Below, in pieces: positions 1 through 64,000 of a stretch of 64,000 bases of DNA. Below the pieces are notes generated by a model, which ran no database searches, was not told where the DNA came from, and saw only the letters and a list, made by a program, of their open reading frames with translations. A program made the position numbers and the translations under genes. The stretch is from the NCBI GenBank assembly GCA_030647905.1, contig JAUSJA010000029.1, positions 1 to 64,000 on the forward strand. Direction: 5' to 3'. The stretch comes from Gemmatimonadaceae bacterium (GTDB lineage Bacteria; Gemmatimonadota; Gemmatimonadetes; Gemmatimonadales; Gemmatimonadaceae). Every line of letters starts with the position of its first letter. The stretch's first letter is position 1.

Positions 1-1
1 C

Positions 2-106
2 CAGCAGACTGCCAAGCCCTTTGACTGGAAATACACGCGGCAGGACCTTGCACGACTCCTCGCCAAGCTTGCGCTTCCCAATGCTCCGTTGGTTCGTTGT
101 GCCTAA
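2..106 (+). mobile_element. IS630-family transposase, C-terminal tail (cut by window edge)
   Basis: The window opens inside a plus-strand reading frame that ends with TAA at 104-106. The 34 visible residues contain KPFDWKYTRQDLARLLAKL, which resembles the C-terminal end of IS630/Tc1-type transposases (the PFxWxFTRxDL signature). The catalytic DDE core would lie to the left of the window and cannot be seen. The gene converges on the minus-strand helicase module, so an insertion sequence may delimit this accessory region. Family assignment rests on this short tail only. Confidence 0.5.
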
Positions 107-128
107 GATACGTCATCGAATTTCCGAA

Positions 129-929
129 CTAGACCACTAAGTCAGCCGCGTCAGCCTCAGATCCGGTGTCGATGAAACGAGTGATCTGGAAGTCCGCATG
201 GAGTACAACCGGCCTGTGATGCCTGAAGGACTCTTGCGCAGCCATGACCTCTTCCTCCTCCGGCCTCTCTTCAGCGGAGAGCTGCGAGTAGTGGAGCCAT
301 GGGATCTTGGGTCGGCCTGACCCGAACCATCGGACCAGGCTATCCGCCTTCTGGTCCGCCAGAGGCGTGTGCGGCAGCACCAGCGCCGTATCGGGCCATT
401 CATGCAGTACGACATCGAGCGGGTGCAAGGTCCTCACGTCCTGACCCCTCCAATCATGTCCAGGATGTCCAGAAACAAACACCGACGGAGGTTGGGACGC
501 CTTCATTAGTGTGACGTGCCACGGATTGTCGAACATGCGATACCGAGCATCGCAGGCGTCCACTTCTATCTTCGTGTCGGTGCCGGACGGAGACCTAGAC
601 CAGTAATCGCGGTAAGTACTGAGCGACCTAATTCCGGGGAGAACTGACGCGATCCGAATCCTCATAGGTCCACTGCCCCAGACCGGGCGGAGAATCGCCT
701 TGGGTGGCCAGATGAGCGCCCAGGACCCTTCGCCGTCATGCCTTAGGATGGCATCGACCAGCTTCCGGGCTTCCTCCCACCACTGCTCCGAACGGGTCAG
801 TGCGGACCGCAGGATGAAGTCCCACTGGTCACCTTGGAGTGCCTGTCTTGAATCGATGAGCCCTCCTTCATCGAGGGTCATCTTGCCGCCAATGAGCACG
901 ATGGTGGGCCCAGCTGCGTGTTTAGCCAT
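129..929 (-). CDS. Hypothetical protein coupled to HNH-helicase
   Basis: A 266-residue protein that I do not recognise. It has no signal peptide and no obvious membrane segment, and it is rich in Trp, His and acidic residues, with an acidic run (RPEEEEV) near the C-terminus. Its ATG lies inside the last codons of the upstream helicase gene (8-nt overlap), so the two are almost certainly translationally coupled and expressed as one unit. This placement makes it a candidate accessory or specificity subunit of the helicase, which is inference only. The gene ends 22 bp from the end of a convergent transposase tail. Confidence 0.7.
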   Translation of the reverse strand: MAKHAAGPTIVLIGGKMTLDEGGLIDSRQALQGDQWDFILRSALTRSEQWWEEARKLVDAILRHDGEGSWALIWPPKAILRPVWGSGPMRIRIASVLPGIRSLSTYRDYWSRSPSGTDTKIEVDACDARYRMFDNPWHVTLMKASQPPSVFVSGHPGHDWRGQDVRTLHPLDVVLHEWPDTALVLPHTPLADQKADSLVRWFGSGRPKIPWLHYSQLSAEERPEEEEVMAAQESFRHHRPVVLHADFQITRFIDTGSEADAADLVV

Positions 930-2679
930 CAGAGCGCTCCAAGGCTGCCCGAAGTTCAGGATTCTCGGACGCGGCGAGCGCGAGACTCTCTGCGTCTGTG
1001 CCGGTCAGACCGTTCCTGTCGATGTAGAGCCGGGCGAGCCGGACGAGCGACGGTTCGGCGAACCGACCCTCGGTGTCGGACACCGCGCCACGTTCACCAA
1101 CCGACTCAAGCGACTGAAATGTGCCTCGCTCGGCGCCCTCGTCTTCCCGAATCTTCACGGACGACGGCCGGCGGTCCGTCCCGATAACCATCGGCGGAGG
1201 AAGGAATGCCACCTCATCGGTAATCGTGCGGGCCATGCTGACGAGTGTGTGGTCCGCCGGAAGATAGACTCGGCCATGGTCATCAACATTCGCAGGATCG
1301 ATCCTCACCACGCGTCCGACAATCTGCCGGAAACTCAACAAGGTCAGCCGGTTGGTCAGATGGACCACGACTCTCAATCTGCGAATGTCGATGCCCTCGG
1401 AAACCATGTTCACGGCCACGATCCACGGATCATGCGATCCCCCGAATTTCCTGATCGCGTTTGCTGGTTGCGGGTCGGCGGGATCAAACAGCTTCGAGCA
1501 AGCGACAACGGGCCGCCACCCGAGAATCTCTTCGTGCATGAACTCTGCGACCCGATCCGCGTGACTACAGTCAACGCAAACAACCAACCCAGCAGCGTCG
1601 AGATCTCCCCGACGCCGCAGGTCGAGTAGGTAGTCATTAGCGTCCGAGAGAAGTAGGTCGGCGATTGAACCCTGGCCCACGTATTCGAGCGCGGTTCTGA
1701 GTCGTCTCCGGTCCCCAACTTCGGTGAGCGAGTCATCGAAGCTGACCGTGTGAGTGGCCCCATCCTCGGTCCGGAAAGTCGTCGTGCCGGCTCCGTAGAC
1801 GAACTGTATTGGACGGCACGCTTGGTCCACCAGAGCGCGGTCGTAGCCATAGCGATAATGCGGTCTCGCTGCTCCTCCTTCGACGGGGACGAACGCAATC
1901 GCGTCTTGGTTGGTGCGAAATGGTGTGCCCGTAAGTGCCAAAATGCTCCGGGCCGAGCGTCTAAAAGCCTCCTGCGCGCTTCGACCCCAACCTGAGTCCA
2001 CACCCACGTGGTGGATCTCGTCAAAGATCACAAGGGTGTTGTGCCCGGGATCGGTGGCATGAGCCAGGAACATGTCCGGTGCCGAGAACAGACTCTGGTA
2101 AGTCGCTACGACGCCTGCCCAGCGTTCCCCAATCGGCTGGACCGGCCCCCAGGCTCGCGGGCCAAGCAACGGTATTGTCGGGGAGGCACGATCTGCCTTC
2201 GATGCACTGGCCAGCCAACCATCCGCGATCCCGAGGCTCGGCACAAACACCAAGACACGGCTACACGAGTGGTCTTGGAGTAAGCGGTACGCGACCTCCA
2301 GCCCGAAGTGTGTCTTGCCAGCCCCAGGACATGCCTCGACCAGAATCGGCTCGGTTGCCAGGCGCGGTAGGATCTCCTTGAGTGCTTCGGCCTGCCAAAG
2401 CCGCAACACGCTCTCACCTGGCGCCAGCTTGTCCGGGTTGAACTGCTGCTGGACGACGGCCTGAGGCTCTGAACCTTTTCGAAGATTGCAGCTTCCGCAG
2501 AGAGCCTGGCAGTTCGACAAGGTCGTCGGGCCACCTTTGCTCCATGCAACGAGGTGATCTCCGTGCATGAGATCAATCGGGATAGAGCGCTGACAGAGCA
2601 CGCATATGCGGCCTTGCCGTTCCCAAACCCGGCGCACCTCGGCTCGGGCAAAACTCCGTCGCTGATCTTGGTCGGTCAC
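922..2679 (-). CDS. HNH nuclease - SF2 (DEAD/DEAH) helicase fusion
   Basis: This 585-residue protein begins with an HNH nuclease domain: Cys26-x2-Cys29, the GDH motif at 40-42, a following Asn, and Cys61-x2-Cys64. A superfamily-2 helicase follows, with Walker A ACPGAGKT (116-123), motif II DEIH (220-223), motif III-like ALTGTPFRT (248-256) and motif VI QIVGRVVR near residue 470. ATP-driven DNA translocation coupled to DNA cleavage is the likely activity, and such architecture is common in restriction and phage-defence loci. The start was chosen at the ATG before TDQDQRRSF. It overlaps the downstream partner gene by 8 nt. The biological role is inferred from domains and context, not proven. 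Confidence 0.88.
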   Translation of the reverse strand: MTDQDQRRSFARAEVRRVWERQGRICVLCQRSIPIDLMHGDHLVAWSKGGPTTLSNCQALCGSCNLRKGSEPQAVVQQQFNPDKLAPGESVLRLWQAEALKEILPRLATEPILVEACPGAGKTHFGLEVAYRLLQDHSCSRVLVFVPSLGIADGWLASASKADRASPTIPLLGPRAWGPVQPIGERWAGVVATYQSLFSAPDMFLAHATDPGHNTLVIFDEIHHVGVDSGWGRSAQEAFRRSARSILALTGTPFRTNQDAIAFVPVEGGAARPHYRYGYDRALVDQACRPIQFVYGAGTTTFRTEDGATHTVSFDDSLTEVGDRRRLRTALEYVGQGSIADLLLSDANDYLLDLRRRGDLDAAGLVVCVDCSHADRVAEFMHEEILGWRPVVACSKLFDPADPQPANAIRKFGGSHDPWIVAVNMVSEGIDIRRLRVVVHLTNRLTLLSFRQIVGRVVRIDPANVDDHGRVYLPADHTLVSMARTITDEVAFLPPPMVIGTDRRPSSVKIREDEGAERGTFQSLESVGERGAVSDTEGRFAEPSLVRLARLYIDRNGLTGTDAESLALAASENPELRAALERSDG

Positions 2680-2711
2680 TTGGTCAACTCGCAGCGCAAC
2701 GGTGTCTGCCC

Positions 2712-2948
2712 TCAGCGGGATCGGGGCAAGAAGTCGTAACCAGTGGTCGGCGCGAAATCTCGGACGTCATACGCCCAAGATGCGGCGAACGTCAGATACG
2801 CAGCAACTACACCAACACGAACGGCAGCCCCAGCGCGAAGAGCGCTGAGGCAAAGAGCCCAGCCTGTCGGGAGCGACGACAAGGGCACCGCATGCAGCTC
2901 GCCCGTCTCCGGATCGACGTAGAACCGGTCATTAGTAACGTGAGACAT
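2712..2948 (-). CDS. Small hypothetical protein with one membrane segment
   Basis: A 78-residue reading frame 32 bp upstream of the HNH-helicase gene on the same strand. The N-terminus (FYVDPETGELHAVP) looks like genuine protein sequence. A hydrophobic stretch around residues 38-58 could span the membrane once. I recognise no family. It may be the first gene of the helicase operon or only the leader region of it. The coding call rests on composition and position alone. Confidence 0.35.
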   Translation of the reverse strand: MSHVTNDRFYVDPETGELHAVPLSSLPTGWALCLSALRAGAAVRVGVVAAYLTFAASWAYDVRDFAPTTGYDFLPRSR

Positions 2949-3162
2949 CCCGAGGAATCTGGCGACTACCCCGGTCGCAAATCAACGTGCAATGGATTCG
3001 CGCGAGCGATTCAGACCCCATCGATGCAACGACGACGTCCAGTCCGGCTCCGGCCGGCCCGTTACGTCCCACGCGATCTTCCGGCCCGTGCCGCAAGAGG
3101 TCTGCAGCGCGGACCGACCTACGGTACCCTACCTTACACGACGAAGCATGTGCGTGCGCAGG

Positions 3163-3189
3163 CCCGTCAGCACCAGCGTCGAGTTAGAC
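3163..3189 (-). other. attC half-site at distal end of cassette array
   Basis: Read on the minus strand, the stop codon of the 3184-3807 gene lies in GTCTAAC, an R-box consensus (RYYYAAC). It is followed by an arm (GGTGCTGACGGG) nearly identical to the arms of the attC sites at 6201-6304 and 7134-7225. I could not find a convincing second arm between here and 2949, so the site may be truncated. It would mark the last cassette of the array. The remaining sequence from 2949 to 3162 shows no gene that I can support. Confidence 0.45.
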
Positions 3190-3807
3190 GCTCTCAGCAA
3201 GGCCATGCAAACGGTCGAGCATGGGGTCCGTCCATCGCCGCATATCGTCCCCCCATGCGTCGGACAACGGCGGCACTGGATAGTTGGGATGTTGGTCAGC
3301 ACGCGTGGGCGTCGGATAGCGTCCGATCCATGTGATGAAAGCGCTCAGCTCATCGACCGTCGCTCTGGCGCTCGTGACGTCCGCATCGGTGGCGAAGATC
3401 GGATTGCCGCCGCGATGAAAAACCTCAGTCTTTTCAGCGAGAGCGGACAAGCTGTGACCGGCTCCCTTGGAGACGCCAATTTGCATTAGTTCGGCGAACA
3501 CAACGTTGCCCGCAGAGTCCGTCTTGGTCTTGAACTGTACCTCGGCCGGTCTGTCGCGAACAATCACGGCTTTGAACGCCGTCTCAAGCGCCAGCGCGTA
3601 AAGCATCTTGGCCGCAGACAAATGCGCCATTGCGCGCCTCCATGCTGCATCGGCCTCTACCGGATTGACACCCTGGAGTCGTGCCCAATGTGCTGCCTCG
3701 GTGCGGTATCCGGTCCACAGAAGATCAGCGGAGGCGCGAAGGTCAGCGCTCTTACGCAGCCACATCGCGTGATCGCGTGCAAGATCGAGGAGGGTTTGCG
3801 CGTTCAT
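3184..3807 (-). CDS. Cassette hypothetical protein, helical (HEPN-like?)
   Basis: The protein is about 207 residues if it starts at the ATG of MNAQTLLDLARD. A longer reading frame to 3903 would start inside the attC site, so I rejected that extension. The central part (KMLYALALETAFKAVIV, then GHSLSALAEK) has the amphipathic-helix pattern of HEPN-type nucleic-acid-associated domains, but no RxxxxH catalytic motif is evident. The start lies 20 nt after an attC (3828-3890) and the stop TAA is embedded in another R-box, which is the normal layout of an integron gene cassette. Function unknown. Confidence 0.65.
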   Translation of the reverse strand: MNAQTLLDLARDHAMWLRKSADLRASADLLWTGYRTEAAHWARLQGVNPVEADAAWRRAMAHLSAAKMLYALALETAFKAVIVRDRPAEVQFKTKTDSAGNVVFAELMQIGVSKGAGHSLSALAEKTEVFHRGGNPIFATDADVTSARATVDELSAFITWIGRYPTPTRADQHPNYPVPPLSDAWGDDMRRWTDPMLDRLHGLAESV

Positions 3808-3827
3808 TTCACTGAAAGTTGTAGTGC

Positions 3828-3890
3828 GTCTAACGCCATCGGCATCAGCTGCGGCGCGGAGCGCCGTCAGACTGCATGCCGTTGTTAGTC
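3828..3890 (-). other. attC recombination site (63 bp)
   Basis: The site is bounded by GTCTAAC on one side and GTTAGTC on the other, which are complementary R-boxes. The inner arms CAGCTGCGGCGC and GCGCCGTCAGACTG pair when the strand folds, leaving unpaired bases as required for integrase recognition. In minus-strand gene orientation it follows the PD-(D/E)XK-like gene, whose last 16 codons run into it. Geometry and size match short attC sites of known integrons. Confidence 0.8.
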
Positions 3891-4396
3891 TGCCCCACCT
3901 CATACACAGTTACACCAAAGTTTGTGTGAGCGGCCGGATATACCGTTGTGTAATAAGCGTCGTTTAGGGCCGGCGTCACGGCAAAACCGCCGTTTGATTT
4001 CTGTTGGCGCCCTGCTATCAAAACAAAAGCCCGAGAACCTGCACCACTTTCTCCGAGTAGCGTTCGCAGCTTCACACAGTCTGGTTTAACCGGAACCGGT
4101 CTACCCATTATTCTGGGATGATACTTCACCTCAAGAAGCAAAGCCCGACGGGCTGAGCGACGCTTCCGAAGGCGAAAGTCCACGCGCTTGTGGTCGCCTC
4201 TTCCCCGAATCGTTTTGTCGATGGCGACCTCGCACTCGACATGCCACGACCTGTTTCGGCACACTCGCACGATAGGATCGTAGAGCAGGTACTCCGAATA
4301 CGCAGGCGAAAGCCCACATCGTGCTTGAAACGTGAGATAGCCGACCAGCGCGTCACTAATCGCCTGGAGAATCCCTTTCGGCCAGTCCTTTTGCAT
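3845..4396 (-). CDS. PD-(D/E)XK-like cassette protein
   Basis: A 183-residue protein with HKRVDFRL followed about 15 residues later by ALLLEVKYHP, the spacing of a PD-(D/E)XK nuclease core (Asp, then ExK with Val inserted as EVK). This suggests a restriction-like endonuclease or a nuclease-fold DNA-binding protein. The final 16 codons and the TGA stop lie inside the attC at 3828-3890, so the C-terminal tail is encoded by the recombination site itself. A weak purine-rich site (AGGAC) lies 7 nt before the ATG. The nuclease call is an inference from one motif. Confidence 0.65.
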   Translation of the reverse strand: MQKDWPKGILQAISDALVGYLTFQARCGLSPAYSEYLLYDPIVRVCRNRSWHVECEVAIDKTIRGRGDHKRVDFRLRKRRSARRALLLEVKYHPRIMGRPVPVKPDCVKLRTLLGESGAGSRAFVLIAGRQQKSNGGFAVTPALNDAYYTTVYPAAHTNFGVTVYEVGQTNNGMQSDGAPRRS

Positions 4397-4420
4397 TCAG
4401 CGAGTCCTGTTGTATTGCCT

Positions 4421-4446
4421 GTCTAAGAGCTCGAGTTCAGTTAGAA
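4421..4446 (-). other. Degenerate attC relic
   Basis: Just after the end of the OLD-nuclease remnant, two R-box-like sequences face each other (GTCTAAG and GTTAGAA on the plus strand) only 26 bp apart. This is too short for a functional attC, but it sits where a cassette boundary is expected, between the OLD and PD-(D/E)XK genes. The best reading is an attC that lost its central arms. Confidence 0.3.
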
Positions 4447-4449
4447 TAA

Positions 4450-5061
4450 CTATTCGAGGCGCAGAATCACCGCATTCATGGGGTCCTTCGAGGCAGCCGG
4501 ATCCGCGACCTCGACTTGCGGTAGGTACGGGCCGAAAATGGTCCTGATGAATTCCGGAACGGGCGCACCGGGGTCGGCCGCAATGCGGCGAGCGCGCACG
4601 GCTTTCGAGAGTCCGGGGTACTTGTTGCACATGTCCGCGTACAGAGCCTCTCCAAGTGAGGCCCGGAGTGTGGCCTCGTATCGGGGATTCAGTTCGACAA
4701 CGGTGGCGCCGCGCTTGGCAAGCTGCCGTAACCCGTCATTGAACTCTTCCTCCTGAGCCTTCCCAGCCTTCAAGAAGTCGGACGAATCTGTATCGAATGC
4801 AACTGTGAGTCGAATACCGAACGACAGGACCACATCGCAGAATGCGGGCAGGTTGCGCTTGCCGCCCACCTCGACGATTGAGATGCCCTCGCGGTGCATC
4901 GCCACAGAGAGCCTGTTCGCGTACTCCGGAAGTGCGAGCTTTTCGGAGTCACCCTCCACCAGAATCAACGTGTTTTGCGAAGAAGAGCTCGTTGCGCTCT
5001 GGGTCGAATTCCTTTCGTAGCTTTTCTCTGAGCTCGGCCGTTCCCGCCAAGGTTGACCCAC
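4450..5061 (-). pseudogene. OLD-family nuclease, TOPRIM half (out of frame)
   Basis: From about 4989 downward this frame encodes the TOPRIM nuclease half of an OLD-family ATP-dependent endonuclease: LILVEGDSEKLALPEYA carries the TOPRIM Glu and FDTDSSD the DxD motif. It then runs to the C-terminus at IFGPYLPQVEVADP...LRLE. The residues before that point are a shadow of the ATPase gene, so the listed start is not a real one. The half is displaced by one nucleotide from the upstream ATPase frame. Without frameshifting it would not be translated as part of the enzyme. Confidence 0.75.
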
Positions 5062-6202
5062 GCACCTGCGTGCGGGACGCTGCGTTTCGGCTTACGACGC
5101 GGATTTCTTCATACTCAGGAATAGCTACGAAGTACGGAGAGTGAGTTGAGTAGATGACTTGGTTGCTTTCTGCAACGTGCCGAAGCGTGCTGTAGAAGAG
5201 CCGGCAACGATGCGGATGCAAGTACATTTCCGGCTCTTCAACCAAGAACACGGCGCCGGCGCGCTTTAGAGATTCGTATGCCTGGAAAATCGCGACTACC
5301 AGTGCGTTTTGAGCACCGTCCCCCAGGTCAACTGCGTCCAACTCGTAGGGACCGTCCTTTACCATCAGCCGAATGGCCTTGAAGAAATCCATGGGATCTT
5401 GCAGCCCGAAATGCACACTGAAACGTTCAAGGTCGATTTCCGGGTCCCAGCCGAGATTCTCGACCGAGTGACGCTGCAGGAGGTTCTCCAAAAGAACGAA
5501 CTCTGGTATGCGCAGCACTTGGACCGCCTCGAGCACCTTTTCAGCGAAGACTTCGGCAATGGTGCGCCCCGCATTTGGCGCAGCGGCCTTGCGCTTCTTG
5601 ACAATCTCGTCAATGTCCTCGAACAGGCGGCGAAGGAGGCTGTACCGTGAGCTGGGCATCTGGGACTCGAGGCGGCGGTCGGCTGGAACGTAAATCACTG
5701 GTACCTGGGCCTTGAGCCCTGGTGGGATGTTCGTCAACGGCCTGAATTCAGGCGGCTGACCCTTCCTTGGCGCTTTCGCGAGAATTTGGACCGGCTTCCC
5801 CTTCGCGGTTAGCGGCGTCCCCTCTAGACGAAGGTCGCCCTTCTCAGCGTTCGCCGTATTGATCTTGTACCTCGTCAAGTCGAACCGCAGAACCGGAATC
5901 GGGACTGGGGCCACATTCTTGAACGCAACAAACGTCGGGGGAGGGTCAAATTCAACTTCAATAAGAACGTCCTTGTCGAGACTGCCATCGATGACGTCCT
6001 CAGGCGAAAAGTCGGTTACCCGATGCCATTCCTTTTCGAGTACCATCTTGATCGCGCGCAGGATGTTGGTCTTGCCGCTGCTGTTCTCCCCGATCAACGC
6101 GCAGCACTGTGTCGGGAAGAACTCTAGGTCTTCGATACTTCGGAAGTTCTGAATCTTGACCCGCCTAATCACAACAGAAGCTCCGTGTGAATTGGCTGCC
6201 AC
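4949..6202 (-). pseudogene. OLD-family ATP-dependent endonuclease, ATPase half (frameshifted)
   Basis: This frame carries the ABC-type ATPase of an OLD (overcoming lysogenization defect) nuclease: VKIQNFRSI at the start, Walker A GENSSGKTN near residue 38, the signature/D-loop region DLGDGAQNALVVAIF, Walker B VFLVEEPEMYLHPH and the H-loop IYSTHSPYF. It reaches ELFFAKHV and then ends in DSGGG-stop. Removing one G at the junction (near 4966-4971) would restore HV-ILVEGD and join the TOPRIM half. The true start may be the GTG at 6172, preceded by GGAG, rather than the GTG at 6202 that lies in the attC edge. OLD proteins act in phage defence. Confidence 0.8.
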
Positions 6203-6304
6203 ATAACGGATTGCGTTTCAGCTGCGAATTTTCGTACGCCATGCATCCCAGCGCATGGAGGTCGACGCGCGCGGGCGCTTGTCAGCACCAAGCCGGAGTT
6301 AAGC
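6201..6304 (-). other. attC recombination site (about 104 bp)
   Basis: In minus-strand orientation the zinc-ribbon gene ends with TAA inside GCTTAAC (R-box). The next arm GGTGCTGACAAGCGC matches the arms of neighbouring attC sites, and the site closes with CGTTATG next to the OLD gene start. Box conservation is imperfect on the OLD side, so the site may be weak. Confidence 0.65.
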
Positions 6305-7114
6305 ACCCTTTACGGCGACATTAGTCTTCAGGCTATATCCCCAGTGCGCGGTTGAGATGACATGTACTTCGCGACACTCGGGGCAGGCAAACTCGTAACC
6401 GATGGCGAGCTTTCGATCCTCCACCGGTACCGGCGCCTTACACGCCATGCAGTCAAACTCAGTCGCGATTAGATGAAGCATCACCCCACCGTCAGCCGAG
6501 AACTCGACGTAGTGCTCGGCCGCACACAACGGGTCGAGGCAAATGGCACGTTGAGTTGTGCGCGCGCCATCTTCGTTGCAGATAATCAGTGACTCGCACG
6601 CAGCACAATTGAACTCGATCGTTCGAGCAAGGCTTAAGTCTGACCGGGACGCTGCAACATGCTCGACTTCCTTGAGGATCTCCAGTAGATCGTCTCTCAT
6701 CGACGATGCAGCGGCAGCGGTCGCAATCCCTTGCGCTGCCTTCCTCGGTGACGGCACGTGGAGAAAGCTCCCGAGCTTGTTGTAGGCCTTGCGCAGCCAC
6801 GACACGTTGAATGAGCGATGCTCTCCCAAGTCGATCCACGGGCCTAGTGGAGTACCGTCCTCAGTCGTTCTGGCCATGCGCATCCGCTTGTTCTGCGTTG
6901 CCAGCGGCTCGAACTCCAGCAGCGCCCTCATGGCTTGTGGTGGCTGCCATTTGTCGAGGACAGCTGCGGGCAGACGGGGCGCATACAAGCGGAGCTTCTC
7001 ATAAGCGATGACCTCCATCGCCATGCGCAGTTCGAGGGCAGCGTACGGAAGGTCGCTTTCCGCTCCGGAGGCGAGCAGCGTCGCCGCGCGCGAAGCGTGA
7101 GCGCGCTTATTCAT
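6299..7114 (-). CDS. Cassette hypothetical protein with tandem zinc ribbons
   Basis: A 271-residue protein. The N-terminal two thirds are predicted helical (AALELRMAMEVIAYEKLRLY). The C-terminal third carries two Cys clusters: FNCAACES with a later CLDPLC, then FDCMACKAP with FACPECRE. Both clusters have the spacing of zinc ribbons, so nucleic-acid or protein binding is plausible. The ATG follows CGAGGGA at a suitable distance, and the stop TAA lies within an attC R-box, marking it as a cassette gene. I do not recognise the family. Confidence 0.65.
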   Translation of the reverse strand: MNKRAHASRAATLLASGAESDLPYAALELRMAMEVIAYEKLRLYAPRLPAAVLDKWQPPQAMRALLEFEPLATQNKRMRMARTTEDGTPLGPWIDLGEHRSFNVSWLRKAYNKLGSFLHVPSPRKAAQGIATAAAASSMRDDLLEILKEVEHVAASRSDLSLARTIEFNCAACESLIICNEDGARTTQRAICLDPLCAAEHYVEFSADGGVMLHLIATEFDCMACKAPVPVEDRKLAIGYEFACPECREVHVISTAHWGYSLKTNVAVKGA

Positions 7115-7133
7115 AGGGAGTCCCTCGTGGTGT

Positions 7134-7225
7134 GCCTAACGAATGGCGTTGTGCTGCGGCGCTTCTAACAGATGCGGCCGCGGCCGCTTCCTTACATGCG
7201 CCGTCAGCACCAACGTTGGTTAGGC
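7134..7225 (-). other. attC recombination site (92 bp)
   Basis: This is the clearest attC in the window. GCCTAAC and GTTAGGC are perfect complementary R-boxes. The inner arms GTGCTGCGGCGC and GCGCCGTCAGCAC pair with one extra-helical base, and the central part is GC-rich and self-complementary. It overlaps the stop codon of brnA, so it is the 3' end of the brnTA cassette. Confidence 0.9.
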
Positions 7226-7525
7226 ACTATTGCGCGAACGAACGCGACGGCGCTCGGTGCGGACCCGATCTGCAAGGTACATCTTCAGCAGACTCTGATA
7301 TGGCACGTCGCGTTCGTTTGCGAGCAGCTTGAGCTCGGTCAGCAGTGTCTCCGGCAGACGCACGGAAATCGCGGTCGATGTCGGGCGCAGCTTCGGGAAC
7401 GTCACGAAGCGCGCCTGCGACCAATCCACGTACTCCGTCGAGTCCGCCGTGGCCCAGAAGGTGCGCTCCTCGTCCTCGGTATTAAAGGTCGGAATCTTCT
7501 TTAGCGCGTGCTTTGGCTTGCTCAT
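7220..7525 (-). CDS. brnA: BrnA-type antitoxin
   Basis: A 101-residue BrnA-family antitoxin. It has the family pattern of an N-terminal TFWATADSTEYVDWSQA segment followed by a ribbon-helix-helix (AISVRLPETLLTELKLLANE, then VPYQSLLKMYL) that binds DNA and BrnT. It overlaps brnT by 44 nt and has its own AAGGAG ribosome site 10 nt before the ATG. The TAA stop sits in the attC R-box. It probably neutralises BrnT and represses the operon through the operator described at 7828-7846. A close paralogue lies at 9938-10321. Confidence 0.88.
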   Translation of the reverse strand: MSKPKHALKKIPTFNTEDEERTFWATADSTEYVDWSQARFVTFPKLRPTSTAISVRLPETLLTELKLLANERDVPYQSLLKMYLADRVRTERRRVRSRNSA

Positions 7526-7820
7526 AATCTCGTCGCTCCTTGCGATTCATGTCCCGCGCAGCCAGCACTCGGATGTGGGTGCTCCGGATCGTGAACACCA
7601 GGTGCAGTCTCCGTCCCCCAAGCGTACAGCCTAGCGCTCGCCACCGTTCCTCAGCCTGCGAGTGTTTGACGTCGGCAGACACGAGGAGCGGCTCACCGAA
7701 GAACGCCTGCTCGCACTCGCCGGGTTCGACGTCGTGCCGCGTGCGCACCTTCGGTGCGTTCCCGGCGTCCCATTCGAAGCCCTCGCACTCGCCGAGCCTG
7801 CGATAAATGCCGTCGTTCAC
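7482..7820 (-). CDS. brnT: BrnT ribonuclease toxin
   Basis: A RelE-fold BrnT toxin that cleaves RNA when free of BrnA. The family landmarks FEWDAGNAPKVRTRH, EERWRALG, LHLVFTIRSTHIRVLAARDM and RKERRDYEQ are all present, so it looks intact. An open frame continues upstream to an ATG at 7865, but that would lie upstream of the -35 element, so I place the start at a GTG at 7820 or 7823. This falls at the predicted transcription start and implies a leaderless or nearly leaderless mRNA. The pair forms a self-contained cassette. Confidence 0.82.
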   Translation of the reverse strand: MNDGIYRRLGECEGFEWDAGNAPKVRTRHDVEPGECEQAFFGEPLLVSADVKHSQAEERWRALGCTLGGRRLHLVFTIRSTHIRVLAARDMNRKERRDYEQAKARAKEDSDL

Positions 7821-7826
7821 CACGGG

Positions 7827-7855
7827 AGTATATGCTGTGTATATACGCTTGTCAA
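7827..7855 (-). promoter_or_regulatory. Sigma70-type promoter of brnTA
   Basis: On the minus strand TTGACA (7855-7850) is separated by exactly 17 nt from TATACT (7832-7827). This is close to perfect housekeeping-promoter consensus and unusual for this GC-rich window. Transcription would start near 7820, at the GTG start of brnT, so the cassette carries its own promoter and does not depend on an integron promoter. Confidence 0.75.
7828..7846. promoter_or_regulatory. Inverted-repeat operator in brnTA promoter
   Basis: GTATAT and ATATAC form a perfect 6-bp inverted repeat with a 7-nt centre. It covers part of the -10 hexamer and most of the -10/-35 spacer. A dimeric ribbon-helix-helix repressor binding here would block RNA polymerase, as expected for BrnA autoregulation. 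The link to BrnA is inferred. Confidence 0.6.
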
Positions 7856-7881
7856 GAGCGCACACCGATCGTCGGCAGTGT

Positions 7882-7989
7882 GCCTAGAAACGCCCTGCGC
7901 TTCTGCCGTGAGGCCTGGCGAGGCCGCTGCAATCCATGAATCAAACTACCAAGCGGCGGCGGCATCTCGTCCGGGCGAATGCGTTAGGC
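7882..7989 (-). other. attC-like site (about 108 bp), partly degenerate
   Basis: In minus orientation the site opens with GCCTAAC (perfect R-box) and ends near GTTTCTAGGC, a mutated partner box. Arms GGGCG...CGGC and GCCG...CGCCC can pair. It bounds the segment that holds the DapA-family and SelW-like genes on its brnTA side. The bases from 7990 to 8232 show no gene that I can support. Confidence 0.55.
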
Positions 7990-8232
7990 GGGCGACACAA
8001 TGCCTTTCCTCCTTGCCGACTGAGGTTTTCATCGAGAAGATAGGCAAATGCTCAAGGACTGGGTCTTTGCCGTTATTGACCGATGATGGTCGCGTTGGAT
8101 CGAATGTGACGGCGAGTTCCGGTTGGTAACGCAGGGAGTCGGACGACGCTAATCGAAAGAGGCCGTTTGGAGCGTGCGAGCTGAGGTTGGCCGATAAAGC
8201 CCTGCTGGTCATCACATACAACGGACACCACT

Positions 8233-9174
8233 TTGGCCCCCAACATAGAGCGCATCACCGGCGTACTCTCCCCCGTCGTCACCCCATTCAAGGCCGATCT
8301 CTCCCCGGACCCGGAGCGATTCGTGAGGCAGTGCCGCTGGCTGCTCTCCCATAATGTTGGACTGGCGGTATTCGGGACTAATTCCGAAGCGAATTCGCTG
8401 GCCGTCGACGAGAAGATCGAGCTCCTTGACCAGCTGGTGAGCGATGGCGTGAACCCGGCTCGGATGATGCCGGGCACCGGCTGCTGCGCGCTGACAGATT
8501 CGGTGCGGCTCACGGCACATGCGGTGAAGCTCGGCTGCGGAGGCGTGCTGATGCTGCCGCCCTTCTATTACAAGGGTGTGAGCGACGAAGGGCTCTTCAG
8601 GAACTTCGCCGAGGTTATCGAGCGCGTGGGGGACAGCCGGTTGCGGATCTATCTCTACAATATCCCGCCGGTCTCACAAGTGGCGATAACAGTTCCTTTG
8701 ATAGAGCGGCTGCTCAGAGCGTATCCCGGCATCGTGGCGGGCGCCAAGGATTCCTCGGGCGACTGGAGTAACACGAAGGCGTATATCGACAACTTCGCGC
8801 AGCAGGGCTTCGACGTCTTTCCGGGAAGCGAGACGTTCCTGCTCCAGGGCATGCGCTACGGCGGCGCGGGGTGCATCAGCGCTACGGCCAATGTGAATCC
8901 GGGGGCTATCGCGCGGCTCTTTGCCACGTGGAAGGCGGCGGATGCAGACGCGCAGCAGCAGCGGCTCAACGAGGTTCGCGGCATCTTCGCAAGGTATCCG
9001 ATGATACCCGCGCTCAAGGCCGCGATCGCGCATTACAGCGGAGATGCGTCGTGGACGACTGTGCGGCCGCCACTCGTGGAACTGACGAGCGAGCAGAAGA
9101 CTTCACTTGTCAGCGAACTCGATGGTGTTGGCTTCACGATGCCGGGACTCGAGCGATCAACCGCGGCCGCGTAA
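8233..9174 (+). CDS. DapA/NAL-family aldolase (dihydrodipicolinate synthase family)
   Basis: A 313-residue class-I aldolase of the dihydrodipicolinate synthase/N-acetylneuraminate lyase family. The Schiff-base Lys lies in VAGAKDSSGD and the assisting Tyr in IYLYNIPP. The usual GSTGE substrate loop is replaced by GTNSE, so it is not a canonical DapA. A pyruvate-dependent sugar-acid or hydroxy-acid aldolase is more likely. The true dapA is in the lysine operon at 52.8 kb. The reading frame starts with TTG at 8233. It is the only plus-strand gene between attC sites, in reverse orientation to all cassettes. Confidence 0.8.
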   Translation: MAPNIERITGVLSPVVTPFKADLSPDPERFVRQCRWLLSHNVGLAVFGTNSEANSLAVDEKIELLDQLVSDGVNPARMMPGTGCCALTDSVRLTAHAVKLGCGGVLMLPPFYYKGVSDEGLFRNFAEVIERVGDSRLRIYLYNIPPVSQVAITVPLIERLLRAYPGIVAGAKDSSGDWSNTKAYIDNFAQQGFDVFPGSETFLLQGMRYGGAGCISATANVNPGAIARLFATWKAADADAQQQRLNEVRGIFARYPMIPALKAAIAHYSGDASWTTVRPPLVELTSEQKTSLVSELDGVGFTMPGLERSTAAA

Positions 9175-9211
9175 GAGACTCAGACATCAGTCGCGGGAAG
9201 CTGGCGGCAAG

Positions 9212-9236
9212 GTTGCGGGGCGCTTGACTCCGCAAC
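9212..9236. terminator. Stem-loop after DapA-family gene
   Basis: GTTGCGG and CCGCAAC make a perfect 7-bp stem with an 11-nt loop, 38 bp after the stop codon. No T-run follows, so it is at best a weak intrinsic terminator or an mRNA-stabilising hairpin. Apart from this hairpin and the long inverted repeat at 9404-9468, the gap 9175-9485 holds nothing I recognise. Confidence 0.35.
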
Positions 9237-9403
9237 GGTAGCCTCAGGCTGCGCAGTGATTTGCATGCATGAGTCAGTACCTCGGCGTATGTCGGTGCAT
9301 CAAAGTCACTGTCCACCCCAGCCGCAATCGCCAAGACGAGGCGCACGAAGGTCAAGAACCTCGCGAACAACGACGACCGTGGTAGGGTGTCGGACTCCTC
9401 CCT

Positions 9404-9468
9404 GAGCTGCAACGCGCGGCGCGTGATCTTCGGCCTAAACTACCTGATGGGCCGCGCGTTGCCAGCTC
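9404..9468. repeat. Long imperfect inverted repeat downstream of selW-like gene
   Basis: A 17-bp arm (9404-9420, GAGCTGCAACGCGCGGC) is mirrored by an 18-bp arm (9451-9468) with one extra base, leaving a 30-nt loop. A long hairpin with a single bulged base resembles the folded form of attC, and GCCTAAAC in the loop is R-box-like, but the canonical boxes are missing at the ends. It could be a degenerate cassette boundary or the terminator region of the minus-strand selenoprotein-like gene. Confidence 0.4.
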
Positions 9469-9485
9469 CATGCGCCGGTCAGGCG

Positions 9486-9740
9486 TCACGCCGACCCTGG
9501 CGCTTGTGAGCGGGCGCGATCAACGGCTTCTCGCACGACCCGGATGGACGGGAGGATGCCAAGTAACGCGATCGCACCCGCTGACAGCACTTCATGTCCT
9601 TCCACCAGCACAGTGAATTCCCCGTAGTGCCCTGACGCGAGCTCAACGGTAAGGGATGGATCCTCGCGAAGCGCAGCTGCCACACGGGCAGCTTGGATCG
9701 CGGACAGTCAGTAGGTGCAGCGGCGAATGGTAACCTGCAT
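9486..9740 (-). CDS. SelW-like (Rdx family) selenoprotein with in-frame TGA (Sec)
   Basis: Read through a TGA at 9710-9708, this frame gives an 84-residue protein starting MQVTIRRCTYU, where U is the TGA at codon 11. C-T-Y-U is the CxxU redox motif of the SelT/SelW/SelH (Rdx) family. The rest matches that fold: an amphipathic helix (IQAARVAAALRED), then LTVELASGHYGEFTVLVEG and a C-terminal GILPSIRVVREAV. The ATG at 9740 has an ideal AGGAGG ribosome site 6 nt upstream. A conventional caller would begin at the GTG after the TGA and lose the active site. A SECIS-like hairpin follows the TGA. A thiol or peroxide redox role is known for the family. Sec insertion is inferred. Confidence 0.75.
9675..9693 (-). 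promoter_or_regulatory. Bacterial SECIS-like hairpin
   Basis: The hairpin starts 14 nt after the TGA. AGCTGCC and GGCAGCT form a perfect 7-bp stem closing a 5-nt loop CGTGT, with a G at loop position two. The TGA-to-loop distance of 21 nt and a G in the first two loop positions fit the known constraints for bacterial SECIS elements. A second, outer 5-bp stem (CGCGA with TCGCG) can also form. This supports selenocysteine rather than termination. Confidence 0.65.
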
Positions 9741-9920
9741 GCGTGCCCTCCTGTCGCTCAAGGTCGTGTGACGCATAACGCTTTAAGCTAAGAAACTATG
9801 TAGGCCTGGTGGCGAATCAGCGCACGAGCCGCCACCGTAGACACTTCACAGTAGCTCTACGGTCGCATGCTCGGACATTGGGGCCTCGACGCACGACGTC
9901 TGGATAAGATGGAATAGTCC

Positions 9921-10037
9921 GCCTAACGGCCTGCGCTTCAGCTGCGGGGTGTACGGCGGGCGCGGCTACCCTTCGGGCTTGGTGAAGGGCCGCGCCCGCC
10001 GTGCTTACGCCCCGTCAGTTGCAAGCGCGGGTTATGC
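9921..10037 (-). other. attC recombination site (117 bp) with strong central stem
   Basis: GCCTAAC at 9921-9927 pairs with the opposite box GCATAAC (minus strand, 10037-10031). Between them lie arms CAGCTGCGGGG and CCCCGTCAGTTG and a 14-bp perfect stem (ACGGCGGGCGCGGC with its complement) with a further inner CCCTT/AAGGG pair. The whole folds as one long hairpin, as attC single strands do. The C-terminal third of the adjacent brnA paralogue is read through it. Confidence 0.8.
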
Positions 10038-10321
10038 TGCCCAGCTGCCGCCTGCTCTTGGCGCACTTGCTCCGCCAGGTAGACCTTGAGCAACGATTGG
10101 TACGGAACATCGCGCTCGTTGGCCAACGTTTTGAGGTCGGCCAGCAACGGGGCCGGAAGCCGAAGGGAGATCGTTTCGGTCGAGGGGCGAAGGTTGGGAA
10201 ACACGGCGCGCTTCGCCTTGGACCAGTCGACGTAGTCCACGGTATCGTGCGTTGCCCAGAACTGGCGCTCCTCTGCCTCGGTCTGGAACTGCGGAATGGA
10301 CTTAAGGCGCTTCTTGGGCAT
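9938..10321 (-). CDS. brnA: BrnA-type antitoxin, orphan, C-terminus extended through attC
   Basis: A 127-residue paralogue of the BrnA at 7220, sharing FWATxDxxxYVDWS, the ribbon-helix-helix ISLRLPAPLLADLKTLANE and the identical VPYQSLLK. It is longer because the reading frame misses a stop at the cassette end and continues about 30 residues through the attC site. A GGAG site lies 7 nt before the ATG. Its toxin gene survives only as a C-terminal stump (10302-10398), so it is an orphan antitoxin that might counter other BrnT proteins. Confidence 0.82.
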   Translation of the reverse strand: MPKKRLKSIPQFQTEAEERQFWATHDTVDYVDWSKAKRAVFPNLRPSTETISLRLPAPLLADLKTLANERDVPYQSLLKVYLAEQVRQEQAAAGQHNPRLQLTGRKHGGRGPSPSPKGSRARRTPRS

Positions 10322-10398
10322 TCTCTTGCTCCGCGTAAAGCCGGCGTTCTCGTCGGCTCATCTCTCGAGCCATGATGGGCCGGACCAACGTCGCGGGG
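10302..10398 (-). pseudogene. brnT stump (C-terminal fragment)
   Basis: Frame translation gives TLVRPIMAREMSRRERRLY and ends with TAA at 10304-10302, overlapping the brnA start by about 20 nt. The motif (AREM-x-RRERRxY) is the conserved BrnT C-terminus seen intact in the 7482-7820 toxin. Everything upstream of the last third is missing, and the stump begins within a few bases of the higA stop codon, so a deletion or recombination has fused two cassettes. Confidence 0.7.
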
Positions 10399-10405
10399 AC
10401 ATGGC

Positions 10406-10702
10406 CTACGCGGCCGCGAGCTTCCGAACTCGCAACCGCTTCCGCGATTGCTCCGCATGCCAGAGATCGTATTGCATCTGTTGATGCAACCAGCTCTCGG
10501 CCGTCGTGTTGAACGCGATCGATAGGCGAACTGCCATTTCGGGGCTGATGCCAGCCCGTCCGTTCAGGATGGCGGACAACGTGTTCCGGCTCACGTCCAA
10601 AGACGCGGCAGCGTCGGTGACGCTGAGATTCAAGGGCACGAGGCAGAGCTCACGAAGGATCTCTCCCGGGTGCGGCGGGTTGTGCATGCGAACAGTCTTC
10701 AT
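10406..10702 (-). CDS. higA: HigA-type antitoxin (XRE family)
   Basis: A 98-residue HigA/VapI antitoxin. The start lies in [16 protein letters not shown], the family's N-terminal signature, followed by the helix-turn-helix [27 protein letters not shown] and the C-terminal [21 protein letters not shown]. The ATG shares one base with the higB stop (TGATG), so the genes are coupled. It neutralises HigB and represses the operon. An open frame extends upstream to 11086, but that part is antisense-like filler out of frame with higB. Confidence 0.9.
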
Positions 10703-10983
10703 CAGTGATAGTCCTCGTAGTTCACGTTCGAGACATCCGGCCCGACCAATCGAAAGGTCACGCGCCAGTTGCCACTGACCTGCACGGCCCAGGTGCCTTG
10801 GCGGTCTCCCTTGAGGGGGTGAAGATTGAGACCCGGAAGTCCCATGTCCCGAGGCTCCGTCGCCACGCCGAGCCGACCGAGAATCAGCCGGAGGCGTTTG
10901 GCGTGTTTGCTCTGGATCCCCGCGGTGGTTCCTCGAGTGAAGAAACGCTCCAGGCCTTTGTGCCTGAACCCGACAATCGCCAT
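10702..10983 (-). CDS. higB: HigB-type toxin (RelE superfamily)
   Basis: A 93-residue HigB toxin, a ribosome-dependent mRNA interferase. The family motifs are complete: [40 protein letters not shown] and the terminal VNYEDYH. It precedes the antitoxin, the usual higBA order. The ATG is only 5 nt after the predicted -10 element, so the mRNA is nearly leaderless. No attC is detectable beyond it up to the carboxylase genes. It is the last gene of the cassette cluster on this side. Confidence 0.92.
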
Positions 10984-10988
10984 TCAGC

Positions 10989-11017
10989 AGTGTAACGTGT
11001 AACGTGGCAGATGGCAA
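10989..11017 (-). promoter_or_regulatory. Probable higBA promoter with GTGTAAC repeats
   Basis: TTGCCA (11017-11012) and TACACT (10994-10989) are spaced by 17 nt on the minus strand. A direct repeat GTGTAAC-GTGTAAC overlaps the -10 region, a plausible HigA operator. The remaining interval up to 11222 contains no gene that I can support. Confidence 0.5.
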
Positions 11018-11222
11018 CTGAGGGTGGTCTGGCCCAAACCAAGTTCTCACACCGATGGTCGTTGGTTGGCATAACTCTCTATTCACCTGCGCAGGATACT
11101 ACCCCTGATTCTGCCAACGCAGCAAGACTCGTCGCAATATCTGTTATTCACCGCCCACCCGGTCCGCCGGACTCCGGACGCCCAACCCCCCGCGGTTCAG
11201 TGGGATGCCGCGTGCCGTGGTT

Positions 11223-11726
11223 CTAGCCGTCGAACTCCACCAAGACTGTCCCCTTTTCGACCGCCTTCCCGGGAGCGACGTGGACGGCCTTGACGATTCC
11301 CGACGCGGACGATCGAAGCTCATTTTCCATTTTCATCGCCTCCATGACCACGAGGCCCTGACCTGCCTGAACGAGGTCCCCTACCTCGACGCTCACGCGG
11401 ACGATCAGACCCGGCATGGGAGCCACAACGGGAGCGGGACCGGCAGGACCCGCGGAAGCGGCGGTGATGTCGCGAATGGCCCGCGTCCTCTCGTCAACGG
11501 CCTCCCCCCCGAATCGGTATCCGTCCACCCACAGCGTATACGATCCGCGAGCCGTGCCCCTTCGCTCGATGACCCGGTGGACTTCGTCCCCGATGGTCAC
11601 CAGGCGCACCGGTGTTCCGGCAACATCCTCGACATGGGCGGCGATGGTCTCGCCGCCGAGCGTCACATCCCCGCCGTCAATCACTACCTCGGTCCGCGTC
11701 CCGTTCAGATCGACGATGTATCTCAT
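11223..11726 (-). CDS. Biotin carboxyl carrier protein of acyl-CoA carboxylase
   Basis: A 167-residue carrier with a C-terminal biotinyl domain. The biotin-accepting Lys132 lies in the canonical EAMKMEN, and an Ala/Pro-rich linker (SAGPAGPAPVVAPMPG) precedes the domain. The N-terminal half resembles the BT-type domain of propionyl/3-methylcrotonyl-CoA carboxylase alpha chains. It shuttles CO2 between the biotin carboxylase at 12967-14493 and the carboxyltransferase at 14521-16071. Its ATG overlaps the stop of the methyltransferase gene (ATGA). It is the last gene of a four-gene operon. Confidence 0.92.
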   Translation of the reverse strand: MRYIVDLNGTRTEVVIDGGDVTLGGETIAAHVEDVAGTPVRLVTIGDEVHRVIERRGTARGSYTLWVDGYRFGGEAVDERTRAIRDITAASAGPAGPAPVVAPMPGLIVRVSVEVGDLVQAGQGLVVMEAMKMENELRSSASGIVKAVHVAPGKAVEKGTVLVEFDG

Positions 11727-12967
11727 GTCGCCTCGGGCACCAGCTCGCAGACCGTCTCGACGTGAGCCGTCTGCGGGAACATGTCGAAAGGCGCGACCGA
11801 AGCGACCCGGTAGCCGGGCATCCGTGCCACGTCTCGCGCCAGGGTGGCGGCGTTGCAGCTCACGTAGACGACTACGCGCGGCTTGACCAGGGCCGACTCG
11901 AGCAACTCGGTCACACGCCCGTCGGCACCCGCGCGCGGCGGATTCAGGATCACCGCGTCAGCCGGCAGCGCGGCGGGTAGCGCTTCCTCGACCCGCGCCC
12001 GCAGTGACACGGACCCTTCCGGAAGACGCAGCGCACACCACCTCGCGGCATCGCTGTCGAGCTCGATCGCGGTCACCTTCGCCCCTCGCTTCGCGAAAGC
12101 GATAGCCGTGTCGCCGGCTCCGGAGTAGGCATCAACCACCGTCTTAGGTGCATGCGCCCAAGTGATTGTCATAACGTGACTTCGAAGCTCGGAAGCAACC
12201 TTTTGGTTTACCTGCGCAAATGAGGCTACCGGGGGTTGCAGCGACCGCGGCGGACGCCGGTCACCGATAATCCGGCGGGCACCTTCGTCATTCTCCCACC
12301 ACACCGCGGCAAGAGATTTCACCGCTCCGAAAAACGCTTCCGCGTTTCCCCATCGAATGCCCCCGGTCACGATGAACGCGGGCCCGTCGCCAGTCATTCG
12401 CACGCTTCCACGAAGGCTCTCCACGGGCGGGAAGAACTGCGAGGCGGCGAGAATCTCCCTCCAGGTCGTGACCACACCCCGGTTGGTGATCGGGCAATCG
12501 CGGAGAGCGAACACCTTCGCCGGATCGTCGTAGGCATGCAGCCCTGCTATCCATTCACCGCTCGGCTGTCTCTGCATCGTCAGAGTCAGCCTCGACCGGT
12601 AGCGCCATTCATCCGGGCTCGATCGGACCTCCTGGACTTCGACCTTTCGCCTGCCGATCCGCTCCATCGCGTCGCGGATGATCCGCTGCTTTGCGCGAAG
12701 CTGGGACTGATACGACATGTGCTGGATCTGGCAGCCCCCGCAGCGGTCGCGCGTGTAGTGCGGGCACTCCGGCTCGATTCTCTCCTCCGACGGACGCGCG
12801 ATGGTCCGGAGCGTCCCGCGCGCAAACGAGCCCTTGCCGCTGATACGCGCGGTGACCAACTCGCCGGGCGCGGTGCGCGGAACGAACACCACCAGGCCAT
12901 TGCTCCGCCCCACACCGTCGCCGCCGGCGGCGATCGAATCGATCTCCAGAGAAATCATCTGAGCCAT
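11723..12967 (-). CDS. RNA m5U methyltransferase, RlmD/TrmA family
   Basis: A 414-residue SAM-dependent uracil-C5 methyltransferase. An N-terminal TRAM domain (to about residue 60) is followed by iron-sulfur Cys residues in ECPHYTRDRCGGCQ and a further Cys in ALRDCPI. The Rossmann motif DAYSGAGDT, the NPPRAG motif and the catalytic Cys in YVSCNAATLARD follow. It should modify 23S rRNA (RlmD/RumA-like). The start shares one base with the upstream biotin-carboxylase stop (TGATG). A reading frame extending farther upstream is only a shadow of that gene. An rRNA-modifying enzyme between carboxylase subunits is unexpected. Confidence 0.9.
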   Translation of the reverse strand: MAQMISLEIDSIAAGGDGVGRSNGLVVFVPRTAPGELVTARISGKGSFARGTLRTIARPSEERIEPECPHYTRDRCGGCQIQHMSYQSQLRAKQRIIRDAMERIGRRKVEVQEVRSSPDEWRYRSRLTLTMQRQPSGEWIAGLHAYDDPAKVFALRDCPITNRGVVTTWREILAASQFFPPVESLRGSVRMTGDGPAFIVTGGIRWGNAEAFFGAVKSLAAVWWENDEGARRIIGDRRPPRSLQPPVASFAQVNQKVASELRSHVMTITWAHAPKTVVDAYSGAGDTAIAFAKRGAKVTAIELDSDAARWCALRLPEGSVSLRARVEEALPAALPADAVILNPPRAGADGRVTELLESALVKPRVVVYVSCNAATLARDVARMPGYRVASVAPFDMFPQTAHVETVCELVPEAT

Positions 12968-14493
12968 CAGCGAAGCCCTTCGAGGCGCGCCGCGTGCTCC
13001 CACGGCGACACGGAAATACGACCAGGCGATGACTCCGGGGCCGCACCAGTGCCGTTGCGCACCGCTCCCCGGTTGCGATCGCGATCGGCAAAGAGGGCCG
13101 CCGCGATCGCCGCCGCGCGAGCCGCATGCGCTGGGGGGGCGATCGCGGTCAGGCTCGCGAGCCGGCGCTCGAGCCACTGGACCTCGATCTCGCCGCGCCG
13201 GAACTCGTCGTCCTCCATCAGGCGCAGGTGGAAATCGCGCGATGTCTCCACGCCCTCTATCGTCAGCTCGAGCAGCGCCCGGTGCATTCTCTCGATCGCC
13301 AGCGCACGCGTCGGCGCCCACACGATCAACTTCGCCAGCATCGGATCGTAATGAAGCCCTACCTCGCTCCCCATCTCGATGCCGCCGTCCCATCGCACAC
13401 CAGGCCCGCTCGGCAGGTGCAGGTAACTAATGCGCCCGGTGGACGGAAGAAAGCCGTTGGCGGTGTCCTCGCTCGTGATCCGGCATTCGATCGCAGACCC
13501 GCGAGGCACGATGTCCTGCTGTTTGAACGGCAGCCGCTCGCCCGACGCGATGCGGAGCTGCCACTCGACGAGATCGATGCCGGTCACGAGCTCGGTCACA
13601 GGGTGCTCGACCTGCAGCCGCGTGTTCATCTCGAGGAAATAGAAGCGCCCGTCGCCATCCAGGAGAAACTCGCACGTACCCGCATTCACGTATCCCGCAG
13701 CCCGCACCGCGCGCACCGCGGTCTCTCCCATCGCGCGCCGAAGCTCGGGCGACACGGCGACGCTCGGTGCCTCCTCCAGCATCTTCTGATGCCGGCGCTG
13801 CACCGAACACTCCCGCTCGCCGAGCGAGAGGACGTTACCGTGCATGTCGGCAAGCACCTGGATTTCGACATGGCGCGGGCCCTCGATGAACTTCTCGACG
13901 TAAACCGCGTCATCGCCGAAAGCGTTCTTCGCCTCGCGGCGGGCCGCCTCGAGCGAAGACACGAGCTCCGACTCAGCGCGCACGACGCGCATCCCCTTCC
14001 CGCCTCCACCTGCCGCCGCTTTCAATAGAATGGGGTATCCGTACTCCTCGGCGACAGCGCGAGCAGCATCGGCATCCACGAGGGCCTCCGTCGTTCCGGG
14101 CACGACCGGAACTCCATTCTGCACCGCCAGCGTCCGCGCGGCGGTCTTGCTCCCCATCGCCGCGATCGCCTCGGCAGGCGGCCCAACCCAGATGAGCCCC
14201 GCATCCATCACTGCGCGCGCGAACCATTCGCGCTCGGAAAGGAATCCGTAGCCGGGATGAATCGCGTCGGCGCCGAAACGCTTCGCCGTAGCGATTATCG
14301 CGTCGCCGAGGAGATAGCTCTGGCTCGAAGGAGGAGGGCCGATGTTCACCGCCTCATCGGCCTCGCGCACGTGCGGCGAATGCGCGTCGGCATCGCTGTA
14401 GACGGCGACGCTCCGTATCCCCAGCTCGCGGCACGCCCGGATGATGCGGAGCGCAATCTCTCCGCGATTGGCGATCAGCAGCTTACCGATCAT
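12967..14493 (-). CDS. accC: Biotin carboxylase subunit (AccC/PccA-like)
   Basis: A 508-residue ATP-dependent biotin carboxylase. It has the N-terminal KLLIANRGEIALRIIRA, the ATP-grasp loop LKAAAGGGGKGMR, the catalytic EFLLDGDGRFYFLEMNTRLQ and VEHPVTELVTGIDLVE. The length exceeds the usual 450 residues of stand-alone AccC, with a C-terminal extension ending LARLEGLR, which suits an acyl-CoA carboxylase alpha subunit split from its BCCP. It lies 27 bp after the carboxyltransferase gene and is coupled to the methyltransferase gene. Confidence 0.94.
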   Translation of the reverse strand: MIGKLLIANRGEIALRIIRACRELGIRSVAVYSDADAHSPHVREADEAVNIGPPPSSQSYLLGDAIIATAKRFGADAIHPGYGFLSEREWFARAVMDAGLIWVGPPAEAIAAMGSKTAARTLAVQNGVPVVPGTTEALVDADAARAVAEEYGYPILLKAAAGGGGKGMRVVRAESELVSSLEAARREAKNAFGDDAVYVEKFIEGPRHVEIQVLADMHGNVLSLGERECSVQRRHQKMLEEAPSVAVSPELRRAMGETAVRAVRAAGYVNAGTCEFLLDGDGRFYFLEMNTRLQVEHPVTELVTGIDLVEWQLRIASGERLPFKQQDIVPRGSAIECRITSEDTANGFLPSTGRISYLHLPSGPGVRWDGGIEMGSEVGLHYDPMLAKLIVWAPTRALAIERMHRALLELTIEGVETSRDFHLRLMEDDEFRRGEIEVQWLERRLASLTAIAPPAHAARAAAIAAALFADRDRNRGAVRNGTGAAPESSPGRISVSPWEHAARLEGLR

Positions 14494-14520
14494 CGTCTGC
14501 CCGCAACTTCGTGCACACGA

Positions 14521-16071
14521 TCAGAGCGGAATGTTGCCGTGTTTCTTCGGCGGGTTCCGATCGCGCTTGCCCTTGAGCGTATCCAGTGCGTCGATCAGCC
14601 GCGGCCGCGTGTCGCGAGGGTCAATGATATCGTCGAGGTAACCGCGGCCCGCCGCGATGTATGGATGCGCGAATTTCGCGCGGTACTCCTCGATCTTCTC
14701 GTCGGTCGCCTTCACCGCATCGCCACTCTCCGCGATCTCCTTCCGGAACAGTATCTCCACCGCTCCCTTCGGACCCATGACGGCAATCTCGGCCGTTGGC
14801 CATGCGACGTTGAAGTCACCCCTGATGTGCTTGGAGCTCATTACGTCATACGCCCCGCCGTACGCCTTGCGCGTGATCACGGTGAGCTTCGGCACCGTGG
14901 CCTCGCAATAGGCGTAGAGCAGCTTCGCGCCGTGCTTGATGATTCCGCCATGCTCCTGCGTCACTCCCGGGAGGAAGCCGGGCACATCCTCAAACGTCAC
15001 GACGGGAATATTGAAGGCGTCGCAGAACCGTATGAAACGCGCGGCCTTCACCGATGCGTTGATGTCGAGCACGCCCGCGAGAACCGCCGGCTGATTGGCG
15101 ACGATCCCCACGCTCGTCCCACCGAGATGGGCAAAGCCGCAGATGATGTTGGCAGCGTACTCCGGCTGAACCTCGTAGAACGTTCCGTCATCGATTACGC
15201 GGCGGATGACGTCGTGCATGTCGTACGGCTTGTTCGGATTGTCCGGCACGACGTCGAGGAGCGCTTCATCGCGCCGGTCGCGCGGATCGGACGAAGTGCC
15301 CCGCGGCGGATCGTCCACATTGTTCGAAGGGATGTAGTGAAAGAGATCGCGGATTGCCTGGATGCACGCGGGCTCGGAATCGTGCGCGAAATGTGCGACG
15401 CCCGACACCACCGAATGCGTGGTCGCGCCGCCCAGCTTCTCCATCGTCACATCTTCGTGCGTCACCGTTTTCACGACGTTCGGCCCCGTGACGAACATGT
15501 ACGAGCTGCCGCGCACCATGTACGTGAAGTCAGTGATCGCCGGTGAATACACGGCTCCCCCTGCACATGGACCGAGAATGGCCGATATCTGGGGGACGAC
15601 CCCCGACGCGAGAGTGTTCCGGAGAAATATCTCCGCGTAGCCGCCCAGGGAGACGACCCCTTCCTGAATGCGCGCCCCGCCGGAATCGTTGAGTCCAATC
15701 ACCGGGGCGCCGTTCCGGATCGCAAGATCCATGATCTTGCAGATCTTCTCCGCGAACGCCTCGGACAGCGATCCGCCAAAGACCGTGAAGTCCTGGGAGA
15801 AGACGTAAACCAGACGGCCGTCAATTCTGCCGTGACCGGTGATCACCCCATCGCCGTAATAGCGCTCGTTCTCCAGACCGAAATCGTGCGAGCGGTGAAC
15901 GACGAACCGGTCGAGCTCCGTGAAGCTTCCTTCATCGAGCAGGAGGTCGAGCCGCTCGCGCGCCGACAGCTTGCCCTTGGCGTGCTGCGCCTTGACGCGC
16001 TTCTCTCCTCCCCCCTGCTCCGCCTCGGCGCGCCGGCGCTCCAGCAGATCGAGTTTCTCCCGCATGGTCAT
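14521..16071 (-). CDS. Acyl-CoA (propionyl-CoA type) carboxylase carboxyltransferase subunit
   Basis: A 516-residue carboxyltransferase of the PccB/methylmalonyl-CoA 12S family. The signature is [54 protein letters not shown] and the C-terminal [18 protein letters not shown]. It transfers carboxyl from biotin to an acyl-CoA, most likely propionyl-CoA. It is the first gene of the operon with accC, the methyltransferase gene and the BCCP. The ribosome site before the ATG is weak. The second Met (MREKLD) is an alternative start. Confidence 0.94.
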
Positions 16072-16163
16072 AGGGGCGAAAAGCTAACGCCGCGTGGTGG
16101 GGTCATCTACCCTGCGCGGCAGATGAAGAAGCTCGCGGCGCTCATCGCCAGGGACTGACTACA

Positions 16164-16215
16164 GGCCCGGGCATTGCGGAACAAGCCGCACAGCGGGGGT
16201 AGGAATGCCCGGGCC
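16164..16215. repeat. Perfect 12-bp inverted repeat with nested hairpin
   Basis: GGCCCGGGCATT (16164-16175) and its exact complement (16204-16215) flank 28 bases that themselves contain GCGG...CCGC. It sits between divergently transcribed carboxylase and acyl-CoA ligase genes, so it is unlikely to be a terminator. A REP-like palindromic element or a shared regulatory site fits better. The rest of the 185-bp divergent spacer shows no clear promoter. Confidence 0.6.
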
Positions 16216-16256
16216 ATATTGCTCCCGGCCCCGCAGACAGTACATTCGGCATCCTG

Positions 16257-17993
16257 ATGACTGCCCCGGTGACATCGGCGATCTGGCATGGGAACTACGA
16301 CGAGGGCGTGCCGGACACGCTCGAGCCGTACCCCGATCGTACGCTGCTCGACTATCTGCGCGATACGGTCTCGGCGTGGCCTCACCGCACCGCGCTCCTG
16401 TTCAAGGGAGCGAAGATCACCTACGCCGAGCTGGAGAAATGGAGCGACAGGTTCGCCCGCGGACTTGCGTCGCTCGGGGTCGAACGGGGCGACAGGGTCG
16501 CAATCTGCCTTCCCAATTGCCCGCAGTTCATGATCGCCGAGCTCGGGGTATGGAAGGCCGGGGCCATCGCGTGTCCGGTGAATCCGATGTACACCGACCG
16601 CGAGCTCGAGGACGCGCTGAACGCCTCCGGTTCCACCACCGCCGTCGTCCTGAATCGCTTCCATGCGAAAATGAAGTCCGTCCAGCCGCGAACGCAGGTG
16701 CGGCGCGTGATTGCGACCGGGATAAAGGACTACCTGCCTCTCCACACGCGCATCGCTTACACGTTCCTTCGGGAGAAGAAGGACGGAGACCGCATCTCCC
16801 TGGGTTCGGGCGACGTCCGGTTCAGGCAGTTGATTCTTCGCCACAGCGTTGAGCCGCGTCTCGGGCCACCGCCGAAGCCGGAAGATCACTCGGTGATTCT
16901 CATGAGCGGGGGAACCACCGGCACGCCCAAGGGAGTTGTCGGAACGCACCGGGGAATGGTGATGGCGGGTCTTCAGCTTCGCGCATGGCTCAAGCCCGCG
17001 ATGCATGAGTGGACGGACACGATCATGGTGCCGCTGCCTCTCTTTCACACTTACGCGAATACGGGCGTGCAGAGTCTCGCCTTCATCAATCACAACCCTC
17101 TCTCGCTCACTCCCAATCCGCGCGAGCTGCGCGACGTGCTTCAGGAGATCAACGACGTGCGGCCGGCATTCATCTGCGCCGTGCCGACGCTGCTCAACGC
17201 TCTGCTCAGCCATTCGATGACGCGAAGCGGCAAGGTTGACTGGAAGAGCGTCAAGCTCTGCTTCTCCGGCGCGGCCGCGCTCATGGCCGACACCAAGCAG
17301 CGGTTCGAGGAGCTCACCGGCGGGGTGATCGTCGAGGGCTATTCCCTGACCGAAGCCCAGATGGCTGTCGTCGCCAACCCCGTTCTCGGGCCGAAGAAGA
17401 CGGGCTCCGTCGGGATGCCGCTGCCCGACGTGGAAGTGATCATAGTGGACTCCGACGATGGCAACGTTCGGCTGCCGCGCGGCGAGTTCGGCGAGATCGT
17501 GATGCGAGCGCCGCAGCTGATGGAGGGCTACTGGGGTCGCCCCGACGAAACCCGCGAGATGATCCGCCACTCCGAGTCGGGTGAGCGCCTCCTTTTCACA
17601 GGCGATCTCGGCTACGTGGACTCTGACGGATACCTGTTCATCGTTGACCGGAAGAAGGACCTCATCAAGACGAGCGGATACCAGGTCTGGCCGCGCGAGA
17701 TCGAGGAAGTGATTTCATCGCACCCCGCAGTGCACGAGGTGGGAGTGGCGGGCCTGCCCGACAAGATGCGCGGCGAAAAAGCGAAGGCGTGGATCGTGCT
17801 CCACACCGACGCGACCGCGACCGAGGCGGAGATCAGGATTTGGTGCCGCGAGCGGCTGGCGGCGTACAAGGTGCCGGCGAAATACGAATTCGTCCGCGAG
17901 TTGCCCAAGACGCAGGTCGGAAAGGTTCTGCGCCGCGTTCTTCGCGATCAGGAAAGCGCGCGCTCGGAGGCGACACCCGCCAGGGAAGAGTAG
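16257..17993 (+). CDS. Long-chain fatty-acid--CoA ligase (AMP-forming)
   Basis: A 578-residue ANL-superfamily adenylate-forming enzyme. Motifs are the P-loop VILMSGGTTGTPKGV, the core GYSLTEAQM, TGDLGYVDSDGY, the hinge VDRKKDLIKTSGYQVWPREIE and a C-terminal catalytic Lys in PKTQVGKVLRR. It activates carboxylic acids with ATP to acyl-AMP and then acyl-CoA, probably fatty acids. It is divergent from the acyl-CoA carboxylase operon, suggesting shared acyl-CoA metabolism. It ends 12 bp before serA. Confidence 0.9.
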   Translation: MTAPVTSAIWHGNYDEGVPDTLEPYPDRTLLDYLRDTVSAWPHRTALLFKGAKITYAELEKWSDRFARGLASLGVERGDRVAICLPNCPQFMIAELGVWKAGAIACPVNPMYTDRELEDALNASGSTTAVVLNRFHAKMKSVQPRTQVRRVIATGIKDYLPLHTRIAYTFLREKKDGDRISLGSGDVRFRQLILRHSVEPRLGPPPKPEDHSVILMSGGTTGTPKGVVGTHRGMVMAGLQLRAWLKPAMHEWTDTIMVPLPLFHTYANTGVQSLAFINHNPLSLTPNPRELRDVLQEINDVRPAFICAVPTLLNALLSHSMTRSGKVDWKSVKLCFSGAAALMADTKQRFEELTGGVIVEGYSLTEAQMAVVANPVLGPKKTGSVGMPLPDVEVIIVDSDDGNVRLPRGEFGEIVMRAPQLMEGYWGRPDETREMIRHSESGERLLFTGDLGYVDSDGYLFIVDRKKDLIKTSGYQVWPREIEEVISSHPAVHEVGVAGLPDKMRGEKAKAWIVLHTDATATEAEIRIWCRERLAAYKVPAKYEFVRELPKTQVGKVLRRVLRDQESARSEATPAREE

Positions 17994-18005
17994 CTTTGGC
18001 GGTGT

Positions 18006-19646
18006 ATGGGAACTTTTCGACTGCTCGTCACCGACCAGATCGACCGCGATGGAGTCGATCTGCTCCGCGCCGAGAAGTCGTTCGTCGTGGACGAGATTCC
18101 GACCACGCCGGCCTCGGAGCTGCTGGAGCGTATCGGCGAGTATGATGCATTCGTCGGACGCAGCGCCACCCGCCTTCCCGCGGAGCTGCTGAAACGGGGC
18201 ACGCGGCTCCGCGTCATCGGACGCGCCGGCGTAGGAACCGACAACATAGATATCCCCGCGGCGACGGCGCTGGGGATCGCCGTGATCAACGCGCCCGCCG
18301 GCAACACCGTCGCCGTCGCCGAGCTTTTCTTCGGCGCGCTGATCGGGCTCGTGCGCCATCTGCCGCGAGCCGCGGAATCCATGCGGCAGGGAAAATGGGA
18401 CCGCAGCCAGCTGCTCGGGACCGAGCTCCGCGGACGCACCCTCGGCATCGTCGGCCTGGGACGCATAGGAGGCGAGGTCGCGACGCGGGGTCGCGCGTTC
18501 GCGATGGGCCTCATGTCATTCGATCCATACGTCACCGACGAGCGCTTCGATCTGCTTCGCGTAACGCGCGCGAAATCGCTCGATGATCTGTTGCGTTCGT
18601 GCGACGTGATCACGGTCCACACGCCGCTCACTCCCGAGACTTCGGGAATGATCGGCGACCGCGAGCTTCGCCTGCTTCGGCCCGGCGCGATCGTCGCGAA
18701 TCTCGCGCGCGGCGGTATCATTGACGAAGCGGCGCTCGCATCAGCGGTCGACGATGGACGACTCGCCGGTGCGATACTCGACGTGTACAGGCACGAGCCG
18801 CTTGCCGCGGGCAGTCCTCTCCGGACTCTGAGCAACGTCCTGCTGACGCCTCACCTCGGCGCGTCCACCGCGGAGGGGCAGCGCAACGTCGCCGTTGACG
18901 TGTGCGCCGCGGTGCGGGATGCCCTGCTCGATGGAGAGCTCTCTCGCGCGATCAACGTCGTCGGCGGTCTCGACGGGCGCTGGGACGAAATCAGGCCGGC
19001 GCTCGTGCTCGTGCGTCGAATGGCTTCCATCGCGCGAGCCATTCTCGCCGACCGGGGGGCGCGCGCGGTGGACGCGATCTCGCTGAGGGTCGGACGCGGT
19101 TTCGCCGAAGCTGGCAATCTTCTCGTGGCAAGCGCCGCGGCGGGAGCACTCGACTCGATCATAGACGGAGTGCGGCTCAATCTTGTGAACTCGCGCGCCC
19201 TGGCGGAGGCCCGCGGGATCGAGCTCTCCGTGACGACCGCACTGGCCCACGAGCCCGACAACGGCGCGCAGGTCACGCTTCGGAGCGGAGCCGAGGAAAT
19301 GCTCGTCGCCGGAATCGCTCCCGCCGGATTGGGGCCGCGCGTCACGCGCATTGACGGCTTCAGCGTGGACGTCACGCCGCGCCGCACTCTGCTCGTGCTC
19401 ACCAACGCCGACGTGCCCGGAGTGATTGGACACGTCGGCACGCTGCTCGCCAACTCATCCGTCAACATCGCCGAGTATCACCAGGCGCGGCTCTCGGAAG
19501 GCGGTGACGCCCTGGCTGCCATCTCGGTGGATGGCGAGATCAGCCAATCGGTGCGACGAAAGCTGATGCAGCTTCCGGACGTGAAATCGGCAACTGTGAT
19601 CGATTTCTCCAAGCTCGATCCCGCGGGGGAACAGGCGTGGTCGTGA
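18006..19646 (+). CDS. serA: D-3-phosphoglycerate dehydrogenase, long form
   Basis: A 546-residue type-I PGDH catalysing the first step of serine synthesis. It has the N-terminal LLVTDQIDRDGVDLL, VGTDNIDIPAAT, the NAD-binding GIVGLGRIGGEV and catalytic Arg/Glu/His segments ANLARGGIIDEAAL and LTPHLGAST. An ASB domain follows, and a C-terminal ACT domain (from about 465, VPGVIGHVGTLLANSSVNIAEYHQ) gives serine feedback control. It overlaps the next gene by 10 nt, and serB is two genes on, so this is a serine operon. Confidence 0.95.
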   Translation: MGTFRLLVTDQIDRDGVDLLRAEKSFVVDEIPTTPASELLERIGEYDAFVGRSATRLPAELLKRGTRLRVIGRAGVGTDNIDIPAATALGIAVINAPAGNTVAVAELFFGALIGLVRHLPRAAESMRQGKWDRSQLLGTELRGRTLGIVGLGRIGGEVATRGRAFAMGLMSFDPYVTDERFDLLRVTRAKSLDDLLRSCDVITVHTPLTPETSGMIGDRELRLLRPGAIVANLARGGIIDEAALASAVDDGRLAGAILDVYRHEPLAAGSPLRTLSNVLLTPHLGASTAEGQRNVAVDVCAAVRDALLDGELSRAINVVGGLDGRWDEIRPALVLVRRMASIARAILADRGARAVDAISLRVGRGFAEAGNLLVASAAAGALDSIIDGVRLNLVNSRALAEARGIELSVTTALAHEPDNGAQVTLRSGAEEMLVAGIAPAGLGPRVTRIDGFSVDVTPRRTLLVLTNADVPGVIGHVGTLLANSSVNIAEYHQARLSEGGDALAAISVDGEISQSVRRKLMQLPDVKSATVIDFSKLDPAGEQAWS

Positions 19647-21007
19647 CGCGGGACGCCGATGTTCTCTTCGCCCACTCGCGCGACGCGTCGGGAATCGAGC
19701 TCGTTCCCGAGGGAGTCGCGCGGGCCTCGAGCGTTGACGACGTCGTGGAAGTCGTGCGATTCGCCGCCGGCACGGGAACGGCGGTGACTCCGGCCGGCTC
19801 ACAGACCAGCATGACCGCAGCTTCGATTACCGATCACGGGCTGATTCTGTCGCTTGCTGCGATGACGCGCATCGCGGACGTGGATGTCGAGCGCCGCGTC
19901 GCGCGTGTGGAGCCGGGCGTTCGAATCGGGGATCTCAACCGCACTCTTGCCGAACACGGCCTGATGTTCGCGCCCGACCCGACGAGCGAGGAAGACGCGA
20001 CGATCGGTGGCGCGATCGCCTGCAATGCCTCTGGAGCGCGCAGCCTGCACTATGGTCCGACGCGCAATCACGTCAATGCGCTGAGTATCGTACACGCCGA
20101 CGGCGAGGTCGCCTGCTACTCGCGATTCCGTCCGGAGAAGAACGCCGTCGGATATGCGGCCGCGCAGGATCCGGTGGACTGGTTCGTGGGCAGCGAGGGG
20201 ACACTCGGAATTGTGGTGGAAGCGGAGCTTTCACTGGTCAGGATCCCCTTCACTCCTATCGGCTTGGCGATTCCGTTCCGCACGGAGACTGCGGCTCTCG
20301 ACTTCGTCGTCGCCGCTCGCTCCCGGGAATCGAGGCGAAGTCCCCGCTGCCTGGAGTTCTTCGATGCCGGCGCGCTCGCGATCGCCGCAGATTCGGCCGG
20401 GCTTCCCTGGACGGAATCGGCTTTGGCGCTCGTCTATCTCGAAGACGACGCAGGCCGCGATGGCGATGTGGACGAGGTGCTCGCTGCGTGGCTCCGCGTC
20501 GCCGAAGCGAACGACGCGCTGTCAGGCGACATCCGCGTGTACGAGGGCGCGCAGGCGCTCCGCGAAGCGCGCGTCATGCGACATGCGGTTCCCGCAACGA
20601 TGAACGAGCGTGGCGCGAGGTTCAGACATCAGGGCGGAAGGAAGATCTCCACCGACTGGGCCGTGCACTACCGCAGACTTGGCGAAGCGCTTGCCGTGTC
20701 GCGCGAGGCGATCGAGAGGCACGGCGCGCCGTCGCCCGTCACGTACGGGCACGCCGGCAACGGTCACCCGCATCAGAACTTCATCGCCGAAGACGGCGAA
20801 GCGCTGAACCGGATTCAAGCAGCGATCGAGGAGACTCTCGTCTGTGTGGTCCGAATGGGAGGAACTGTCTCAGCGGAGCACGGGCTGGGAAAACTCAAGC
20901 GAAGATGGCTCGGCCTTCAGCTCGGCGCGCGGCAGATCGAGTTGATGAGAGCGATGAAGAACGTCCTCGATCCATCGGGGATGTTTTCGCCGGGGAACGT
21001 ACTATGA
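19637..21007 (+). CDS. FAD-linked oxidase (GlcD / D-lactate dehydrogenase type)
   Basis: A 456-residue flavoprotein of the VAO/PCMH family with the FAD loop TPAGSQTSMTAAS, SEEDATIGGAIACNASGARSLHYG and the C-terminal AEHGLGKLKRRWL. It oxidises 2-hydroxy acids such as D-lactate, glycolate or D-2-hydroxyglutarate. Its position between serA and serB, with overlap at both ends, suggests D-2-hydroxyglutarate removal (a side product of SerA). That is inference from the known SerA side reaction and the gene order. The start at 19637 is a GTG in the serA tail. Confidence 0.85.
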   Translation: MVVTRDADVLFAHSRDASGIELVPEGVARASSVDDVVEVVRFAAGTGTAVTPAGSQTSMTAASITDHGLILSLAAMTRIADVDVERRVARVEPGVRIGDLNRTLAEHGLMFAPDPTSEEDATIGGAIACNASGARSLHYGPTRNHVNALSIVHADGEVACYSRFRPEKNAVGYAAAQDPVDWFVGSEGTLGIVVEAELSLVRIPFTPIGLAIPFRTETAALDFVVAARSRESRRSPRCLEFFDAGALAIAADSAGLPWTESALALVYLEDDAGRDGDVDEVLAAWLRVAEANDALSGDIRVYEGAQALREARVMRHAVPATMNERGARFRHQGGRKISTDWAVHYRRLGEALAVSREAIERHGAPSPVTYGHAGNGHPHQNFIAEDGEALNRIQAAIEETLVCVVRMGGTVSAEHGLGKLKRRWLGLQLGARQIELMRAMKNVLDPSGMFSPGNVL

Positions 21008-21693
21008 CCCCCGCGTCAGCGCCGCACTTTGCGACGGTGATTCTCGACGTGGACTCGACGCTGTGCGGCATCGAAGGCATTGACTGGCTTGCGGCGCGGC
21101 GTGGTCCCGCTGTGGCGAAGCGCGTAGCCGCCGAGACTGAGCGCGCAATGCGGGGCGACATTCCGCTCGAAGATGTGTATGCGGCGCGGTTATCACTCGT
21201 TCGGCCGCGCCGCGAGGATGTGGACGCGCTCGGACGCGCATACATCGAGACGCTGGCGCCGGGCGCTGTGTCGTCGGTCGCCGCGTGGCGGGCAAATGGG
21301 GTCTGCGTGATCCTGATGAGCAGCGCAATCCGGCATTCCATCCTTCGCGTGGCACAGCACATCGGACTTGGCGCCGACGATGTCCACGCGGTGGACGTCA
21401 GGTTCGACGCGATCGGCGCATATCTCGGATTCGACCGCTCGTCGCCACTCGCCACCGCAACCGGAAAGCGTGAGATGCTGTCCCACCTCGACCTGCCTCA
21501 CCCGATGCTCGCCGTCGGGGACGGAAGCACCGATCTCATGATGCGCGGGGTCGCGGACGCGTTCGCCGCTTACACTGGATTCGTCTCCCGGCCCAGGGTG
21601 ACGGAGAAAGCTGATTTCGTCGTGGCATCGTTCGACGACATCAGCTCGCTCGTCCTCAACAAAGCCCCGGCGCCGGGAGTATGGCTCCAGTAG
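21004..21693 (+). CDS. serB: Phosphoserine phosphatase-like HAD hydrolase
   Basis: A 229-residue HAD-family phosphatase with motif I LDVDSTLCGIEGIDWL (the DxDST of phosphoserine phosphatases), motif II VILMSSAIRHSI and motif III AVGDGSTDLMMRG. It would dephosphorylate phosphoserine, the last step of serine synthesis. The ATG overlaps the preceding stop (ATGA). Motif II has SSA in place of the usual SGG, a variation that could affect specificity, but operon context favours SerB. Confidence 0.82.
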   Translation: MTPASAPHFATVILDVDSTLCGIEGIDWLAARRGPAVAKRVAAETERAMRGDIPLEDVYAARLSLVRPRREDVDALGRAYIETLAPGAVSSVAAWRANGVCVILMSSAIRHSILRVAQHIGLGADDVHAVDVRFDAIGAYLGFDRSSPLATATGKREMLSHLDLPHPMLAVGDGSTDLMMRGVADAFAAYTGFVSRPRVTEKADFVVASFDDISSLVLNKAPAPGVWLQ

Positions 21694-21713
21694 AGCTGCG
21701 GATCGGGGTGACA

Positions 21714-21743
21714 TTGACAGTCGGCCGTCCCGACCCGTACTCT
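21714..21743 (+). promoter_or_regulatory. Probable promoter of tldD-pmbA
   Basis: TTGACA (21714-21719) and TACTCT (21738-21743) are separated by 18 nt, just after serB and 26 nt before the tldD-like ATG. It indicates that the protease pair is an independent transcription unit from the serine genes. Confidence 0.5.
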
Positions 21744-21769
21744 AAGTCGTCTCCCTCCAACCCCCACAA

Positions 21770-23359
21770 ATGCCCACGAATCGTCGCGATTTCGTCAAAG
21801 CCTCCGCGGCAATCGCCGCAGTCACCGGCGCACGGGCCGCCTTCGGACAGCCGATCACGGGCTTTCTGCCCAATCCACCATCCGACGCGATCGTGGATGA
21901 TCTCGCGCTCGAAGCGCTCAACGCGGCTCAGGCCGCGGGCGCATCGTATGCCGACGTGCGAATCGGCCGCTATCGCCGGCAGTCCATCGCGACCCGCGAG
22001 CGCAACGTCACCGGCGTCAACGACAGCGAATCATATGGTATAGGCGTCCGCGCGCTCGTTCAGGGCTCGTGGGGATTTGCCTCGACCAGCACGATGACGA
22101 AGGAGGGAGTGGGCCGCGTCGCGCAGGAAGCGGTCCGACTTGCCAAAGCAGCGCGCGCGGTTCAAAAACGCGCCGTGGTGCTCGCGCCGGTCGCGCCCGT
22201 CAAAGGCACGTGGCGCACGCCAATCACTCGCGACCCGATTGACGTTCCGATCGAGGAGAAAGTGGCATTGCTCCTGGCGTCGAACGAGGCCGCGCTGAAG
22301 GTCGGCAAGGTGCGGTTCGTCAATTCCGGATTGCAGCTGCTTCGCGAGGAGAAGACGCTCGCAACCACCGACGGGACTCTCGTCACGCAGACGTACGTTC
22401 GAGTCGGGCCTTCGTTCTCCGCGACGGCGATCGGGGACGGTGATTTTCAGTCGTACACCGAGGAGCTCGCTCCGCGCGGCTCGGGATGGGAGTACATCGA
22501 GTCGCTCAACATGCCCGGCAATGCCGAGAGATGGGCATCGCTCGCCGCCGAAAAGCTGTCGGCAAAGTCGGTCGAAGTAGGCCGCTACGATCTGATCCTG
22601 GATCCCACCAATCTCTGGCTCACCATTCACGAGTCCATCGGCCATCCGACGGAGCTGGACCGCGCGATGGGCTACGAAGCCAACTACGCCGGCACGTCGT
22701 TCGTCGCTCCGCCTGAGAAATACATCGGCAAGTTCCGCTACGGCCGCGACTTCATGAACATCCAGGGCGACCGCATGCAGGAAGGATCGCTCTCGCGCAC
22801 GGCGTGGGATGACGAAGGAGTGCCCGCCGACAAGTGGCTGATCGTCAAGAAGGGAATCTTCAACGACTACCAGACGACGCGCGAGCAGGCGGCGTGGATA
22901 TCGCCGCTCACCGGCGTGAAGAAGTCGCACGGCTGCTCGTTCGCCGATTCGTGGTCGAGCGTGCAGTTCCAGCGCATGCCAAACGTATCGCTGCTTCCGG
23001 GCGACAAGGACATCGGACTCGACGACATCGTCGCCGCGACGGATCGCGGCATCCTCGTCAAGAACCGCGGCTCGTGGTCAATTGATCACCAGCGGTTCAA
23101 CTTCCAGTTCTCCGGGCAGGTGTTCTACGAGGTGAAGAACGGCAAGATCGCCGGCATGCTCAAGGACGTCGCGTATCAGAGCCGCACCCCTGACTTCTGG
23201 AACAGCATGGACATGATCGGCGGGCCGAAGAGCTACTGGCTTGGCGGATCCTTCGGCGACGGAAAGGGCGAGCCGGGACAATCCAACTCCGTCAGTCACG
23301 GCTGCGTCCCCGCGCGGTTCCTTCAGGTCAACATCGTCAACACAGGGAGAAGCGCGTGA
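21770..23359 (+). CDS. tldD: TldD-family metalloprotease, Tat-exported
   Basis: A 529-residue TldD/PmbA-family peptidase. The N-terminus NRRDFVKASAAIAAV is a twin-arginine signal, so the protein is probably exported folded, unlike cytoplasmic E. coli TldD. The zinc motif HESIGH (HExxxH) with PTELDRAMGYEANYAGTSF is the family active site. It forms a heteromer with the following PmbA-like protein, degrading unfolded or modified peptides. The two reading frames overlap at the stop (GTGA). Confidence 0.9.
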   Translation: MPTNRRDFVKASAAIAAVTGARAAFGQPITGFLPNPPSDAIVDDLALEALNAAQAAGASYADVRIGRYRRQSIATRERNVTGVNDSESYGIGVRALVQGSWGFASTSTMTKEGVGRVAQEAVRLAKAARAVQKRAVVLAPVAPVKGTWRTPITRDPIDVPIEEKVALLLASNEAALKVGKVRFVNSGLQLLREEKTLATTDGTLVTQTYVRVGPSFSATAIGDGDFQSYTEELAPRGSGWEYIESLNMPGNAERWASLAAEKLSAKSVEVGRYDLILDPTNLWLTIHESIGHPTELDRAMGYEANYAGTSFVAPPEKYIGKFRYGRDFMNIQGDRMQEGSLSRTAWDDEGVPADKWLIVKKGIFNDYQTTREQAAWISPLTGVKKSHGCSFADSWSSVQFQRMPNVSLLPGDKDIGLDDIVAATDRGILVKNRGSWSIDHQRFNFQFSGQVFYEVKNGKIAGMLKDVAYQSRTPDFWNSMDMIGGPKSYWLGGSFGDGKGEPGQSNSVSHGCVPARFLQVNIVNTGRSA

Positions 23360-24792
23360 GGCCCCGCTCACTTTTCAGCTCGTCCGCGTCAGTGGAGAAT
23401 CTTCTTTCGGCCGAGCAGGCAAAGGCGCTCGCTGATCGCGTCCTCGGAATGGCAAAGGCCGACGAGACGCGTGTAGCCATATCCAGCGACTGGAGCGGCA
23501 ATACGCGATTCGCCGGCGGGGAGATCACGACCTCCGGCGAGAGCACGGACACGACGATCACCGTCGTCAGCACGATCGGCAAGCGCCGCGCTTCGGCCTC
23601 GACGAACGTTCTCGAGGACGCATCGCTCCACCGCACCGTGGACCTCGCGGAACGGCTGGCGAAACTATCTCCCGACGATCCGGAGATCATGCCCGAGCTG
23701 GGCGCGCAGACCTACGCGCTGGTTCGCGGATTCATTGACATGACCGCGAACCTTGGCGGCGATGCGCGCGCGGTGGCGGCAAAGCGTGTGATAGATACGG
23801 CCGCTCAGACTGGTCGCGCAGCCGGTGACGTGTTCGTCGCCGGATTTCTCGAGGCCAACGCGACGGCGCGCGCACTTGCCAATAATCGGGGGCTCTTCGC
23901 GTACCACCGCTCGACGGACGCCAATCTCTCGACGACCGTGCGCACGCCTGACGGGACCGGTTCCGGCTGGGCTTCGGCGGGCGCGCGCAACTGGGGCGCG
24001 ATCGACCCTGCCGCTCTCGGTGCCCGCGCGGCGGAGAAGGCGGTCGCTTCGCGGAATCCGACGGCAATCGAGCCAGGCATGTACACCGTCGTTCTCGAGC
24101 CGCAGGCAGTCGCCGATCTCGTCCCGCAACTCGGCGGCGCGTTCAACGGTCGTTCCGCCGACGAAGGACGGAGTCCGTTCTCCAAGCGCGGCGGCGGAAC
24201 GAAGCTCGGCGAGAAGATCGCCGACGAGCGTGTCACGCTGTACTCGGACCCCACTGACTCGGATCTGCTCACGACGCCGTTCGACGGCGAGGGATTCCCG
24301 CTCCAGCGGCGCGTCTGGATCGAGAATGGAATTCTCAAGAACCTCACCTACTCACGGTACTGGGCGCAGAAGCAGGGCGTCCAACCCACGGGCGGCGGTG
24401 GTGGAGGCGGTGGTGGAGGCGGTGGTGGTGGAGGCGGAGGAGGTTTCGGCGGCGGATTCCCCGGCGGGCTCAAGATGGCCGGTGGCAACAAGTCGCTCGA
24501 CGAGCTGATCGCCGGCACTCAGCGCGGAATTCTCGTCACGCATTTCTTCTACATCCGGTCGCTCGACCAGAGGACCGTGATGCTCACCGGACTGACGCGC
24601 GATGGCACGTTCCTTATCGAGAACGGAAAGATCACGCGCAGTCTCAAGAACTTCCGCTGGAACGAGAGCCCGCTGTTCATGCTCAGCAAGATCGAGGAAA
24701 TCGGACGCGCCGAGCCGACGTCCGCCGGGCAGGTCATGCCAGGCATCCGCGCGAAAGACTTCAACTTCACTTCGCTGTCGGACGCGGTGTAG
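23356..24792 (+). CDS. pmbA: PmbA/TldE-family protein with long polyglycine insert
   Basis: A 478-residue partner of TldD. It starts with GTG overlapping the tldD stop. Recognisable parts are AKALADRVLGMAKADETRVAI at the N-terminus and the C-terminal block ending LEIGR-type IEEIGRAEPTSAGQ. It lacks the HExxxH zinc motif, as TldE subunits do. A run of about 20 Gly codons followed by FGGGFPGG (about 24391-24465) is inserted in the C-terminal third and is unusual for the family. The start codon and the lack of a signal peptide are uncertain points. Confidence 0.85.
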   Translation: MRPRSLFSSSASVENLLSAEQAKALADRVLGMAKADETRVAISSDWSGNTRFAGGEITTSGESTDTTITVVSTIGKRRASASTNVLEDASLHRTVDLAERLAKLSPDDPEIMPELGAQTYALVRGFIDMTANLGGDARAVAAKRVIDTAAQTGRAAGDVFVAGFLEANATARALANNRGLFAYHRSTDANLSTTVRTPDGTGSGWASAGARNWGAIDPAALGARAAEKAVASRNPTAIEPGMYTVVLEPQAVADLVPQLGGAFNGRSADEGRSPFSKRGGGTKLGEKIADERVTLYSDPTDSDLLTTPFDGEGFPLQRRVWIENGILKNLTYSRYWAQKQGVQPTGGGGGGGGGGGGGGGGGGFGGGFPGGLKMAGGNKSLDELIAGTQRGILVTHFFYIRSLDQRTVMLTGLTRDGTFLIENGKITRSLKNFRWNESPLFMLSKIEEIGRAEPTSAGQVMPGIRAKDFNFTSLSDAV

Positions 24793-24805
24793 CGGTCGCG
24801 TCGCC

Positions 24806-25510
24806 ATGAACAGCCCAGTCGCCCGAATCGCACTCGCAGTGCTCGTGATTCCCGTCGCGTTTGTCGCTCTATCCAGCCGATCCGGGTCCGCCCTGGCGGC
24901 TGCGCCATCGTCCGTGCCCGCCCCTGCGGTGGACAACGCACTCGCCAGCGCGCCCGGACAGGAGACGGCCATTTTCGCCGGCGGATGCTTCTGGGGAATC
25001 CAGGCCGTATTCCAACATGTGAAGGGAGTGAAGTCGGCGGTGTCGGGTTACGCGGGCGGTCACACCGCATCTCCTTCATATGAAGAGGTGAGCTCAGGCG
25101 CGACCGGGCATGCGGAGTCGGTGAGAGTAGTCTTCGATCCATCGAAGGTGTCGTACGGCCAGCTTCTTCGAGTGTTCTTCGCCGTCGCGCACGATGCGAC
25201 GCAGCTCAACCGCCAGGGTCCGGACGTCGGTACTCAGTACCGGTCCGAGATCTTCTACACGAACGAAGCGCAGAAGAAGATAGCGGTGGCCTACATCGAA
25301 CAGCTTGGCAGGGCGAACGTTTTCAGCAGGCCCATCGTGACGAAGATCTCCGCCATCGGCACGTTCACAGTCGCCGAGGATTACCACCAGAATTACGCCA
25401 CGCTTCACCCCAACGATCTGTACATCAGGATCAATGACGCGCCAAAGGTCGAGAGCCTGAAGAAGGACCTCAGCCAGCTCTACAAGAGCGACTTGTCGAG
25501 CTGGAAGTAG
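24806..25510 (+). CDS. msrA: Peptide methionine sulfoxide reductase A, exported
   Basis: A 234-residue MsrA with the catalytic GGCFWG, GYAGGHTASPSYEEVSSGATGHAE, TQYRSEIFY and YHQNY motifs. A hydrophobic N-terminal segment (IALAVLVIPVAFVAL) followed by an Ala/Pro-rich linker indicates periplasmic or membrane-anchored location. It reduces Met-S-sulfoxide in exported proteins. A longer upstream frame is a shadow of pmbA. The ATG at 24806 is 14 nt after the pmbA stop. Its pairing with Tat-exported proteases suggests an envelope protein repair group. Confidence 0.93.
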   Translation: MNSPVARIALAVLVIPVAFVALSSRSGSALAAAPSSVPAPAVDNALASAPGQETAIFAGGCFWGIQAVFQHVKGVKSAVSGYAGGHTASPSYEEVSSGATGHAESVRVVFDPSKVSYGQLLRVFFAVAHDATQLNRQGPDVGTQYRSEIFYTNEAQKKIAVAYIEQLGRANVFSRPIVTKISAIGTFTVAEDYHQNYATLHPNDLYIRINDAPKVESLKKDLSQLYKSDLSSWK

Positions 25511-25520
25511 CAGGGAACCT

Positions 25521-26018
25521 GTGACAAGGGAGCTCAGCGTGAGTGGCGATCGCGACATCGCACGTCCATTGATTCTCGCCGCGGGGATGGCCCTCGCCGG
25601 ATTGTTGATTGGTGGCGGCTTCGCCAAGGCGCGGTCGGCCGACCGGTTCGTAACGGTGAAAGGAATCTCCGAGCGCGAGGTTCAGGCCGACCTCGCGATC
25701 TGGCCGCTTCGAGTCGTCGCCGCAAGCGACGACCTCGCGGTCGCGAACGCGCAGCTCCAGTCGAGTCTCGGGAAGATCCGCACATTCCTCTCCGCCAATC
25801 AGATAGATGCGTCGCAGGCGCAGCTGCAGGATTTCTCCGTCACCGACGCGCAGACCAACCAGTACTCCGGTGGGAGCAGCATCGGCGGGATTCGGCGGGC
25901 CAGCCAGGGAATATTCGAGATCCTTCCTCGCGATCAGGCGGAGGGAATCACCGAGGCGAGCCAGATCGTGAAGACCGTGCGGGTGGTATCCACGATTGAT
26001 TACGCCTTGAGCAAATAA
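25521..26018 (+). CDS. SIMPL-domain (DUF541) protein with internal deletion
   Basis: A 165-residue membrane-anchored SIMPL-domain protein. An N-terminal hydrophobic anchor (LILAAGMALAGLLIGGGF) precedes FVTVKGISEREVQADLAIWPL. The C-terminus (IRRASQGIFEILPRDQAEG, then VKTVRVVSTIDYALSK) is typical. Family members are normally about 235 residues. The middle region between VTDAQTNQY and IGGIRRAS is missing about 70 residues while the frame is kept. It may be a natural short form or an in-frame deletion. It lies 10 bp after msrA. Confidence 0.75.
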   Translation: MTRELSVSGDRDIARPLILAAGMALAGLLIGGGFAKARSADRFVTVKGISEREVQADLAIWPLRVVAASDDLAVANAQLQSSLGKIRTFLSANQIDASQAQLQDFSVTDAQTNQYSGGSSIGGIRRASQGIFEILPRDQAEGITEASQIVKTVRVVSTIDYALSK

Positions 26019-26049
26019 CGCGTCGCGCATAATCGCGCTCCCGCTGCCG

Positions 26050-26083
26050 TCGGAGGCGGTAAACCCTCCCCCAGGGCCTCCGA
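26050..26083. terminator. Hairpin between SIMPL gene and TonB receptor
   Basis: TCGGAGGC and GCCTCCGA form a perfect 8-bp stem with an 18-nt loop, followed by GTCTAAAA. No T-tract follows, so it is a weak terminator candidate or a leader structure of the receptor mRNA. Confidence 0.35.
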
Positions 26084-26113
26084 GTCTAAAAGGCGGCAAC
26101 TTTAACGAGATCC

Positions 26114-29100
26114 ATGACAATTCGTCGATTCTTGTTCGTCGTCGCAGCCGCGTTGATCCCGATGGTGCCCCCAAATGACGCAAATGCACAGCAGGCAGAT
26201 GTAATCCGCGGCCGCGTGACGGGTCCGGACAGCGCGGCAATCGAGAACGTCGTCGTAACGGTGACCTCGATCTCCGGCAATGTCAGCCGGACCGCACGGA
26301 CGGACCGCAGCGGACGCTTCACGATCACATTCCCCGGCGGCGAAGGCGACTACATGGTGTCCTTCGCAGCGCTCGGCTACGCCGCCAGACGATTCGAGGT
26401 CAAGCGCTCCGCGGACGAGGAGATTCTCGTCGCAGATACGAAGCTCTCCCGCGTAGGCGCGATCCTCGACCCGGTCATGGTCACGGCCGAGCGCCAGAAG
26501 GTGCAGCGGAATGACGCTCCTCCCGACGTCAGCGGAACCGAGCGACCCCTCAGCAACTCCGCGGTTCCGGCCAACCTCATGGGCGATCTGGCGGCGATGG
26601 CTGCCTCGCTCCCGGGCGTGCAGTCCGTCCCTGGCCAGGATGGAGCTGCCGACGGATATTCCGTCCTCGGACTCGGCGCCGATCAGAACAACACGACGCT
26701 CAACGGAATGCAGTTTGGCGGATCGAGCCTGCCGCGCGATGCGTCGGTAGCGAGCTCGGTCATCACGTCGCCGTACGACGTGTCGCGCGGCGGATTCAGC
26801 GGCGCGCAGATGTCGCTGCGCACGCGATCGGGGTCGAATTTCCTCACTCGCGGCATGAGTCTGAACGTGGATGCTCCCCAGATGCAGTGGAGCGATCGCG
26901 CGGCACAGTCTCTTGGGCAGAAATATTCGAATGTGTCGCTCGGCGGCACCGTGTCGGGCCCGCTCAAGTACGACAAGGCGTTCTACAACGTCGCATATCA
27001 GCTCGGCCGGCGGGCGAACAATCTGCAGACATTGCTCAATACGGATTCTCGCGGACTGCAGGCCGTTGGTGTGTCCTCCGATTCGGTGGCGCGCCTCATC
27101 TCGATTCTGAACGGAGAGAGAGTTCCGCTCACCACCGACGCCATCCCCGGCGATCGTGTCGGCGATCAAGGCTCGCTGTTCGGCAGCTTCGATTTCGCGC
27201 CGCCGTCTTCCACCACCGGACAGGCTCTCAACCTCTCGTTCAACGGAAACTGGAACCGGCAGAGTCCTTCGTCGGGTTTCGCCACCGAGTTGCCGGCGCA
27301 CAGCGGAGATCGGACGACCTGGCGGGGCGGAGTGCAGGCGCGCCAGAACATGTATGTTCGCGGACTGCTCAGCGAGACGTCGCTCGGCTACAGCGCATCG
27401 AGGAGCTGGGCCAATCCGTATCTCGACATGCCGACGGGGGCGGTTCGCGTGAACTCCTCGTTCGATGACGGAGCGAGCGGCGTTCAGAATCTCGTCTTCG
27501 GCGGGAATCAGGCGATGAACAGCACGCAGACGACCGGCTCGGCTGCCCTGCTGAATCAACTGTCGTGGTTCAGCACCAATAACAAGCATCGCGTGAAGCT
27601 CACCAGCGAGCTCCGCAGGGACGGCACGGTGCAGGAGCAGGCGTCCAATCTGCTCGGGACGTTCTCGTTCAACTCGCTCGCCGATCTCCAGGCGGCACGG
27701 CCGGTGTCATTCACGCGACAGCTCGGATCCCGCGAGCGCGATGTAAGCCAGCTCGTCGCTGGCCTCTCCCTTGGCGACTCGTGGAGACGCACCGACAATC
27801 TTCAGATTCAGTACGGCCTCCGCGTGGATGGAAATCGCTTTCTCGCCGACCCCGCACTCAACCCGGGTGTCGAATCCGTTTTCGGCGTCCGCAACGATCC
27901 GGTGCCAGGCAGGCTCTACGTGAGCCCCCGCATGGGTTTCTCGTGGAGCTATGGGCGGGCTCCGCAGATTGCGGGCTTCGAAGGCGCGGCGCGCGGGCCT
28001 CGCGCCGTCGTGAGAGGTGGAATCGGTGTCTTCCGGAACACGCCATCGGCAAATCTCGTTGGCGTCGCGCTCGACAACACCGGGCTCGCAAGCGGCGTGC
28101 AGCAGATCACATGCATCGGCATGGCCGCTCCGGTTCCGGACTGGAACGCATACGCCGCAAATACCGCATCAGTTCCGGCGCGATGCGCCGATGGCTCGAC
28201 CGGCAGCGTGTTCTCCAGCGGAGCGCCGAACGTGACTCTGTTCGCGAACGATTTCTCCGCTCCCAGAAGCGTGCGGTCGAATCTTCAGTGGAGTGGTCCG
28301 GTGCTGGGAAACCGATTCTCCGCGCAACTGGAGGGTACGTACTCGCTCAACCTGAATCAGTCGGGCCCCATGGATCTCAACTTCAATCCGGTCACCCGCT
28401 TCACTCTCGCCGGCGAGGACAATCGCCCCGTTTTCGTGCAGCCGACGAGCATCTTTCCGGCGACCGGCGTCGCTTCGCCGCTCGACGCGCGCTTGAGCCA
28501 GAGCTTCTCGCGCGTCACACAGCTCACCTCCGATCTCGAGTCGCAGAGCCGGCAGGTGAGCCTCAGACTCTCGCCCAATACGTTCAGCACGAACCTGAGC
28601 TGGAGTCTCTCCTACGTCTATTCAAACGTGCGCGAGCAGTTCCGCGGCTTCTCGAGCACCGTCAGCAATCCGCTGGCTGTCGAGTGGGGACGCTCGTCGT
28701 TCGATTCGCGAAACCAGCTCGTGTACAACGTCGGATACAACTTCTTCGACTTCGTGCGCGTGAACTGGTTCGGCCAGTTCCGCTCCGGATCGCCGTACAC
28801 GCCGATGGTCGCCGGCGACATCAACGGAGACGGGTACGCCAACGATCGCGCGTTTATCCCGAGTCTCTCCGATTCGGACCCCGCACTCGTCAGCTCGGTG
28901 AAATCGTTGCTGGACAACACATCAGCCGAAGCCCGCAGCTGTCTCCGGAAGCAGCTCGGCACTCTTGCCGGGCGCAACAGCTGTCAGGGCCCGTGGTTCT
29001 CGTCGGCGTCCATGTCGGTGTCGTTCAATCCGCTGAAGGTGCGGATGCCACAGCGCGCCACGCTCTCGTTCCAGCTTTCGAATCCTCTCGGCGCCGCCGA

Positions 29101-29866
29101 TCTGATCACGCACGGCTCGAGCAACCTGCGCGGATGGGGACAGCCGTCGTTACCCGACCAGCAGCTGCTGTACGTGCGCGGCTTCGATCCTCAGACCCGC
29201 CGCTACAAGTACGAAGTGAACCAGCGCTTCGGGTCCACTAATCAGGGCGTTGGATCGTTCCGCCTCCCGGTGACGCTGACCGCGATGATGCGGTTCGACG
29301 TTGGCCCGACGCGAGAGCGGCAGATGCTGACCCAGCAGCTCGACCGCGGACGCCGAACGGAGGGAACCAGGGCGCCCGAGATGATGCTCAAGGCGATCTA
29401 CGGCAACGGCGGCATCCCCAATCCGCTGGCGACGATTCTTCGCCAGCAGGATTCGCTGCGCCTTAGCGGTCCGCAGGCCGACAGTCTCGCGACGCTGAAT
29501 CGTATCTACACGATTCGCAACGACGCTCTCTGGTCGCCACTCACGAAGTATTTTGCGGAGCTGCCCAACGGCTATGACAAGGATGAGGCATACGATCGCT
29601 ACATGAGCGCGAGAAAGGCGACGATCGATCTGCTCGCCAGGCTCGCGCCGGGCATCAAGGGCCTTCTCACTGCCGAACAGCGCCGCAAGCTTCCGCCCTT
29701 CATCGCCAGCTATCTCGAACCGCGATACCTCGCGTCGATCCGCTCCGGTACCGCCGGCTTTACCGGAAGCTCAATGTTCGGCGCGGGAGCACCCGTCATG
29801 ATGAGCAGCGACATGATGGTGCCGGGGATGGGCGGTGGAACACAGACCATCATCATCCACCGTTGA
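26114..29866 (+). CDS. TonB-dependent receptor with carboxypeptidase-like N-domain
   Basis: A 1250-residue outer-membrane protein. A signal peptide (FLFVVAAALIPMV...NAQ) is followed by a carboxypeptidase-regulatory-like beta-sandwich (VIRGRVTGPDSAAIENVVVTVT to about residue 105). A plug region (VPGQDGAADGYSVLGLGADQNNTTLNG) and a long beta-barrel rich in alternating Ser/Asn/aromatic residues come next. It resembles Oar-type receptors for large substrates such as peptides or glycans. The C-terminus carries an extra helical segment (about 1070-1220) beyond the barrel, a feature of unknown role. The neighbouring secreted genes on the same strand may be co-expressed. Confidence 0.88.
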   Translation: MTIRRFLFVVAAALIPMVPPNDANAQQADVIRGRVTGPDSAAIENVVVTVTSISGNVSRTARTDRSGRFTITFPGGEGDYMVSFAALGYAARRFEVKRSADEEILVADTKLSRVGAILDPVMVTAERQKVQRNDAPPDVSGTERPLSNSAVPANLMGDLAAMAASLPGVQSVPGQDGAADGYSVLGLGADQNNTTLNGMQFGGSSLPRDASVASSVITSPYDVSRGGFSGAQMSLRTRSGSNFLTRGMSLNVDAPQMQWSDRAAQSLGQKYSNVSLGGTVSGPLKYDKAFYNVAYQLGRRANNLQTLLNTDSRGLQAVGVSSDSVARLISILNGERVPLTTDAIPGDRVGDQGSLFGSFDFAPPSSTTGQALNLSFNGNWNRQSPSSGFATELPAHSGDRTTWRGGVQARQNMYVRGLLSETSLGYSASRSWANPYLDMPTGAVRVNSSFDDGASGVQNLVFGGNQAMNSTQTTGSAALLNQLSWFSTNNKHRVKLTSELRRDGTVQEQASNLLGTFSFNSLADLQAARPVSFTRQLGSRERDVSQLVAGLSLGDSWRRTDNLQIQYGLRVDGNRFLADPALNPGVESVFGVRNDPVPGRLYVSPRMGFSWSYGRAPQIAGFEGAARGPRAVVRGGIGVFRNTPSANLVGVALDNTGLASGVQQITCIGMAAPVPDWNAYAANTASVPARCADGSTGSVFSSGAPNVTLFANDFSAPRSVRSNLQWSGPVLGNRFSAQLEGTYSLNLNQSGPMDLNFNPVTRFTLAGEDNRPVFVQPTSIFPATGVASPLDARLSQSFSRVTQLTSDLESQSRQVSLRLSPNTFSTNLSWSLSYVYSNVREQFRGFSSTVSNPLAVEWGRSSFDSRNQLVYNVGYNFFDFVRVNWFGQFRSGSPYTPMVAGDINGDGYANDRAFIPSLSDSDPALVSSVKSLLDNTSAEARSCLRKQLGTLAGRNSCQGPWFSSASMSVSFNPLKVRMPQRATLSFQLSNPLGAADLITHGSSNLRGWGQPSLPDQQLLYVRGFDPQTRRYKYEVNQRFGSTNQGVGSFRLPVTLTAMMRFDVGPTRERQMLTQQLDRGRRTEGTRAPEMMLKAIYGNGGIPNPLATILRQQDSLRLSGPQADSLATLNRIYTIRNDALWSPLTKYFAELPNGYDKDEAYDRYMSARKATIDLLARLAPGIKGLLTAEQRRKLPPFIASYLEPRYLASIRSGTAGFTGSSMFGAGAPVMMSSDMMVPGMGGGTQTIIIHR

Positions 29867-29913
29867 TCGGCGTCAGGACATGCCGGCAAATCTCAACCTT
29901 CAATAGCAGAGCC

Positions 29914-31230
29914 ATGAATCTTCGCATCCGCATCACGTCAGTCGCCTTCCTCGCGGCATCCGCGACCGTGGCCGGCGCGCAGCAGCGGCCACCCGTGCGA
30001 CAGCTCGGCGCGGTCGTCGCCAAGTCCACCGAGACCTTCGTGAACGCCGCGAGCGTTCGAGCGCTGTCGAACGGAAGCGTGCTCGTCAACGACGTCGGCG
30101 GACGCAGGGTCCTTCTCTTCAACCCTGCATTGAGCAGCTTCACGGTCATCGCCGACTCGACGAGCGCCACTGCGAATGCCTATGCCGGAAGAACCGGATC
30201 GCTTATCGCTTACCGCGGCGACTCGAGTCTCTTCATAGACCCCACTTCCGTTTCGATGCTCGTGATAGACGCCGCCGGGAAAGTGGCTCGGGTGATGGCG
30301 ATACCCCGCGCAGAGGACGCGCTGATGATCGGCGGCACGCTCGGCAACTCGGCATTCGACGCGTCGGGTCGCCTCGTGTATCGCGCCGGCGCACGATTCC
30401 AGATGGTCGGCAGAGGGGCTGGCGGTCCCGGCGGATTCACCATGCCCGATCCGCCGGACTCCGCTCTCATCCTTCGCGTTGACCTCACGACGCGGCACCT
30501 CGACACACTTGGATTCATCAGAACGCCGAAGATCAAGCTCGACGTGAAGCGCGACGATCGCGGCAACATCAGCGTCCAGTCCATGATCAACCCGCTGCCT
30601 GTCGTGGATGACTGGGCTGTGACGTCCGATGGTGCCGTCGCGTTCGTGAGAGGGCGCGACTATCACGTGGACTGGGTGAACTCCGACGGATCGAAAACGT
30701 CATCTGCGAAGATTCCATTCGATTGGCAGCGCATGACCGACGAGGACAAGATCGCTTTCATAGACTCGCTCAAGGCGGCGAGAGAGCGCCTCGGAGCCAA
30801 TGCACCCGTCCCAACCGGAGGCGGGGCTCCTCCAGGCGCGGGCGGCGGCACTCCGCAGGTGATGATCTTCGCGGGGCCGGGCGGTCCGGGAGGCGGGCCC
30901 GGCGCAGGCGGTGGTTTGCGCACCGGGCCGAATGGCGCACTTCAGCCGCCCAGCTTCGTTCCGGCGAACGAGCTGCCCGACTACAAGCCGCCATTCTTCG
31001 CCGGCTCGACGCGCGCCGATACCGATGGCAACCTCTGGATCCGCACGATTCCCACCTCCGCGATCGCCGGGGGACCGGTGTATGATGTCGTCAATCGAAC
31101 AGGAGAGATCGTCGAACGCGTGCAGATCCCGGTGGGTCGCAGTATCGTCGGCTTTGGACCAGGCGGCGCCGTCTATCTGCTGAACCGCGACGGTACGACG
31201 ACGACACTGGAGAAGGCCACCGTTCGGTAG
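29914..31230 (+). CDS. Secreted hypothetical protein, beta-propeller-like
   Basis: A 438-residue protein with a signal peptide (ITSVAFLAASATVAGAQQ). The repeat pattern (VRALSNGSVLVNDVGGRRVLLFN, then VDDWAVTSDGAVAFVRG) suggests a six-bladed beta-propeller like NHL/6-bladed TolB-like families of the same kind of organism. A Gly/Pro-rich loop (around 310-355) interrupts it. It starts 47 bp after the TonB receptor. Function unknown. The upstream extension of the frame has no signal peptide and was rejected. Confidence 0.7.
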   Translation: MNLRIRITSVAFLAASATVAGAQQRPPVRQLGAVVAKSTETFVNAASVRALSNGSVLVNDVGGRRVLLFNPALSSFTVIADSTSATANAYAGRTGSLIAYRGDSSLFIDPTSVSMLVIDAAGKVARVMAIPRAEDALMIGGTLGNSAFDASGRLVYRAGARFQMVGRGAGGPGGFTMPDPPDSALILRVDLTTRHLDTLGFIRTPKIKLDVKRDDRGNISVQSMINPLPVVDDWAVTSDGAVAFVRGRDYHVDWVNSDGSKTSSAKIPFDWQRMTDEDKIAFIDSLKAARERLGANAPVPTGGGAPPGAGGGTPQVMIFAGPGGPGGGPGAGGGLRTGPNGALQPPSFVPANELPDYKPPFFAGSTRADTDGNLWIRTIPTSAIAGGPVYDVVNRTGEIVERVQIPVGRSIVGFGPGGAVYLLNRDGTTTTLEKATVR

Positions 31231-31262
31231 ATACCTTTAGCGAACCCATAGATAAGGAATTC

Positions 31263-32087
31263 GTGCGGAGAAGTATTCGCGCGATCGCGGCCATCCCGCT
31301 CTTCGCGCTCGTTGCGCATCCCATGGGCGCGCAGCTTCGTCCACTCGAGCCGATCAATTGGCGGCTCCTTCGGGGCGGAGCCACGGTCGCGGGCGAAGCC
31401 GGCTTCTCGAGACTGAGTGACCAGCGCGCATCGCTCGCCGGCACGAGCGGTGACCTGTGGGAAGTCGGCAACATTTCCCTCGCCTGGCGAACCGGCCGAG
31501 TCGTTGTAGAGGTGGCAGGCACGGCGCAAAGATTTTTTCGTGAACGGAGCCGGTTCGAGGAGCCGTATCCCGATGTCGAGCCCGCCAATGACGACAGGCG
31601 TCACGACTCGGGGGATTTCCGCATCTCGACGACCATCCGGCTCACGCCCGAGGAATGGCCGGTGCGCAGCGCCGTTCGCTTCGGCACGAGGCTGCCGAGC
31701 ACCGACAACACGACCGGCCTCGATCGCGATGCGGTCGATTTCTTCGCGACCGTAGGGGCGTCAACGTTGCGTGGAGGGCTGGCATTCGACAGCGAAGCCG
31801 GCATCGGAATTCATTCCTCCCGGGAGCAGAGCTTCGAGCAGGACGATCTGCTGCTCTATGCTTCGCGCGCCGAATACCGCGGATGGCACATCGCTCCTTC
31901 CATCGCGATTCTCGGCCAGCTTCACGGGACGACGCACGCCGCGATTCGGGGGGTTGAAAATCTGGGAGAGCTGCGGATCGGACTGCGCGCCGGCGGGCGT
32001 CGGTGGATCCGCGCAGAATTTGTGAAGGGATACGAAATTGTTTCCCCCTCGTCCGGCGTCATTGTGACTGGCGGGATCGCGCACTAG
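31263..32087 (+). CDS. Putative outer-membrane beta-barrel protein
   Basis: A 274-residue protein starting with GTG, with a signal peptide (IAAIPLFALVAHPMGAQ) and many alternating-hydrophobic strands (ISLAWRTGRVVVEVAGTAQRFF, LRIGLRAGGRRWIRAEFVKG), a composition typical of small outer-membrane barrels. It lacks a recognisable family motif. It follows the propeller gene by 32 bp and probably shares its transcription unit. Confidence 0.6.
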   Translation: MRRSIRAIAAIPLFALVAHPMGAQLRPLEPINWRLLRGGATVAGEAGFSRLSDQRASLAGTSGDLWEVGNISLAWRTGRVVVEVAGTAQRFFRERSRFEEPYPDVEPANDDRRHDSGDFRISTTIRLTPEEWPVRSAVRFGTRLPSTDNTTGLDRDAVDFFATVGASTLRGGLAFDSEAGIGIHSSREQSFEQDDLLLYASRAEYRGWHIAPSIAILGQLHGTTHAAIRGVENLGELRIGLRAGGRRWIRAEFVKGYEIVSPSSGVIVTGGIAH

Positions 32088-32160
32088 GCGAGAGCTTGAA
32101 GTGAAGAACATGTATGAAGAACATGTAACCTCGCGCGCTTGAGTAAAGGAGGATTGATTG

Positions 32161-32442
32161 ATGCAGCAGGAGACTCCCGCCGTTCCCGTCGCGCCGACGC
32201 TCGAGACTCTGGAAGACACGCGCGAGCAGTTGTCGGGCCGCCTTGAACAGCCATCGGTCACTGGCGCCGACCGCAGGGGACTCGAGCAGCGAATCAATTC
32301 GCTCGACGGAAGGATTACCGTGCTCGACAAGCAGATCGCCGACGCAGACGCCCTCGTTCGCTTCCTTGCCCGGTTTGCTAGTATTTTTTGCTGTCGAAGG
32401 AGCGAATCGCGGGTCGTCACTCAGGGAGCCTCCACAGTATGA
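32161..32442 (+). CDS. Small coiled-coil hypothetical protein
   Basis: A 93-residue protein predicted mostly helical with heptad character (LEDTREQLSGRLEQ, RGLEQRINSLDGRITVLDKQIADAD), so probably a coiled coil. A strong AAAGGAGG site precedes the ATG. The stop overlaps the start of the CFA-synthase-like gene (ATGA), coupling the two. The last 25 residues contain Cys-Cys-Arg-Arg and look less conserved. No known function. Confidence 0.6.
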   Translation: MQQETPAVPVAPTLETLEDTREQLSGRLEQPSVTGADRRGLEQRINSLDGRITVLDKQIADADALVRFLARFASIFCCRRSESRVVTQGASTV

Positions 32443-33596
32443 GTTCCGGAATCGATCGCGTCGCATCGAAATTCAAGAAGAGATATCGCGAATATTTCGG
32501 CGGTACGGCGGGACCGGCTTTCGCGATAAAGGGACCGGATGGCAGCCGCCATGTCTTCGGAAGCGGTGAGCCGGAGTTCACGCTCATCGCCTCCGACAAG
32601 AGGTCGCTCGACGCGATGGCGACGCTGGATGCGCTCGTCATCGCAGAGTCCTACCTCAACGGCGGAATCGAGATCGAAGGCAACATCGAGCCCGTGCTGG
32701 CGCACCGCAATTTCTTTATGGACGCGCATCCGATGGTGACGGCCTGGCACATGTTCTGGCCGAAGATCCACGGCCAGGAGCGGACTGACGCCGAGCACAT
32801 CTCTCATCACTACGACATTGACGCCGATTTCTTTCTCTCGTTCCTCGACAAGCGACACCGCTGCTACTCCCACGGCATCTTCGAGTGCGACGATGAGTCA
32901 CTCGAGGACGGCATCACGCGCAAGCTGCAGTTCTCGCTGGATTCGGTCGAAGCGCGGCCCGGCTATCGAATTCTCGACGTCGGTGGAGGATGGGGCGCGT
33001 TTACCGAATTTGCCGGGAAGAAGGACATGCAGGTTACGTCACTCACCATTTCGCGTGAGTCCGAGAAGTTCCTGAACGACCTGATCGCCCGCGAAAAGCT
33101 TCCCTGCCAGGTGAAGTACCAGCATCTGCACGAGCATCACCCCGACAAACCGTACGACGCCATCTGCATTCTCGGCGTGACCGAGCACCTTCCGGACTAC
33201 GACAAGACACTCGGACTTTATCGCTCAATGCTCAAGCCGGGCGGCAAGGTCTATCTCGACGCCAGCGCGAAGAGAAAGAAGTACGACATATCCAGCTTCC
33301 TCCGGAGGCACATCTACCCGGGCAATGGCTCGCCGATGTGTCTGCACGACTACTTACGGGCCGTTTCGGAGTCTCCGTTCCAGCTCGAAGGCGTCCACGA
33401 CGACCGCCACAGTTACGCCCTGACGGCGAAGCATTGGGCGGAACGGTTCGACGCCGCGCGAGAAGAGATCGAACGCCGGTGGGGACGCGCGCAGTACAGG
33501 AAATTCCGACTGTTCCTCTGGGGCTGCTACGATGGTTTCAAGCGCGATGACATCCAGGCATATCGCGTGGTCCTCCAGCTTCCCTCAGTCGCCTGA
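32439..33596 (+). CDS. Cyclopropane-fatty-acyl-phospholipid synthase-like methyltransferase
   Basis: A 385-residue SAM-dependent methyltransferase of the CFA synthase family. An N-terminal lipid-binding-like domain is followed by HISHHYDIDADFFLSFLD, the SAM motif ILDVGGGWGAF and GVTEHLPDYDKTL. It should transfer a methylene group to unsaturated membrane lipids or make a related modification. The family's bicarbonate-binding residues are not obviously conserved, so the precise reaction is uncertain. Confidence 0.82.
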   Translation: MSSGIDRVASKFKKRYREYFGGTAGPAFAIKGPDGSRHVFGSGEPEFTLIASDKRSLDAMATLDALVIAESYLNGGIEIEGNIEPVLAHRNFFMDAHPMVTAWHMFWPKIHGQERTDAEHISHHYDIDADFFLSFLDKRHRCYSHGIFECDDESLEDGITRKLQFSLDSVEARPGYRILDVGGGWGAFTEFAGKKDMQVTSLTISRESEKFLNDLIAREKLPCQVKYQHLHEHHPDKPYDAICILGVTEHLPDYDKTLGLYRSMLKPGGKVYLDASAKRKKYDISSFLRRHIYPGNGSPMCLHDYLRAVSESPFQLEGVHDDRHSYALTAKHWAERFDAAREEIERRWGRAQYRKFRLFLWGCYDGFKRDDIQAYRVVLQLPSVA

Positions 33597-33675
33597 CCTG
33601 ACCAGCAGGACCTCGTTGTCACCGCCGCCTGCCCCAGGAAGGCGGCGGCATGCCGATTTATCCCCGAGGATTGAA

Positions 33676-36600
33676 ATGATGCATCTGCGTTCCCTGTCTT
33701 TGATCCTCGCCTTGCCTGTCACCGCAGCCGCGCAGACCGGCAGCACGCGCGCGGTTGCGTCGCGGAATCCGGGAGCCGTCACGACACTCGACACGGCGCG
33801 GCTTCGCGGCCTTCGGTATCGCATGATCGGACCCGCGCGTGGCGGCCGCGTCACGACTGTTACCGGCATAGCGCAACGGCCGATGACTTTCTATATGGGC
33901 ACCACTGGCGGCGGCGTCTGGAAGACCGTCAACGCCGGGCAATCGTGGACGAATGTATCCGACGGATACTTCGAAGCTGCATCCACGGGCTCGATAGACG
34001 TCGCCGATTCGAATCCGGACATCGTCTACGCCGGCACCGGTTCGGATGGAATCCGCAGCAACGTTTCCATCGGCAAGGGCGTGTACAAGTCCGTGGATGC
34101 GGGTCGCACCTGGTCGCATGTCGGCCTGCGCGACGCGGGCCAGATCGCTTCGATCGTGGTTCATCCGGGTAATCCCGACATCGTCTACGTGGCAGCCCTT
34201 GGCGATCCGTTCAAACCAACTCCGGATCGCGGCGTCTATCGAACTCGCGACGGAGGACGCAACTGGCAGAAGGTCCTCTTCGTTTCCGACTCGACCGGGG
34301 CCGTGGACCTCGAGCTTCAGCCAGGTAAATCCGATGTCGTGTACGCAGCGATGTGGCGCGCGGAGCGCAAACCGTGGACGATCATCAGCGGAGCTCGCGA
34401 AGGCGGCGTGTATCGCAGCGCCGACGGGGGCGACAACTGGAGCCGGCTCTCGGGCGGACTTCCCGCGGGCCTCGTCGGAAAGTCCGACTTCGCGGTATCT
34501 CCCGCAAAGCCGGACCGCCTCTATGTGCTCATCGAGGCAAAGCCCGGCGGCGGCCTCTATCGCTCCGACGATGCGGGACGCTCGTTCATCGCGGTTGACA
34601 CGACGACGCGCGGCCTGATCACCCGTCCGTTCTATTACACCAACATTGACGCAGATCCGACCAACAGCGACATCGTATATGTCGGTACCGAGGACTTCTA
34701 CAAGAGCACGGACGCGGGAAAGACGTGGGCGACGATGTCCACGCCACACGGGGACAACCACGACATGTGGATCAACCCCGCCAATCCGTCCATCATGATC
34801 CAGTCCAACGATGGCGGTGCGAACGTCTCGCTCGATAGCGGCCGCAGCTGGTCCACGCAGTACAATCAGCCGACCGCCGAGATTTACCAGATCTACACGG
34901 ACAACCAGTTTCCGTATCGGGTCTATGGAGCGCAGCAGGACAACACGACGCTCATCGTGCCAGGTCTTCCCGTGACTGATTCGCTTCCCGATGATCCGAT
35001 TCAGAGCTGGCGCACCGGACCCGGATGCGAGACCGGTCCCATCTTCCCGCATCTGACGAATCCCGACACGGTCTATGGGTCGTGCAAAGGACAGTTCTCA
35101 CGCCTGTCGCTCCGCACCGGACAGGAGAAGCGATACTGGGTCGGCGCGCAGTCCATCTACGGCATGCCGGGAAAGGACCTCATCTACAGGTTCCAGCGCG
35201 TCTCCCCAATGGAATACTCGCCGCACGACGCGACGACGCTCTACTACGGATCGCAGTACGTCCACCGCACGCGCGACGAAGGCGTGACGTGGGAGCGCAT
35301 ATCCCCCGATCTCACCTGGAACCCGCCGGAGCGGCAGCAGAAAGTCTCCGGCGAGCCGATCACGATTGACGTGACGGGAGAGGAATTCTACAGCACGCTC
35401 TATGCGATTCGTGAATCGCCCCTCCGCGCGGGGGTTATCTGGACGGGAGCCAATGACGGACCGTTTCACGTGACCCGCGACGGCGGCAGAACGTGGAAGA
35501 AGATCACTCCGGCCGGTCAGCCGCAGGGATGCCGCGTGCAGAACATCGAGCCGTCTCCGCATCGTGCCGGCTCCGCGTACTATGCGGTGCTCTGCTACCT
35601 GCTGGGCAATTTCCGTCCCTTCGCCTGGCGCACCGACGATTTTGGCGCGTCGTGGACGCTGCTGACAACGGGAGCGAACGGCATTCCGCCGGATCATCCC
35701 GTTCGCGTAGTTCGCGAGGACCCGGTGCGCCAAGGCCTGCTATACGCGGGTACGGAGTTCGGCGCGTTCGTATCGTTTGACAACGGAGCGAAATGGCATT
35801 CGCTCCAGCTCAATCTTCCGGCGACGCCGATCACGGACATGAAAGTCCAGCGCGGTGACCTCGTTCTGTCCACTCAGGGCCGCTCGTTCTGGATTCTTGA
35901 CGACCTCGAGCCACTGCGTCAGCTGGCCGATGGAGTCGCCTCGCGCGCCGCCCATCTCTTCGCGCCACGTGAGTCTTACCGCCTCCGGTACAATGCGGGA
36001 TTCGGCGGAGCGGAATCGAACCGGATGTCCAGCGGCGATCCGCAGTATCCGCAGGCAGGGGCCATGATCGACTACTGGCTTTCGCCGAATTCAGGAGCTG
36101 TGACCATGGAAATCGTCGCACCGGACGGGAAGATCGTCAGACGGCTGTCGAGCGAATCCGCTGCGGACTCCCAATCGCGACAGGCATCCGCGCAATCGCC
36201 GGTGCAAACTCCGGACGAGCTCGCCGCCCTTGGCGCGCAAAGACTCACTCGCCTGAGCGGTCTCAACCGGATCATATGGGACATGCGGTATGCCGGTCCG
36301 TGGGACGTGAACACGAGGCGAAGCGGTCGCGATGGCCCCGTTGCCGCGCCGGGCACATACACCGTGCGACTCTCGGCGAACGGGATCATCGAGTCGCAAC
36401 GGCTCGTCCTTCGCCCGGACCCGCGGGTCGTGAAGGATGGAGTGTCGCGCGATATCATGCGTGGGCAGCTGGCGCACAACCTTCGCGTGCGCGACCTGGT
36501 TAGCGACGCCAATCGCGCTGCCGCGGATCTCGCGCTGGCAAAGAAGAATGCGGAGGCCATACCTGCGGGAAGCGATGCCCGCAAAGCGGTGGATGCTGTC

Positions 36601-36795
36601 GAGCGAATTCTGCTCACTCCGCCCGTGCGCTACAGCCGGCCCGGTCTTCAGTCGCAGATCCAGTATCTGTACAAAGCGGCACTCTCCGCCGATCAGAGGG
36701 TCGGTCGCGACGCCGTGGTGCGGTACACCGAACTTCGCCGGCAGCTCGACACGGTTCTCGTGGAGATGAGAAAGTTGTCTGTGAGCAAGCCATGA
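33676..36795 (+). CDS. Secreted BNR/sortilin-like beta-propeller protein
   Basis: A 1039-residue exported protein. After the signal peptide (SLILALPVTAAAQ) come tandem BNR/Asp-box repeats (GGVWKTVNAGQSW, GVYKSVDAGRTW, GVYRTRDGGRNW, GVYRSADGGDNW, FHVTRDGGRTWKK) forming VPS10/sortilin-like propellers. A C-terminal beta-sandwich (LSPNSGAVTMEIVAPDGKIVRRL) and a helical tail follow. Such proteins are expanded in Gemmatimonadota, Acidobacteriota and Bacteroidota. They are annotated as glycosyl hydrolases but have no proven catalytic site. The start is one of two adjacent ATG codons at 33676/33679. Confidence 0.85.
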   Translation: MMHLRSLSLILALPVTAAAQTGSTRAVASRNPGAVTTLDTARLRGLRYRMIGPARGGRVTTVTGIAQRPMTFYMGTTGGGVWKTVNAGQSWTNVSDGYFEAASTGSIDVADSNPDIVYAGTGSDGIRSNVSIGKGVYKSVDAGRTWSHVGLRDAGQIASIVVHPGNPDIVYVAALGDPFKPTPDRGVYRTRDGGRNWQKVLFVSDSTGAVDLELQPGKSDVVYAAMWRAERKPWTIISGAREGGVYRSADGGDNWSRLSGGLPAGLVGKSDFAVSPAKPDRLYVLIEAKPGGGLYRSDDAGRSFIAVDTTTRGLITRPFYYTNIDADPTNSDIVYVGTEDFYKSTDAGKTWATMSTPHGDNHDMWINPANPSIMIQSNDGGANVSLDSGRSWSTQYNQPTAEIYQIYTDNQFPYRVYGAQQDNTTLIVPGLPVTDSLPDDPIQSWRTGPGCETGPIFPHLTNPDTVYGSCKGQFSRLSLRTGQEKRYWVGAQSIYGMPGKDLIYRFQRVSPMEYSPHDATTLYYGSQYVHRTRDEGVTWERISPDLTWNPPERQQKVSGEPITIDVTGEEFYSTLYAIRESPLRAGVIWTGANDGPFHVTRDGGRTWKKITPAGQPQGCRVQNIEPSPHRAGSAYYAVLCYLLGNFRPFAWRTDDFGASWTLLTTGANGIPPDHPVRVVREDPVRQGLLYAGTEFGAFVSFDNGAKWHSLQLNLPATPITDMKVQRGDLVLSTQGRSFWILDDLEPLRQLADGVASRAAHLFAPRESYRLRYNAGFGGAESNRMSSGDPQYPQAGAMIDYWLSPNSGAVTMEIVAPDGKIVRRLSSESAADSQSRQASAQSPVQTPDELAALGAQRLTRLSGLNRIIWDMRYAGPWDVNTRRSGRDGPVAAPGTYTVRLSANGIIESQRLVLRPDPRVVKDGVSRDIMRGQLAHNLRVRDLVSDANRAAADLALAKKNAEAIPAGSDARKAVDAVERILLTPPVRYSRPGLQSQIQYLYKAALSADQRVGRDAVVRYTELRRQLDTVLVEMRKLSVSKP

Positions 36796-37154
36796 CTGCC
36801 GACACGCTGAGGAACGACCCCGGAAACGCGCTCACCGCGCTCGCCGGCAGTGCGCGCCGCGCGCCCAACGGGTGGCTCGTCGGCGCCGAATCTATCGGAC
36901 TCGCCGCAGCGCTCGCGGTATGGATCTGGACGCCGGATCGGTGGGCGCTGGCCCTCCCTTTCCTCGCGCTGAGCGCCTACGGATTATGGGGAGTGGTCGA
37001 GCACGTATTGCAGGAAGGACGGCGCAGCCTGCCCGGACCGGTGCGGATGACCCTGGTGGCGATCCGGTTTCTCATCAGTGCCGTGGGAGTAGCGGCGGCG
37101 GCGGCCGCCGGTTACGCGGTCGTGGGTGCCGCGATCGGGACGGTCATTTCGTAA
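36792..37154 (+). CDS. Small integral membrane protein
   Basis: A 120-residue protein with three hydrophobic segments (about 33-48, 52-70 and 88-115), predicted to span the inner membrane three times. The ATG overlaps the stop of the propeller gene (ATGA), so co-translation is likely. No family recognised. Confidence 0.65.
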   Translation: MTADTLRNDPGNALTALAGSARRAPNGWLVGAESIGLAAALAVWIWTPDRWALALPFLALSAYGLWGVVEHVLQEGRRSLPGPVRMTLVAIRFLISAVGVAAAAAAGYAVVGAAIGTVIS

Positions 37155-37221
37155 TCTCGATCACGCCGCTGGCCGCTTATAAGACTGGCGCCTGGGTACC
37201 TTTGCTTTTCTGCAGTTGATC

Positions 37222-38052
37222 TTACCCGCCGAAGGTATCGCAGCTTCGCGGATCGCCGTTCTGGAACCCTCGCTGAAACCATTCCATCCGCTGCGCCGCC
37301 GAGCCGTGCGTGAACGCATCGACGTTCACGCCACGCCCGCTCTGCTGCTGAATGCGATCATCTCCAACCGCTGACGCGGCACCGAGCGCCTCTTCGACAT
37401 CTCCCGCCTCGAGCCGGTTCTCACGTTTCGTCGCGTTCGCCCATACGCCCGCATAGCAGTCGGCCTGCAGCTCGATTCGCACCGAAAGCTGGTTGGCCTC
37501 CTGCGGATTCGATTCCTGCGCCTGGCGCACCTCGGAATCTGTCCCGGTCAGATGCTGGACGTGATGCCCGATCTCATGCGCCAGCACATACGCCTGCGCG
37601 AAATCGCCTGACGCACCATAGCGGGTCTTCAGCTCGTCGTAGAAGCCGAGGTCTATGTAGACCTTCTCGTCCACCGGACAGTAGAACGGCCCCATCGCCG
37701 ACTGCGCGAAGCCACACCCTGATTCCGTCGAATTCCTGAACAGGACGAGCTTGGCCGGGTGGTACGCGACGCTGTTTCGCGAGAGAATCTGCGCCCACGT
37801 ATTCTGTGCGTCGTCGAGAATGAACGAGACGAACAGCACCTCGGTCTCTTCCCGCGCCGAATCCTCCGGAGTCATCGGAGCATTCGCGCTGACCCCCGGC
37901 TGGACGCCGAGGTCGTTGAACAGATTTCGCCCCATGATGAGGCTGAGCGCCAGGATTATGACAGTTCCGCCGATGCCGAGACCTCTGCCAAGGCCACCGC
38001 CCGATCTGCGATCCTCGAGATTGTCACTGCGTCCACCTGGAGTCCAGCGCAT
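37222..38052 (-). CDS. Neutral zinc metallopeptidase (YpfJ family)
   Basis: A 276-residue membrane-anchored zinc peptidase. It starts MRWTPGGRSDNLEDRR, has an N-terminal transmembrane helix (GIGGTVIILALSLIMG) and the active site VLAHEIGHHVQ (HExxH), with a downstream QADCYAGVWA Glu/Asp region and YIDLGFYDELKTRYG. This matches the YpfJ/putative neutral zinc metallopeptidase family. Function in the cell is unknown. It converges on the small membrane-protein gene. Confidence 0.92.
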   Translation of the reverse strand: MRWTPGGRSDNLEDRRSGGGLGRGLGIGGTVIILALSLIMGRNLFNDLGVQPGVSANAPMTPEDSAREETEVLFVSFILDDAQNTWAQILSRNSVAYHPAKLVLFRNSTESGCGFAQSAMGPFYCPVDEKVYIDLGFYDELKTRYGASGDFAQAYVLAHEIGHHVQHLTGTDSEVRQAQESNPQEANQLSVRIELQADCYAGVWANATKRENRLEAGDVEEALGAASAVGDDRIQQQSGRGVNVDAFTHGSAAQRMEWFQRGFQNGDPRSCDTFGG

Positions 38053-38166
38053 CCGAATCCTCCGCTGTTGTCGCCTGCCATTCCAGCGTCGGACAATGGC
38101 AAAAACCCGGCCCTCGTGGAAGATGTGGCTCTGGCTCGATCCGACGCGCGCTCACAAATTACGAAC

Positions 38167-39468
38167 ATGACAGACAAGTTCAGAGCGCTCGTACATTGCG
38201 CCGCGTTCATCGTCGCGCTTTGCATCGGCGCCGCCAGTACGGGCCGTGCCCAGGCGCCGGTGCCCGTCAATCTCTTCGTCGCCGATCTGAAGTACGACAG
38301 CGGCGGCGTTCAAGTCGGCGCGCCGCGCAAGCTGACCGGCGACCGCGGAATCAACAGCCAGCCGTCATTCACCCCCGGCAGCGCATTTGTCCTGTTCGTG
38401 AGCCGCCGGGACGGCGCGGACGGCCAAGGCGACATCTACCGGATAAACCTCGCCACCGGTACCGAGACCCGCGTCACTGCCACACCGGAAATGGAGAACA
38501 GCCCCACCATCACGCCGGATGGAAAGCTGATGGTGATCAGGTGGACTCCCGCAACTCTGTTCAGAGAATGGGGGCCGTGGATCTACGACATGAGCGGGAA
38601 GCCGCTCCATGGCGTTCTCCCCGGTCCCGACACGGTCGGCTATTACGTGCGCGTGGACTCCGTGACGTTCGCGATGATGCGACCGAAATCGCGCTCAGCC
38701 ATCGCGCTGTTCGACGTGCGACGAAAGACGATGACGGATTACGACTGGCAGGTGGCGAATCTCCCGCCGCAGCTGATACCCGGGCAGAGAGCCATCAGCT
38801 ATACGCGGATAGATTCGACCGGCAGCAATGAGATCCGCCGCCTCGATCTCTCCACGTTGCAGACTTCGGCCATCGCTCCGGCGGTAACCGGCCGCGTCGT
38901 GCATGCGTGGACCAGGAGCGGCATCCTGATGGGCAAAGGGAATGCCGTATTTCTGCGGGCGCCCGGGGGCGATACGGAATGGAAGAGAATCGCCGCATTC
39001 GACAATCCCGAGCTCCACAGTGTCACCACGTACGTGGTCAGTCCGCGAGGGGACAAGCTGATCCTCATATCGCCAGCGAAGCCGGCGCTCGTCACCGCCA
39101 TTCGCGACTCGCTGCAGGAAGGACGCAGCATGCAGGAGACGATAGCGGCGCTCCGCGGAAGCTCTGGCGCAACCACCATCTCGAGTTGGGAAGTCTCGGA
39201 TAAATCGCTGGGCGATCTCGGCGGCGAGCTGGTCGCCCGGGAGAAAGCCGGGGACGCGATCACCCTGCTTTCGTACGCCGGTGAGCTGTTGCCGAAATCC
39301 TATGCGGTGCAGATGGGAATGGGCATGGCGTATCGCAAGGCGGGTGACGAAGCGCGCGCGGTCGAATCGCTCCGCCGTTCCCTCGCTCTGAATCCTCGCG
39401 CCACCCCCGCCGAGAAGCGCGACGCGGAGCTGGCGCAGCAGGCGGTGGACAACCCGGGGCGCCGCTGA
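38167..39468 (+). CDS. Secreted TolB-like propeller with C-terminal TPR segment
   Basis: A 433-residue exported protein. A signal peptide (FIVALCIGAASTGRAQA) precedes a TolB/PD40-type propeller (GDIYRINLATGTETRVTATPEMENSPTITPDG) and a C-terminal helical repeat (YAVQMGMGMAYRKAGDEARAVESLRRSLALNP) resembling a TPR pair. It probably acts in protein-protein contact at the envelope. The frame extends upstream, but only the ATG at 38167 gives a signal peptide. Confidence 0.72.
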   Translation: MTDKFRALVHCAAFIVALCIGAASTGRAQAPVPVNLFVADLKYDSGGVQVGAPRKLTGDRGINSQPSFTPGSAFVLFVSRRDGADGQGDIYRINLATGTETRVTATPEMENSPTITPDGKLMVIRWTPATLFREWGPWIYDMSGKPLHGVLPGPDTVGYYVRVDSVTFAMMRPKSRSAIALFDVRRKTMTDYDWQVANLPPQLIPGQRAISYTRIDSTGSNEIRRLDLSTLQTSAIAPAVTGRVVHAWTRSGILMGKGNAVFLRAPGGDTEWKRIAAFDNPELHSVTTYVVSPRGDKLILISPAKPALVTAIRDSLQEGRSMQETIAALRGSSGATTISSWEVSDKSLGDLGGELVAREKAGDAITLLSYAGELLPKSYAVQMGMGMAYRKAGDEARAVESLRRSLALNPRATPAEKRDAELAQQAVDNPGRR

Positions 39469-39485
39469 GCCCTCGCCGGCCACCG

Positions 39486-39528
39486 CAATCGGCCTTGACA
39501 CAATCGGCCTTGACACAATCGGCCTTGC
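39486..39528. repeat. 15-bp tandem repeat, 2.9 copies
   Basis: The unit CAATCGGCCTTGACA occurs twice exactly and a third time as CAATCGGCCTTGC. Each full unit contains a TTGACA hexamer. It lies in the spacer between a propeller gene and a secreted-protein gene. A matching -10 hexamer at the right distance was not found, so whether it is a promoter array is unclear. Confidence 0.8.
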
Positions 39529-39605
39529 CGCTGGCGCGTCCACGAGCACAGCTACTAATATCCGTTTCGGTTCGACAACCCCGTCAATCGCACGAAGGAG
39601 GAAGC

Positions 39606-40292
39606 ATGAAGGTTTCGATTATCGCCGCGGCGTTCGTCGCGCTGGCTACAACGTCACTGTCGGCTCAGGGAAACGATCCGGACAAGCTCGTGACCGACGG
39701 CGGCGTCAAGGTCGCTGGATGGACGGGCCGCGTGGATCCGCGACCCGCTGCCCAGGGGCGCAAGATCACCGAAGCGAAGTTCATCTCGATGGGCAGCGGC
39801 ATTCACGTGACGGCGGGCCCGGCCGCGATCTACTGGAATCCGTCGAATTCGCCGCGCGGCAACTATACCGTCCAAGCGACATTCAGTCAGACCAAAGCTT
39901 CGGCACACGCCGAGGGATACGGTCTCATCGTCGCCGGCCGTGGCCTGGACACGCCGAATCAGAGCTACGCGTATTTTCTCGTGCGGCAGGACGGCAAGTT
40001 CCTGATCAACCACCGCGCGAACGATTCGACCGTTCACAAGATCGTGGATTGGACGGCGAACGATGCCGTCAAGGCGATAGACGCGTCGGGCAAGGCGTCG
40101 AATACACTGGCGGTCGCAGTTGGCGCGACGACGATCAGCTTCCTCGTCAACGGAAAGGAAGTGCACACGCTTCCGCGAGCCGTTGTCGAGAGCGGCTCGG
40201 GGAACGCTGGTTCCGCTGGCATCGCCGGCATCCGCGTGAATCACAACCTCGACGTTCACATTGGCGGGTTCGCGGTAACGCCGGCGAAGTAG
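39606..40292 (+). CDS. Secreted DUF1080/LamG-like protein
   Basis: A 228-residue exported protein with a signal peptide (IIAAAFVALATTSLSAQ) and a jelly-roll pattern (NYTVQATFSQTKASAHAEGYGLIVAG, YAYFLVRQDGKFLI, TISFLVNGKEVH) similar to the 3-keto-disaccharide hydrolase/LamG-like domains. It may bind carbohydrate. AAGGAGG lies 5 nt before the ATG. The upstream frame passes through the tandem repeat and was rejected. Confidence 0.72.
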   Translation: MKVSIIAAAFVALATTSLSAQGNDPDKLVTDGGVKVAGWTGRVDPRPAAQGRKITEAKFISMGSGIHVTAGPAAIYWNPSNSPRGNYTVQATFSQTKASAHAEGYGLIVAGRGLDTPNQSYAYFLVRQDGKFLINHRANDSTVHKIVDWTANDAVKAIDASGKASNTLAVAVGATTISFLVNGKEVHTLPRAVVESGSGNAGSAGIAGIRVNHNLDVHIGGFAVTPAK

Positions 40293-40317
40293 GCGGTATA
40301 CCTTTGCACCGGCTCGA

Positions 40318-40980
40318 ATGACCCAATTGGCAACAGGCGCTGATCGCCGAATCGGTGAGACAATCGCAAACAGCGTCACACACGGAGTGGGACTGGCGGC
40401 AAGCCTGATCGCCCTCCCGCTTGTGATTTTCGCGTCGCTGAAGCGGGGCGATCCATTGCAGGTGGTCGGCGCCGCCGTATTCGGCTTGTCCCTCGTCCTG
40501 CTCTACGGCGCATCCACGGTCTATCACTCATTCCCGCGATCTTCGGCGACGCGCGTGCTCCGCATGATTGACCACTCCGCGATCTATCTGTTGATCGCGG
40601 GCAGCTACACACCATTCGCGCTCGGCCCGCTCAGGGGACCCTGGGGATGGGCCCTTCTAGCCGCGGTCTGGGCGATGGCTCTCATCGGCATCGCGCTGAA
40701 GAGCATCCATGGATTCGTCAGGCCGGGATTATCCACCACGCTTTACATCGCCATGGGATGGCTGAGCATTGTCGCCGTCCGGCCCCTTATCACACACGTT
40801 GGGGCAGCAGGATTCTGGTGGCTGCTCGCGGGCGGGCTCTGTTACACGGGGGGCGTCGTTTTCTACGCCACCGACACGCGCCTTCGGTACGGCCACGCGG
40901 TGTGGCATGTATTCGTGCTGGCGGGCAGCACCTGCCACTTCTTCGCGGTGCTGTGGCATTCGGGAGTACGGACGGGGTGA
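40318..40980 (+). CDS. Hemolysin III / YqfA-family membrane protein
   Basis: A 220-residue protein with seven predicted membrane helices and the family residues ANSVTHGVGLAAS, STVYHSFPRSS, RMIDHSAIYLLIAGSYTPF and the terminal HVFVLAGSTCHFFAVL. These His residues form the metal site of the PAQR/hemolysin III fold. The bacterial function is unclear despite the name. A TACCTTTG motif lies 12 nt before the start codon. Confidence 0.92.
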   Translation: MTQLATGADRRIGETIANSVTHGVGLAASLIALPLVIFASLKRGDPLQVVGAAVFGLSLVLLYGASTVYHSFPRSSATRVLRMIDHSAIYLLIAGSYTPFALGPLRGPWGWALLAAVWAMALIGIALKSIHGFVRPGLSTTLYIAMGWLSIVAVRPLITHVGAAGFWWLLAGGLCYTGGVVFYATDTRLRYGHAVWHVFVLAGSTCHFFAVLWHSGVRTG

Positions 40981-41047
40981 TCGGGAGAGAGCGGGGCGAT
41001 GTTCCCTGGATGTGGGCGGTTGTCGGGCCTTCTGTGACAAGAAAACC

Positions 41048-42859
41048 TCACCCTTCGCCTTCGTCGAACACCGCCGGAAGCGGAATCGGATCGGACATGT
41101 TGTAGTCGTCCGACTCCATCGGAATCACCTTGCTCGGGGTCTCCGGACGCTCCTGGCCTTCAGGGATGTTCGTCACCGCGAGCACGATGCGGCGCTGGAT
41201 CGGATCAACCTCGAGCACGCGCACGCCGACCTTCATGGTCTCCCACGTGATGTCGGCCGGGCTGTCCACCGGGTCGCCGAAGTTGAGCTGGCTCACCGGC
41301 ACGAAGCCCTCGATGTCGTTGCCGATGTCCACGACGACACCCTTGTCCATCAGGCGAACCACGGTGCCATCGAGCTCGGTTCCGACCGGATAGGTCTCGC
41401 CGATCTTGAGCCACGGATCGTCCTGCGCCTGCTTCAAGCCGAGCGAGATGCGCTTGTTGTCGGCGTCAATGTTGAGAATCACGACGTCAACCGCGTCACC
41501 CTTCTTTACGACTTCCGAAGGATGCTGTACCCGCTTGGTCCACGACATGTCGGAGATATGAATCAGTCCGTCAATGCCGGGCTCGATCTCCACGAACGCG
41601 CCGAAGCTGGTGAGGTTTCTCACCTTGCCGTTGAGACGCGTGCCGACCGGATACTTCTGCGGCAGCATCATCCACGGATCCTGCTCCGTCTGCTTCATAC
41701 CGAGCGAGATCTTCTCCTCGTTCGGATCGACCTTCAGCACCACTGCCTCGATCGCCTCGCCGATGGAGACGAGCTTCGACGGATGACGCACGTTGCGAGT
41801 CCAGCTCATCTCGCTGATGTGCACCAGTCCCTCGATGCCCGGCTCGAGCTCGATGAACGCGCCGTAGTTGGTAATCGAGACCACCTTGCCCGACACGCGC
41901 GTGCCGACCGGATACTTCTCCGCGACGTCCTTCCACGGATAGCTCTGGAGCTGCTTGAGTCCGAGCGAGATGCGCTCCCTCTCCCAGTCTATGTCCAGAA
42001 CCTTGACCTCGAGCTCCTGCCCGATCTGAACCATCTCCGACGGATGCTGGATGCGTCCGTACGACATGTCGGTGATGTGGAGCAGTCCGTCCACGCCGCC
42101 GAGGTCGATGAATGCACCGAAGTCGGTGATGTTCTTGACGACGCCCTTGCGGACTTGGTCCTTCTGCAGGTCCTTCATCAGCTTGGCGCGCTTGCCCGCC
42201 CTCTCCTGCTCGAGGATCACGCGGCGCGAGACGACGATATTCCGCCGGCGCTTGTTGAGCTTGATGATCTTGAACTCGAACGACTGGCCGAGGAGCTCGT
42301 CCACGTTCGGAACACGGCGAAGGGCGATCTGCGAGCCGGGAAGGAATGCATCCACTCCCATGAGATCGACGACGACTCCTCCCTTAATTTTCTTGACCAG
42401 GGTTCCGGTTACTGGCTGATCGCTCTCGTAGGCGACGCGGATGCGCTCCCACACGCGCATGAAGTCGGCTTTCTTCTTGGACAGGACGACCGAGCCTTCC
42501 ATGTCCTCAAGGTGCTCGAGGAGCACTTCGACTTCATCGCCGGCCTTGAGGTCGGGCATGTCCTTGAACTCCTCGAGCGGGACGGTTCCCTCGGATTTGA
42601 ATCCGATGTCGAGGACGACCATGTTGTCGCGGATGTCAAGGACGATTGACTTGACGATCTCGCCTTCTTCGATCGAGGCCATGGTGCCGGTGTACATCGC
42701 CATCATGGACTCGAGCTCGTCGGGGGAGTAATCGTCCTCGTCGTAGAGCTCGGGGCGGAGGTTGGCAAGCGGGCGCAGCTGCGCCTTCTGCAGATCGCGC
42801 TTCTCGCGCGCGGTCAGCGCCGTGCCGGTTGGGGTGTCTTGGGTATCGAGGTCGGGCAT
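41048..42859 (-). CDS. rpsA: 30S ribosomal protein S1
   Basis: A 603-residue S1 with six S1 (OB-fold) domains, clearest in GKVVSITNYGAFIELEPGIE and GKVRNLTSFGAFVEIEPGID, each followed by EGLVHISEMSW-type segments. Domains 1 and 2 are divergent, as in other S1 proteins that bind the ribosome. It recruits mRNA to the 30S subunit. The start at MPDLDTQD is supported by the promoter at 42907-42935. The ribosome site is weak, consistent with S1 autoregulation. cmk, often its neighbour, is at 45.2 kb on the same strand with other genes between. Confidence 0.96.
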   Translation of the reverse strand: MPDLDTQDTPTGTALTAREKRDLQKAQLRPLANLRPELYDEDDYSPDELESMMAMYTGTMASIEEGEIVKSIVLDIRDNMVVLDIGFKSEGTVPLEEFKDMPDLKAGDEVEVLLEHLEDMEGSVVLSKKKADFMRVWERIRVAYESDQPVTGTLVKKIKGGVVVDLMGVDAFLPGSQIALRRVPNVDELLGQSFEFKIIKLNKRRRNIVVSRRVILEQERAGKRAKLMKDLQKDQVRKGVVKNITDFGAFIDLGGVDGLLHITDMSYGRIQHPSEMVQIGQELEVKVLDIDWERERISLGLKQLQSYPWKDVAEKYPVGTRVSGKVVSITNYGAFIELEPGIEGLVHISEMSWTRNVRHPSKLVSIGEAIEAVVLKVDPNEEKISLGMKQTEQDPWMMLPQKYPVGTRLNGKVRNLTSFGAFVEIEPGIDGLIHISDMSWTKRVQHPSEVVKKGDAVDVVILNIDADNKRISLGLKQAQDDPWLKIGETYPVGTELDGTVVRLMDKGVVVDIGNDIEGFVPVSQLNFGDPVDSPADITWETMKVGVRVLEVDPIQRRIVLAVTNIPEGQERPETPSKVIPMESDDYNMSDPIPLPAVFDEGEG

Positions 42860-42906
42860 TCTACTGGGTGAAAGGGTTGAGTGGGTGCTTTCTGGGGTAG
42901 CCTTCA

Positions 42907-42935
42907 ATAATATCCGTTTGCTTGTGCAAGTTCAA
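42907..42935 (-). promoter_or_regulatory. Sigma70-type promoter of rpsA
   Basis: TTGAAC (42935-42930) and TATTAT (42912-42907) are spaced by exactly 17 nt on the minus strand, about 40 nt before the predicted transcript reaches the rpsA ATG. This is a good housekeeping match for an essential gene. Confidence 0.7.
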
Positions 42936-42944
42936 TCGGGCCAT

Positions 42945-42980
42945 GCAGATATGTCCAGCAGATATCGCCCGTGCAGATAT
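42945..42980. repeat. Triple GCAGATAT repeat in rpsA/PRTase spacer
   Basis: GCAGATAT occurs three times at 42945, 42958 and 42973, spaced 13 and 15 bp, upstream of the rpsA -35 element and of the divergent phosphoribosyltransferase gene. It could be a binding site for a regulator acting on either gene. No family is assigned. Confidence 0.5.
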
Positions 42981-43097
42981 GCCGAACGCCCCCGTCACGG
43001 ACATGCACCATTTCGACCGCACAGTCAGGCCCATTAGCGCTCCCCTGGCAAGCAACATGCTCCGTTCTGAGGAGAGATGCCGGCAGGAGGCAGCGAA

Positions 43098-43778
43098 GTG
43101 ATTTCCCCCCGCTTTCACGACCGGACCCACGCGGGCCGTCAGCTCGCGACGAAACTGGCCAAGTACGCGAACCGGCACGACGTCAGCGTCCTCGGCCTGC
43201 CTCGCGGCGGAGTCCCGGTGGCGTTCGAGGTCGCCCTCGCCCTCGGCGCCCCACTCGACGTTTTCGTCGTCCGCAAGCTGGGACTTCCATGGCACGAGGA
43301 GCTCGCCATGGGAGCAATCGCCAGCGGAGGAGCTCGCCTGCTCGACGAATCGCTCATACATCGAGCCGGAGTAACGAAAGAGGAAGTGCAGAAGGTGATC
43401 GACGCCGAGCAACTGGAGCTGCAGAGGCGCGAGACGCAGTATCGAGGAGATCGGCCCCAGGCGGCGGTCGCCGGCCGCACCGTCATTCTCGTGGATGACG
43501 GCCTCGCCACGGGATCGAGCATGCGCGTCGCCATTTCCGCTCTCCGGCAGGAAAAACCCGCGTGTATCGTCGTTGCCGTGCCGATCGCGCCGCAATCCAC
43601 ATGCGAGATGCTCCGGTCAGAGGCGGACGAAGTGGTGTGCGCGTTGACGCCCGAGCCGTTCTACGCAGTCGGGCTCTGGTACGAGGACTTCGGCCAGACC
43701 ACCGACGAAGAGGTGCACGAGATTCTCGAGCGCGCACGCCAGGAGCACGGCGGCCCCGCCGCGCTCGCGCGCCACTGA
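43098..43778 (+). CDS. Phosphoribosyltransferase
   Basis: A 226-residue type-I PRTase domain protein with VLGLPRGGVPVAFEVA, FVVRKLGLPWHEELAMGA and the PRPP loop ILVDDGLATGSSM. I prefer the GTG at 43098, which has AGGAGG 7 nt upstream. The ATG at 43077 would put that site inside the gene. The family is often next to dienelactone hydrolases as here, and the substrate is unknown. Confidence 0.85.
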   Translation: MISPRFHDRTHAGRQLATKLAKYANRHDVSVLGLPRGGVPVAFEVALALGAPLDVFVVRKLGLPWHEELAMGAIASGGARLLDESLIHRAGVTKEEVQKVIDAEQLELQRRETQYRGDRPQAAVAGRTVILVDDGLATGSSMRVAISALRQEKPACIVVAVPIAPQSTCEMLRSEADEVVCALTPEPFYAVGLWYEDFGQTTDEEVHEILERARQEHGGPAALARH

Positions 43779-43815
43779 GCGCGACTTCAACACCAACGCG
43801 AGACTCCAGACAAAG

Positions 43816-44481
43816 ATGCAATACACATCGCCGACCGACACCGATGAGATCACGGTGCATGTCACCGCCGCGGGCGCGATCCTCGAAGGCACACTCGCCG
43901 CCCCGGGGGGCGCACGCGGAGTGGTTCTGTTCGCCCACGGAAGCGGAAGCAGCCGTCATAGCCCCCGCAACCGGTACGTTGCCCAGGTGCTGAAAGAGGC
44001 GGGCCTCGCGACGCTCCTCGTGGATCTGCTCACCGAAGAGGAAGAAAGGACCGACGTCATTACACGGCAGCACAGGTTCGACATCCAACTTCTCGCCGAT
44101 CGCCTGGTGGGCGCGATCGACTGGCTCAACGACGAAGCCTCGACACGTGAGCTGTCGGTAGGCCTGTTCGGCGCGAGCACCGGCGGAGGCGCCGCTCTCG
44201 TCGCCGCCGCGGACCGGCCCGATCGAGTCTCAGCCGTCGTTTCGCGGGGAGGGCGACCGGATCTGGCCGGCGCGGCGCTGCCGCGCGTTAAGGCCCCTAC
44301 GCTGCTCATCGTCGGCGGCCGCGACGAACAGGTGATAGAGCTGAACCGCGCGGCGATGGCTCAGATGCACGCGCCGGTGACGCTCGAGATCGTCCCTGGC
44401 GCGACTCACCTGTTCGAGGAGCCGGGAACGCTGCAGCAGGTTGCCCGGCTCGCTCGAGACTGGTTCGTCGGACACGCTTGA
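43816..44481 (+). CDS. Dienelactone hydrolase-like alpha/beta hydrolase
   Basis: A 221-residue alpha/beta hydrolase. The catalytic triad is visible: Ser in GLFGASTGG, Asp in IVGGRDEQV and His in PGATHLFEEPG. The oxyanion region is FAHGSGSSRHSPRNR. It follows the PRTase gene by 37 bp, a conserved pairing in many bacteria. Substrate unknown. Confidence 0.85.
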   Translation: MQYTSPTDTDEITVHVTAAGAILEGTLAAPGGARGVVLFAHGSGSSRHSPRNRYVAQVLKEAGLATLLVDLLTEEEERTDVITRQHRFDIQLLADRLVGAIDWLNDEASTRELSVGLFGASTGGGAALVAAADRPDRVSAVVSRGGRPDLAGAALPRVKAPTLLIVGGRDEQVIELNRAAMAQMHAPVTLEIVPGATHLFEEPGTLQQVARLARDWFVGHA

Positions 44482-44533
44482 CATCGCCGCGCGCGGGGTC
44501 ACTACGGCTGGCCCCGCACGCAGTGAGCCTCTG

Positions 44534-45034
44534 TCAGAAACGCTGCTCGAGCTCCGGCTGACGCGACGCGTCGGATGGCGGGAGGCGGCTCGCGCCGACC
44601 GCGGGCTCCGAGATCCGCTCAACAACGCGCGCGACTTCACGATCAGTCACCTCGCCCCTCCGTGCCGCGGCGCGCGCAAGATCGGCCTGCGCTATCATGC
44701 CGACACAGCGACCGGCATCGTCCACCACGACCATGCGACGTATCTGCCGCTCGGCCATCGTGCGCTCGACGTCCGCGAGATCGACGTCAGGGCCGCAGGT
44801 GTGCGGGGACGCCGTCATCACTTCGCTGACTTTCGCTGCCGGGCTCTGGCCGCGCGCCACGCCGCGTACAGCGATGTCGCGATCCGTCACGACTCCTACC
44901 ACTCGACCGCTCTTTCCGTCCACCACGGGCAGGCACCCGCAATCGTGTTGCGCCATCAGGTTCGCCGCCTGCTCGAGCGAGTCTTCAGTGGTGCAGCAGG
45001 CCGGGTTCCCCGTCATGATCTCGCGTGCTTTCAT
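44534..45034 (-). CDS. Tandem CBS-domain protein
   Basis: A 166-residue protein of two CBS domains (AREIMTGNPACCTTEDSLEQAANLM and VSEVMTASPHTCGPDVDLADVERTM), which bind adenosine nucleotides and act as regulatory modules. The ATG is preceded by GGGAGGAC. The C-terminal 35 residues are disordered. It converges on the hydrolase gene. Confidence 0.9.
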   Translation of the reverse strand: MKAREIMTGNPACCTTEDSLEQAANLMAQHDCGCLPVVDGKSGRVVGVVTDRDIAVRGVARGQSPAAKVSEVMTASPHTCGPDVDLADVERTMAERQIRRMVVVDDAGRCVGMIAQADLARAAARRGEVTDREVARVVERISEPAVGASRLPPSDASRQPELEQRF

Positions 45035-45207
45035 CAGTCCTCCCTCTCTGGTGTCTCGACCGCCCGTCCGGACGTCGGCTATCGATCCGCCGCCGGTGAC
45101 GGCCTTACCAGTCAATCTCGGCAAGAGCGATGCCTTACTCGAACGCGAGGAGCGTGAGGAGCACCCATTTTTGTGGCCTTTCCGTCGCGCGATCACCGGC
45201 GACGCGG

Positions 45208-45876
45208 TCAGCCCCTGGCCGCCCGGGCGAGCGACACTATGCGCTCTATCTGCTCCGCCTGAGCCAGATGCGTAGTGTCAATGACGACGGCTTTCGGCGC
45301 GCGCGCACTCTGCGCAGCGTCCATCTCGTCGCGGAGGCCGATTTTTTCCGTCTCTTCCGCGATCTCACTCTCCGTTGGCTCGCGCTCCAGCCGCTCGATG
45401 AGGCGACGTCTCGCGCGCTCGCCCGGCGCTGCAATGAGAAAGACCTTGAGCCGCGCGTTCGGGAAAACGACCGTGCCTATATCGCGCCCATCCACGACGA
45501 CGTCGTATTCCTCGCCCGCCTTGCGAACGAGTGAGTTCACCCACTCCCGGACGGCGGCCATCTTCGCCACGACCGATACCTTGCTGGTCACCGCTTCACC
45601 GCGCATTTCCCGTTCGGCGACGACACCTTCGAGCAGCGGAGTGAATCCCGACTGGGTAGGTGCAAGCGATACGATCTTCGCGGCTTCGAGGACCGATTCT
45701 TCGGTCCACGTTTCGACAGCCCCGCCCATGCGAACGCGCGCGGCCGTGGCGGCGCGATAGAGTGCGCCGGAATCGACATGACGAAATCCGAGTGCACGGG
45801 CGATCGCTTTCGCGGTGGATGATTTTCCGGATGCTGCCGGGCCATCTATCGCGACGACCATCTTCTGACTTGACAT
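45208..45876 (-). CDS. cmk: Cytidylate kinase
   Basis: A 222-residue CMP/dCMP kinase with the P-loop VVAIDGPAASGKSSTAK, RHVDSGALYRAAT, the CMP-binding VVDGRDIGTVVFPNA and LID ERARRRLIER. It phosphorylates CMP and dCMP. Start chosen at the ATG before SSQKMVVAIDG. It lies 22 bp after the glycosyltransferase gene. Confidence 0.94.
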   Translation of the reverse strand: MSSQKMVVAIDGPAASGKSSTAKAIARALGFRHVDSGALYRAATAARVRMGGAVETWTEESVLEAAKIVSLAPTQSGFTPLLEGVVAEREMRGEAVTSKVSVVAKMAAVREWVNSLVRKAGEEYDVVVDGRDIGTVVFPNARLKVFLIAAPGERARRRLIERLEREPTESEIAEETEKIGLRDEMDAAQSARAPKAVVIDTTHLAQAEQIERIVSLARAARG

Positions 45877-45898
45877 CAGCCGAATATAATCGGCGCGG

Positions 45899-46843
45899 CT
45901 AGGTGGATGACCGTTTGTCGCCGCGCCTGAGCTGCTCCACTTCACTCCGCAGCAGAGCGATCATTTCGGCCGTGAAGCCGAATCCGAACAAGCTGATTCC
46001 GACGACGATCAGCAGCAGGACCAGGCCGAGCAGGGGGCGGTATCCCGTGGGCGGCGGCCCGATCCCGAATCCCCTCAGGATTGTCGCGATGAGCCCGATC
46101 AGGACGCCGAGACCGGTGAGCGCCAGCCCTGCCCCGCCGAACAGCTGCATCGGCTTGCGACTGAAGCGGAGATAGAACCACACGACCAGCAGATCACCGA
46201 CGCTCGATGTCACGCGTCCCGCGCCGGTGTACTTCGAAACTCCAGCGCGTCGGGGAAACAGCTCGATGTCAATCTCGGCGACCGAGAACCCGTTGGCGTA
46301 CGCAATCACCACGAAGAAGCGGTGCCAGTCGTGGCGCAGGGACACGCTGTCGAGAACTTCCCGCCGGAACGCCTTCATCGAGTTGAGGTCGCGCACCGGG
46401 ACATCGAACAGGAAGCGCGACAGCCGATTGTAAACGGAGCTGACGGCGCGCTTCTCGTATGCGCCGACTTTTCGTCCGGTCACGATGTCCCACCCGGAGT
46501 CGATCTCCGCCATGAACCGCGGGATCTCCTCGGTCGAATGCTGCAGGTCCGCGTCGAACACGATGAAGACATCGGCCCTGGATTCACGCGCACCGGTGAG
46601 TATCGCCTCGGTCTTGCCGAGATTCCGGCGATGTCTCGCGACGCGCGCACGGTCTCCCATTCGCGTCGCGGCTGCGACCGAGAGAGCCCACGTCTCGTCG
46701 GTGGATCCATCGTCCACGAGAATCACTTCTCCATCGAGACCGTGCCTGGCGAAAGTCGCCTCCAGCGCGTCGAACAACGGCCCGATGTTCTCGGCTTCGT
46801 TGTACGCCGGAATGATGACGGTGAAGGCGGGAGCTTTCGTCAC
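45899..46843 (-). CDS. Family 2 glycosyltransferase, dolichol-phosphate-mannosyltransferase type
   Basis: A 314-residue GT2 enzyme with FTVIIPAYNEAENI, VDDGSTDETW and FDADLQHSTEEI (the DxD metal motif). Two membrane helices near the C-terminus (FGGAGLALTGLGVLIGLIATIL, LLGLVLLLIVVGISLFG) give the DPM1/GtrB-like architecture: it would load a sugar onto a polyprenyl phosphate. It overlaps the upstream membrane-protein gene by 4 nt, which may use the lipid-linked sugar. Confidence 0.92.
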   Translation of the reverse strand: MTKAPAFTVIIPAYNEAENIGPLFDALEATFARHGLDGEVILVDDGSTDETWALSVAAATRMGDRARVARHRRNLGKTEAILTGARESRADVFIVFDADLQHSTEEIPRFMAEIDSGWDIVTGRKVGAYEKRAVSSVYNRLSRFLFDVPVRDLNSMKAFRREVLDSVSLRHDWHRFFVVIAYANGFSVAEIDIELFPRRAGVSKYTGAGRVTSSVGDLLVVWFYLRFSRKPMQLFGGAGLALTGLGVLIGLIATILRGFGIGPPPTGYRPLLGLVLLLIVVGISLFGFGFTAEMIALLRSEVEQLRRGDKRSST

Positions 46844-49311
46844 GCTGGCTCGGGCTCGCCCTTCCGCCGCCGCGCGCTCACCCCCGCGTAACCGACTCCG
46901 TAGGCGATCAGTACGAGAAAGAGAATCGAGCTGATCATGCGTCCCTTCGTCAGTGAGTCGGGGTCGAACTCGAATCTCACGACGTGCGTGCCGCTTCCCA
47001 CGGGGACTCCGCGGAACGCGACGTTGGTGATCGCGATGAGTGTCGGCTTGTCATCCACCCATGCCTTCCACCCGTGTGCGTAAACGTCGCTGAGAACGAG
47101 CAGCGCGGGCCGGTTGGTCGTCGTGCGCACTACCACGCGGTCGGGCTTCCGTTCCGTGATGGCGGCGGCCTGCGTCAACGGCGTCTGCGGCAGCGGTTCG
47201 CCGACCGGGCGATCGACGACTGCGACGAAGGCCGGATCCCATCCGTTGAGCTTCATGAACGCGAGAGCGCTGTCGGCATCCGGAATCACGCGCACCTCGG
47301 GGACGATGTATGCGCGCGGCAGCGCCCGGTTGTTCCGATACACGATCGCTGTGGACCCGCGATAGACCTCCTCGATGTCCGGCGTCGCCTTGTTGCTGTC
47401 GGTGCTGAACATCTGGAGCTCCAGGCCGCTTACGATGTAGCGGATGTTCGCGGCGCTCATGAACGCCGGCCACTGTGTGAAGTTGTGCCAATCCACATAC
47501 ACCTGCCGTCCAGCGCCGGCGAATTTGTTGAAGCGCTCGAGCTGATTACCGTGCTCTCCGCCGACCTGCTCGAACCCGAAGTGCATCAGGTAGTTCCGGA
47601 GAGGAATGCTATTGTTGCCGACGCGGTCGTTTCCGTGGTACACGGCCTGGTTGCCGAATGGAAACACCCACACGCGACCGCTGTCGCCCTGTGACTTCAG
47701 AAACTCGACGACGTCATCCGCCGCGTACACCTGGTCCGGCGGCTGCACCGTCTGGAAGAACTTTCGCGTCACTACCCAGAGATCGGTGAGTGTGAGGACG
47801 CTGAGCGCCGTCGCCAGCACGCGAGACGAAAGCTTGTTGGATGCCCACCGCCACAGCAGGAACGAGGTCACGCCAAGGAAGAGCCCGAATCGAATCCACC
47901 CGACCGCCTCTCCCATCGGCGACGGAATCGCCTGAGACGTGAACAGCAGGAGCACCGCGAGAATCATCAGACCCGCCGTCATGTAGCGCGCATAGTCCGC
48001 GTCGGTCCGCATTTTCGTTCCGGCCTTCGCCGACCTCTTCACTGTGCGCTCGCTCTCCGCTGCGTTGTCCCGTACACGGGCGATCGCCTCGAGGGTGAGT
48101 GCCGCCATCGTCACGAGCGATACCGACACGAGGAAGAACGAGATGGACGGCGCGCGGAATTTGTTGACTCCCGGCAGATAGTTGAAATACACCTTATAGA
48201 GTCGTGTGTATCCGCCGAACGACATGCTTGTCGCGACCAGAGCAGTCACGCCGAAGAATGCCCAGTAGCGGCTGCGCCTCGAGAAATAGAACCCGAGCAG
48301 AAGCATGGCGATGACGAACGCGCCGACGTACTCAGTGTGCTGCTTGAAGAAGCTTTTGCCGTGATACGTCTGAAGCGTGCCCTGCTGCTCGGGAATCGCC
48401 AGGCCGGCGATCTCCGCCGGGGGCATCGAGAAGGACGTTGCGTACTCGTACCCGCGCCCGCCGGCGGCACCTCGCGGAGATTCTGCGACGTAGTCGAGGA
48501 ACGGGAGGAAGTTCACCGCGGCGAGCGAGAACGCGAAGCCCACTGCCAGCAGCGCCTTCCCCATTCGTGCCGCGACCCTCGGCCGGCCAGCGGTGCGGAA
48601 CTGCCACGCACAGAAGAGAGTCCACGCGGCGGCGACGAGCAGCAGGTAGTAGTTGCTCTGGATCTGGAATGACAGCAGCGAGAAGCCCAGCGTCGCCGCG
48701 AGACCGACGAAGGGGGCGATTGCGCCGGTGCGCATGCCCCGGTGGATGCAGCAGAACACGAGCGGCGAGAATGTCGCGACGATTATCCGGCCATCGTGCC
48801 CGCTGTACACGCCCGACATCGTCATGCCGGTGAACATGAAAGCGAGACCGGCGACGAACGCGACCCAGGTGCGCACTCCAAGCTCGCGCGCGAACAGATA
48901 CATCCCGGTCCCCGCGATCGCAAACTGCGTCAGCAGCAGCGCGGGGAAAATCCGGGAGTCCGGCAAAAGGAACATCAACAGGAGGCGAGTCGGGTAGTAC
49001 GTGCTTCCCGGATTGGCATGAAGGGGAACGCCTCCGTAGACGTACGGCACCCACTTTGGAATCACTCCCGCGCGCAGCTGGCTGGAGAGGAACTCCATGA
49101 ACTGGTAACCGCCGGCGAGATAATCCGTGCCGAAAATCCCGCGGTCCGGCAGAAACGCCGGAGCGAAGTAAATGATCGCGAGCGCGAAGAAAATAGCGGC
49201 AGCAAGGCGGAACGGCACGACGAGGTCAGTGTCGGCCGGTCGCGCCGGGACCGTCGTGCGCGGACCGGGCGTTTGCCGGTCCTTCCGCGAAGCCTGTTTG
49301 GATGCGCTCAC
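46840..49311 (-). CDS. Large YfhO-like membrane protein
   Basis: An 823-residue protein with about a dozen membrane helices starting at VPFRLAAAIFFALAIIYF and a C-terminal extracytoplasmic beta domain (around 600-790). The family features IFGTDYLAGGYQFMEF and YVYGGVPLHANPGSTYYP match YfhO/GT-C-like putative glycosyltransferases. The start is a GTG at 49311, the first in the block before the Ser/Lys-rich N-tail. It is coupled to the GT2 gene, suggesting glycosylation using a polyprenyl-linked donor. Confidence 0.82.
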   Translation of the reverse strand: MSASKQASRKDRQTPGPRTTVPARPADTDLVVPFRLAAAIFFALAIIYFAPAFLPDRGIFGTDYLAGGYQFMEFLSSQLRAGVIPKWVPYVYGGVPLHANPGSTYYPTRLLLMFLLPDSRIFPALLLTQFAIAGTGMYLFARELGVRTWVAFVAGLAFMFTGMTMSGVYSGHDGRIIVATFSPLVFCCIHRGMRTGAIAPFVGLAATLGFSLLSFQIQSNYYLLLVAAAWTLFCAWQFRTAGRPRVAARMGKALLAVGFAFSLAAVNFLPFLDYVAESPRGAAGGRGYEYATSFSMPPAEIAGLAIPEQQGTLQTYHGKSFFKQHTEYVGAFVIAMLLLGFYFSRRSRYWAFFGVTALVATSMSFGGYTRLYKVYFNYLPGVNKFRAPSISFFLVSVSLVTMAALTLEAIARVRDNAAESERTVKRSAKAGTKMRTDADYARYMTAGLMILAVLLLFTSQAIPSPMGEAVGWIRFGLFLGVTSFLLWRWASNKLSSRVLATALSVLTLTDLWVVTRKFFQTVQPPDQVYAADDVVEFLKSQGDSGRVWVFPFGNQAVYHGNDRVGNNSIPLRNYLMHFGFEQVGGEHGNQLERFNKFAGAGRQVYVDWHNFTQWPAFMSAANIRYIVSGLELQMFSTDSNKATPDIEEVYRGSTAIVYRNNRALPRAYIVPEVRVIPDADSALAFMKLNGWDPAFVAVVDRPVGEPLPQTPLTQAAAITERKPDRVVVRTTTNRPALLVLSDVYAHGWKAWVDDKPTLIAITNVAFRGVPVGSGTHVVRFEFDPDSLTKGRMISSILFLVLIAYGVGYAGVSARRRKGEPEPA

Positions 49312-49417
49312 TTGTGTGGCAATATTGAAGGGCCGTGGGAGACCATGTCGGGGTCCTGGATGGAAGGCCTTCGTGCGCCAGGCGAGGCGAGCCCCGTGCC
49401 GGCGTGCCACAAAGCTC

Positions 49418-50662
49418 TCAATGGCCCCCGATTCGCGCCAGTCTTTTCGCGGCGATTTTCGCGGCGATCGCCGATTCGTAGACCGATAGAAGACGCGATA
49501 CGATGGTGTTCCATCCGAAGGCACGTCCAGCGTACGCTGCCCCGCGGCTGGCGATCATCGCAAGCTCTGCCGGATCGTCCATCGCCTTCGAGATAGCGAC
49601 GGCCAGTGACACTGCGTCACCCGGCGGAACGAGGAGGCCGGTATCGCCGTCGCAGATGATGTCCACGATGCCGCCGGCGGACGCGGCGATTACCGGCTTC
49701 CCGTATCCCATCGCTTCGATCAATACGACGCCGAGCCCTTCCGTCTCGCCCGTCGCGGTGACGATCGCGGGAAGGACGAGCGCATCGCAGGTTTCGAACA
49801 GCTCGTTCACTCGCTTCTTGTCCACCACGCCTTCGAAAGTCACGCGGTTCCCGAGCCCGAGCGCCTCCGATGCCGCGATCAGATTTTCCTTCTCCGGCCC
49901 TCCGCCCACGATCCGAAGATGGAGCCGCGCATCCGAAGCGATGAGGGCGACGGCGCGCAGCAACACGTCCACTCCCTTTCTGCGCACGAGTCTCCCCACA
50001 AAGAGAAGCTCGAACGGATCGTCGCGACGACGCACGACGGTAGCTGAGCCGGAAGAATCAGTGCGGCTCACCGCGGCCGCGCCGAAAGGCACCGTGACGC
50101 TCTGTGCGCCGGGCACGTGCTCGCGAAGCCGCGCGGCGGTATGGCTGGAAATCACGGTGACGGCATCGGAGGCTCGCACGATGCTGCGCAGAAGGGGTCC
50201 GAACACGCCTCGCGCAGGGCCCGTCCAGTTCAGCTCCGACGAGAAGAAAGTGGACACGAGCGCCGCACGCGACGCCCGCTTCGCGGCGATCGCGAACAGG
50301 CCATGCGGGATCGGCCAGAATGCGTGCACGACATCGAACTCCCCTTCGCGTGCGATGCGCGCCGCAGCCGCGGAGCCGGCGGCCAGATATGACGGCAGCA
50401 GAGCGGCGAACAACGGATTCGCGGCGATCCTGTCGAGCGCCGGCACGTCGTGCGTGAGCGTCTCGAGCCTCGCGGGCGCGTATCGGAACCGATGGACCTT
50501 CACGCCACCGATCGTACCTGTTCGCGATCCGCGATACGATGGAGCGAGAACCTCGACCTCCGTGCCCGCCATCCGCAGCCGGTCAATGGTCTCGCCCATC
50601 CACGGAGTGATGACGTCACCCTCATGGCGCGGATAAGCCGTCACGATGAAAAGAACTTTCAT
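49418..50662 (-). CDS. Family 4 glycosyltransferase
   Basis: A 414-residue GT-B fold enzyme with VLFIVTAYPRHEGDVITPW at the N-terminus, FDVVHAFWPIPHG, LFVGRLVRRKGVDVL and the donor site TEGLGVVLIEAMGYGKPVIA. It transfers a hexose from a nucleotide sugar, probably in envelope glycan synthesis with its two neighbours. It begins 19 bp after the aroA stop. Confidence 0.92.
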   Translation of the reverse strand: MKVLFIVTAYPRHEGDVITPWMGETIDRLRMAGTEVEVLAPSYRGSRTGTIGGVKVHRFRYAPARLETLTHDVPALDRIAANPLFAALLPSYLAAGSAAAARIAREGEFDVVHAFWPIPHGLFAIAAKRASRAALVSTFFSSELNWTGPARGVFGPLLRSIVRASDAVTVISSHTAARLREHVPGAQSVTVPFGAAAVSRTDSSGSATVVRRRDDPFELLFVGRLVRRKGVDVLLRAVALIASDARLHLRIVGGGPEKENLIAASEALGLGNRVTFEGVVDKKRVNELFETCDALVLPAIVTATGETEGLGVVLIEAMGYGKPVIAASAGGIVDIICDGDTGLLVPPGDAVSLAVAISKAMDDPAELAMIASRGAAYAGRAFGWNTIVSRLLSVYESAIAAKIAAKRLARIGGH

Positions 50663-50681
50663 GAAGACGATTGCCGTCCGG

Positions 50682-51938
50682 CTACTGTCGTAATCGTTCG
50701 AGATCGGCCCAGAATCCCGGATACGACACTTCGACGCATTCGCGATCGTCGATCTCGATGGCGTTTCCACGAAGCGCGCCGAGGATTCCGAAGGCCATCG
50801 CGATCCGGTGATCGCCAGCCGTGGCTACGCGGCCCGTGAGAGGCATGCGCCGCCCTGAAATACGAAAGCCATCGGGCAGCTCCTCGGCGGTGGCGCCAAT
50901 TGCGTTGAGGTTCGAAACGACCGTCGAGATACGATCGCTCTCCTTCACCCGCAACTCCGCGGCTCCGGTCACCTCGAGATTTGTGCCCGCCGCCGCCGCA
51001 ACACACGCCATGAGCGGCAGCTCGTCTATCATCGCCGGCACTTCTTCGCCGGAGATCACCGCATCGGAAAGTCTGGAGGGACGCGCGACGACAGTGGCCG
51101 CGCTGTCTCCCGCGATAGCCGTTCTCTCCACATACTCGATGTCGGCCCCCATCGCCGCCAGTGCGTCGAGGAACCCCGTGCGAGTAGGATTGATGCAAAC
51201 ACGGGGCAGGACGACCTCTCCCCCGCCACGCAATATGCCGAGCGCGACGAGATAGGCGGCGGAAGACGGATCGCCGGGCACCTCCATGTCCAGCGGGCCG
51301 AGCGACGCGACGGGCGCCAGACTCACGGTGACATCATCGGTCGAGACCGCCGCGCCGAGCGAGACGAGCATGCGCTCGGTGTGATCCCGCGACTTGTGGG
51401 ACTCGCGGACCGACACCTGGACTCCGGCGACGAGGCCGGCGAGGAGGATCGCGCTCTTCGTCTGCCCGCTTGCGGCGCGCGTGTTCCACGCGATGGCCGA
51501 GAGGTGGCCCCCATGCACCGTCATCGGAAGCCCGTCGCCGCGCGCGAACTCGAACCGGGCCCCCATCGCGGTGAGTGGCTCCGCGATGCGTTTCATCGGG
51601 CGCCTGCTGAGACTGGCATCGCCTTCGAAGCGCGACGAGAACGGATATGCAGCGGCGACTCCGGCCATCAGGCGCACTGTCGTCCCGCTGTTGCCGGCGT
51701 CGAGGGCGGCGCCGGGTTCGGTGAGTCCGCGCAATCCCATGCCGGCGATTCTGAAGCTCGGCGACAGGTCAGGAATGCGCGCACCCATCGCGCGAAGCAC
51801 GGCAGCCGTCGAACGCACGTCCGCCGACTGGAGAATTCCTCCGATGCGCGACTGGCCCGTTGCAAGCGCGCCGAGAATCAGCGCGCGGTGCGAGATGGAC
51901 TTGTCACCGGGTACGCGGACGGTGCCGCGCCCCGTCAT
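50682..51938 (-). CDS. aroA: 3-phosphoshikimate 1-carboxyvinyltransferase (EPSP synthase)
   Basis: A 418-residue EPSP synthase with [44 protein letters not shown] and the C-terminal GDHRIAMAF. It makes EPSP in aromatic amino-acid synthesis. The ATG overlaps the dapD stop (ATGA), so it is cotranscribed and coupled with the lysine genes. Confidence 0.96.
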
Positions 51939-52777
51939 CGCAGCCAGCCTTCGAGGGCTGTCGCGCTATCCGTCTTGTCATCGCGGTACTTCACGATGAC
52001 AGGCGTCTGAAGAGACAGTCCCTCGCTCTCACCCCACCGCGACGTCACACGCCGCGCGCCTGGAACGACCACCGCGCTCGCTGGAATCTCGAGCGGCCTG
52101 TCCGCCGTCCCCCGGTACACTGTTTCGCGCACGAGGTCGAACACCGGCGTTCCTCTCGTAAGTATGACTCCGGCTCCGATCACCGCACGCTCCCTCACGA
52201 CCGTGCCTTCGTAGATGCCGCAGTTGCCGCCGACGATGACGTCATCCTCGACCACGACCGGCGACGCGTTCACCGGCTCGAGCACGCCACCGATCTGAGC
52301 CGCCGCGCTGAGATGCACGCGCTCTCCGACCTGCGCGCACGATCCGACGAGCGCGTGCGAGTCAACCATCGTTCCCGCTCCGACGTACGCGCCGACGTTG
52401 ATGTACATCGGGGGCATGCAAACGACTCCCGCGGCGACGTACGCTCCGCGGCGGATCGCCGAGCCGCCCGGCACCACGCGAATGCCGTCGGCGAGCGTGA
52501 GGTTACGCGGCGGATAAGTGTCCTTGTCGAAGAAACTGAAGCCGCTCGACATGTCCGTCAGCGTGCCGACCTGAAATCCGAGAAGAATTCCCCGCTTCAC
52601 CCACGGAACTGCATTCCAGGATCCATCTGTACCCCGCTCCGCTGCTCTGACCTCGCCCGCTTCCAGCGAAGTGAGCAGCGCGTCCACCGCCTCGCGTGCG
52701 CCAACCGCGTGCTTGCCGGCGGCGGCATCGGACAACGCGGACTCTATACGATCTCGCAGCGCGGTTGCGTTGCTCAC
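51935..52777 (-). CDS. dapD: Tetrahydrodipicolinate N-succinyltransferase
   Basis: A 280-residue left-handed beta-helix acyltransferase with hexapeptide repeats ([35 protein letters not shown]) and the family signature [23 protein letters not shown]. It succinylates tetrahydrodipicolinate in DAP synthesis. The start is the GTG at 52777, just 4 nt after the dapA stop. An upstream frame is a shadow of dapA. Confidence 0.93.
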
Positions 52778-52781
52778 GGCG

Positions 52782-53699
52782 TCACGCGTCCATCGCTCCG
52801 GCGGCGCGAAGAGCGTCGCGTAACAAACCCTCGTGCGCGTCCCTGAGCGGCACCAGCGGAAGGCGCAGCACATTTCGAAAGCGCCCCATCATCGCCAACG
52901 CCGCCTTCACAGGCATGGGGTTCGATTCGACGAACGCGGCCGTCGTCCACGGCGCGAGGCGGTGCGCGATTTCGCGGGCGCCGCTCGTGTCCCCCGCGTC
53001 GTAGAGCTCGACGAGCTTCGACGCCAGCCGCGGAACGACGTTCGACGTGACCGAGACGACCCCGTCCCCCCCCTCGGCCATCACCGCCAGCGTCAAACCG
53101 TCGTCTCCCGACAGCACCGTGAAGTTCTCGGGCCGGTTGCGAATGATCTCGGCGATCTGGCCGAGGTTTCCCGACGCCTCCTTCACAGCGGTGATGTTGC
53201 CGTGTTCCGCAAGCTCGAGGGTGGTCGCCGCCTCGACATTGCTGCCGGTTCTCCCGGGAACGTTGTACACGACCAGAGGCAGATCCACCGCGTCGGCGAT
53301 CGCCCGGAAGTGCGCGATAATTCCTCGCTGCGGCGGCTTGTTGTACATCGGCGACGTATGGAGGAGGTGCGTCGCCCCCGCGGACCGCATCTCCTTCGAC
53401 AGGGCGATCGCCTTCTTCGTGTCGTTCGAGCCGGCGCCGGCCACTACCGGCACGCGGCCGTTCACCTGCTCGACGGTGATCTCGACCACGCGCCGGTGCT
53501 CGTCCGGCGTCATCGTTGCCGCTTCACCCGTCGAGCCGCAAGGGACCACAAAGTGAATGCCCTCTGTCACCTGCCACTCGACGAACGCGCGCAGAGCCGC
53601 CTCGTCCAGCTCTCCGGAATCCGTGAACGGCGTGGCGAGCGCGGTACCGCAGCCACGCAGGAGCGGCCTCAACCTGGTATCGGAGGGCATTCGAATCAT
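52782..53699 (-). CDS. dapA: 4-hydroxy-tetrahydrodipicolinate synthase
   Basis: A 305-residue true Dap[23 protein letters not shown] (the canonical GSTGE), the Tyr in [11 protein letters not shown] and the Schiff-base Lys in AVKEASGN. It condenses pyruvate with aspartate semialdehyde. The ATG overlaps the dapB stop. Compared with the second family member at 8233, it keeps the standard active-site loop. Confidence 0.95.
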
Positions 53700-54415
53700 T
53701 TCGCCTCCGGCGTCCCTTCCGGTGAAAACCCGAGGACGTCACGCATCGTGAACACTCCTTTCTTTCCGATCAGCCATTGAGCCGCACGGAGCGCGCCATC
53801 GGCGAACACGCGCCGGTCGCGGGCTTCATGACGCATGATGATCTGCTCGAACTTTCCGTCGAATATCAGCTCGTGCGTACCCGGCACCGAGCCGGTGCGG
53901 ATGCTGGTCACCGGCAGCGGCTTTCCCATCACACCTTCCATTGCGCGCGCGATCGCCAGCGCGGTGCCGGACGGCGCATCCTTCTTTGCAGAGTGATGCG
54001 TCTCGACCATCGCCGCGGAGAAATCGGATCGCGACATGATCCTCGCCGCCTCTCGCGCAAGCTCGACGAACAGCGTGACACCCACCGAGAAGTTGGGCGC
54101 CCACAGCAGCGATGCGCCTTCCTCGTTGGCGGTCGCGGTAATCAGCGGCAACGCCTGGTACCATCCGGTGGTGCCGATTACCACCGGCACTCCCTCGTGA
54201 ATGCACGCCATGATGTTGGAGACCGCCGATGACGGCTCGGTGAACTCGATCGCAACGTCTGGGTCGCCGAGCGCACGCCGTGTGATTCCGACGCCATCGC
54301 GATTGTGCTCTTCGCCCAGCATCGCGGTGAGGTGCCACCCGCGCTCCTGCACCATCTGGCCGATGATGCGGCCCATTTTTCCGTCGCCGATGATGGCGAT
54401 CGCCGGCTCTTTCAT
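53696..54415 (-). CDS. dapB: 4-hydroxy-tetrahydrodipicolinate reductase
   Basis: A 239-residue reductase with the nucleotide fold IAIIGDGKMGRIIG, the catalytic ETHHSAKKDAPSGTA and a C-terminal GKKGVFTMRDVLGF. It reduces the DapA product. The ATG overlaps the lysC stop. Slightly shorter than E. coli DapB (273) because of a compact N-domain. Confidence 0.95.
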   Translation of the reverse strand: MKEPAIAIIGDGKMGRIIGQMVQERGWHLTAMLGEEHNRDGVGITRRALGDPDVAIEFTEPSSAVSNIMACIHEGVPVVIGTTGWYQALPLITATANEEGASLLWAPNFSVGVTLFVELAREAARIMSRSDFSAAMVETHHSAKKDAPSGTALAIARAMEGVMGKPLPVTSIRTGSVPGTHELIFDGKFEQIIMRHEARDRRVFADGALRAAQWLIGKKGVFTMRDVLGFSPEGTPEAK

Positions 54416-55770
54416 GCGGACGCGTTCCCGAAGAATTCCGTGTGCAGACGGCGCATCGCCGGCTGCACGTTCTCGGCGTTCACAATGACGGTCAGGTTGA
54501 TCCCCGTCGCGCTGAGCGACATCATGTGAATTTTCACGTCGCCGAGCGCCATCAGGGCCCGCCCCATCGCGCCGCCCGCGTCGCAGATCCCCGCGCCCAC
54601 GATCGCGATGATGCCGCGGTTCCGCTCGATCGAGACATCACCCAGGTCGCGCAGGTCCACCAACAGCGCGTCGAGCCGTGCCGGGTCGTCTATCGTGACG
54701 GATACCGAAACTTCGGAGGTCGCGACGACGTCCACCGATGTCTTGTGCCTTTCGAAGATCTCGAACACGCGGCGCAGAAAACCATGCGCCAGAAGCATGC
54801 GGGCCGCCGTCACCTTGACGACCGTCACATCGGTCTTTCCAGCGATGGCGCTGACCGGCCTGTGCGGCGCGTCGAAAGTGATTCGTGTTCCCTTTCCGTC
54901 CGGATTCCGCGAGTTGTAGACAAAAACAGGAATGCCAAGGCGCACAGCGGGGGCGATCGTATTCGGATGCAGCACCTTTGCGCCGAACGACGCCAGTTCC
55001 GACGCCTCATCGAACCTTATCTGTTCGATCAGCAGCGATCCCTCCACCACTCGTGGATCTCCCGTCAACATCCCGTCCACGTCGGTCCATATCTCGATCG
55101 CTTCCGCATTGAGGGCGGCCCCGATGAGCGACGCGCTGTAATCCGATCCGCCGCGGCCGAGTGTCGTCGTGATTCCCCCGGTCGTCGAGCCGATGAACCC
55201 GCCCATCACCGGAACCTTCCCACCGTCCACGAGCGGTCGTATCAATTCGCGCGAGCGTTCCGCGATGATGTCCGTCTGCGGCTCGGCTTCCATGAAATGC
55301 TCGTCCGTGATCATCACGTCGCGCGCATCCACATACTCCGCCGCGATCCCCATCCTCTGAAAGAACGCCGCGACAAGATTCGCGGAGAGCTGCTCGCCGT
55401 AGCCGGCGATGGTGTCGAGCGAGCGCGGAGTCACGTGTCCAAGCGTGGATAGCGCTTCGGCGAGATGAGCGAGCTCGTCGAACATCGCGCTGAGCTCGGC
55501 AGCTGTCTCATCGGCCGCATCCGTCCCGCCAAGGAGCGCTTCACATTCGCCGAGATGCCTGTCGCGCAGAGTCTCCACGCCGCGCAACGCTCCGATGAGA
55601 TGCCCCTTGGCCGACTGCTCTCCGATTGCAAGAAGCGCGTTGGTCGTGCCGCCGAGCGCGGATACGACGACGACCGGAGAACGATCGAGCTTCCGCTTGA
55701 CGATGTCGGCGGCGCGATGAATCGCCGTCGCATCGGCTACCGAGGTGCCGCCGAACTTGATGACGATCAC
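54412..55770 (-). CDS. lysC: Aspartate kinase
   Basis: A 452-residue monofunctional aspartokinase with VIKFGGTSVADATAI, GGSDYSASLIGAAL and two ACT domains at the C-terminus (TVVKVTAARMLLAHG, GISIVGAGICDAGGA-type segment). It starts the aspartate pathway, and the ACT domains predict lysine feedback control. It overlaps asd by 4 nt. Confidence 0.95.
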   Translation of the reverse strand: MIVIKFGGTSVADATAIHRAADIVKRKLDRSPVVVVSALGGTTNALLAIGEQSAKGHLIGALRGVETLRDRHLGECEALLGGTDAADETAAELSAMFDELAHLAEALSTLGHVTPRSLDTIAGYGEQLSANLVAAFFQRMGIAAEYVDARDVMITDEHFMEAEPQTDIIAERSRELIRPLVDGGKVPVMGGFIGSTTGGITTTLGRGGSDYSASLIGAALNAEAIEIWTDVDGMLTGDPRVVEGSLLIEQIRFDEASELASFGAKVLHPNTIAPAVRLGIPVFVYNSRNPDGKGTRITFDAPHRPVSAIAGKTDVTVVKVTAARMLLAHGFLRRVFEIFERHKTSVDVVATSEVSVSVTIDDPARLDALLVDLRDLGDVSIERNRGIIAIVGAGICDAGGAMGRALMALGDVKIHMMSLSATGINLTVIVNAENVQPAMRRLHTEFFGNASA

Positions 55771-56843
55771 GCTTTGCCGAGTCGGCCGGTCGCGGCGAGA
55801 AGCTCGGCGTTCAGAACGGACCCGCCCGCGGCCCCGCGAATCGTGTTGTGCCCCAGCGCGACCATCCGAATGTCGAGTACGGTGTCTGCTCGCACGCGTC
55901 CGACGGTGACCGTCATGCCGGCGCCAGCGTTGACGTCGCGGCGCGGCTGCGGCCTGTTCGCTTCATCGGCGACGACCAGCGGACGCTCGGGATGGCTCGG
56001 CAGATTCCATGTGGCCTCATCTCCGCGCCATCCGCGCAGCGCCGCCAGCGCCTGCTCGGCGGTGGCGGGCTCGTGGAACGACGCCGTAATGCACACGGTG
56101 TGTCCGTGCTCCACCGCCACCCGGTTCGTCTGCGCGCTGACTTTCATGTTCGCGAGCTCGACGACACCGTCCGCATACCGGCCAAGGAGCTTGAGCATCT
56201 CGGACTCGAGCTTGGGCTCTTCGTCGGCGATGTACGGAATCACATTTCCCAGAATGTCGAGTGACGCAACGCCTGGATAGCCCGCGCCGGAGACCGCCTG
56301 CATCGTCGTCAGAAAAAGCTGATCGATTCCGAACCGCTCCTGAAGCGGCGCGAGCGCAACCGCCGCAACGGTCGCGGCGCAGTTGGCGTTCGTGACGATA
56401 GCGCCGGTCCAGCCACGTTCCCAGCGCTGTCTCTCGATAAGCTGCAGATGGCTCGCGTTCACTTCGGGGATCACCAGCGGCACATCGGCGTCCATGCGGA
56501 AGTTCTTCGCGTTGCTGAGCACGAACTTTCCCGCAGCCGCAAAGGCGCCCTCGACGTCACCGGCGACGGAAGAGTCGAGCGCCGAAAACGCGATCGGCGA
56601 TCGGATTCCGGCTGGATCCGTGGACTTCACGATCATGTTTGCGACCGAGGTCGGCATTTCTCCCTCGAGCCACCACGCTGCGTCGGAGTAGCGCTTGCCC
56701 TCGCTGCGCTCTGAGGCTGCAACTTCGGCAATCTCGAACCACGGGTGATTCGCGAGCAGCCGGATGAACGTCTGCCCAACCGCGCCGGTCGCGCCGAGTA
56801 TGGCGACGGGCCACTTCTGTCCGTTGGGCGGTGAGTATGTCAT
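55767..56843 (-). CDS. asd: Aspartate-semialdehyde dehydrogenase
   Basis: A 358-residue ASADH with VAILGATGAVGQTF, the catalytic Cys in VTNANCAATV and the later GYPGVASLDILGN. The archaeal/yeast-like subtype is suggested by NANCAA instead of GNCS. It reduces aspartyl phosphate. Start at the ATG before TYSPPNGQK, overlapping the dapE stop. Confidence 0.93.
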   Translation of the reverse strand: MTYSPPNGQKWPVAILGATGAVGQTFIRLLANHPWFEIAEVAASERSEGKRYSDAAWWLEGEMPTSVANMIVKSTDPAGIRSPIAFSALDSSVAGDVEGAFAAAGKFVLSNAKNFRMDADVPLVIPEVNASHLQLIERQRWERGWTGAIVTNANCAATVAAVALAPLQERFGIDQLFLTTMQAVSGAGYPGVASLDILGNVIPYIADEEPKLESEMLKLLGRYADGVVELANMKVSAQTNRVAVEHGHTVCITASFHEPATAEQALAALRGWRGDEATWNLPSHPERPLVVADEANRPQPRRDVNAGAGMTVTVGRVRADTVLDIRMVALGHNTIRGAAGGSVLNAELLAATGRLGKA

Positions 56844-57835
56844 GATGCGAGCAGCTGCCGCGCGATGCGCTCGTAGGCGCCGACGCTCGCGCGGAGCTCG
56901 TTGACGTCTATGTATTCGTCGGGCGTGTGCGCGACGTGGATGGAGCCGGGTCCGAACAGCAACGGCGTTCCCCACCGCGACAGCAGAGGAATGTCGGACG
57001 TGTACGCCACTGGGGCGACGTCGAATCCTTCCACTATATGAAAGCGCTGCGCCGGGATGTGCGATCCGAACTCCACCTCTGCGCGCCCTTTCGCCCAGCT
57101 GCGAATCATCTTCTTCATCGGCTCGACGTCGCCGACGAGACGGATCATCATCTCGGCCTCGGCGTGGGCAGGAATGATGTTGGCGCCGGTGCCGCCACTG
57201 ATCAGGCCGACGTTGATCGTGGTCTCGCCAAGCACCGGGTCCGACGGAAGCGGCAGATCATGAAGCGTTGGAAGCAGTTTGAGCATCGGCTCGATGGCAG
57301 ACTCGCCGAGATGAGGATAGGCCGAATGCGCCTCGCGGCCGCGCGTCCTGACCTTCACGCGGAGCGATCCCTTGGCGCCGCTCGCGAGCTTGCTCTCCGT
57401 GGGCTCTCCGTTCACGAGGAAACGGCTCGTCGCGGAGAGATTGTTGGCCGCTCGCGCACCGTCGGAGCCCTGCTCCTCGCCGACGACGAAGAGAAGGTCT
57501 ATGCGATCCTCGCCGGCAGCGACGAGCCGGTCCGCTGCGGCGAGCATCGCGGCAGCGATTCCCTTCGCGTCACATGCGCCGCGTCCGCGAAGCTTGTCGC
57601 CATCGAGCTTCGGAGCGATGTGAGGCGGAACCGTATCGAGATGGGTGGAGAACGTGACTCCGCCGCCGGAGCGCGACGCCCAGACGTTGCCGCGCCCTTT
57701 CGAGACTTCCTGAACGGTGACGTTCCAGCCTCGCGCGATGAGCCAGCGCGAAACGAAATCGACGGCCGCTTTCTCGCTGCCGGAGAGCGATGGAATGGCG
57801 AGCAGCTCGGCGGCCAGCGCAACGACGTCAGTCAT
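56840..57835 (-). CDS. dapE: Succinyl-diaminopimelate desuccinylase-like M20 peptidase
   Basis: A 331-residue M20 metallopeptidase. Zinc ligands lie in STHLDTVPP, GRGACDAKG and VGEEQGSDG. The sequence also resembles ArgE/LysK-type deacylases. Being the first gene of a cluster with lysC, asd, dapA, dapB and dapD, removal of succinyl from succinyl-DAP is the most likely job. An aminotransferase (dapC), dapF and lysA are absent from the window. A weak TATCAT box lies 20 nt upstream of the ATG. Confidence 0.82.
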   Translation of the reverse strand: MTDVVALAAELLAIPSLSGSEKAAVDFVSRWLIARGWNVTVQEVSKGRGNVWASRSGGGVTFSTHLDTVPPHIAPKLDGDKLRGRGACDAKGIAAAMLAAADRLVAAGEDRIDLLFVVGEEQGSDGARAANNLSATSRFLVNGEPTESKLASGAKGSLRVKVRTRGREAHSAYPHLGESAIEPMLKLLPTLHDLPLPSDPVLGETTINVGLISGGTGANIIPAHAEAEMMIRLVGDVEPMKKMIRSWAKGRAEVEFGSHIPAQRFHIVEGFDVAPVAYTSDIPLLSRWGTPLLFGPGSIHVAHTPDEYIDVNELRASVGAYERIARQLLAS

Positions 57836-57928
57836 GCGCGGAAGTTACACAAATGATAAGACGCGGGCGATGCTGAACCGGGCCGCGCTTCAGAGAAGAA
57901 CTTGCGCCCTGCATCCTTGACGCGCCGC

Positions 57929-57957
57929 TTGCTCACGGCGTGGGGACGTCGCATACT
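57929..57957 (+). promoter_or_regulatory. Candidate promoter and long structured leader of TGc/VWA pair
   Basis: TTGCTC (57929-57934) and CATACT (57952-57957) are spaced by 17 nt. Transcription would begin near 57964, giving a leader of about 120 nt before the ATG at 58086. The leader is GC-rich, with two CCCGGG blocks (around 57987 and 58029) and other self-complementary stretches. I could not match it to a known riboswitch. Confidence 0.35.
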
Positions 57958-58085
57958 TGACTGAGCGGGTGGCCCGGCGGAGCCCGGGTACGTGCACCGA
58001 GATCGCTGAGTTGAACAACCAGCTTCCCGGGTCGATGCCGCGTGTCCGGCAGGCCCCGAGCTAAACGCCGACGGTAGCCGCCATC

Positions 58086-59282
58086 ATGATTTCACTGTCC
58101 CGACGCCAGTTGCTTCAGGCGGCTGTCGCCGCCGGTTTCCTCGGGCTGCCCGGGTGTCGTCGGGCCCCCACGGCGGCGCCCGTGGTCATCAACTCGCCGT
58201 TCGACGCGATGCGACTGATCCGGGAATCGGTGCGCCGCTCGCCCGATCATTTCGCCGTCGTCGCACGCAGCCTCGTGGCGCGGAAGGACGTCGAAGCGCT
58301 GCACCTGTTCGTCCGCGACCAGATCCACACACTGCCCGACGACGAGACTGGCTTTGTCGCGCCGGTACGGACGATGCGTTGTGGCACCCGCGCAGCGCTG
58401 CGCTACGGCGCGGGCACACCGCGCGAAAAGGCCGAGCTGCTCGCGGAGCTCTATCGCGAGGCGGGGCTCGAAGCCGTCGTCGTCGTCGGCCGTGTTGCGC
58501 TCGCCGACAGCGACCCGTTGGCCCTCCTGCGCGGTAGTACGCGTGCGGCGTTCGCGCCGGCGTTCGCGCCCGGCGAGGAGGCGGCGCTCGCGGCCGCGCT
58601 CAACGGACCCCCCCCTGCGCCGCCGGTGGTTCCGCTCGATCCTGACGACCGGGGCACCACTGCGCTCGCGGCACAGCTTGCCGCACTTGCCGGAGATGCG
58701 CTCGGTACGGGCGCGATCGCTGCGCCGCGCCGATCGATCGAGTTGCCGCTGGTCCGCGTGCTAACGCCCGCCGGCGAGCGGCTTGCCAACCCCAACGTCC
58801 CCGGCGCCGCGTTCAACGCCCCGCAACTGATCGGCAAGCCCTCGGCTGCTGCTGCGCCTTCGCCGACGCCTCGTGTGCGCATCGCCATCCATATGACTCG
58901 CGCCTCGGCGCCCGAGGAGCTGGTCGAACTCGTCAGCGCCGAATGGGCCGCCGGCGAACTCGCGGGGCGCCAGGTGATCGTCGGGTTTGCGCCGCCGGTC
59001 TCGGCTGATCGACTGCTCACGATGCGCATCAACGAGGTGCGCGCCGTCGTCCCGATGCTGGCGCTGCGCGGTGCCGATCTGCCCGCCGCCGACATCGCCC
59101 GACAAACCCGCACCGGCCGCGCCATCACGCTCGGGGGCGACGTCATCGACATCGGCAGTGATGGTGCGGTGCGGGTCAACGATGAGCCGGTGGCCGACGC
59201 CGAAGGGATGCCGCACTGGTGGCACGGGTCGCTTCGCTCGAGGTCGGGGCACGCAGTGTTACGTTTCCGTCGGTTAGTCTGA
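58086..59282 (+). CDS. Tat/lipobox protein with transglutaminase-like domain
   Basis: A 398-residue protein. The N-terminus has a twin-arginine motif (SRRQLLQ) and a lipobox LPGC at 21-24, so it is a likely lipoprotein anchored outside the cytoplasm. Residues 60-150 (VARKDVEALHLFVRDQIHTL, MRCGTRAALRYGAGTPREKAELLAELYREAGLEAVVVVG) follow the transglutaminase-like pattern, with Cys98 the probable nucleophile. The His and Asp of the triad are not obvious. The C-terminal half is a predicted beta-rich region. It overlaps the VWA gene by 64 nt. Function unknown. Confidence 0.65.
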   Translation: MISLSRRQLLQAAVAAGFLGLPGCRRAPTAAPVVINSPFDAMRLIRESVRRSPDHFAVVARSLVARKDVEALHLFVRDQIHTLPDDETGFVAPVRTMRCGTRAALRYGAGTPREKAELLAELYREAGLEAVVVVGRVALADSDPLALLRGSTRAAFAPAFAPGEEAALAAALNGPPPAPPVVPLDPDDRGTTALAAQLAALAGDALGTGAIAAPRRSIELPLVRVLTPAGERLANPNVPGAAFNAPQLIGKPSAAAAPSPTPRVRIAIHMTRASAPEELVELVSAEWAAGELAGRQVIVGFAPPVSADRLLTMRINEVRAVVPMLALRGADLPAADIARQTRTGRAITLGGDVIDIGSDGAVRVNDEPVADAEGMPHWWHGSLRSRSGHAVLRFRRLV

Positions 59283-61141
59283 CCGTCACGGCGCGCGACG
59301 CGGCGGGCGCCGTGGTGGACGGCCTGCCTGCCAGCACTTTGCTCGTGCAGGACGGTGCGCCCGTCGTGGCATCGCTCACACGCAATCGTCGCGCACCTCG
59401 GGTCCTGCTGCTGCTCGACGGATCGCGAAGTCTGCCCGCCGCCTTCCGTGACCGTGGTGCAGTCGAGTTCGCGCGCACGGTTGCCGAGCGGCTGCTGGCG
59501 GACGATCCGACGCTTCGGCTGCGGGTGCGGGCCGTAGGAGAAAACCCTGTCGCCGAACCGTGGCTCGCCGACGCGACGGAAGTCGAAGCGTCGGCCCGCC
59601 GCCACCTGCCCAAATCGTTCGAGTCGGGGCTGTGGCAAACGATGTCGCGGGCGCGCACTGCCGCCGATCCCACCGTGGTGGTGCTCGTCACCGACGGCAA
59701 GGCGACCGACCAGCCGCGCGCGGATTACCTGGCGCGCATCGTCGCGGGGCCACCGGCGGTGGTGATCGGCGTGGGAAGTCCGGATATGAAGGCGCTCACC
59801 GCGCTCGCCGAGGCCGCGGGCGGTGAGACGGCGACCGCGTCGAACCCGGACGCAGCGGTGCGGGCGATCCAGCGCCTCGTCGCAGCGCGCACCGCGGCCG
59901 CGCATCGGCTGAGCTATACCGCGCCGGCCGACGCCACCGGCGAACGCACCGTGCGCGTTGAGCTCGCCGGTCGCGGCATTTCGGCCACAGCGACCTACAC
60001 CGTCCCGGCCAAGGCCGAGCGCGTGCTGCCCGACGCGCTCGCCGGACTCTATGTAAACGTCCAGCTGGGGCGCGACCGCTACCTGCGGCCGCTGGTCGAG
60101 GGCGCGGCCGACGAGGTCGAGGCCGCGCTCTTCGGTACCGCTCTGCTGACGTTCGAGGGCGACGCGCCGACGCCGTCGGCGTGGATCGACGATGTGCTCA
60201 CCGGCATGCTCGCGCAGGAACCGCTGCTCCGTGCTATAGCGGCGCGCGACCGCAAGGCCGTCGTCGCCGAGCTCACCAAGGCGCCGTACGGCGTTGCGCC
60301 CGAGGTCTTCTCGTTCTTCCCGCAGCTCCAGCGTGACGGTGACAACGAGACGGTAACTTTTGCGCAGGGGCTCAGCGCGGTGCTGACCACGTCGCGCCGA
60401 CGGCCGAATCGCCCCGGCCTGCGTCGGGTCGACGTGTTGCCCATGCTGCGCGTCGCAACCGTCGGTGCCGATGCGCGAGCGCGCACGCAGCGCACGCTGG
60501 AGCGCACGGCGCGCCTCGCGCTTATTGAACAGGCGCGCTATGCGACCTCGACCGGGGCACTCCTCGCGGGCAAGGCACTCGCTGTCGTGGCTGCAGGTCG
60601 GAAGGTCGGCAGCGTACTCAAGGGCGCGGATGGCGAGGGGCTCGCAACGCTCGCTCGGGTGGCCGATGATCCGGTGTGGCGCACGCGGGTGCGCTTCGTG
60701 GAGCAGGATGCGTCGACGGCTGGATTCTGGGCGGTAACACCGCGAAACGGCACGCTGATCGGCGTGCTTCACGACGGCAGCGGCGGTGGCGAGGTGGAGG
60801 AGATCAACGCCGTCTTCAATCGCGCGACCACAGTGCTGAACAACATCGGCGTAGCGGCCTCGGCGTTCGGCGCAAGCTTCGGCTTCGGCGCGTGGCTTTC
60901 GCTCGAGCAGACGAAGTTGACGAAGCTGCACGCGGCGACTCTCACCCTTGCCACACTGGAGGTACAGCCCGGCGACATCGCCTCCCCGGGCGAACTGCCC
61001 TGCGCGATCGCCACCGGTGCCATCGGGCCGGTGCTCGGCGCGGTGGGCGCGAAAGCGGCGGAAAAGGTGGTGGGCTGGCTCGGCACCCTTGATGCCGGTA
61101 TGGGCTCGTGGGGCGGCGGGGGCATCTGCTCACGACTGTAG
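59219..61141 (+). CDS. von Willebrand factor A-domain protein
   Basis: A 640-residue protein starting with GTG inside the preceding gene. The VWA domain (about 60-215) has the metal-site motif LLLLDGSRSL (DxSxS) and the downstream VLVTDGKATD. A beta-sandwich-like segment follows, then a long helical part and a Gly-rich hydrophobic C-terminus (GAIGPVLGAVGAKAAEKVVGW). The 64-nt overlap implies a joint function with the lipoprotein. VWA-transglutaminase pairs are known in cell-surface and predatory contexts, but no specific role can be given. Confidence 0.72.
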   Translation: MARVASLEVGARSVTFPSVSLTVTARDAAGAVVDGLPASTLLVQDGAPVVASLTRNRRAPRVLLLLDGSRSLPAAFRDRGAVEFARTVAERLLADDPTLRLRVRAVGENPVAEPWLADATEVEASARRHLPKSFESGLWQTMSRARTAADPTVVVLVTDGKATDQPRADYLARIVAGPPAVVIGVGSPDMKALTALAEAAGGETATASNPDAAVRAIQRLVAARTAAAHRLSYTAPADATGERTVRVELAGRGISATATYTVPAKAERVLPDALAGLYVNVQLGRDRYLRPLVEGAADEVEAALFGTALLTFEGDAPTPSAWIDDVLTGMLAQEPLLRAIAARDRKAVVAELTKAPYGVAPEVFSFFPQLQRDGDNETVTFAQGLSAVLTTSRRRPNRPGLRRVDVLPMLRVATVGADARARTQRTLERTARLALIEQARYATSTGALLAGKALAVVAAGRKVGSVLKGADGEGLATLARVADDPVWRTRVRFVEQDASTAGFWAVTPRNGTLIGVLHDGSGGGEVEEINAVFNRATTVLNNIGVAASAFGASFGFGAWLSLEQTKLTKLHAATLTLATLEVQPGDIASPGELPCAIATGAIGPVLGAVGAKAAEKVVGWLGTLDAGMGSWGGGGICSRL

Positions 61142-61184
61142 GGCGAGCTCCGTTCGCCATTCGAGTGCAGGTCGCGCTGTGGCG

Positions 61185-61451
61185 CTAGCCCGTCTTTCTC
61201 AACTCGCCCCCGACAGAGCGGCTAAGTGCTTGATTTGACGCGGCACGAGGCCGAAGGTACGCCTGAATTAGAAACGGATCCCAATTGAACGTGGCGACTA
61301 CGTCCTTTTGTCGCACACTGATCAAGATGTAGTCGTAGGTCGGTGGCGGCGGCGGCGGTCTCCTGGCAGCGAAATACTCTTCGATCACTGCCTCGAGGTC
61401 GACGCGCAGAGCGTCGCGCCGTTGAGGTTTCCTGCAGTGCGTTCCGCCCAC
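61185..61451 (-). pseudogene. SIR2-like fragment (cassette remnant)
   Basis: An 88-residue frame. Its middle part (DYILISVRQKDVVATFNWDPFLIQAYLR) looks like the NAD-binding TFNWD region of SIR2-like effector proteins, with a proline run before it. Neither end is like a family terminus and the reading frame is much shorter than a SIR2 domain, so it is probably a piece of a lost gene. It lies beyond the attC at 61502-61584. Confidence 0.45.
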
Positions 61452-61501
61452 TGACTGGCCGCTTCATCCAACCGTTCCGGGCCTGATCGCCCGTGAACAA
61501 G

Positions 61502-61584
61502 TTCTAACGCTCAGGAAATGAGCTGCGGGTGCGCAGCACCTCGGCAGCTCCATTTTCCTGTCAGGCCGAGCCAGCGCCCTACGC
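61502..61584 (-). other. attC-like site (83 bp), degenerate
   Basis: In minus orientation the site follows a TAG stop. Arms TGACAGGAAAATGGAGCTGC and GCAGCTCATTTCCTGAGC pair with a few mismatches, and the site ends in GTTAGAAC. The first R-box (GCGTAGG) is mutated. The fold is convincing, though conservation of boxes is lower than in the 7 kb sites. Confidence 0.6.
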
Positions 61585-61869
61585 TGCGGTACCGACCCAT
61601 GGTTTGATCCTTCGCAGCGTCTCGGCGAGCTCCTTCGCCGCCACTTCGGTGTCATAGGCCACCTGGGCCCGAAGCCAATAGCCGTTCGACAGGCCGAAAA
61701 ACCGGCACAGCCTCAGATCCGTATCGGCCGTAATCGCGCGCTTACCCGCCACGATCTCGACGTCTTCCGGGCCAGCCGGCGTCCAGCGGAAGCACACGCG
61801 GAACTGGTCGTTGACGCGGATGCTGTGCTGACCGGCACGCTTCCCTTTGAGCTCAGTAGATGCATGCAT
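61579..61869 (-). pseudogene. higB-higA deletion chimera
   Basis: One reading frame joins two proteins. LKGKRAGQHSIRVNDQFRV...EDVEIV is the C-terminal part of a HigB toxin. It is followed at once by AGKRAITADTDLRLCRFFG...AYDTEVA, the last two thirds of a HigA antitoxin. The toxin's final DYH, the intergenic junction and HigA's N-terminal residues are lost by an in-frame deletion. The HigB N-terminus is also missing, since the gene begins inside the mazF tail. Neither function should survive intact. Confidence 0.8.
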
Positions 61870-62188
61870 CCAGGATCGACAACACTTCCTGAAGAATTTC
61901 TGCCGAGGCTTTCCCGAGTCGCCTCGCCTTTCGGGACCGGAAATCGATCGACTTAACCTGCTCCACCATGATGAACCCGGTAACGCCTTCGCCTGCTGGA
62001 ATTGCCACATGGAACGGGTAATCGCGGCGGGTATTGGTAATCGGACACGCGATGCAAAGACCGGTGTGTCGATTGAATAAGTCGTTGCTGACGACGAGAG
62101 CGGGACGACGCCCGCGTTGCTCGTTACCTGATCGCGGGTCGAACGTGAGGGCGATCAGCTCTCCCTTGCGCGGGACATAGTCCGCCAT
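61853..62188 (-). CDS. mazF: MazF/PemK-type toxin
   Basis: A 111-residue MazF-family mRNA interferase. Conserved blocks are KGELIALTFDPRSGNEQRGRRPALVVS, CPITNTRRDYPFHV and EQVKSIDFRSRKARRLG. The ATG follows directly on the mazE stop (TAG-ATG), typical coupling. The C-terminus (LDACIY) is complete. It looks intact, unlike the remnants on either side. Confidence 0.93.
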   Translation of the reverse strand: MADYVPRKGELIALTFDPRSGNEQRGRRPALVVSNDLFNRHTGLCIACPITNTRRDYPFHVAIPAGEGVTGFIMVEQVKSIDFRSRKARRLGKASAEILQEVLSILDACIY

Positions 62189-62437
62189 CTACCAAACCTC
62201 ACGGCCGACTGGGGAGCCCCAGTCAAGCTCTCCAGGTTTGTAGCCCTTCGGGACGCGGCGAACAAGATCACGCAAGTCGTGCCCGCCCCGCACGCGCCGC
62301 ACGGGGGTCACGATCAGGGCGCCCTTGTGCACCGCCACATCAACCGCATCGCCGACATCAATGTCGGCGTCGGACAGCAGGGTCTTGCTTAACCGCAGCC
62401 CCTGGCTGTTTCCCCACTTCTGGATCTTGGTGATCAT
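62189..62437 (-). CDS. mazE: MazE-type antitoxin (AbrB fold)
   Basis: An 82-residue AbrB-fold antitoxin (ITKIQKWGNSQGLRLSKTLL, ALIVTPVRR) with a C-terminal acidic/Trp tail for toxin binding. GGAGG lies 7 nt before the ATG and a good promoter is immediately upstream. A longer upstream frame would cross that promoter and was rejected. Confidence 0.92.
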   Translation of the reverse strand: MITKIQKWGNSQGLRLSKTLLSDADIDVGDAVDVAVHKGALIVTPVRRVRGGHDLRDLVRRVPKGYKPGELDWGSPVGREVW

Positions 62438-62738
62438 CGTTTGGCCTCCGGAGGCTATCCGAAGTATAGCCCGCGAGATCCAGCAGGACAACGCGGGCGG
62501 CAGCCCGTTGCGCAAAGTAGAAGCTGTGGAGCGGCAGATAATGGTTCCGGAATGTCTCGTCCAGAACCTCAGAGAGCGGGCCCGGCTCGACATCGAAGAG
62601 AGTAAGACCGTCCGCTTGGGCAAGATGGCCAGTGAAGTGCGCCTCTTTGCCATCCTCCCCTGTGAATGCTACGGCGTACGCATTCTGCCCATCTTGGCTC
62701 ACGACCGCGTGGACGGTGGAGGCAGAATCGTACCACGT
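62358..62738 (-). pseudogene. Hypothetical protein remnant fused to integrase fragment
   Basis: The frame continues the integrase fragment from residue 55 with unrelated sequence (TVHAVVSQDGQNAYAVAFTGEDG, LFDVEPGPLSEVLDETFRNHYLPLHSFYFAQR), then runs through the mazEF promoter into mazE. It resembles the C-terminal half of a conserved hypothetical protein of unknown function joined to intI by deletion. Its tail after about residue 150 is probably not real coding. Confidence 0.5.
62463..62491 (-). promoter_or_regulatory. Sigma70-type promoter of mazEF
   Basis: TTGTCC (62491-62486) and TATACT (62468-62463) are separated by 17 nt on the minus strand, 25 nt before the mazE ATG. As with brnTA, the toxin-antitoxin cassette brings its own promoter. 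Confidence 0.6.
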
Positions 62739-63050
62739 CCCGAGCATCGCACGCACTTCCCCACGACTCAGCACGGCGGGAAGACGCGTCGGTGACGCGG
62801 ACCGCAACACACGCCGCAGATCGCCTACGGGTATGCCGAGCACCTCGCGATACAACAGCTGCAACGCGCTCAACGCCTGCATCTGCGTCGAACGCGACAT
62901 GCCCCGCTCGGCGGCCAGATACGTGAGAAACGCGATGATTTCGGTCTCCCCCAGTTCGGTGGGATGCCGCGTGCCGTGATATCGGATTTAGCGGATGATC
63001 CATCCCACGTATGCCCGCTCTGTACGCGGGCTCAGGTGCCGCGCGTGCAC
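62739..63050 (-). pseudogene. intI: Integron integrase fragment (intI) with nonsense codon
   Basis: Residues VHARHLSPRTERAYVGWIIR, a TAA at 62990-62988, then IRYHGTRHPTELGETEIIAFL and MQALSALQLLYREVLG, LPAVLSRGEVRAMLG. This is the N-terminal SAM-like domain of a tyrosine recombinase of the IntI type, including the typical SPRTExAYVGWI and QNQALSALLFLYREVL-like blocks. The catalytic domain is absent and one in-frame stop interrupts it, so it is inactive. It lies on the same strand as the cassettes, 54 bp from the tRNA-Leu gene. Confidence 0.82.
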
Positions 63051-63104
63051 GCCACCTCCCAAGGCTCTGATTGGGCAAGTGGCGTAAGTGCTTTGATGAC
63101 AGGA

Positions 63105-63188
63105 TGCTCGGGGCGGGGATCGAACCCGCATGTCCTTTGGGACAAGGGATTTTAAGTCCCTCGCGTCTACCGGTTTCGCCACCCGAGC
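63105..63188 (-). tRNA. tRNA-Leu (anticodon UAA)
   Basis: An 84-nt class-II tRNA. The acceptor stem GCTCGGG pairs with CCCGAGC, the anticodon loop CTTAAAA gives UAA, the long variable arm TGTCC-CAAA-GGACA is typical of leucine, and the T-arm is GCGGGTTCGATCCCCGC. CCA is not encoded. It lies at the edge of the integron remnant, a common position for mobile DNA. Confidence 0.95.
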
Positions 63189-63255
63189 GGATGAGAGCCG
63201 TTCGCAAAGCTATGAGCATGCGGTCGGCGCATCAACATCAGCGATGGCGACCGCG

Positions 63256-64000
63256 CTAGATTCTTGCTCCGAGCGCGTGCACTGCGTACCACGCGGCGTA
63301 CGCGACCAATCCGGAAAGCGCGGCATCGCCGCCGTTACCCGTCGCGCGTCCCTCGTCGTCCACCATCTCGGCGGCAAATCCGCCGTCGAGTGGCGCGCGA
63401 CGGAACCAGTCCAGCGATTCTGATCCTGAGGGGCCGAGCATGCGCGCGCATCGTACGACGAGCTCCGCCGGCGTCTGTGCCTGGAGCGGCTTGACGGTGC
63501 GGCGATACACGGACTCGTCCCGCGGAAGCAGATCGTAGTACGGAAGCCAGTACATGGATCCCGATGGCTGATCGTCGAGCGCGGTCTTCCCCGCCAGATC
63601 CGCCGCCGCCGCCAGCACCGATTTCCCGGCGGCGCCCTGCACGGTGAAATGCCGCATCAGCGCCGCGCGCACGACCGAAGAGTCCTGAACCTTCTCCGAG
63701 GTCTTCTCGTCGAGGGTGTGCTTCAGGATGTCGAGAGCCAGCGCCGCCACGGCGTTGCCGTGCATCGTGTACTCGAACGGCGGCACGGTCCCGTCAGGAT
63801 TCACTTCCGTTGCATAGAGCGAAAGCTGCGGGTGCCGGCGCGCCTCGATGTCCTCGTACGATCCGTACAGGGAATCCGCGAGCAGCGGCTCCTCGACCAC
63901 CTTGTCGTCCGAGCTCGCCACGATGTACGCATCCACGGCGATCGGATAGGCGCCCGCTCCCTCGAGAGAAAACCCCGGCTCGAACATGGAGCCGTCGAGA
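63256..64000 (-). CDS. Glycosidase-like protein, C-terminal part (cut by window edge)
   Basis: The last 248 residues or so of a protein whose N-terminus lies beyond 64000. The helical segments (HGNAVAALALDILKHTL) and GSMYWLPYYDLLPRDESVYRRT with the terminal APLDGGFAAEMVDDEGRATGNGGDAALSGLVAYAAWYA look like an (alpha/alpha)6-barrel glycosidase, but I cannot fix the family. It lies 67 bp beyond the tRNA-Leu gene on the same strand. Confidence 0.55.
   Translation of the reverse strand, partial: LDGSMFEPGFSLEGAGAYPIAVDAYIVASSDDKVVEEPLLADSLYGSYEDIEARRHPQLSLYATEVNPDGTVPPFEYTMHGNAVAALALDILKHTLDEKTSEKVQDSSVVRAALMRHFTVQGAAGKSVLAAAADLAGKTALDDQPSGSMYWLPYYDLLPRDESVYRRTVKPLQAQTPAELVVRCARMLGPSGSESLDWFRRAPLDGGFAAEMVDDEGRATGNGGDAALSGLVAYAAWYAVHALGARI

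Follow-up and report, generated by a model that had tools for sequence, protein, structure and literature searches.

What is encoded by a short minus-strand reading frame whose eleventh codon is TGA, and how did such a frame come to lie among integron attC sites? The frame is located in a stretch of 64,000 nucleotides (positions 1-64,000 of contig JAUSJA010000029.1, assembly GCA_030647905.1; hereafter the window) from a Gemmatimonadaceae bacterium, the genome of which spans 3.1 Mb in 37 contigs, the window being contig 29, and is 98.6% complete. The explanation that accounts best for the locus as a whole, and which we regard as highly probable, is that the gene at 9486-9740 encodes a selenocysteine (Sec)-inserting Rdx selenol/thiol oxidoreductase within an attC-bearing cluster.

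The reading frame and the family of its product

Read on the minus strand from 9740 to 9486, the frame consists of an ATG, nine further codons, a TGA, 73 codons and a TGA stop, and with read-through its product begins MQVTIRRCTYU. The ATG frame, its AGGAGG site and their coordinates are exactly as the initial annotation had described them, and the sequence also bears out its placing of the TGA on the U of a CxxU motif at codon 11 (Table 1). Purine-rich sites lie upstream of the starts of most relatives as well; neither a sigma-70 promoter nor an intrinsic terminator was detected near the gene. Ordinary annotation misses this gene: as had been anticipated, the list of open reading frames contains at the locus solely a 65-residue stump that begins at a GTG (9683-9486).

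Table 1. Coordinates in the window of the putative selenoprotein gene, its signals and the surrounding attC or attC-like elements
Feature	Position	Strand	Details
Putative Rdx-subfamily selenoprotein gene, 84 residues, Sec at 11	9486..9740	(-)	stop TGA 9488-9486
In-frame TGA, codon 11, the U of CTYU	9708..9710	(-)	TGA in 8/8 subfamily loci; opposite the second Cys of the 2OKA CxxC
Shine-Dalgarno AGGAGG	9747..9752	(-)	six bases 5' of the ATG
Candidate bacterial SECIS hairpin	9675..9693	(-)	7-bp stem AGCUGCC/GGCAGCU, 5-nt loop CGUGU
attC, R'' GCATAAC, R' GTTAGGC, end of CopG-antitoxin cassette	9921..10037	(-)	fold z -6.9; boxes; upstream of the selenoprotein gene
attC closing the BrnT/CopG-antitoxin cassette	7134..7225	(-)	scan, covariance model; nearly palindromic, scores on both strands
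attC further along the cluster	3828..3890	(-)	scan, shuffles, covariance model
Degenerate attC-like hairpin, L''/L' stem, extra-helical base, just past the stop	9401..9468	(-)	fold z -2.4

Profile comparisons and the modelled structure agree that the predicted protein is an Rdx fold member, as first proposed, and that it belongs to a divergent subfamily lying under the Pfam cut-off. Its single-sequence score against Pfam Rdx (PF10262, SelT/SelW/SelH) is 15.3, below the gathering cut-off of 22.6; profile-profile comparison (hhalign) with canonical Rdx gives a probability of 98.5 (E 1.7e-15, 73 columns), and BLASTP against the canonical paralogue of its own genome gives 1e-8, with 31% identity over 59 residues. 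The AlphaFold2 model of the 84-residue protein (pLDDT 92, pTM 0.83) has the secondary structure E2-7 H12-24 E31-36 E42-46 E49-53 H55-60 H66-79, and its top 22 Foldseek matches are all Rdx-type. A common fold is found over 74-79 residues with 3DEX, 2OJL, 2OBK, 2FA8, 2P0G, 2OKA and mouse SelW (2NPB). On structure comparison (VIA Z), the six bacterial Rdx proteins score 10.4-11.1 (rmsd 1.9-3.5 A) and mouse SelW 7.1, compared with about 7.5 for thioredoxins. The solved Rdx proteins are only 19-27% identical to the new protein, and 2OKA has Cys where the latter would have Sec, the predicted Sec11 lying opposite a Cys of the 2OKA CxxC in the sequence alignment.

The motif C8-T-Y-U11 is positioned between the first strand and the first helix of the model, and C8 and U11 are invariant in seven members. 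Bacterial SelW-like selenoproteins, which are already known from work by Zhang, Gladyshev and colleagues (PMC1088965, PMC1794560), share this N-terminal CxxU after the first strand, a SECIS directly 3' of it and a thioredoxin-like fold. The new subfamily is set apart by the marks RxCx(Y/F)U, AxRxAA, YG(E/S)(F/Y)xV and a C-terminal G-x5-G-x2-P; where canonical SelW-like proteins end in FSKKxLGRH, its members have GGxLxxLGxxPS instead. The best NCBIfam match, at residues 3-53, is NF041051 (SelTWH_Campy), which all three tested members match (best E 4.2e-6), but at 23.4 bits against a cut-off of 88 the subfamily is not an equivalog of it.

Probable selenocysteine at codon 11

Our searches covered relatives, 395 genomes from the phylum and 179 from the taxonomic family, and they recovered the subfamily at seven further loci in six genomes: G018 (of the same genus as the source genome), G015, G221, G084, G424 (two loci) and G103 (partial). 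All seven have TGA at the CxxU position and none has Cys. No Cys form of the subfamily was found in the relatives, phylum and family genomes searched, so that Sec/Cys exchange becomes visible only when the wider family is considered; Cys forms of SelW-like proteins are few in Sec-using hosts in any case (PMC1794560). The check that had been named in advance, namely what homologues carry at codon 11, thus came out favourably, with TGA in the subfamily and Cys in 2OKA. With a presence in seven of the 179 family genomes, the subfamily is apparently rare and patchy in Gemmatimonadota, and its sequences apparently include Sec forms alone. A Gemmatimonadetes contig recovered in the genome-contig scan was identical in sequence to the G018 locus and was counted once, and the weak phylum-search match in G272 was not counted as a member, having no CxxU in the scanned stretch. 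In the G103 copy, similarity is gone after about residue 39, as in a broken or truncated relative. The two G424 loci (L073, L075) are paralogues, and TGA occupies the Sec position in each. No homologues were found in IMG/VR, among PLSDB plasmids or among INPHARED phages, and the relatives were not found to share a conserved neighbourhood of genes, for which reason we propose no functional partner.

The weaker matches of the phylum search were mostly canonical SelW-like genes, which likewise have a CxxU TGA. Such genes (L031-L044 and others) are found repeatedly in Gemmatimonadota, where standard annotation would overlook them, and many of them have RGUCU-type SECIS loops.

The sequence beyond the TGA behaves as coding sequence. 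In pairwise comparisons of the five aligned full members, differences 3' of the TGA amount to 0.53-0.73 at third codon positions, 0.31-0.48 at first and 0.23-0.38 at second positions, and this third-position excess indicates that the part 3' of the TGA is translated and constrained. These data bear directly on the possibility that a Cys-codon Rdx gene was broken by a nonsense TGA and that the locus is a cassette pseudogene in decay, able to yield nothing but the 65-residue stump. Cassette arrays often hold decayed genes, and since the attC core downstream of the gene is missing, the area may have eroded. However, the TGA recurs at the seven other loci, the aligned members being 39-57% identical, constraint persists beyond it, and the hairpin that follows it covaries (see below). 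Taken together, these points make a pseudogene very improbable.

A candidate bacterial SECIS element is found where one would be needed. Its stem begins 14 nt and its loop 21 nt after the UGA, stretches of 56-60 nt fold with an energy of about -21 kcal/mol, and the geometry and G-containing loop agree with published bSECIS constraints (PMC13188914). Since the fold taken by itself is unexceptional (z -1.6), the case for a SECIS rests on position and covariation. Hairpins of the same geometry follow only 3 of 4,113 TGA triplets in the genome DNA examined, and the TGA of the selenoprotein gene is one of the three. In a comparison of 22 genes from the two subfamilies, standard pairs fill 96% of the pair cells, and in 15 cells both sides have changed; none of 500 shuffles reaches the observed pairing, and slid controls fail. 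The covarying pairs 27-45, 30-42 and 33-39 all link third codon positions (codons 16/22, 17/21 and 18/20), several of them synonymous Ala sites, a pattern which protein constraint alone does not appear to explain well. The loop of the new subfamily reads CGKGY, in contrast to the RGUCU-type loop of most of the canonical SelW-like genes examined.

The source genome also encodes the machinery for Sec insertion, all four of the genes that the initial annotation had proposed to look for being present: selB (C8:75932-77785, above the NCBIfam cut-off), tRNA-Sec or selC (C8:178726-178818; 69 bits with Infernal, confirmed by ARAGORN with anticodon TCA), selA (C31; 457 bits, E 3e-137) and selD (C8:177684-178628, L066; 359 bits). 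The selD frame itself contains an in-frame TGA (...FARCAGUASKMGPGDL...) at the site known to hold Cys or Sec in selenophosphate synthetases, and SelD of this genome is probably a selenoprotein in its own right. The canonical SelW-like gene on C18 (MKITIEYCTVUNYQPRA...) has the same CxxU TGA. SelB is above the cut-off in five of the six relatives' genomes, and in the sixth, which is 77% complete, a C-terminal fragment of SelB was found. That TGA is instead reassigned or generally read through, for example as Trp, is a reading of negligible probability: the frame would be open under such codes, but 28 of 41 long coding-like ORFs in the examined DNA of the source genome end in TGA, which is thus a stop by default here, codon 11 aligns with Cys rather than Trp in 2OKA, and the full Sec machinery is present.

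The TGA at codon 11 is very probably read as selenocysteine; the conservation of the TGA and the presence of selA, selB, selC and selD support what was first put forward as an inference from the sequence, and it is on such grounds that we still infer it. In the proposed mechanism, the ribosome would start at the ATG at 9740 and, at the UGA, the hairpin 14 nt 3' would recruit SelB together with Sec-tRNA-Sec, and Sec would be inserted rather than translation ending. Cys8 and Sec11, which sit where the first strand of the thioredoxin-like fold meets its first helix, could then form a reversible selenenyl-sulfide, and the pair may reduce thiol or peroxide substrates, both the redox chemistry and the substrates being predicted.

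The gene and the surrounding attC sites

The selenoprotein gene sits within an attC-bearing cluster. A scan with relaxed R''/R' boxes and a folded arm, run with its own shuffle control, was used in place of a strict scan (no R'' deviation), which found one site. It detected three attC sites within the first 12 kb of the window, all on the minus strand, and the remaining 52 kb gave none; in 300 dinucleotide shuffles the mean was 0.02 sites, and no shuffle reached three. The site nearest to the gene, at 9921-10037, is on the strand of the gene, and 180 nt separate its end from the ATG. It rests on boxes and fold, the covariance model built from trimmed sites not returning it, an omission for which its long terminal stem is probably responsible. 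Past the gene, the attC-like stem at 9401-9468 is a weak match to the covariance model (11.2 bits, E 3.4), no GTTRRRY core was found 3' of the gene, and the next clean attC lies about 2.3 kb further along, with a gene of the dihydrodipicolinate-synthase family (8233-9174) on the opposite strand in between.

Two further candidates were dropped. GTTATGC at 9779-9773, considered as a cassette boundary, misfits GTTRRRY and is preceded by sequence with no attC fold, and the segment 7881-7990, with an R''-like GCCTAAC and an interrupted core GTTTCTAGGC, has a fold that does not surpass those of shuffled sequences. A weak match to the attC model (12.4 bits, E 1.4) was also seen on the minus strand at 6201-6304, exactly between the genes 6299-7114 and 4949-6202, in a gap where an attC would be expected.

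The cluster contains BrnT/CopG and HigB toxin-antitoxin genes together with defence-like genes. Among the minus-strand genes in it are one for a defence-like HNH plus helicase protein (922-2679) and one for an AAA_15/AAA_21 (AbiEii/OLD-like) ATPase (4949-6202), the frame of the latter possibly breaking into the overlapping ORF 4450-5061. In having several same-strand attC sites, toxin-antitoxin and defence-like genes and no intact IntI that could be found, the cluster resembles a CALIN (attC cluster without integrase); it differs in counting a selenoprotein gene among its contents, of which we found no report in the open-licence literature.

No intact integron integrase was found in the source genome, where fragments alone match TIGR02249, none of them above the cut-off; in a 37-contig assembly, an intact integrase gene could be split. 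A covariance model made from the three attC sites finds further attC on contigs C33, C26 and C22, and C26 and C22 also hold integrase fragments. Overall, attC sites and integrase fragments are dispersed over C26, C22, C33, C8 and C20. The ends of C8 and C20 (bases 6-119) have the same integrase N-terminal match, which suggests a repeat that broke the assembly. The window itself holds a second integron remnant at 61502-63188 (minus strand), in which an integrase N-terminal fragment with one TAA (62736-63050) adjoins a tRNA gene (63105-63188), with small toxin-antitoxin-like ORFs and a weaker attC (61502-61566, 26 bits) beyond it.

The initial annotation had placed the gene among integron cassettes. 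Three same-strand attC sites around the gene support that part of the description, and the lack of an attC core after the gene and of an intact integrase leaves its status as a cassette less certain. Two accounts of its location, both compatible with a selenoprotein, can be considered. First, the gene could be an ordinary chromosomal one that merely has attC-bearing cassettes on either side and has never itself moved as one, an account that concerns location only and to which we give somewhat better than an even chance. The absence of a GTTRRRY core after the gene and the distance to the next clean attC favour it, as do the relatives, which lie in attC-free DNA by the same relaxed scan and share no neighbours, and the want of an intact IntI. 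On the other hand, a same-strand attC so close before the ATG, an attC-like stem directly after the stop and the patchiness of the subfamily would sit less easily with it. Second, the gene may be, or may once have been, mobile as an integron cassette, the R' core of its own attC having been lost; we consider this a real possibility, somewhat short of even. Its compactness, strong ribosome site and cassette orientation, the extra-helical base in the stem at its stop codon, the upstream attC and the other attC sites of the genome all point in this direction; the low score of that stem and the 180 nt of unexplained sequence between the upstream attC and the start codon point away from it.

Significance of the subfamily and its location

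Integrons are known in Gemmatimonadota (PMC8618304), and we found no report of a selenoprotein gene in an integron in the open-licence literature. The nearest published case comes from Vibrio, where a cassette is selenocysteine-lyase-like (PMC1382264), and that paper does not report a selenoprotein; integrons, SelW and Gemmatimonadota are all absent from the main text of a 2026 review of the prokaryotic selenoproteome. The gene described here represents a selenoprotein family that is already known, in a new form that apparently occurs with Sec alone, and its location is unusual. Specialists would readily accept the selenoprotein itself; the surprising part would be its location among cassettes, for which the evidence is incomplete. 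Such a location had been called unusual on the ground that the protein works only in hosts with SelA/B/C/D, and that dependence does limit transfer; it poses no puzzle here, in a host with the whole machinery. That the gene travels as an integron cassette, with its SECIS inside the coding sequence, and so spreads a Sec-only Rdx subfamily among Gemmatimonadota, is a suggestion that we make tentatively and consider rather doubtful.

In summary, a complete Sec system and at least three predicted selenoproteins (the Rdx gene, the canonical SelW-like gene and SelD) are documented in a Gemmatimonadota genome, and a divergent Rdx subfamily, overlooked both by family profiles and by standard gene callers, is added to those known. 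The third-position covariation of the hairpin offers a clean target for testing SelB recognition of the CGKGY loop. If the gene does travel as a cassette, it would be a mobile gene useful only to recipients with Sec machinery, and its position raises the testable idea that integrons can shuffle selenoprotein genes.
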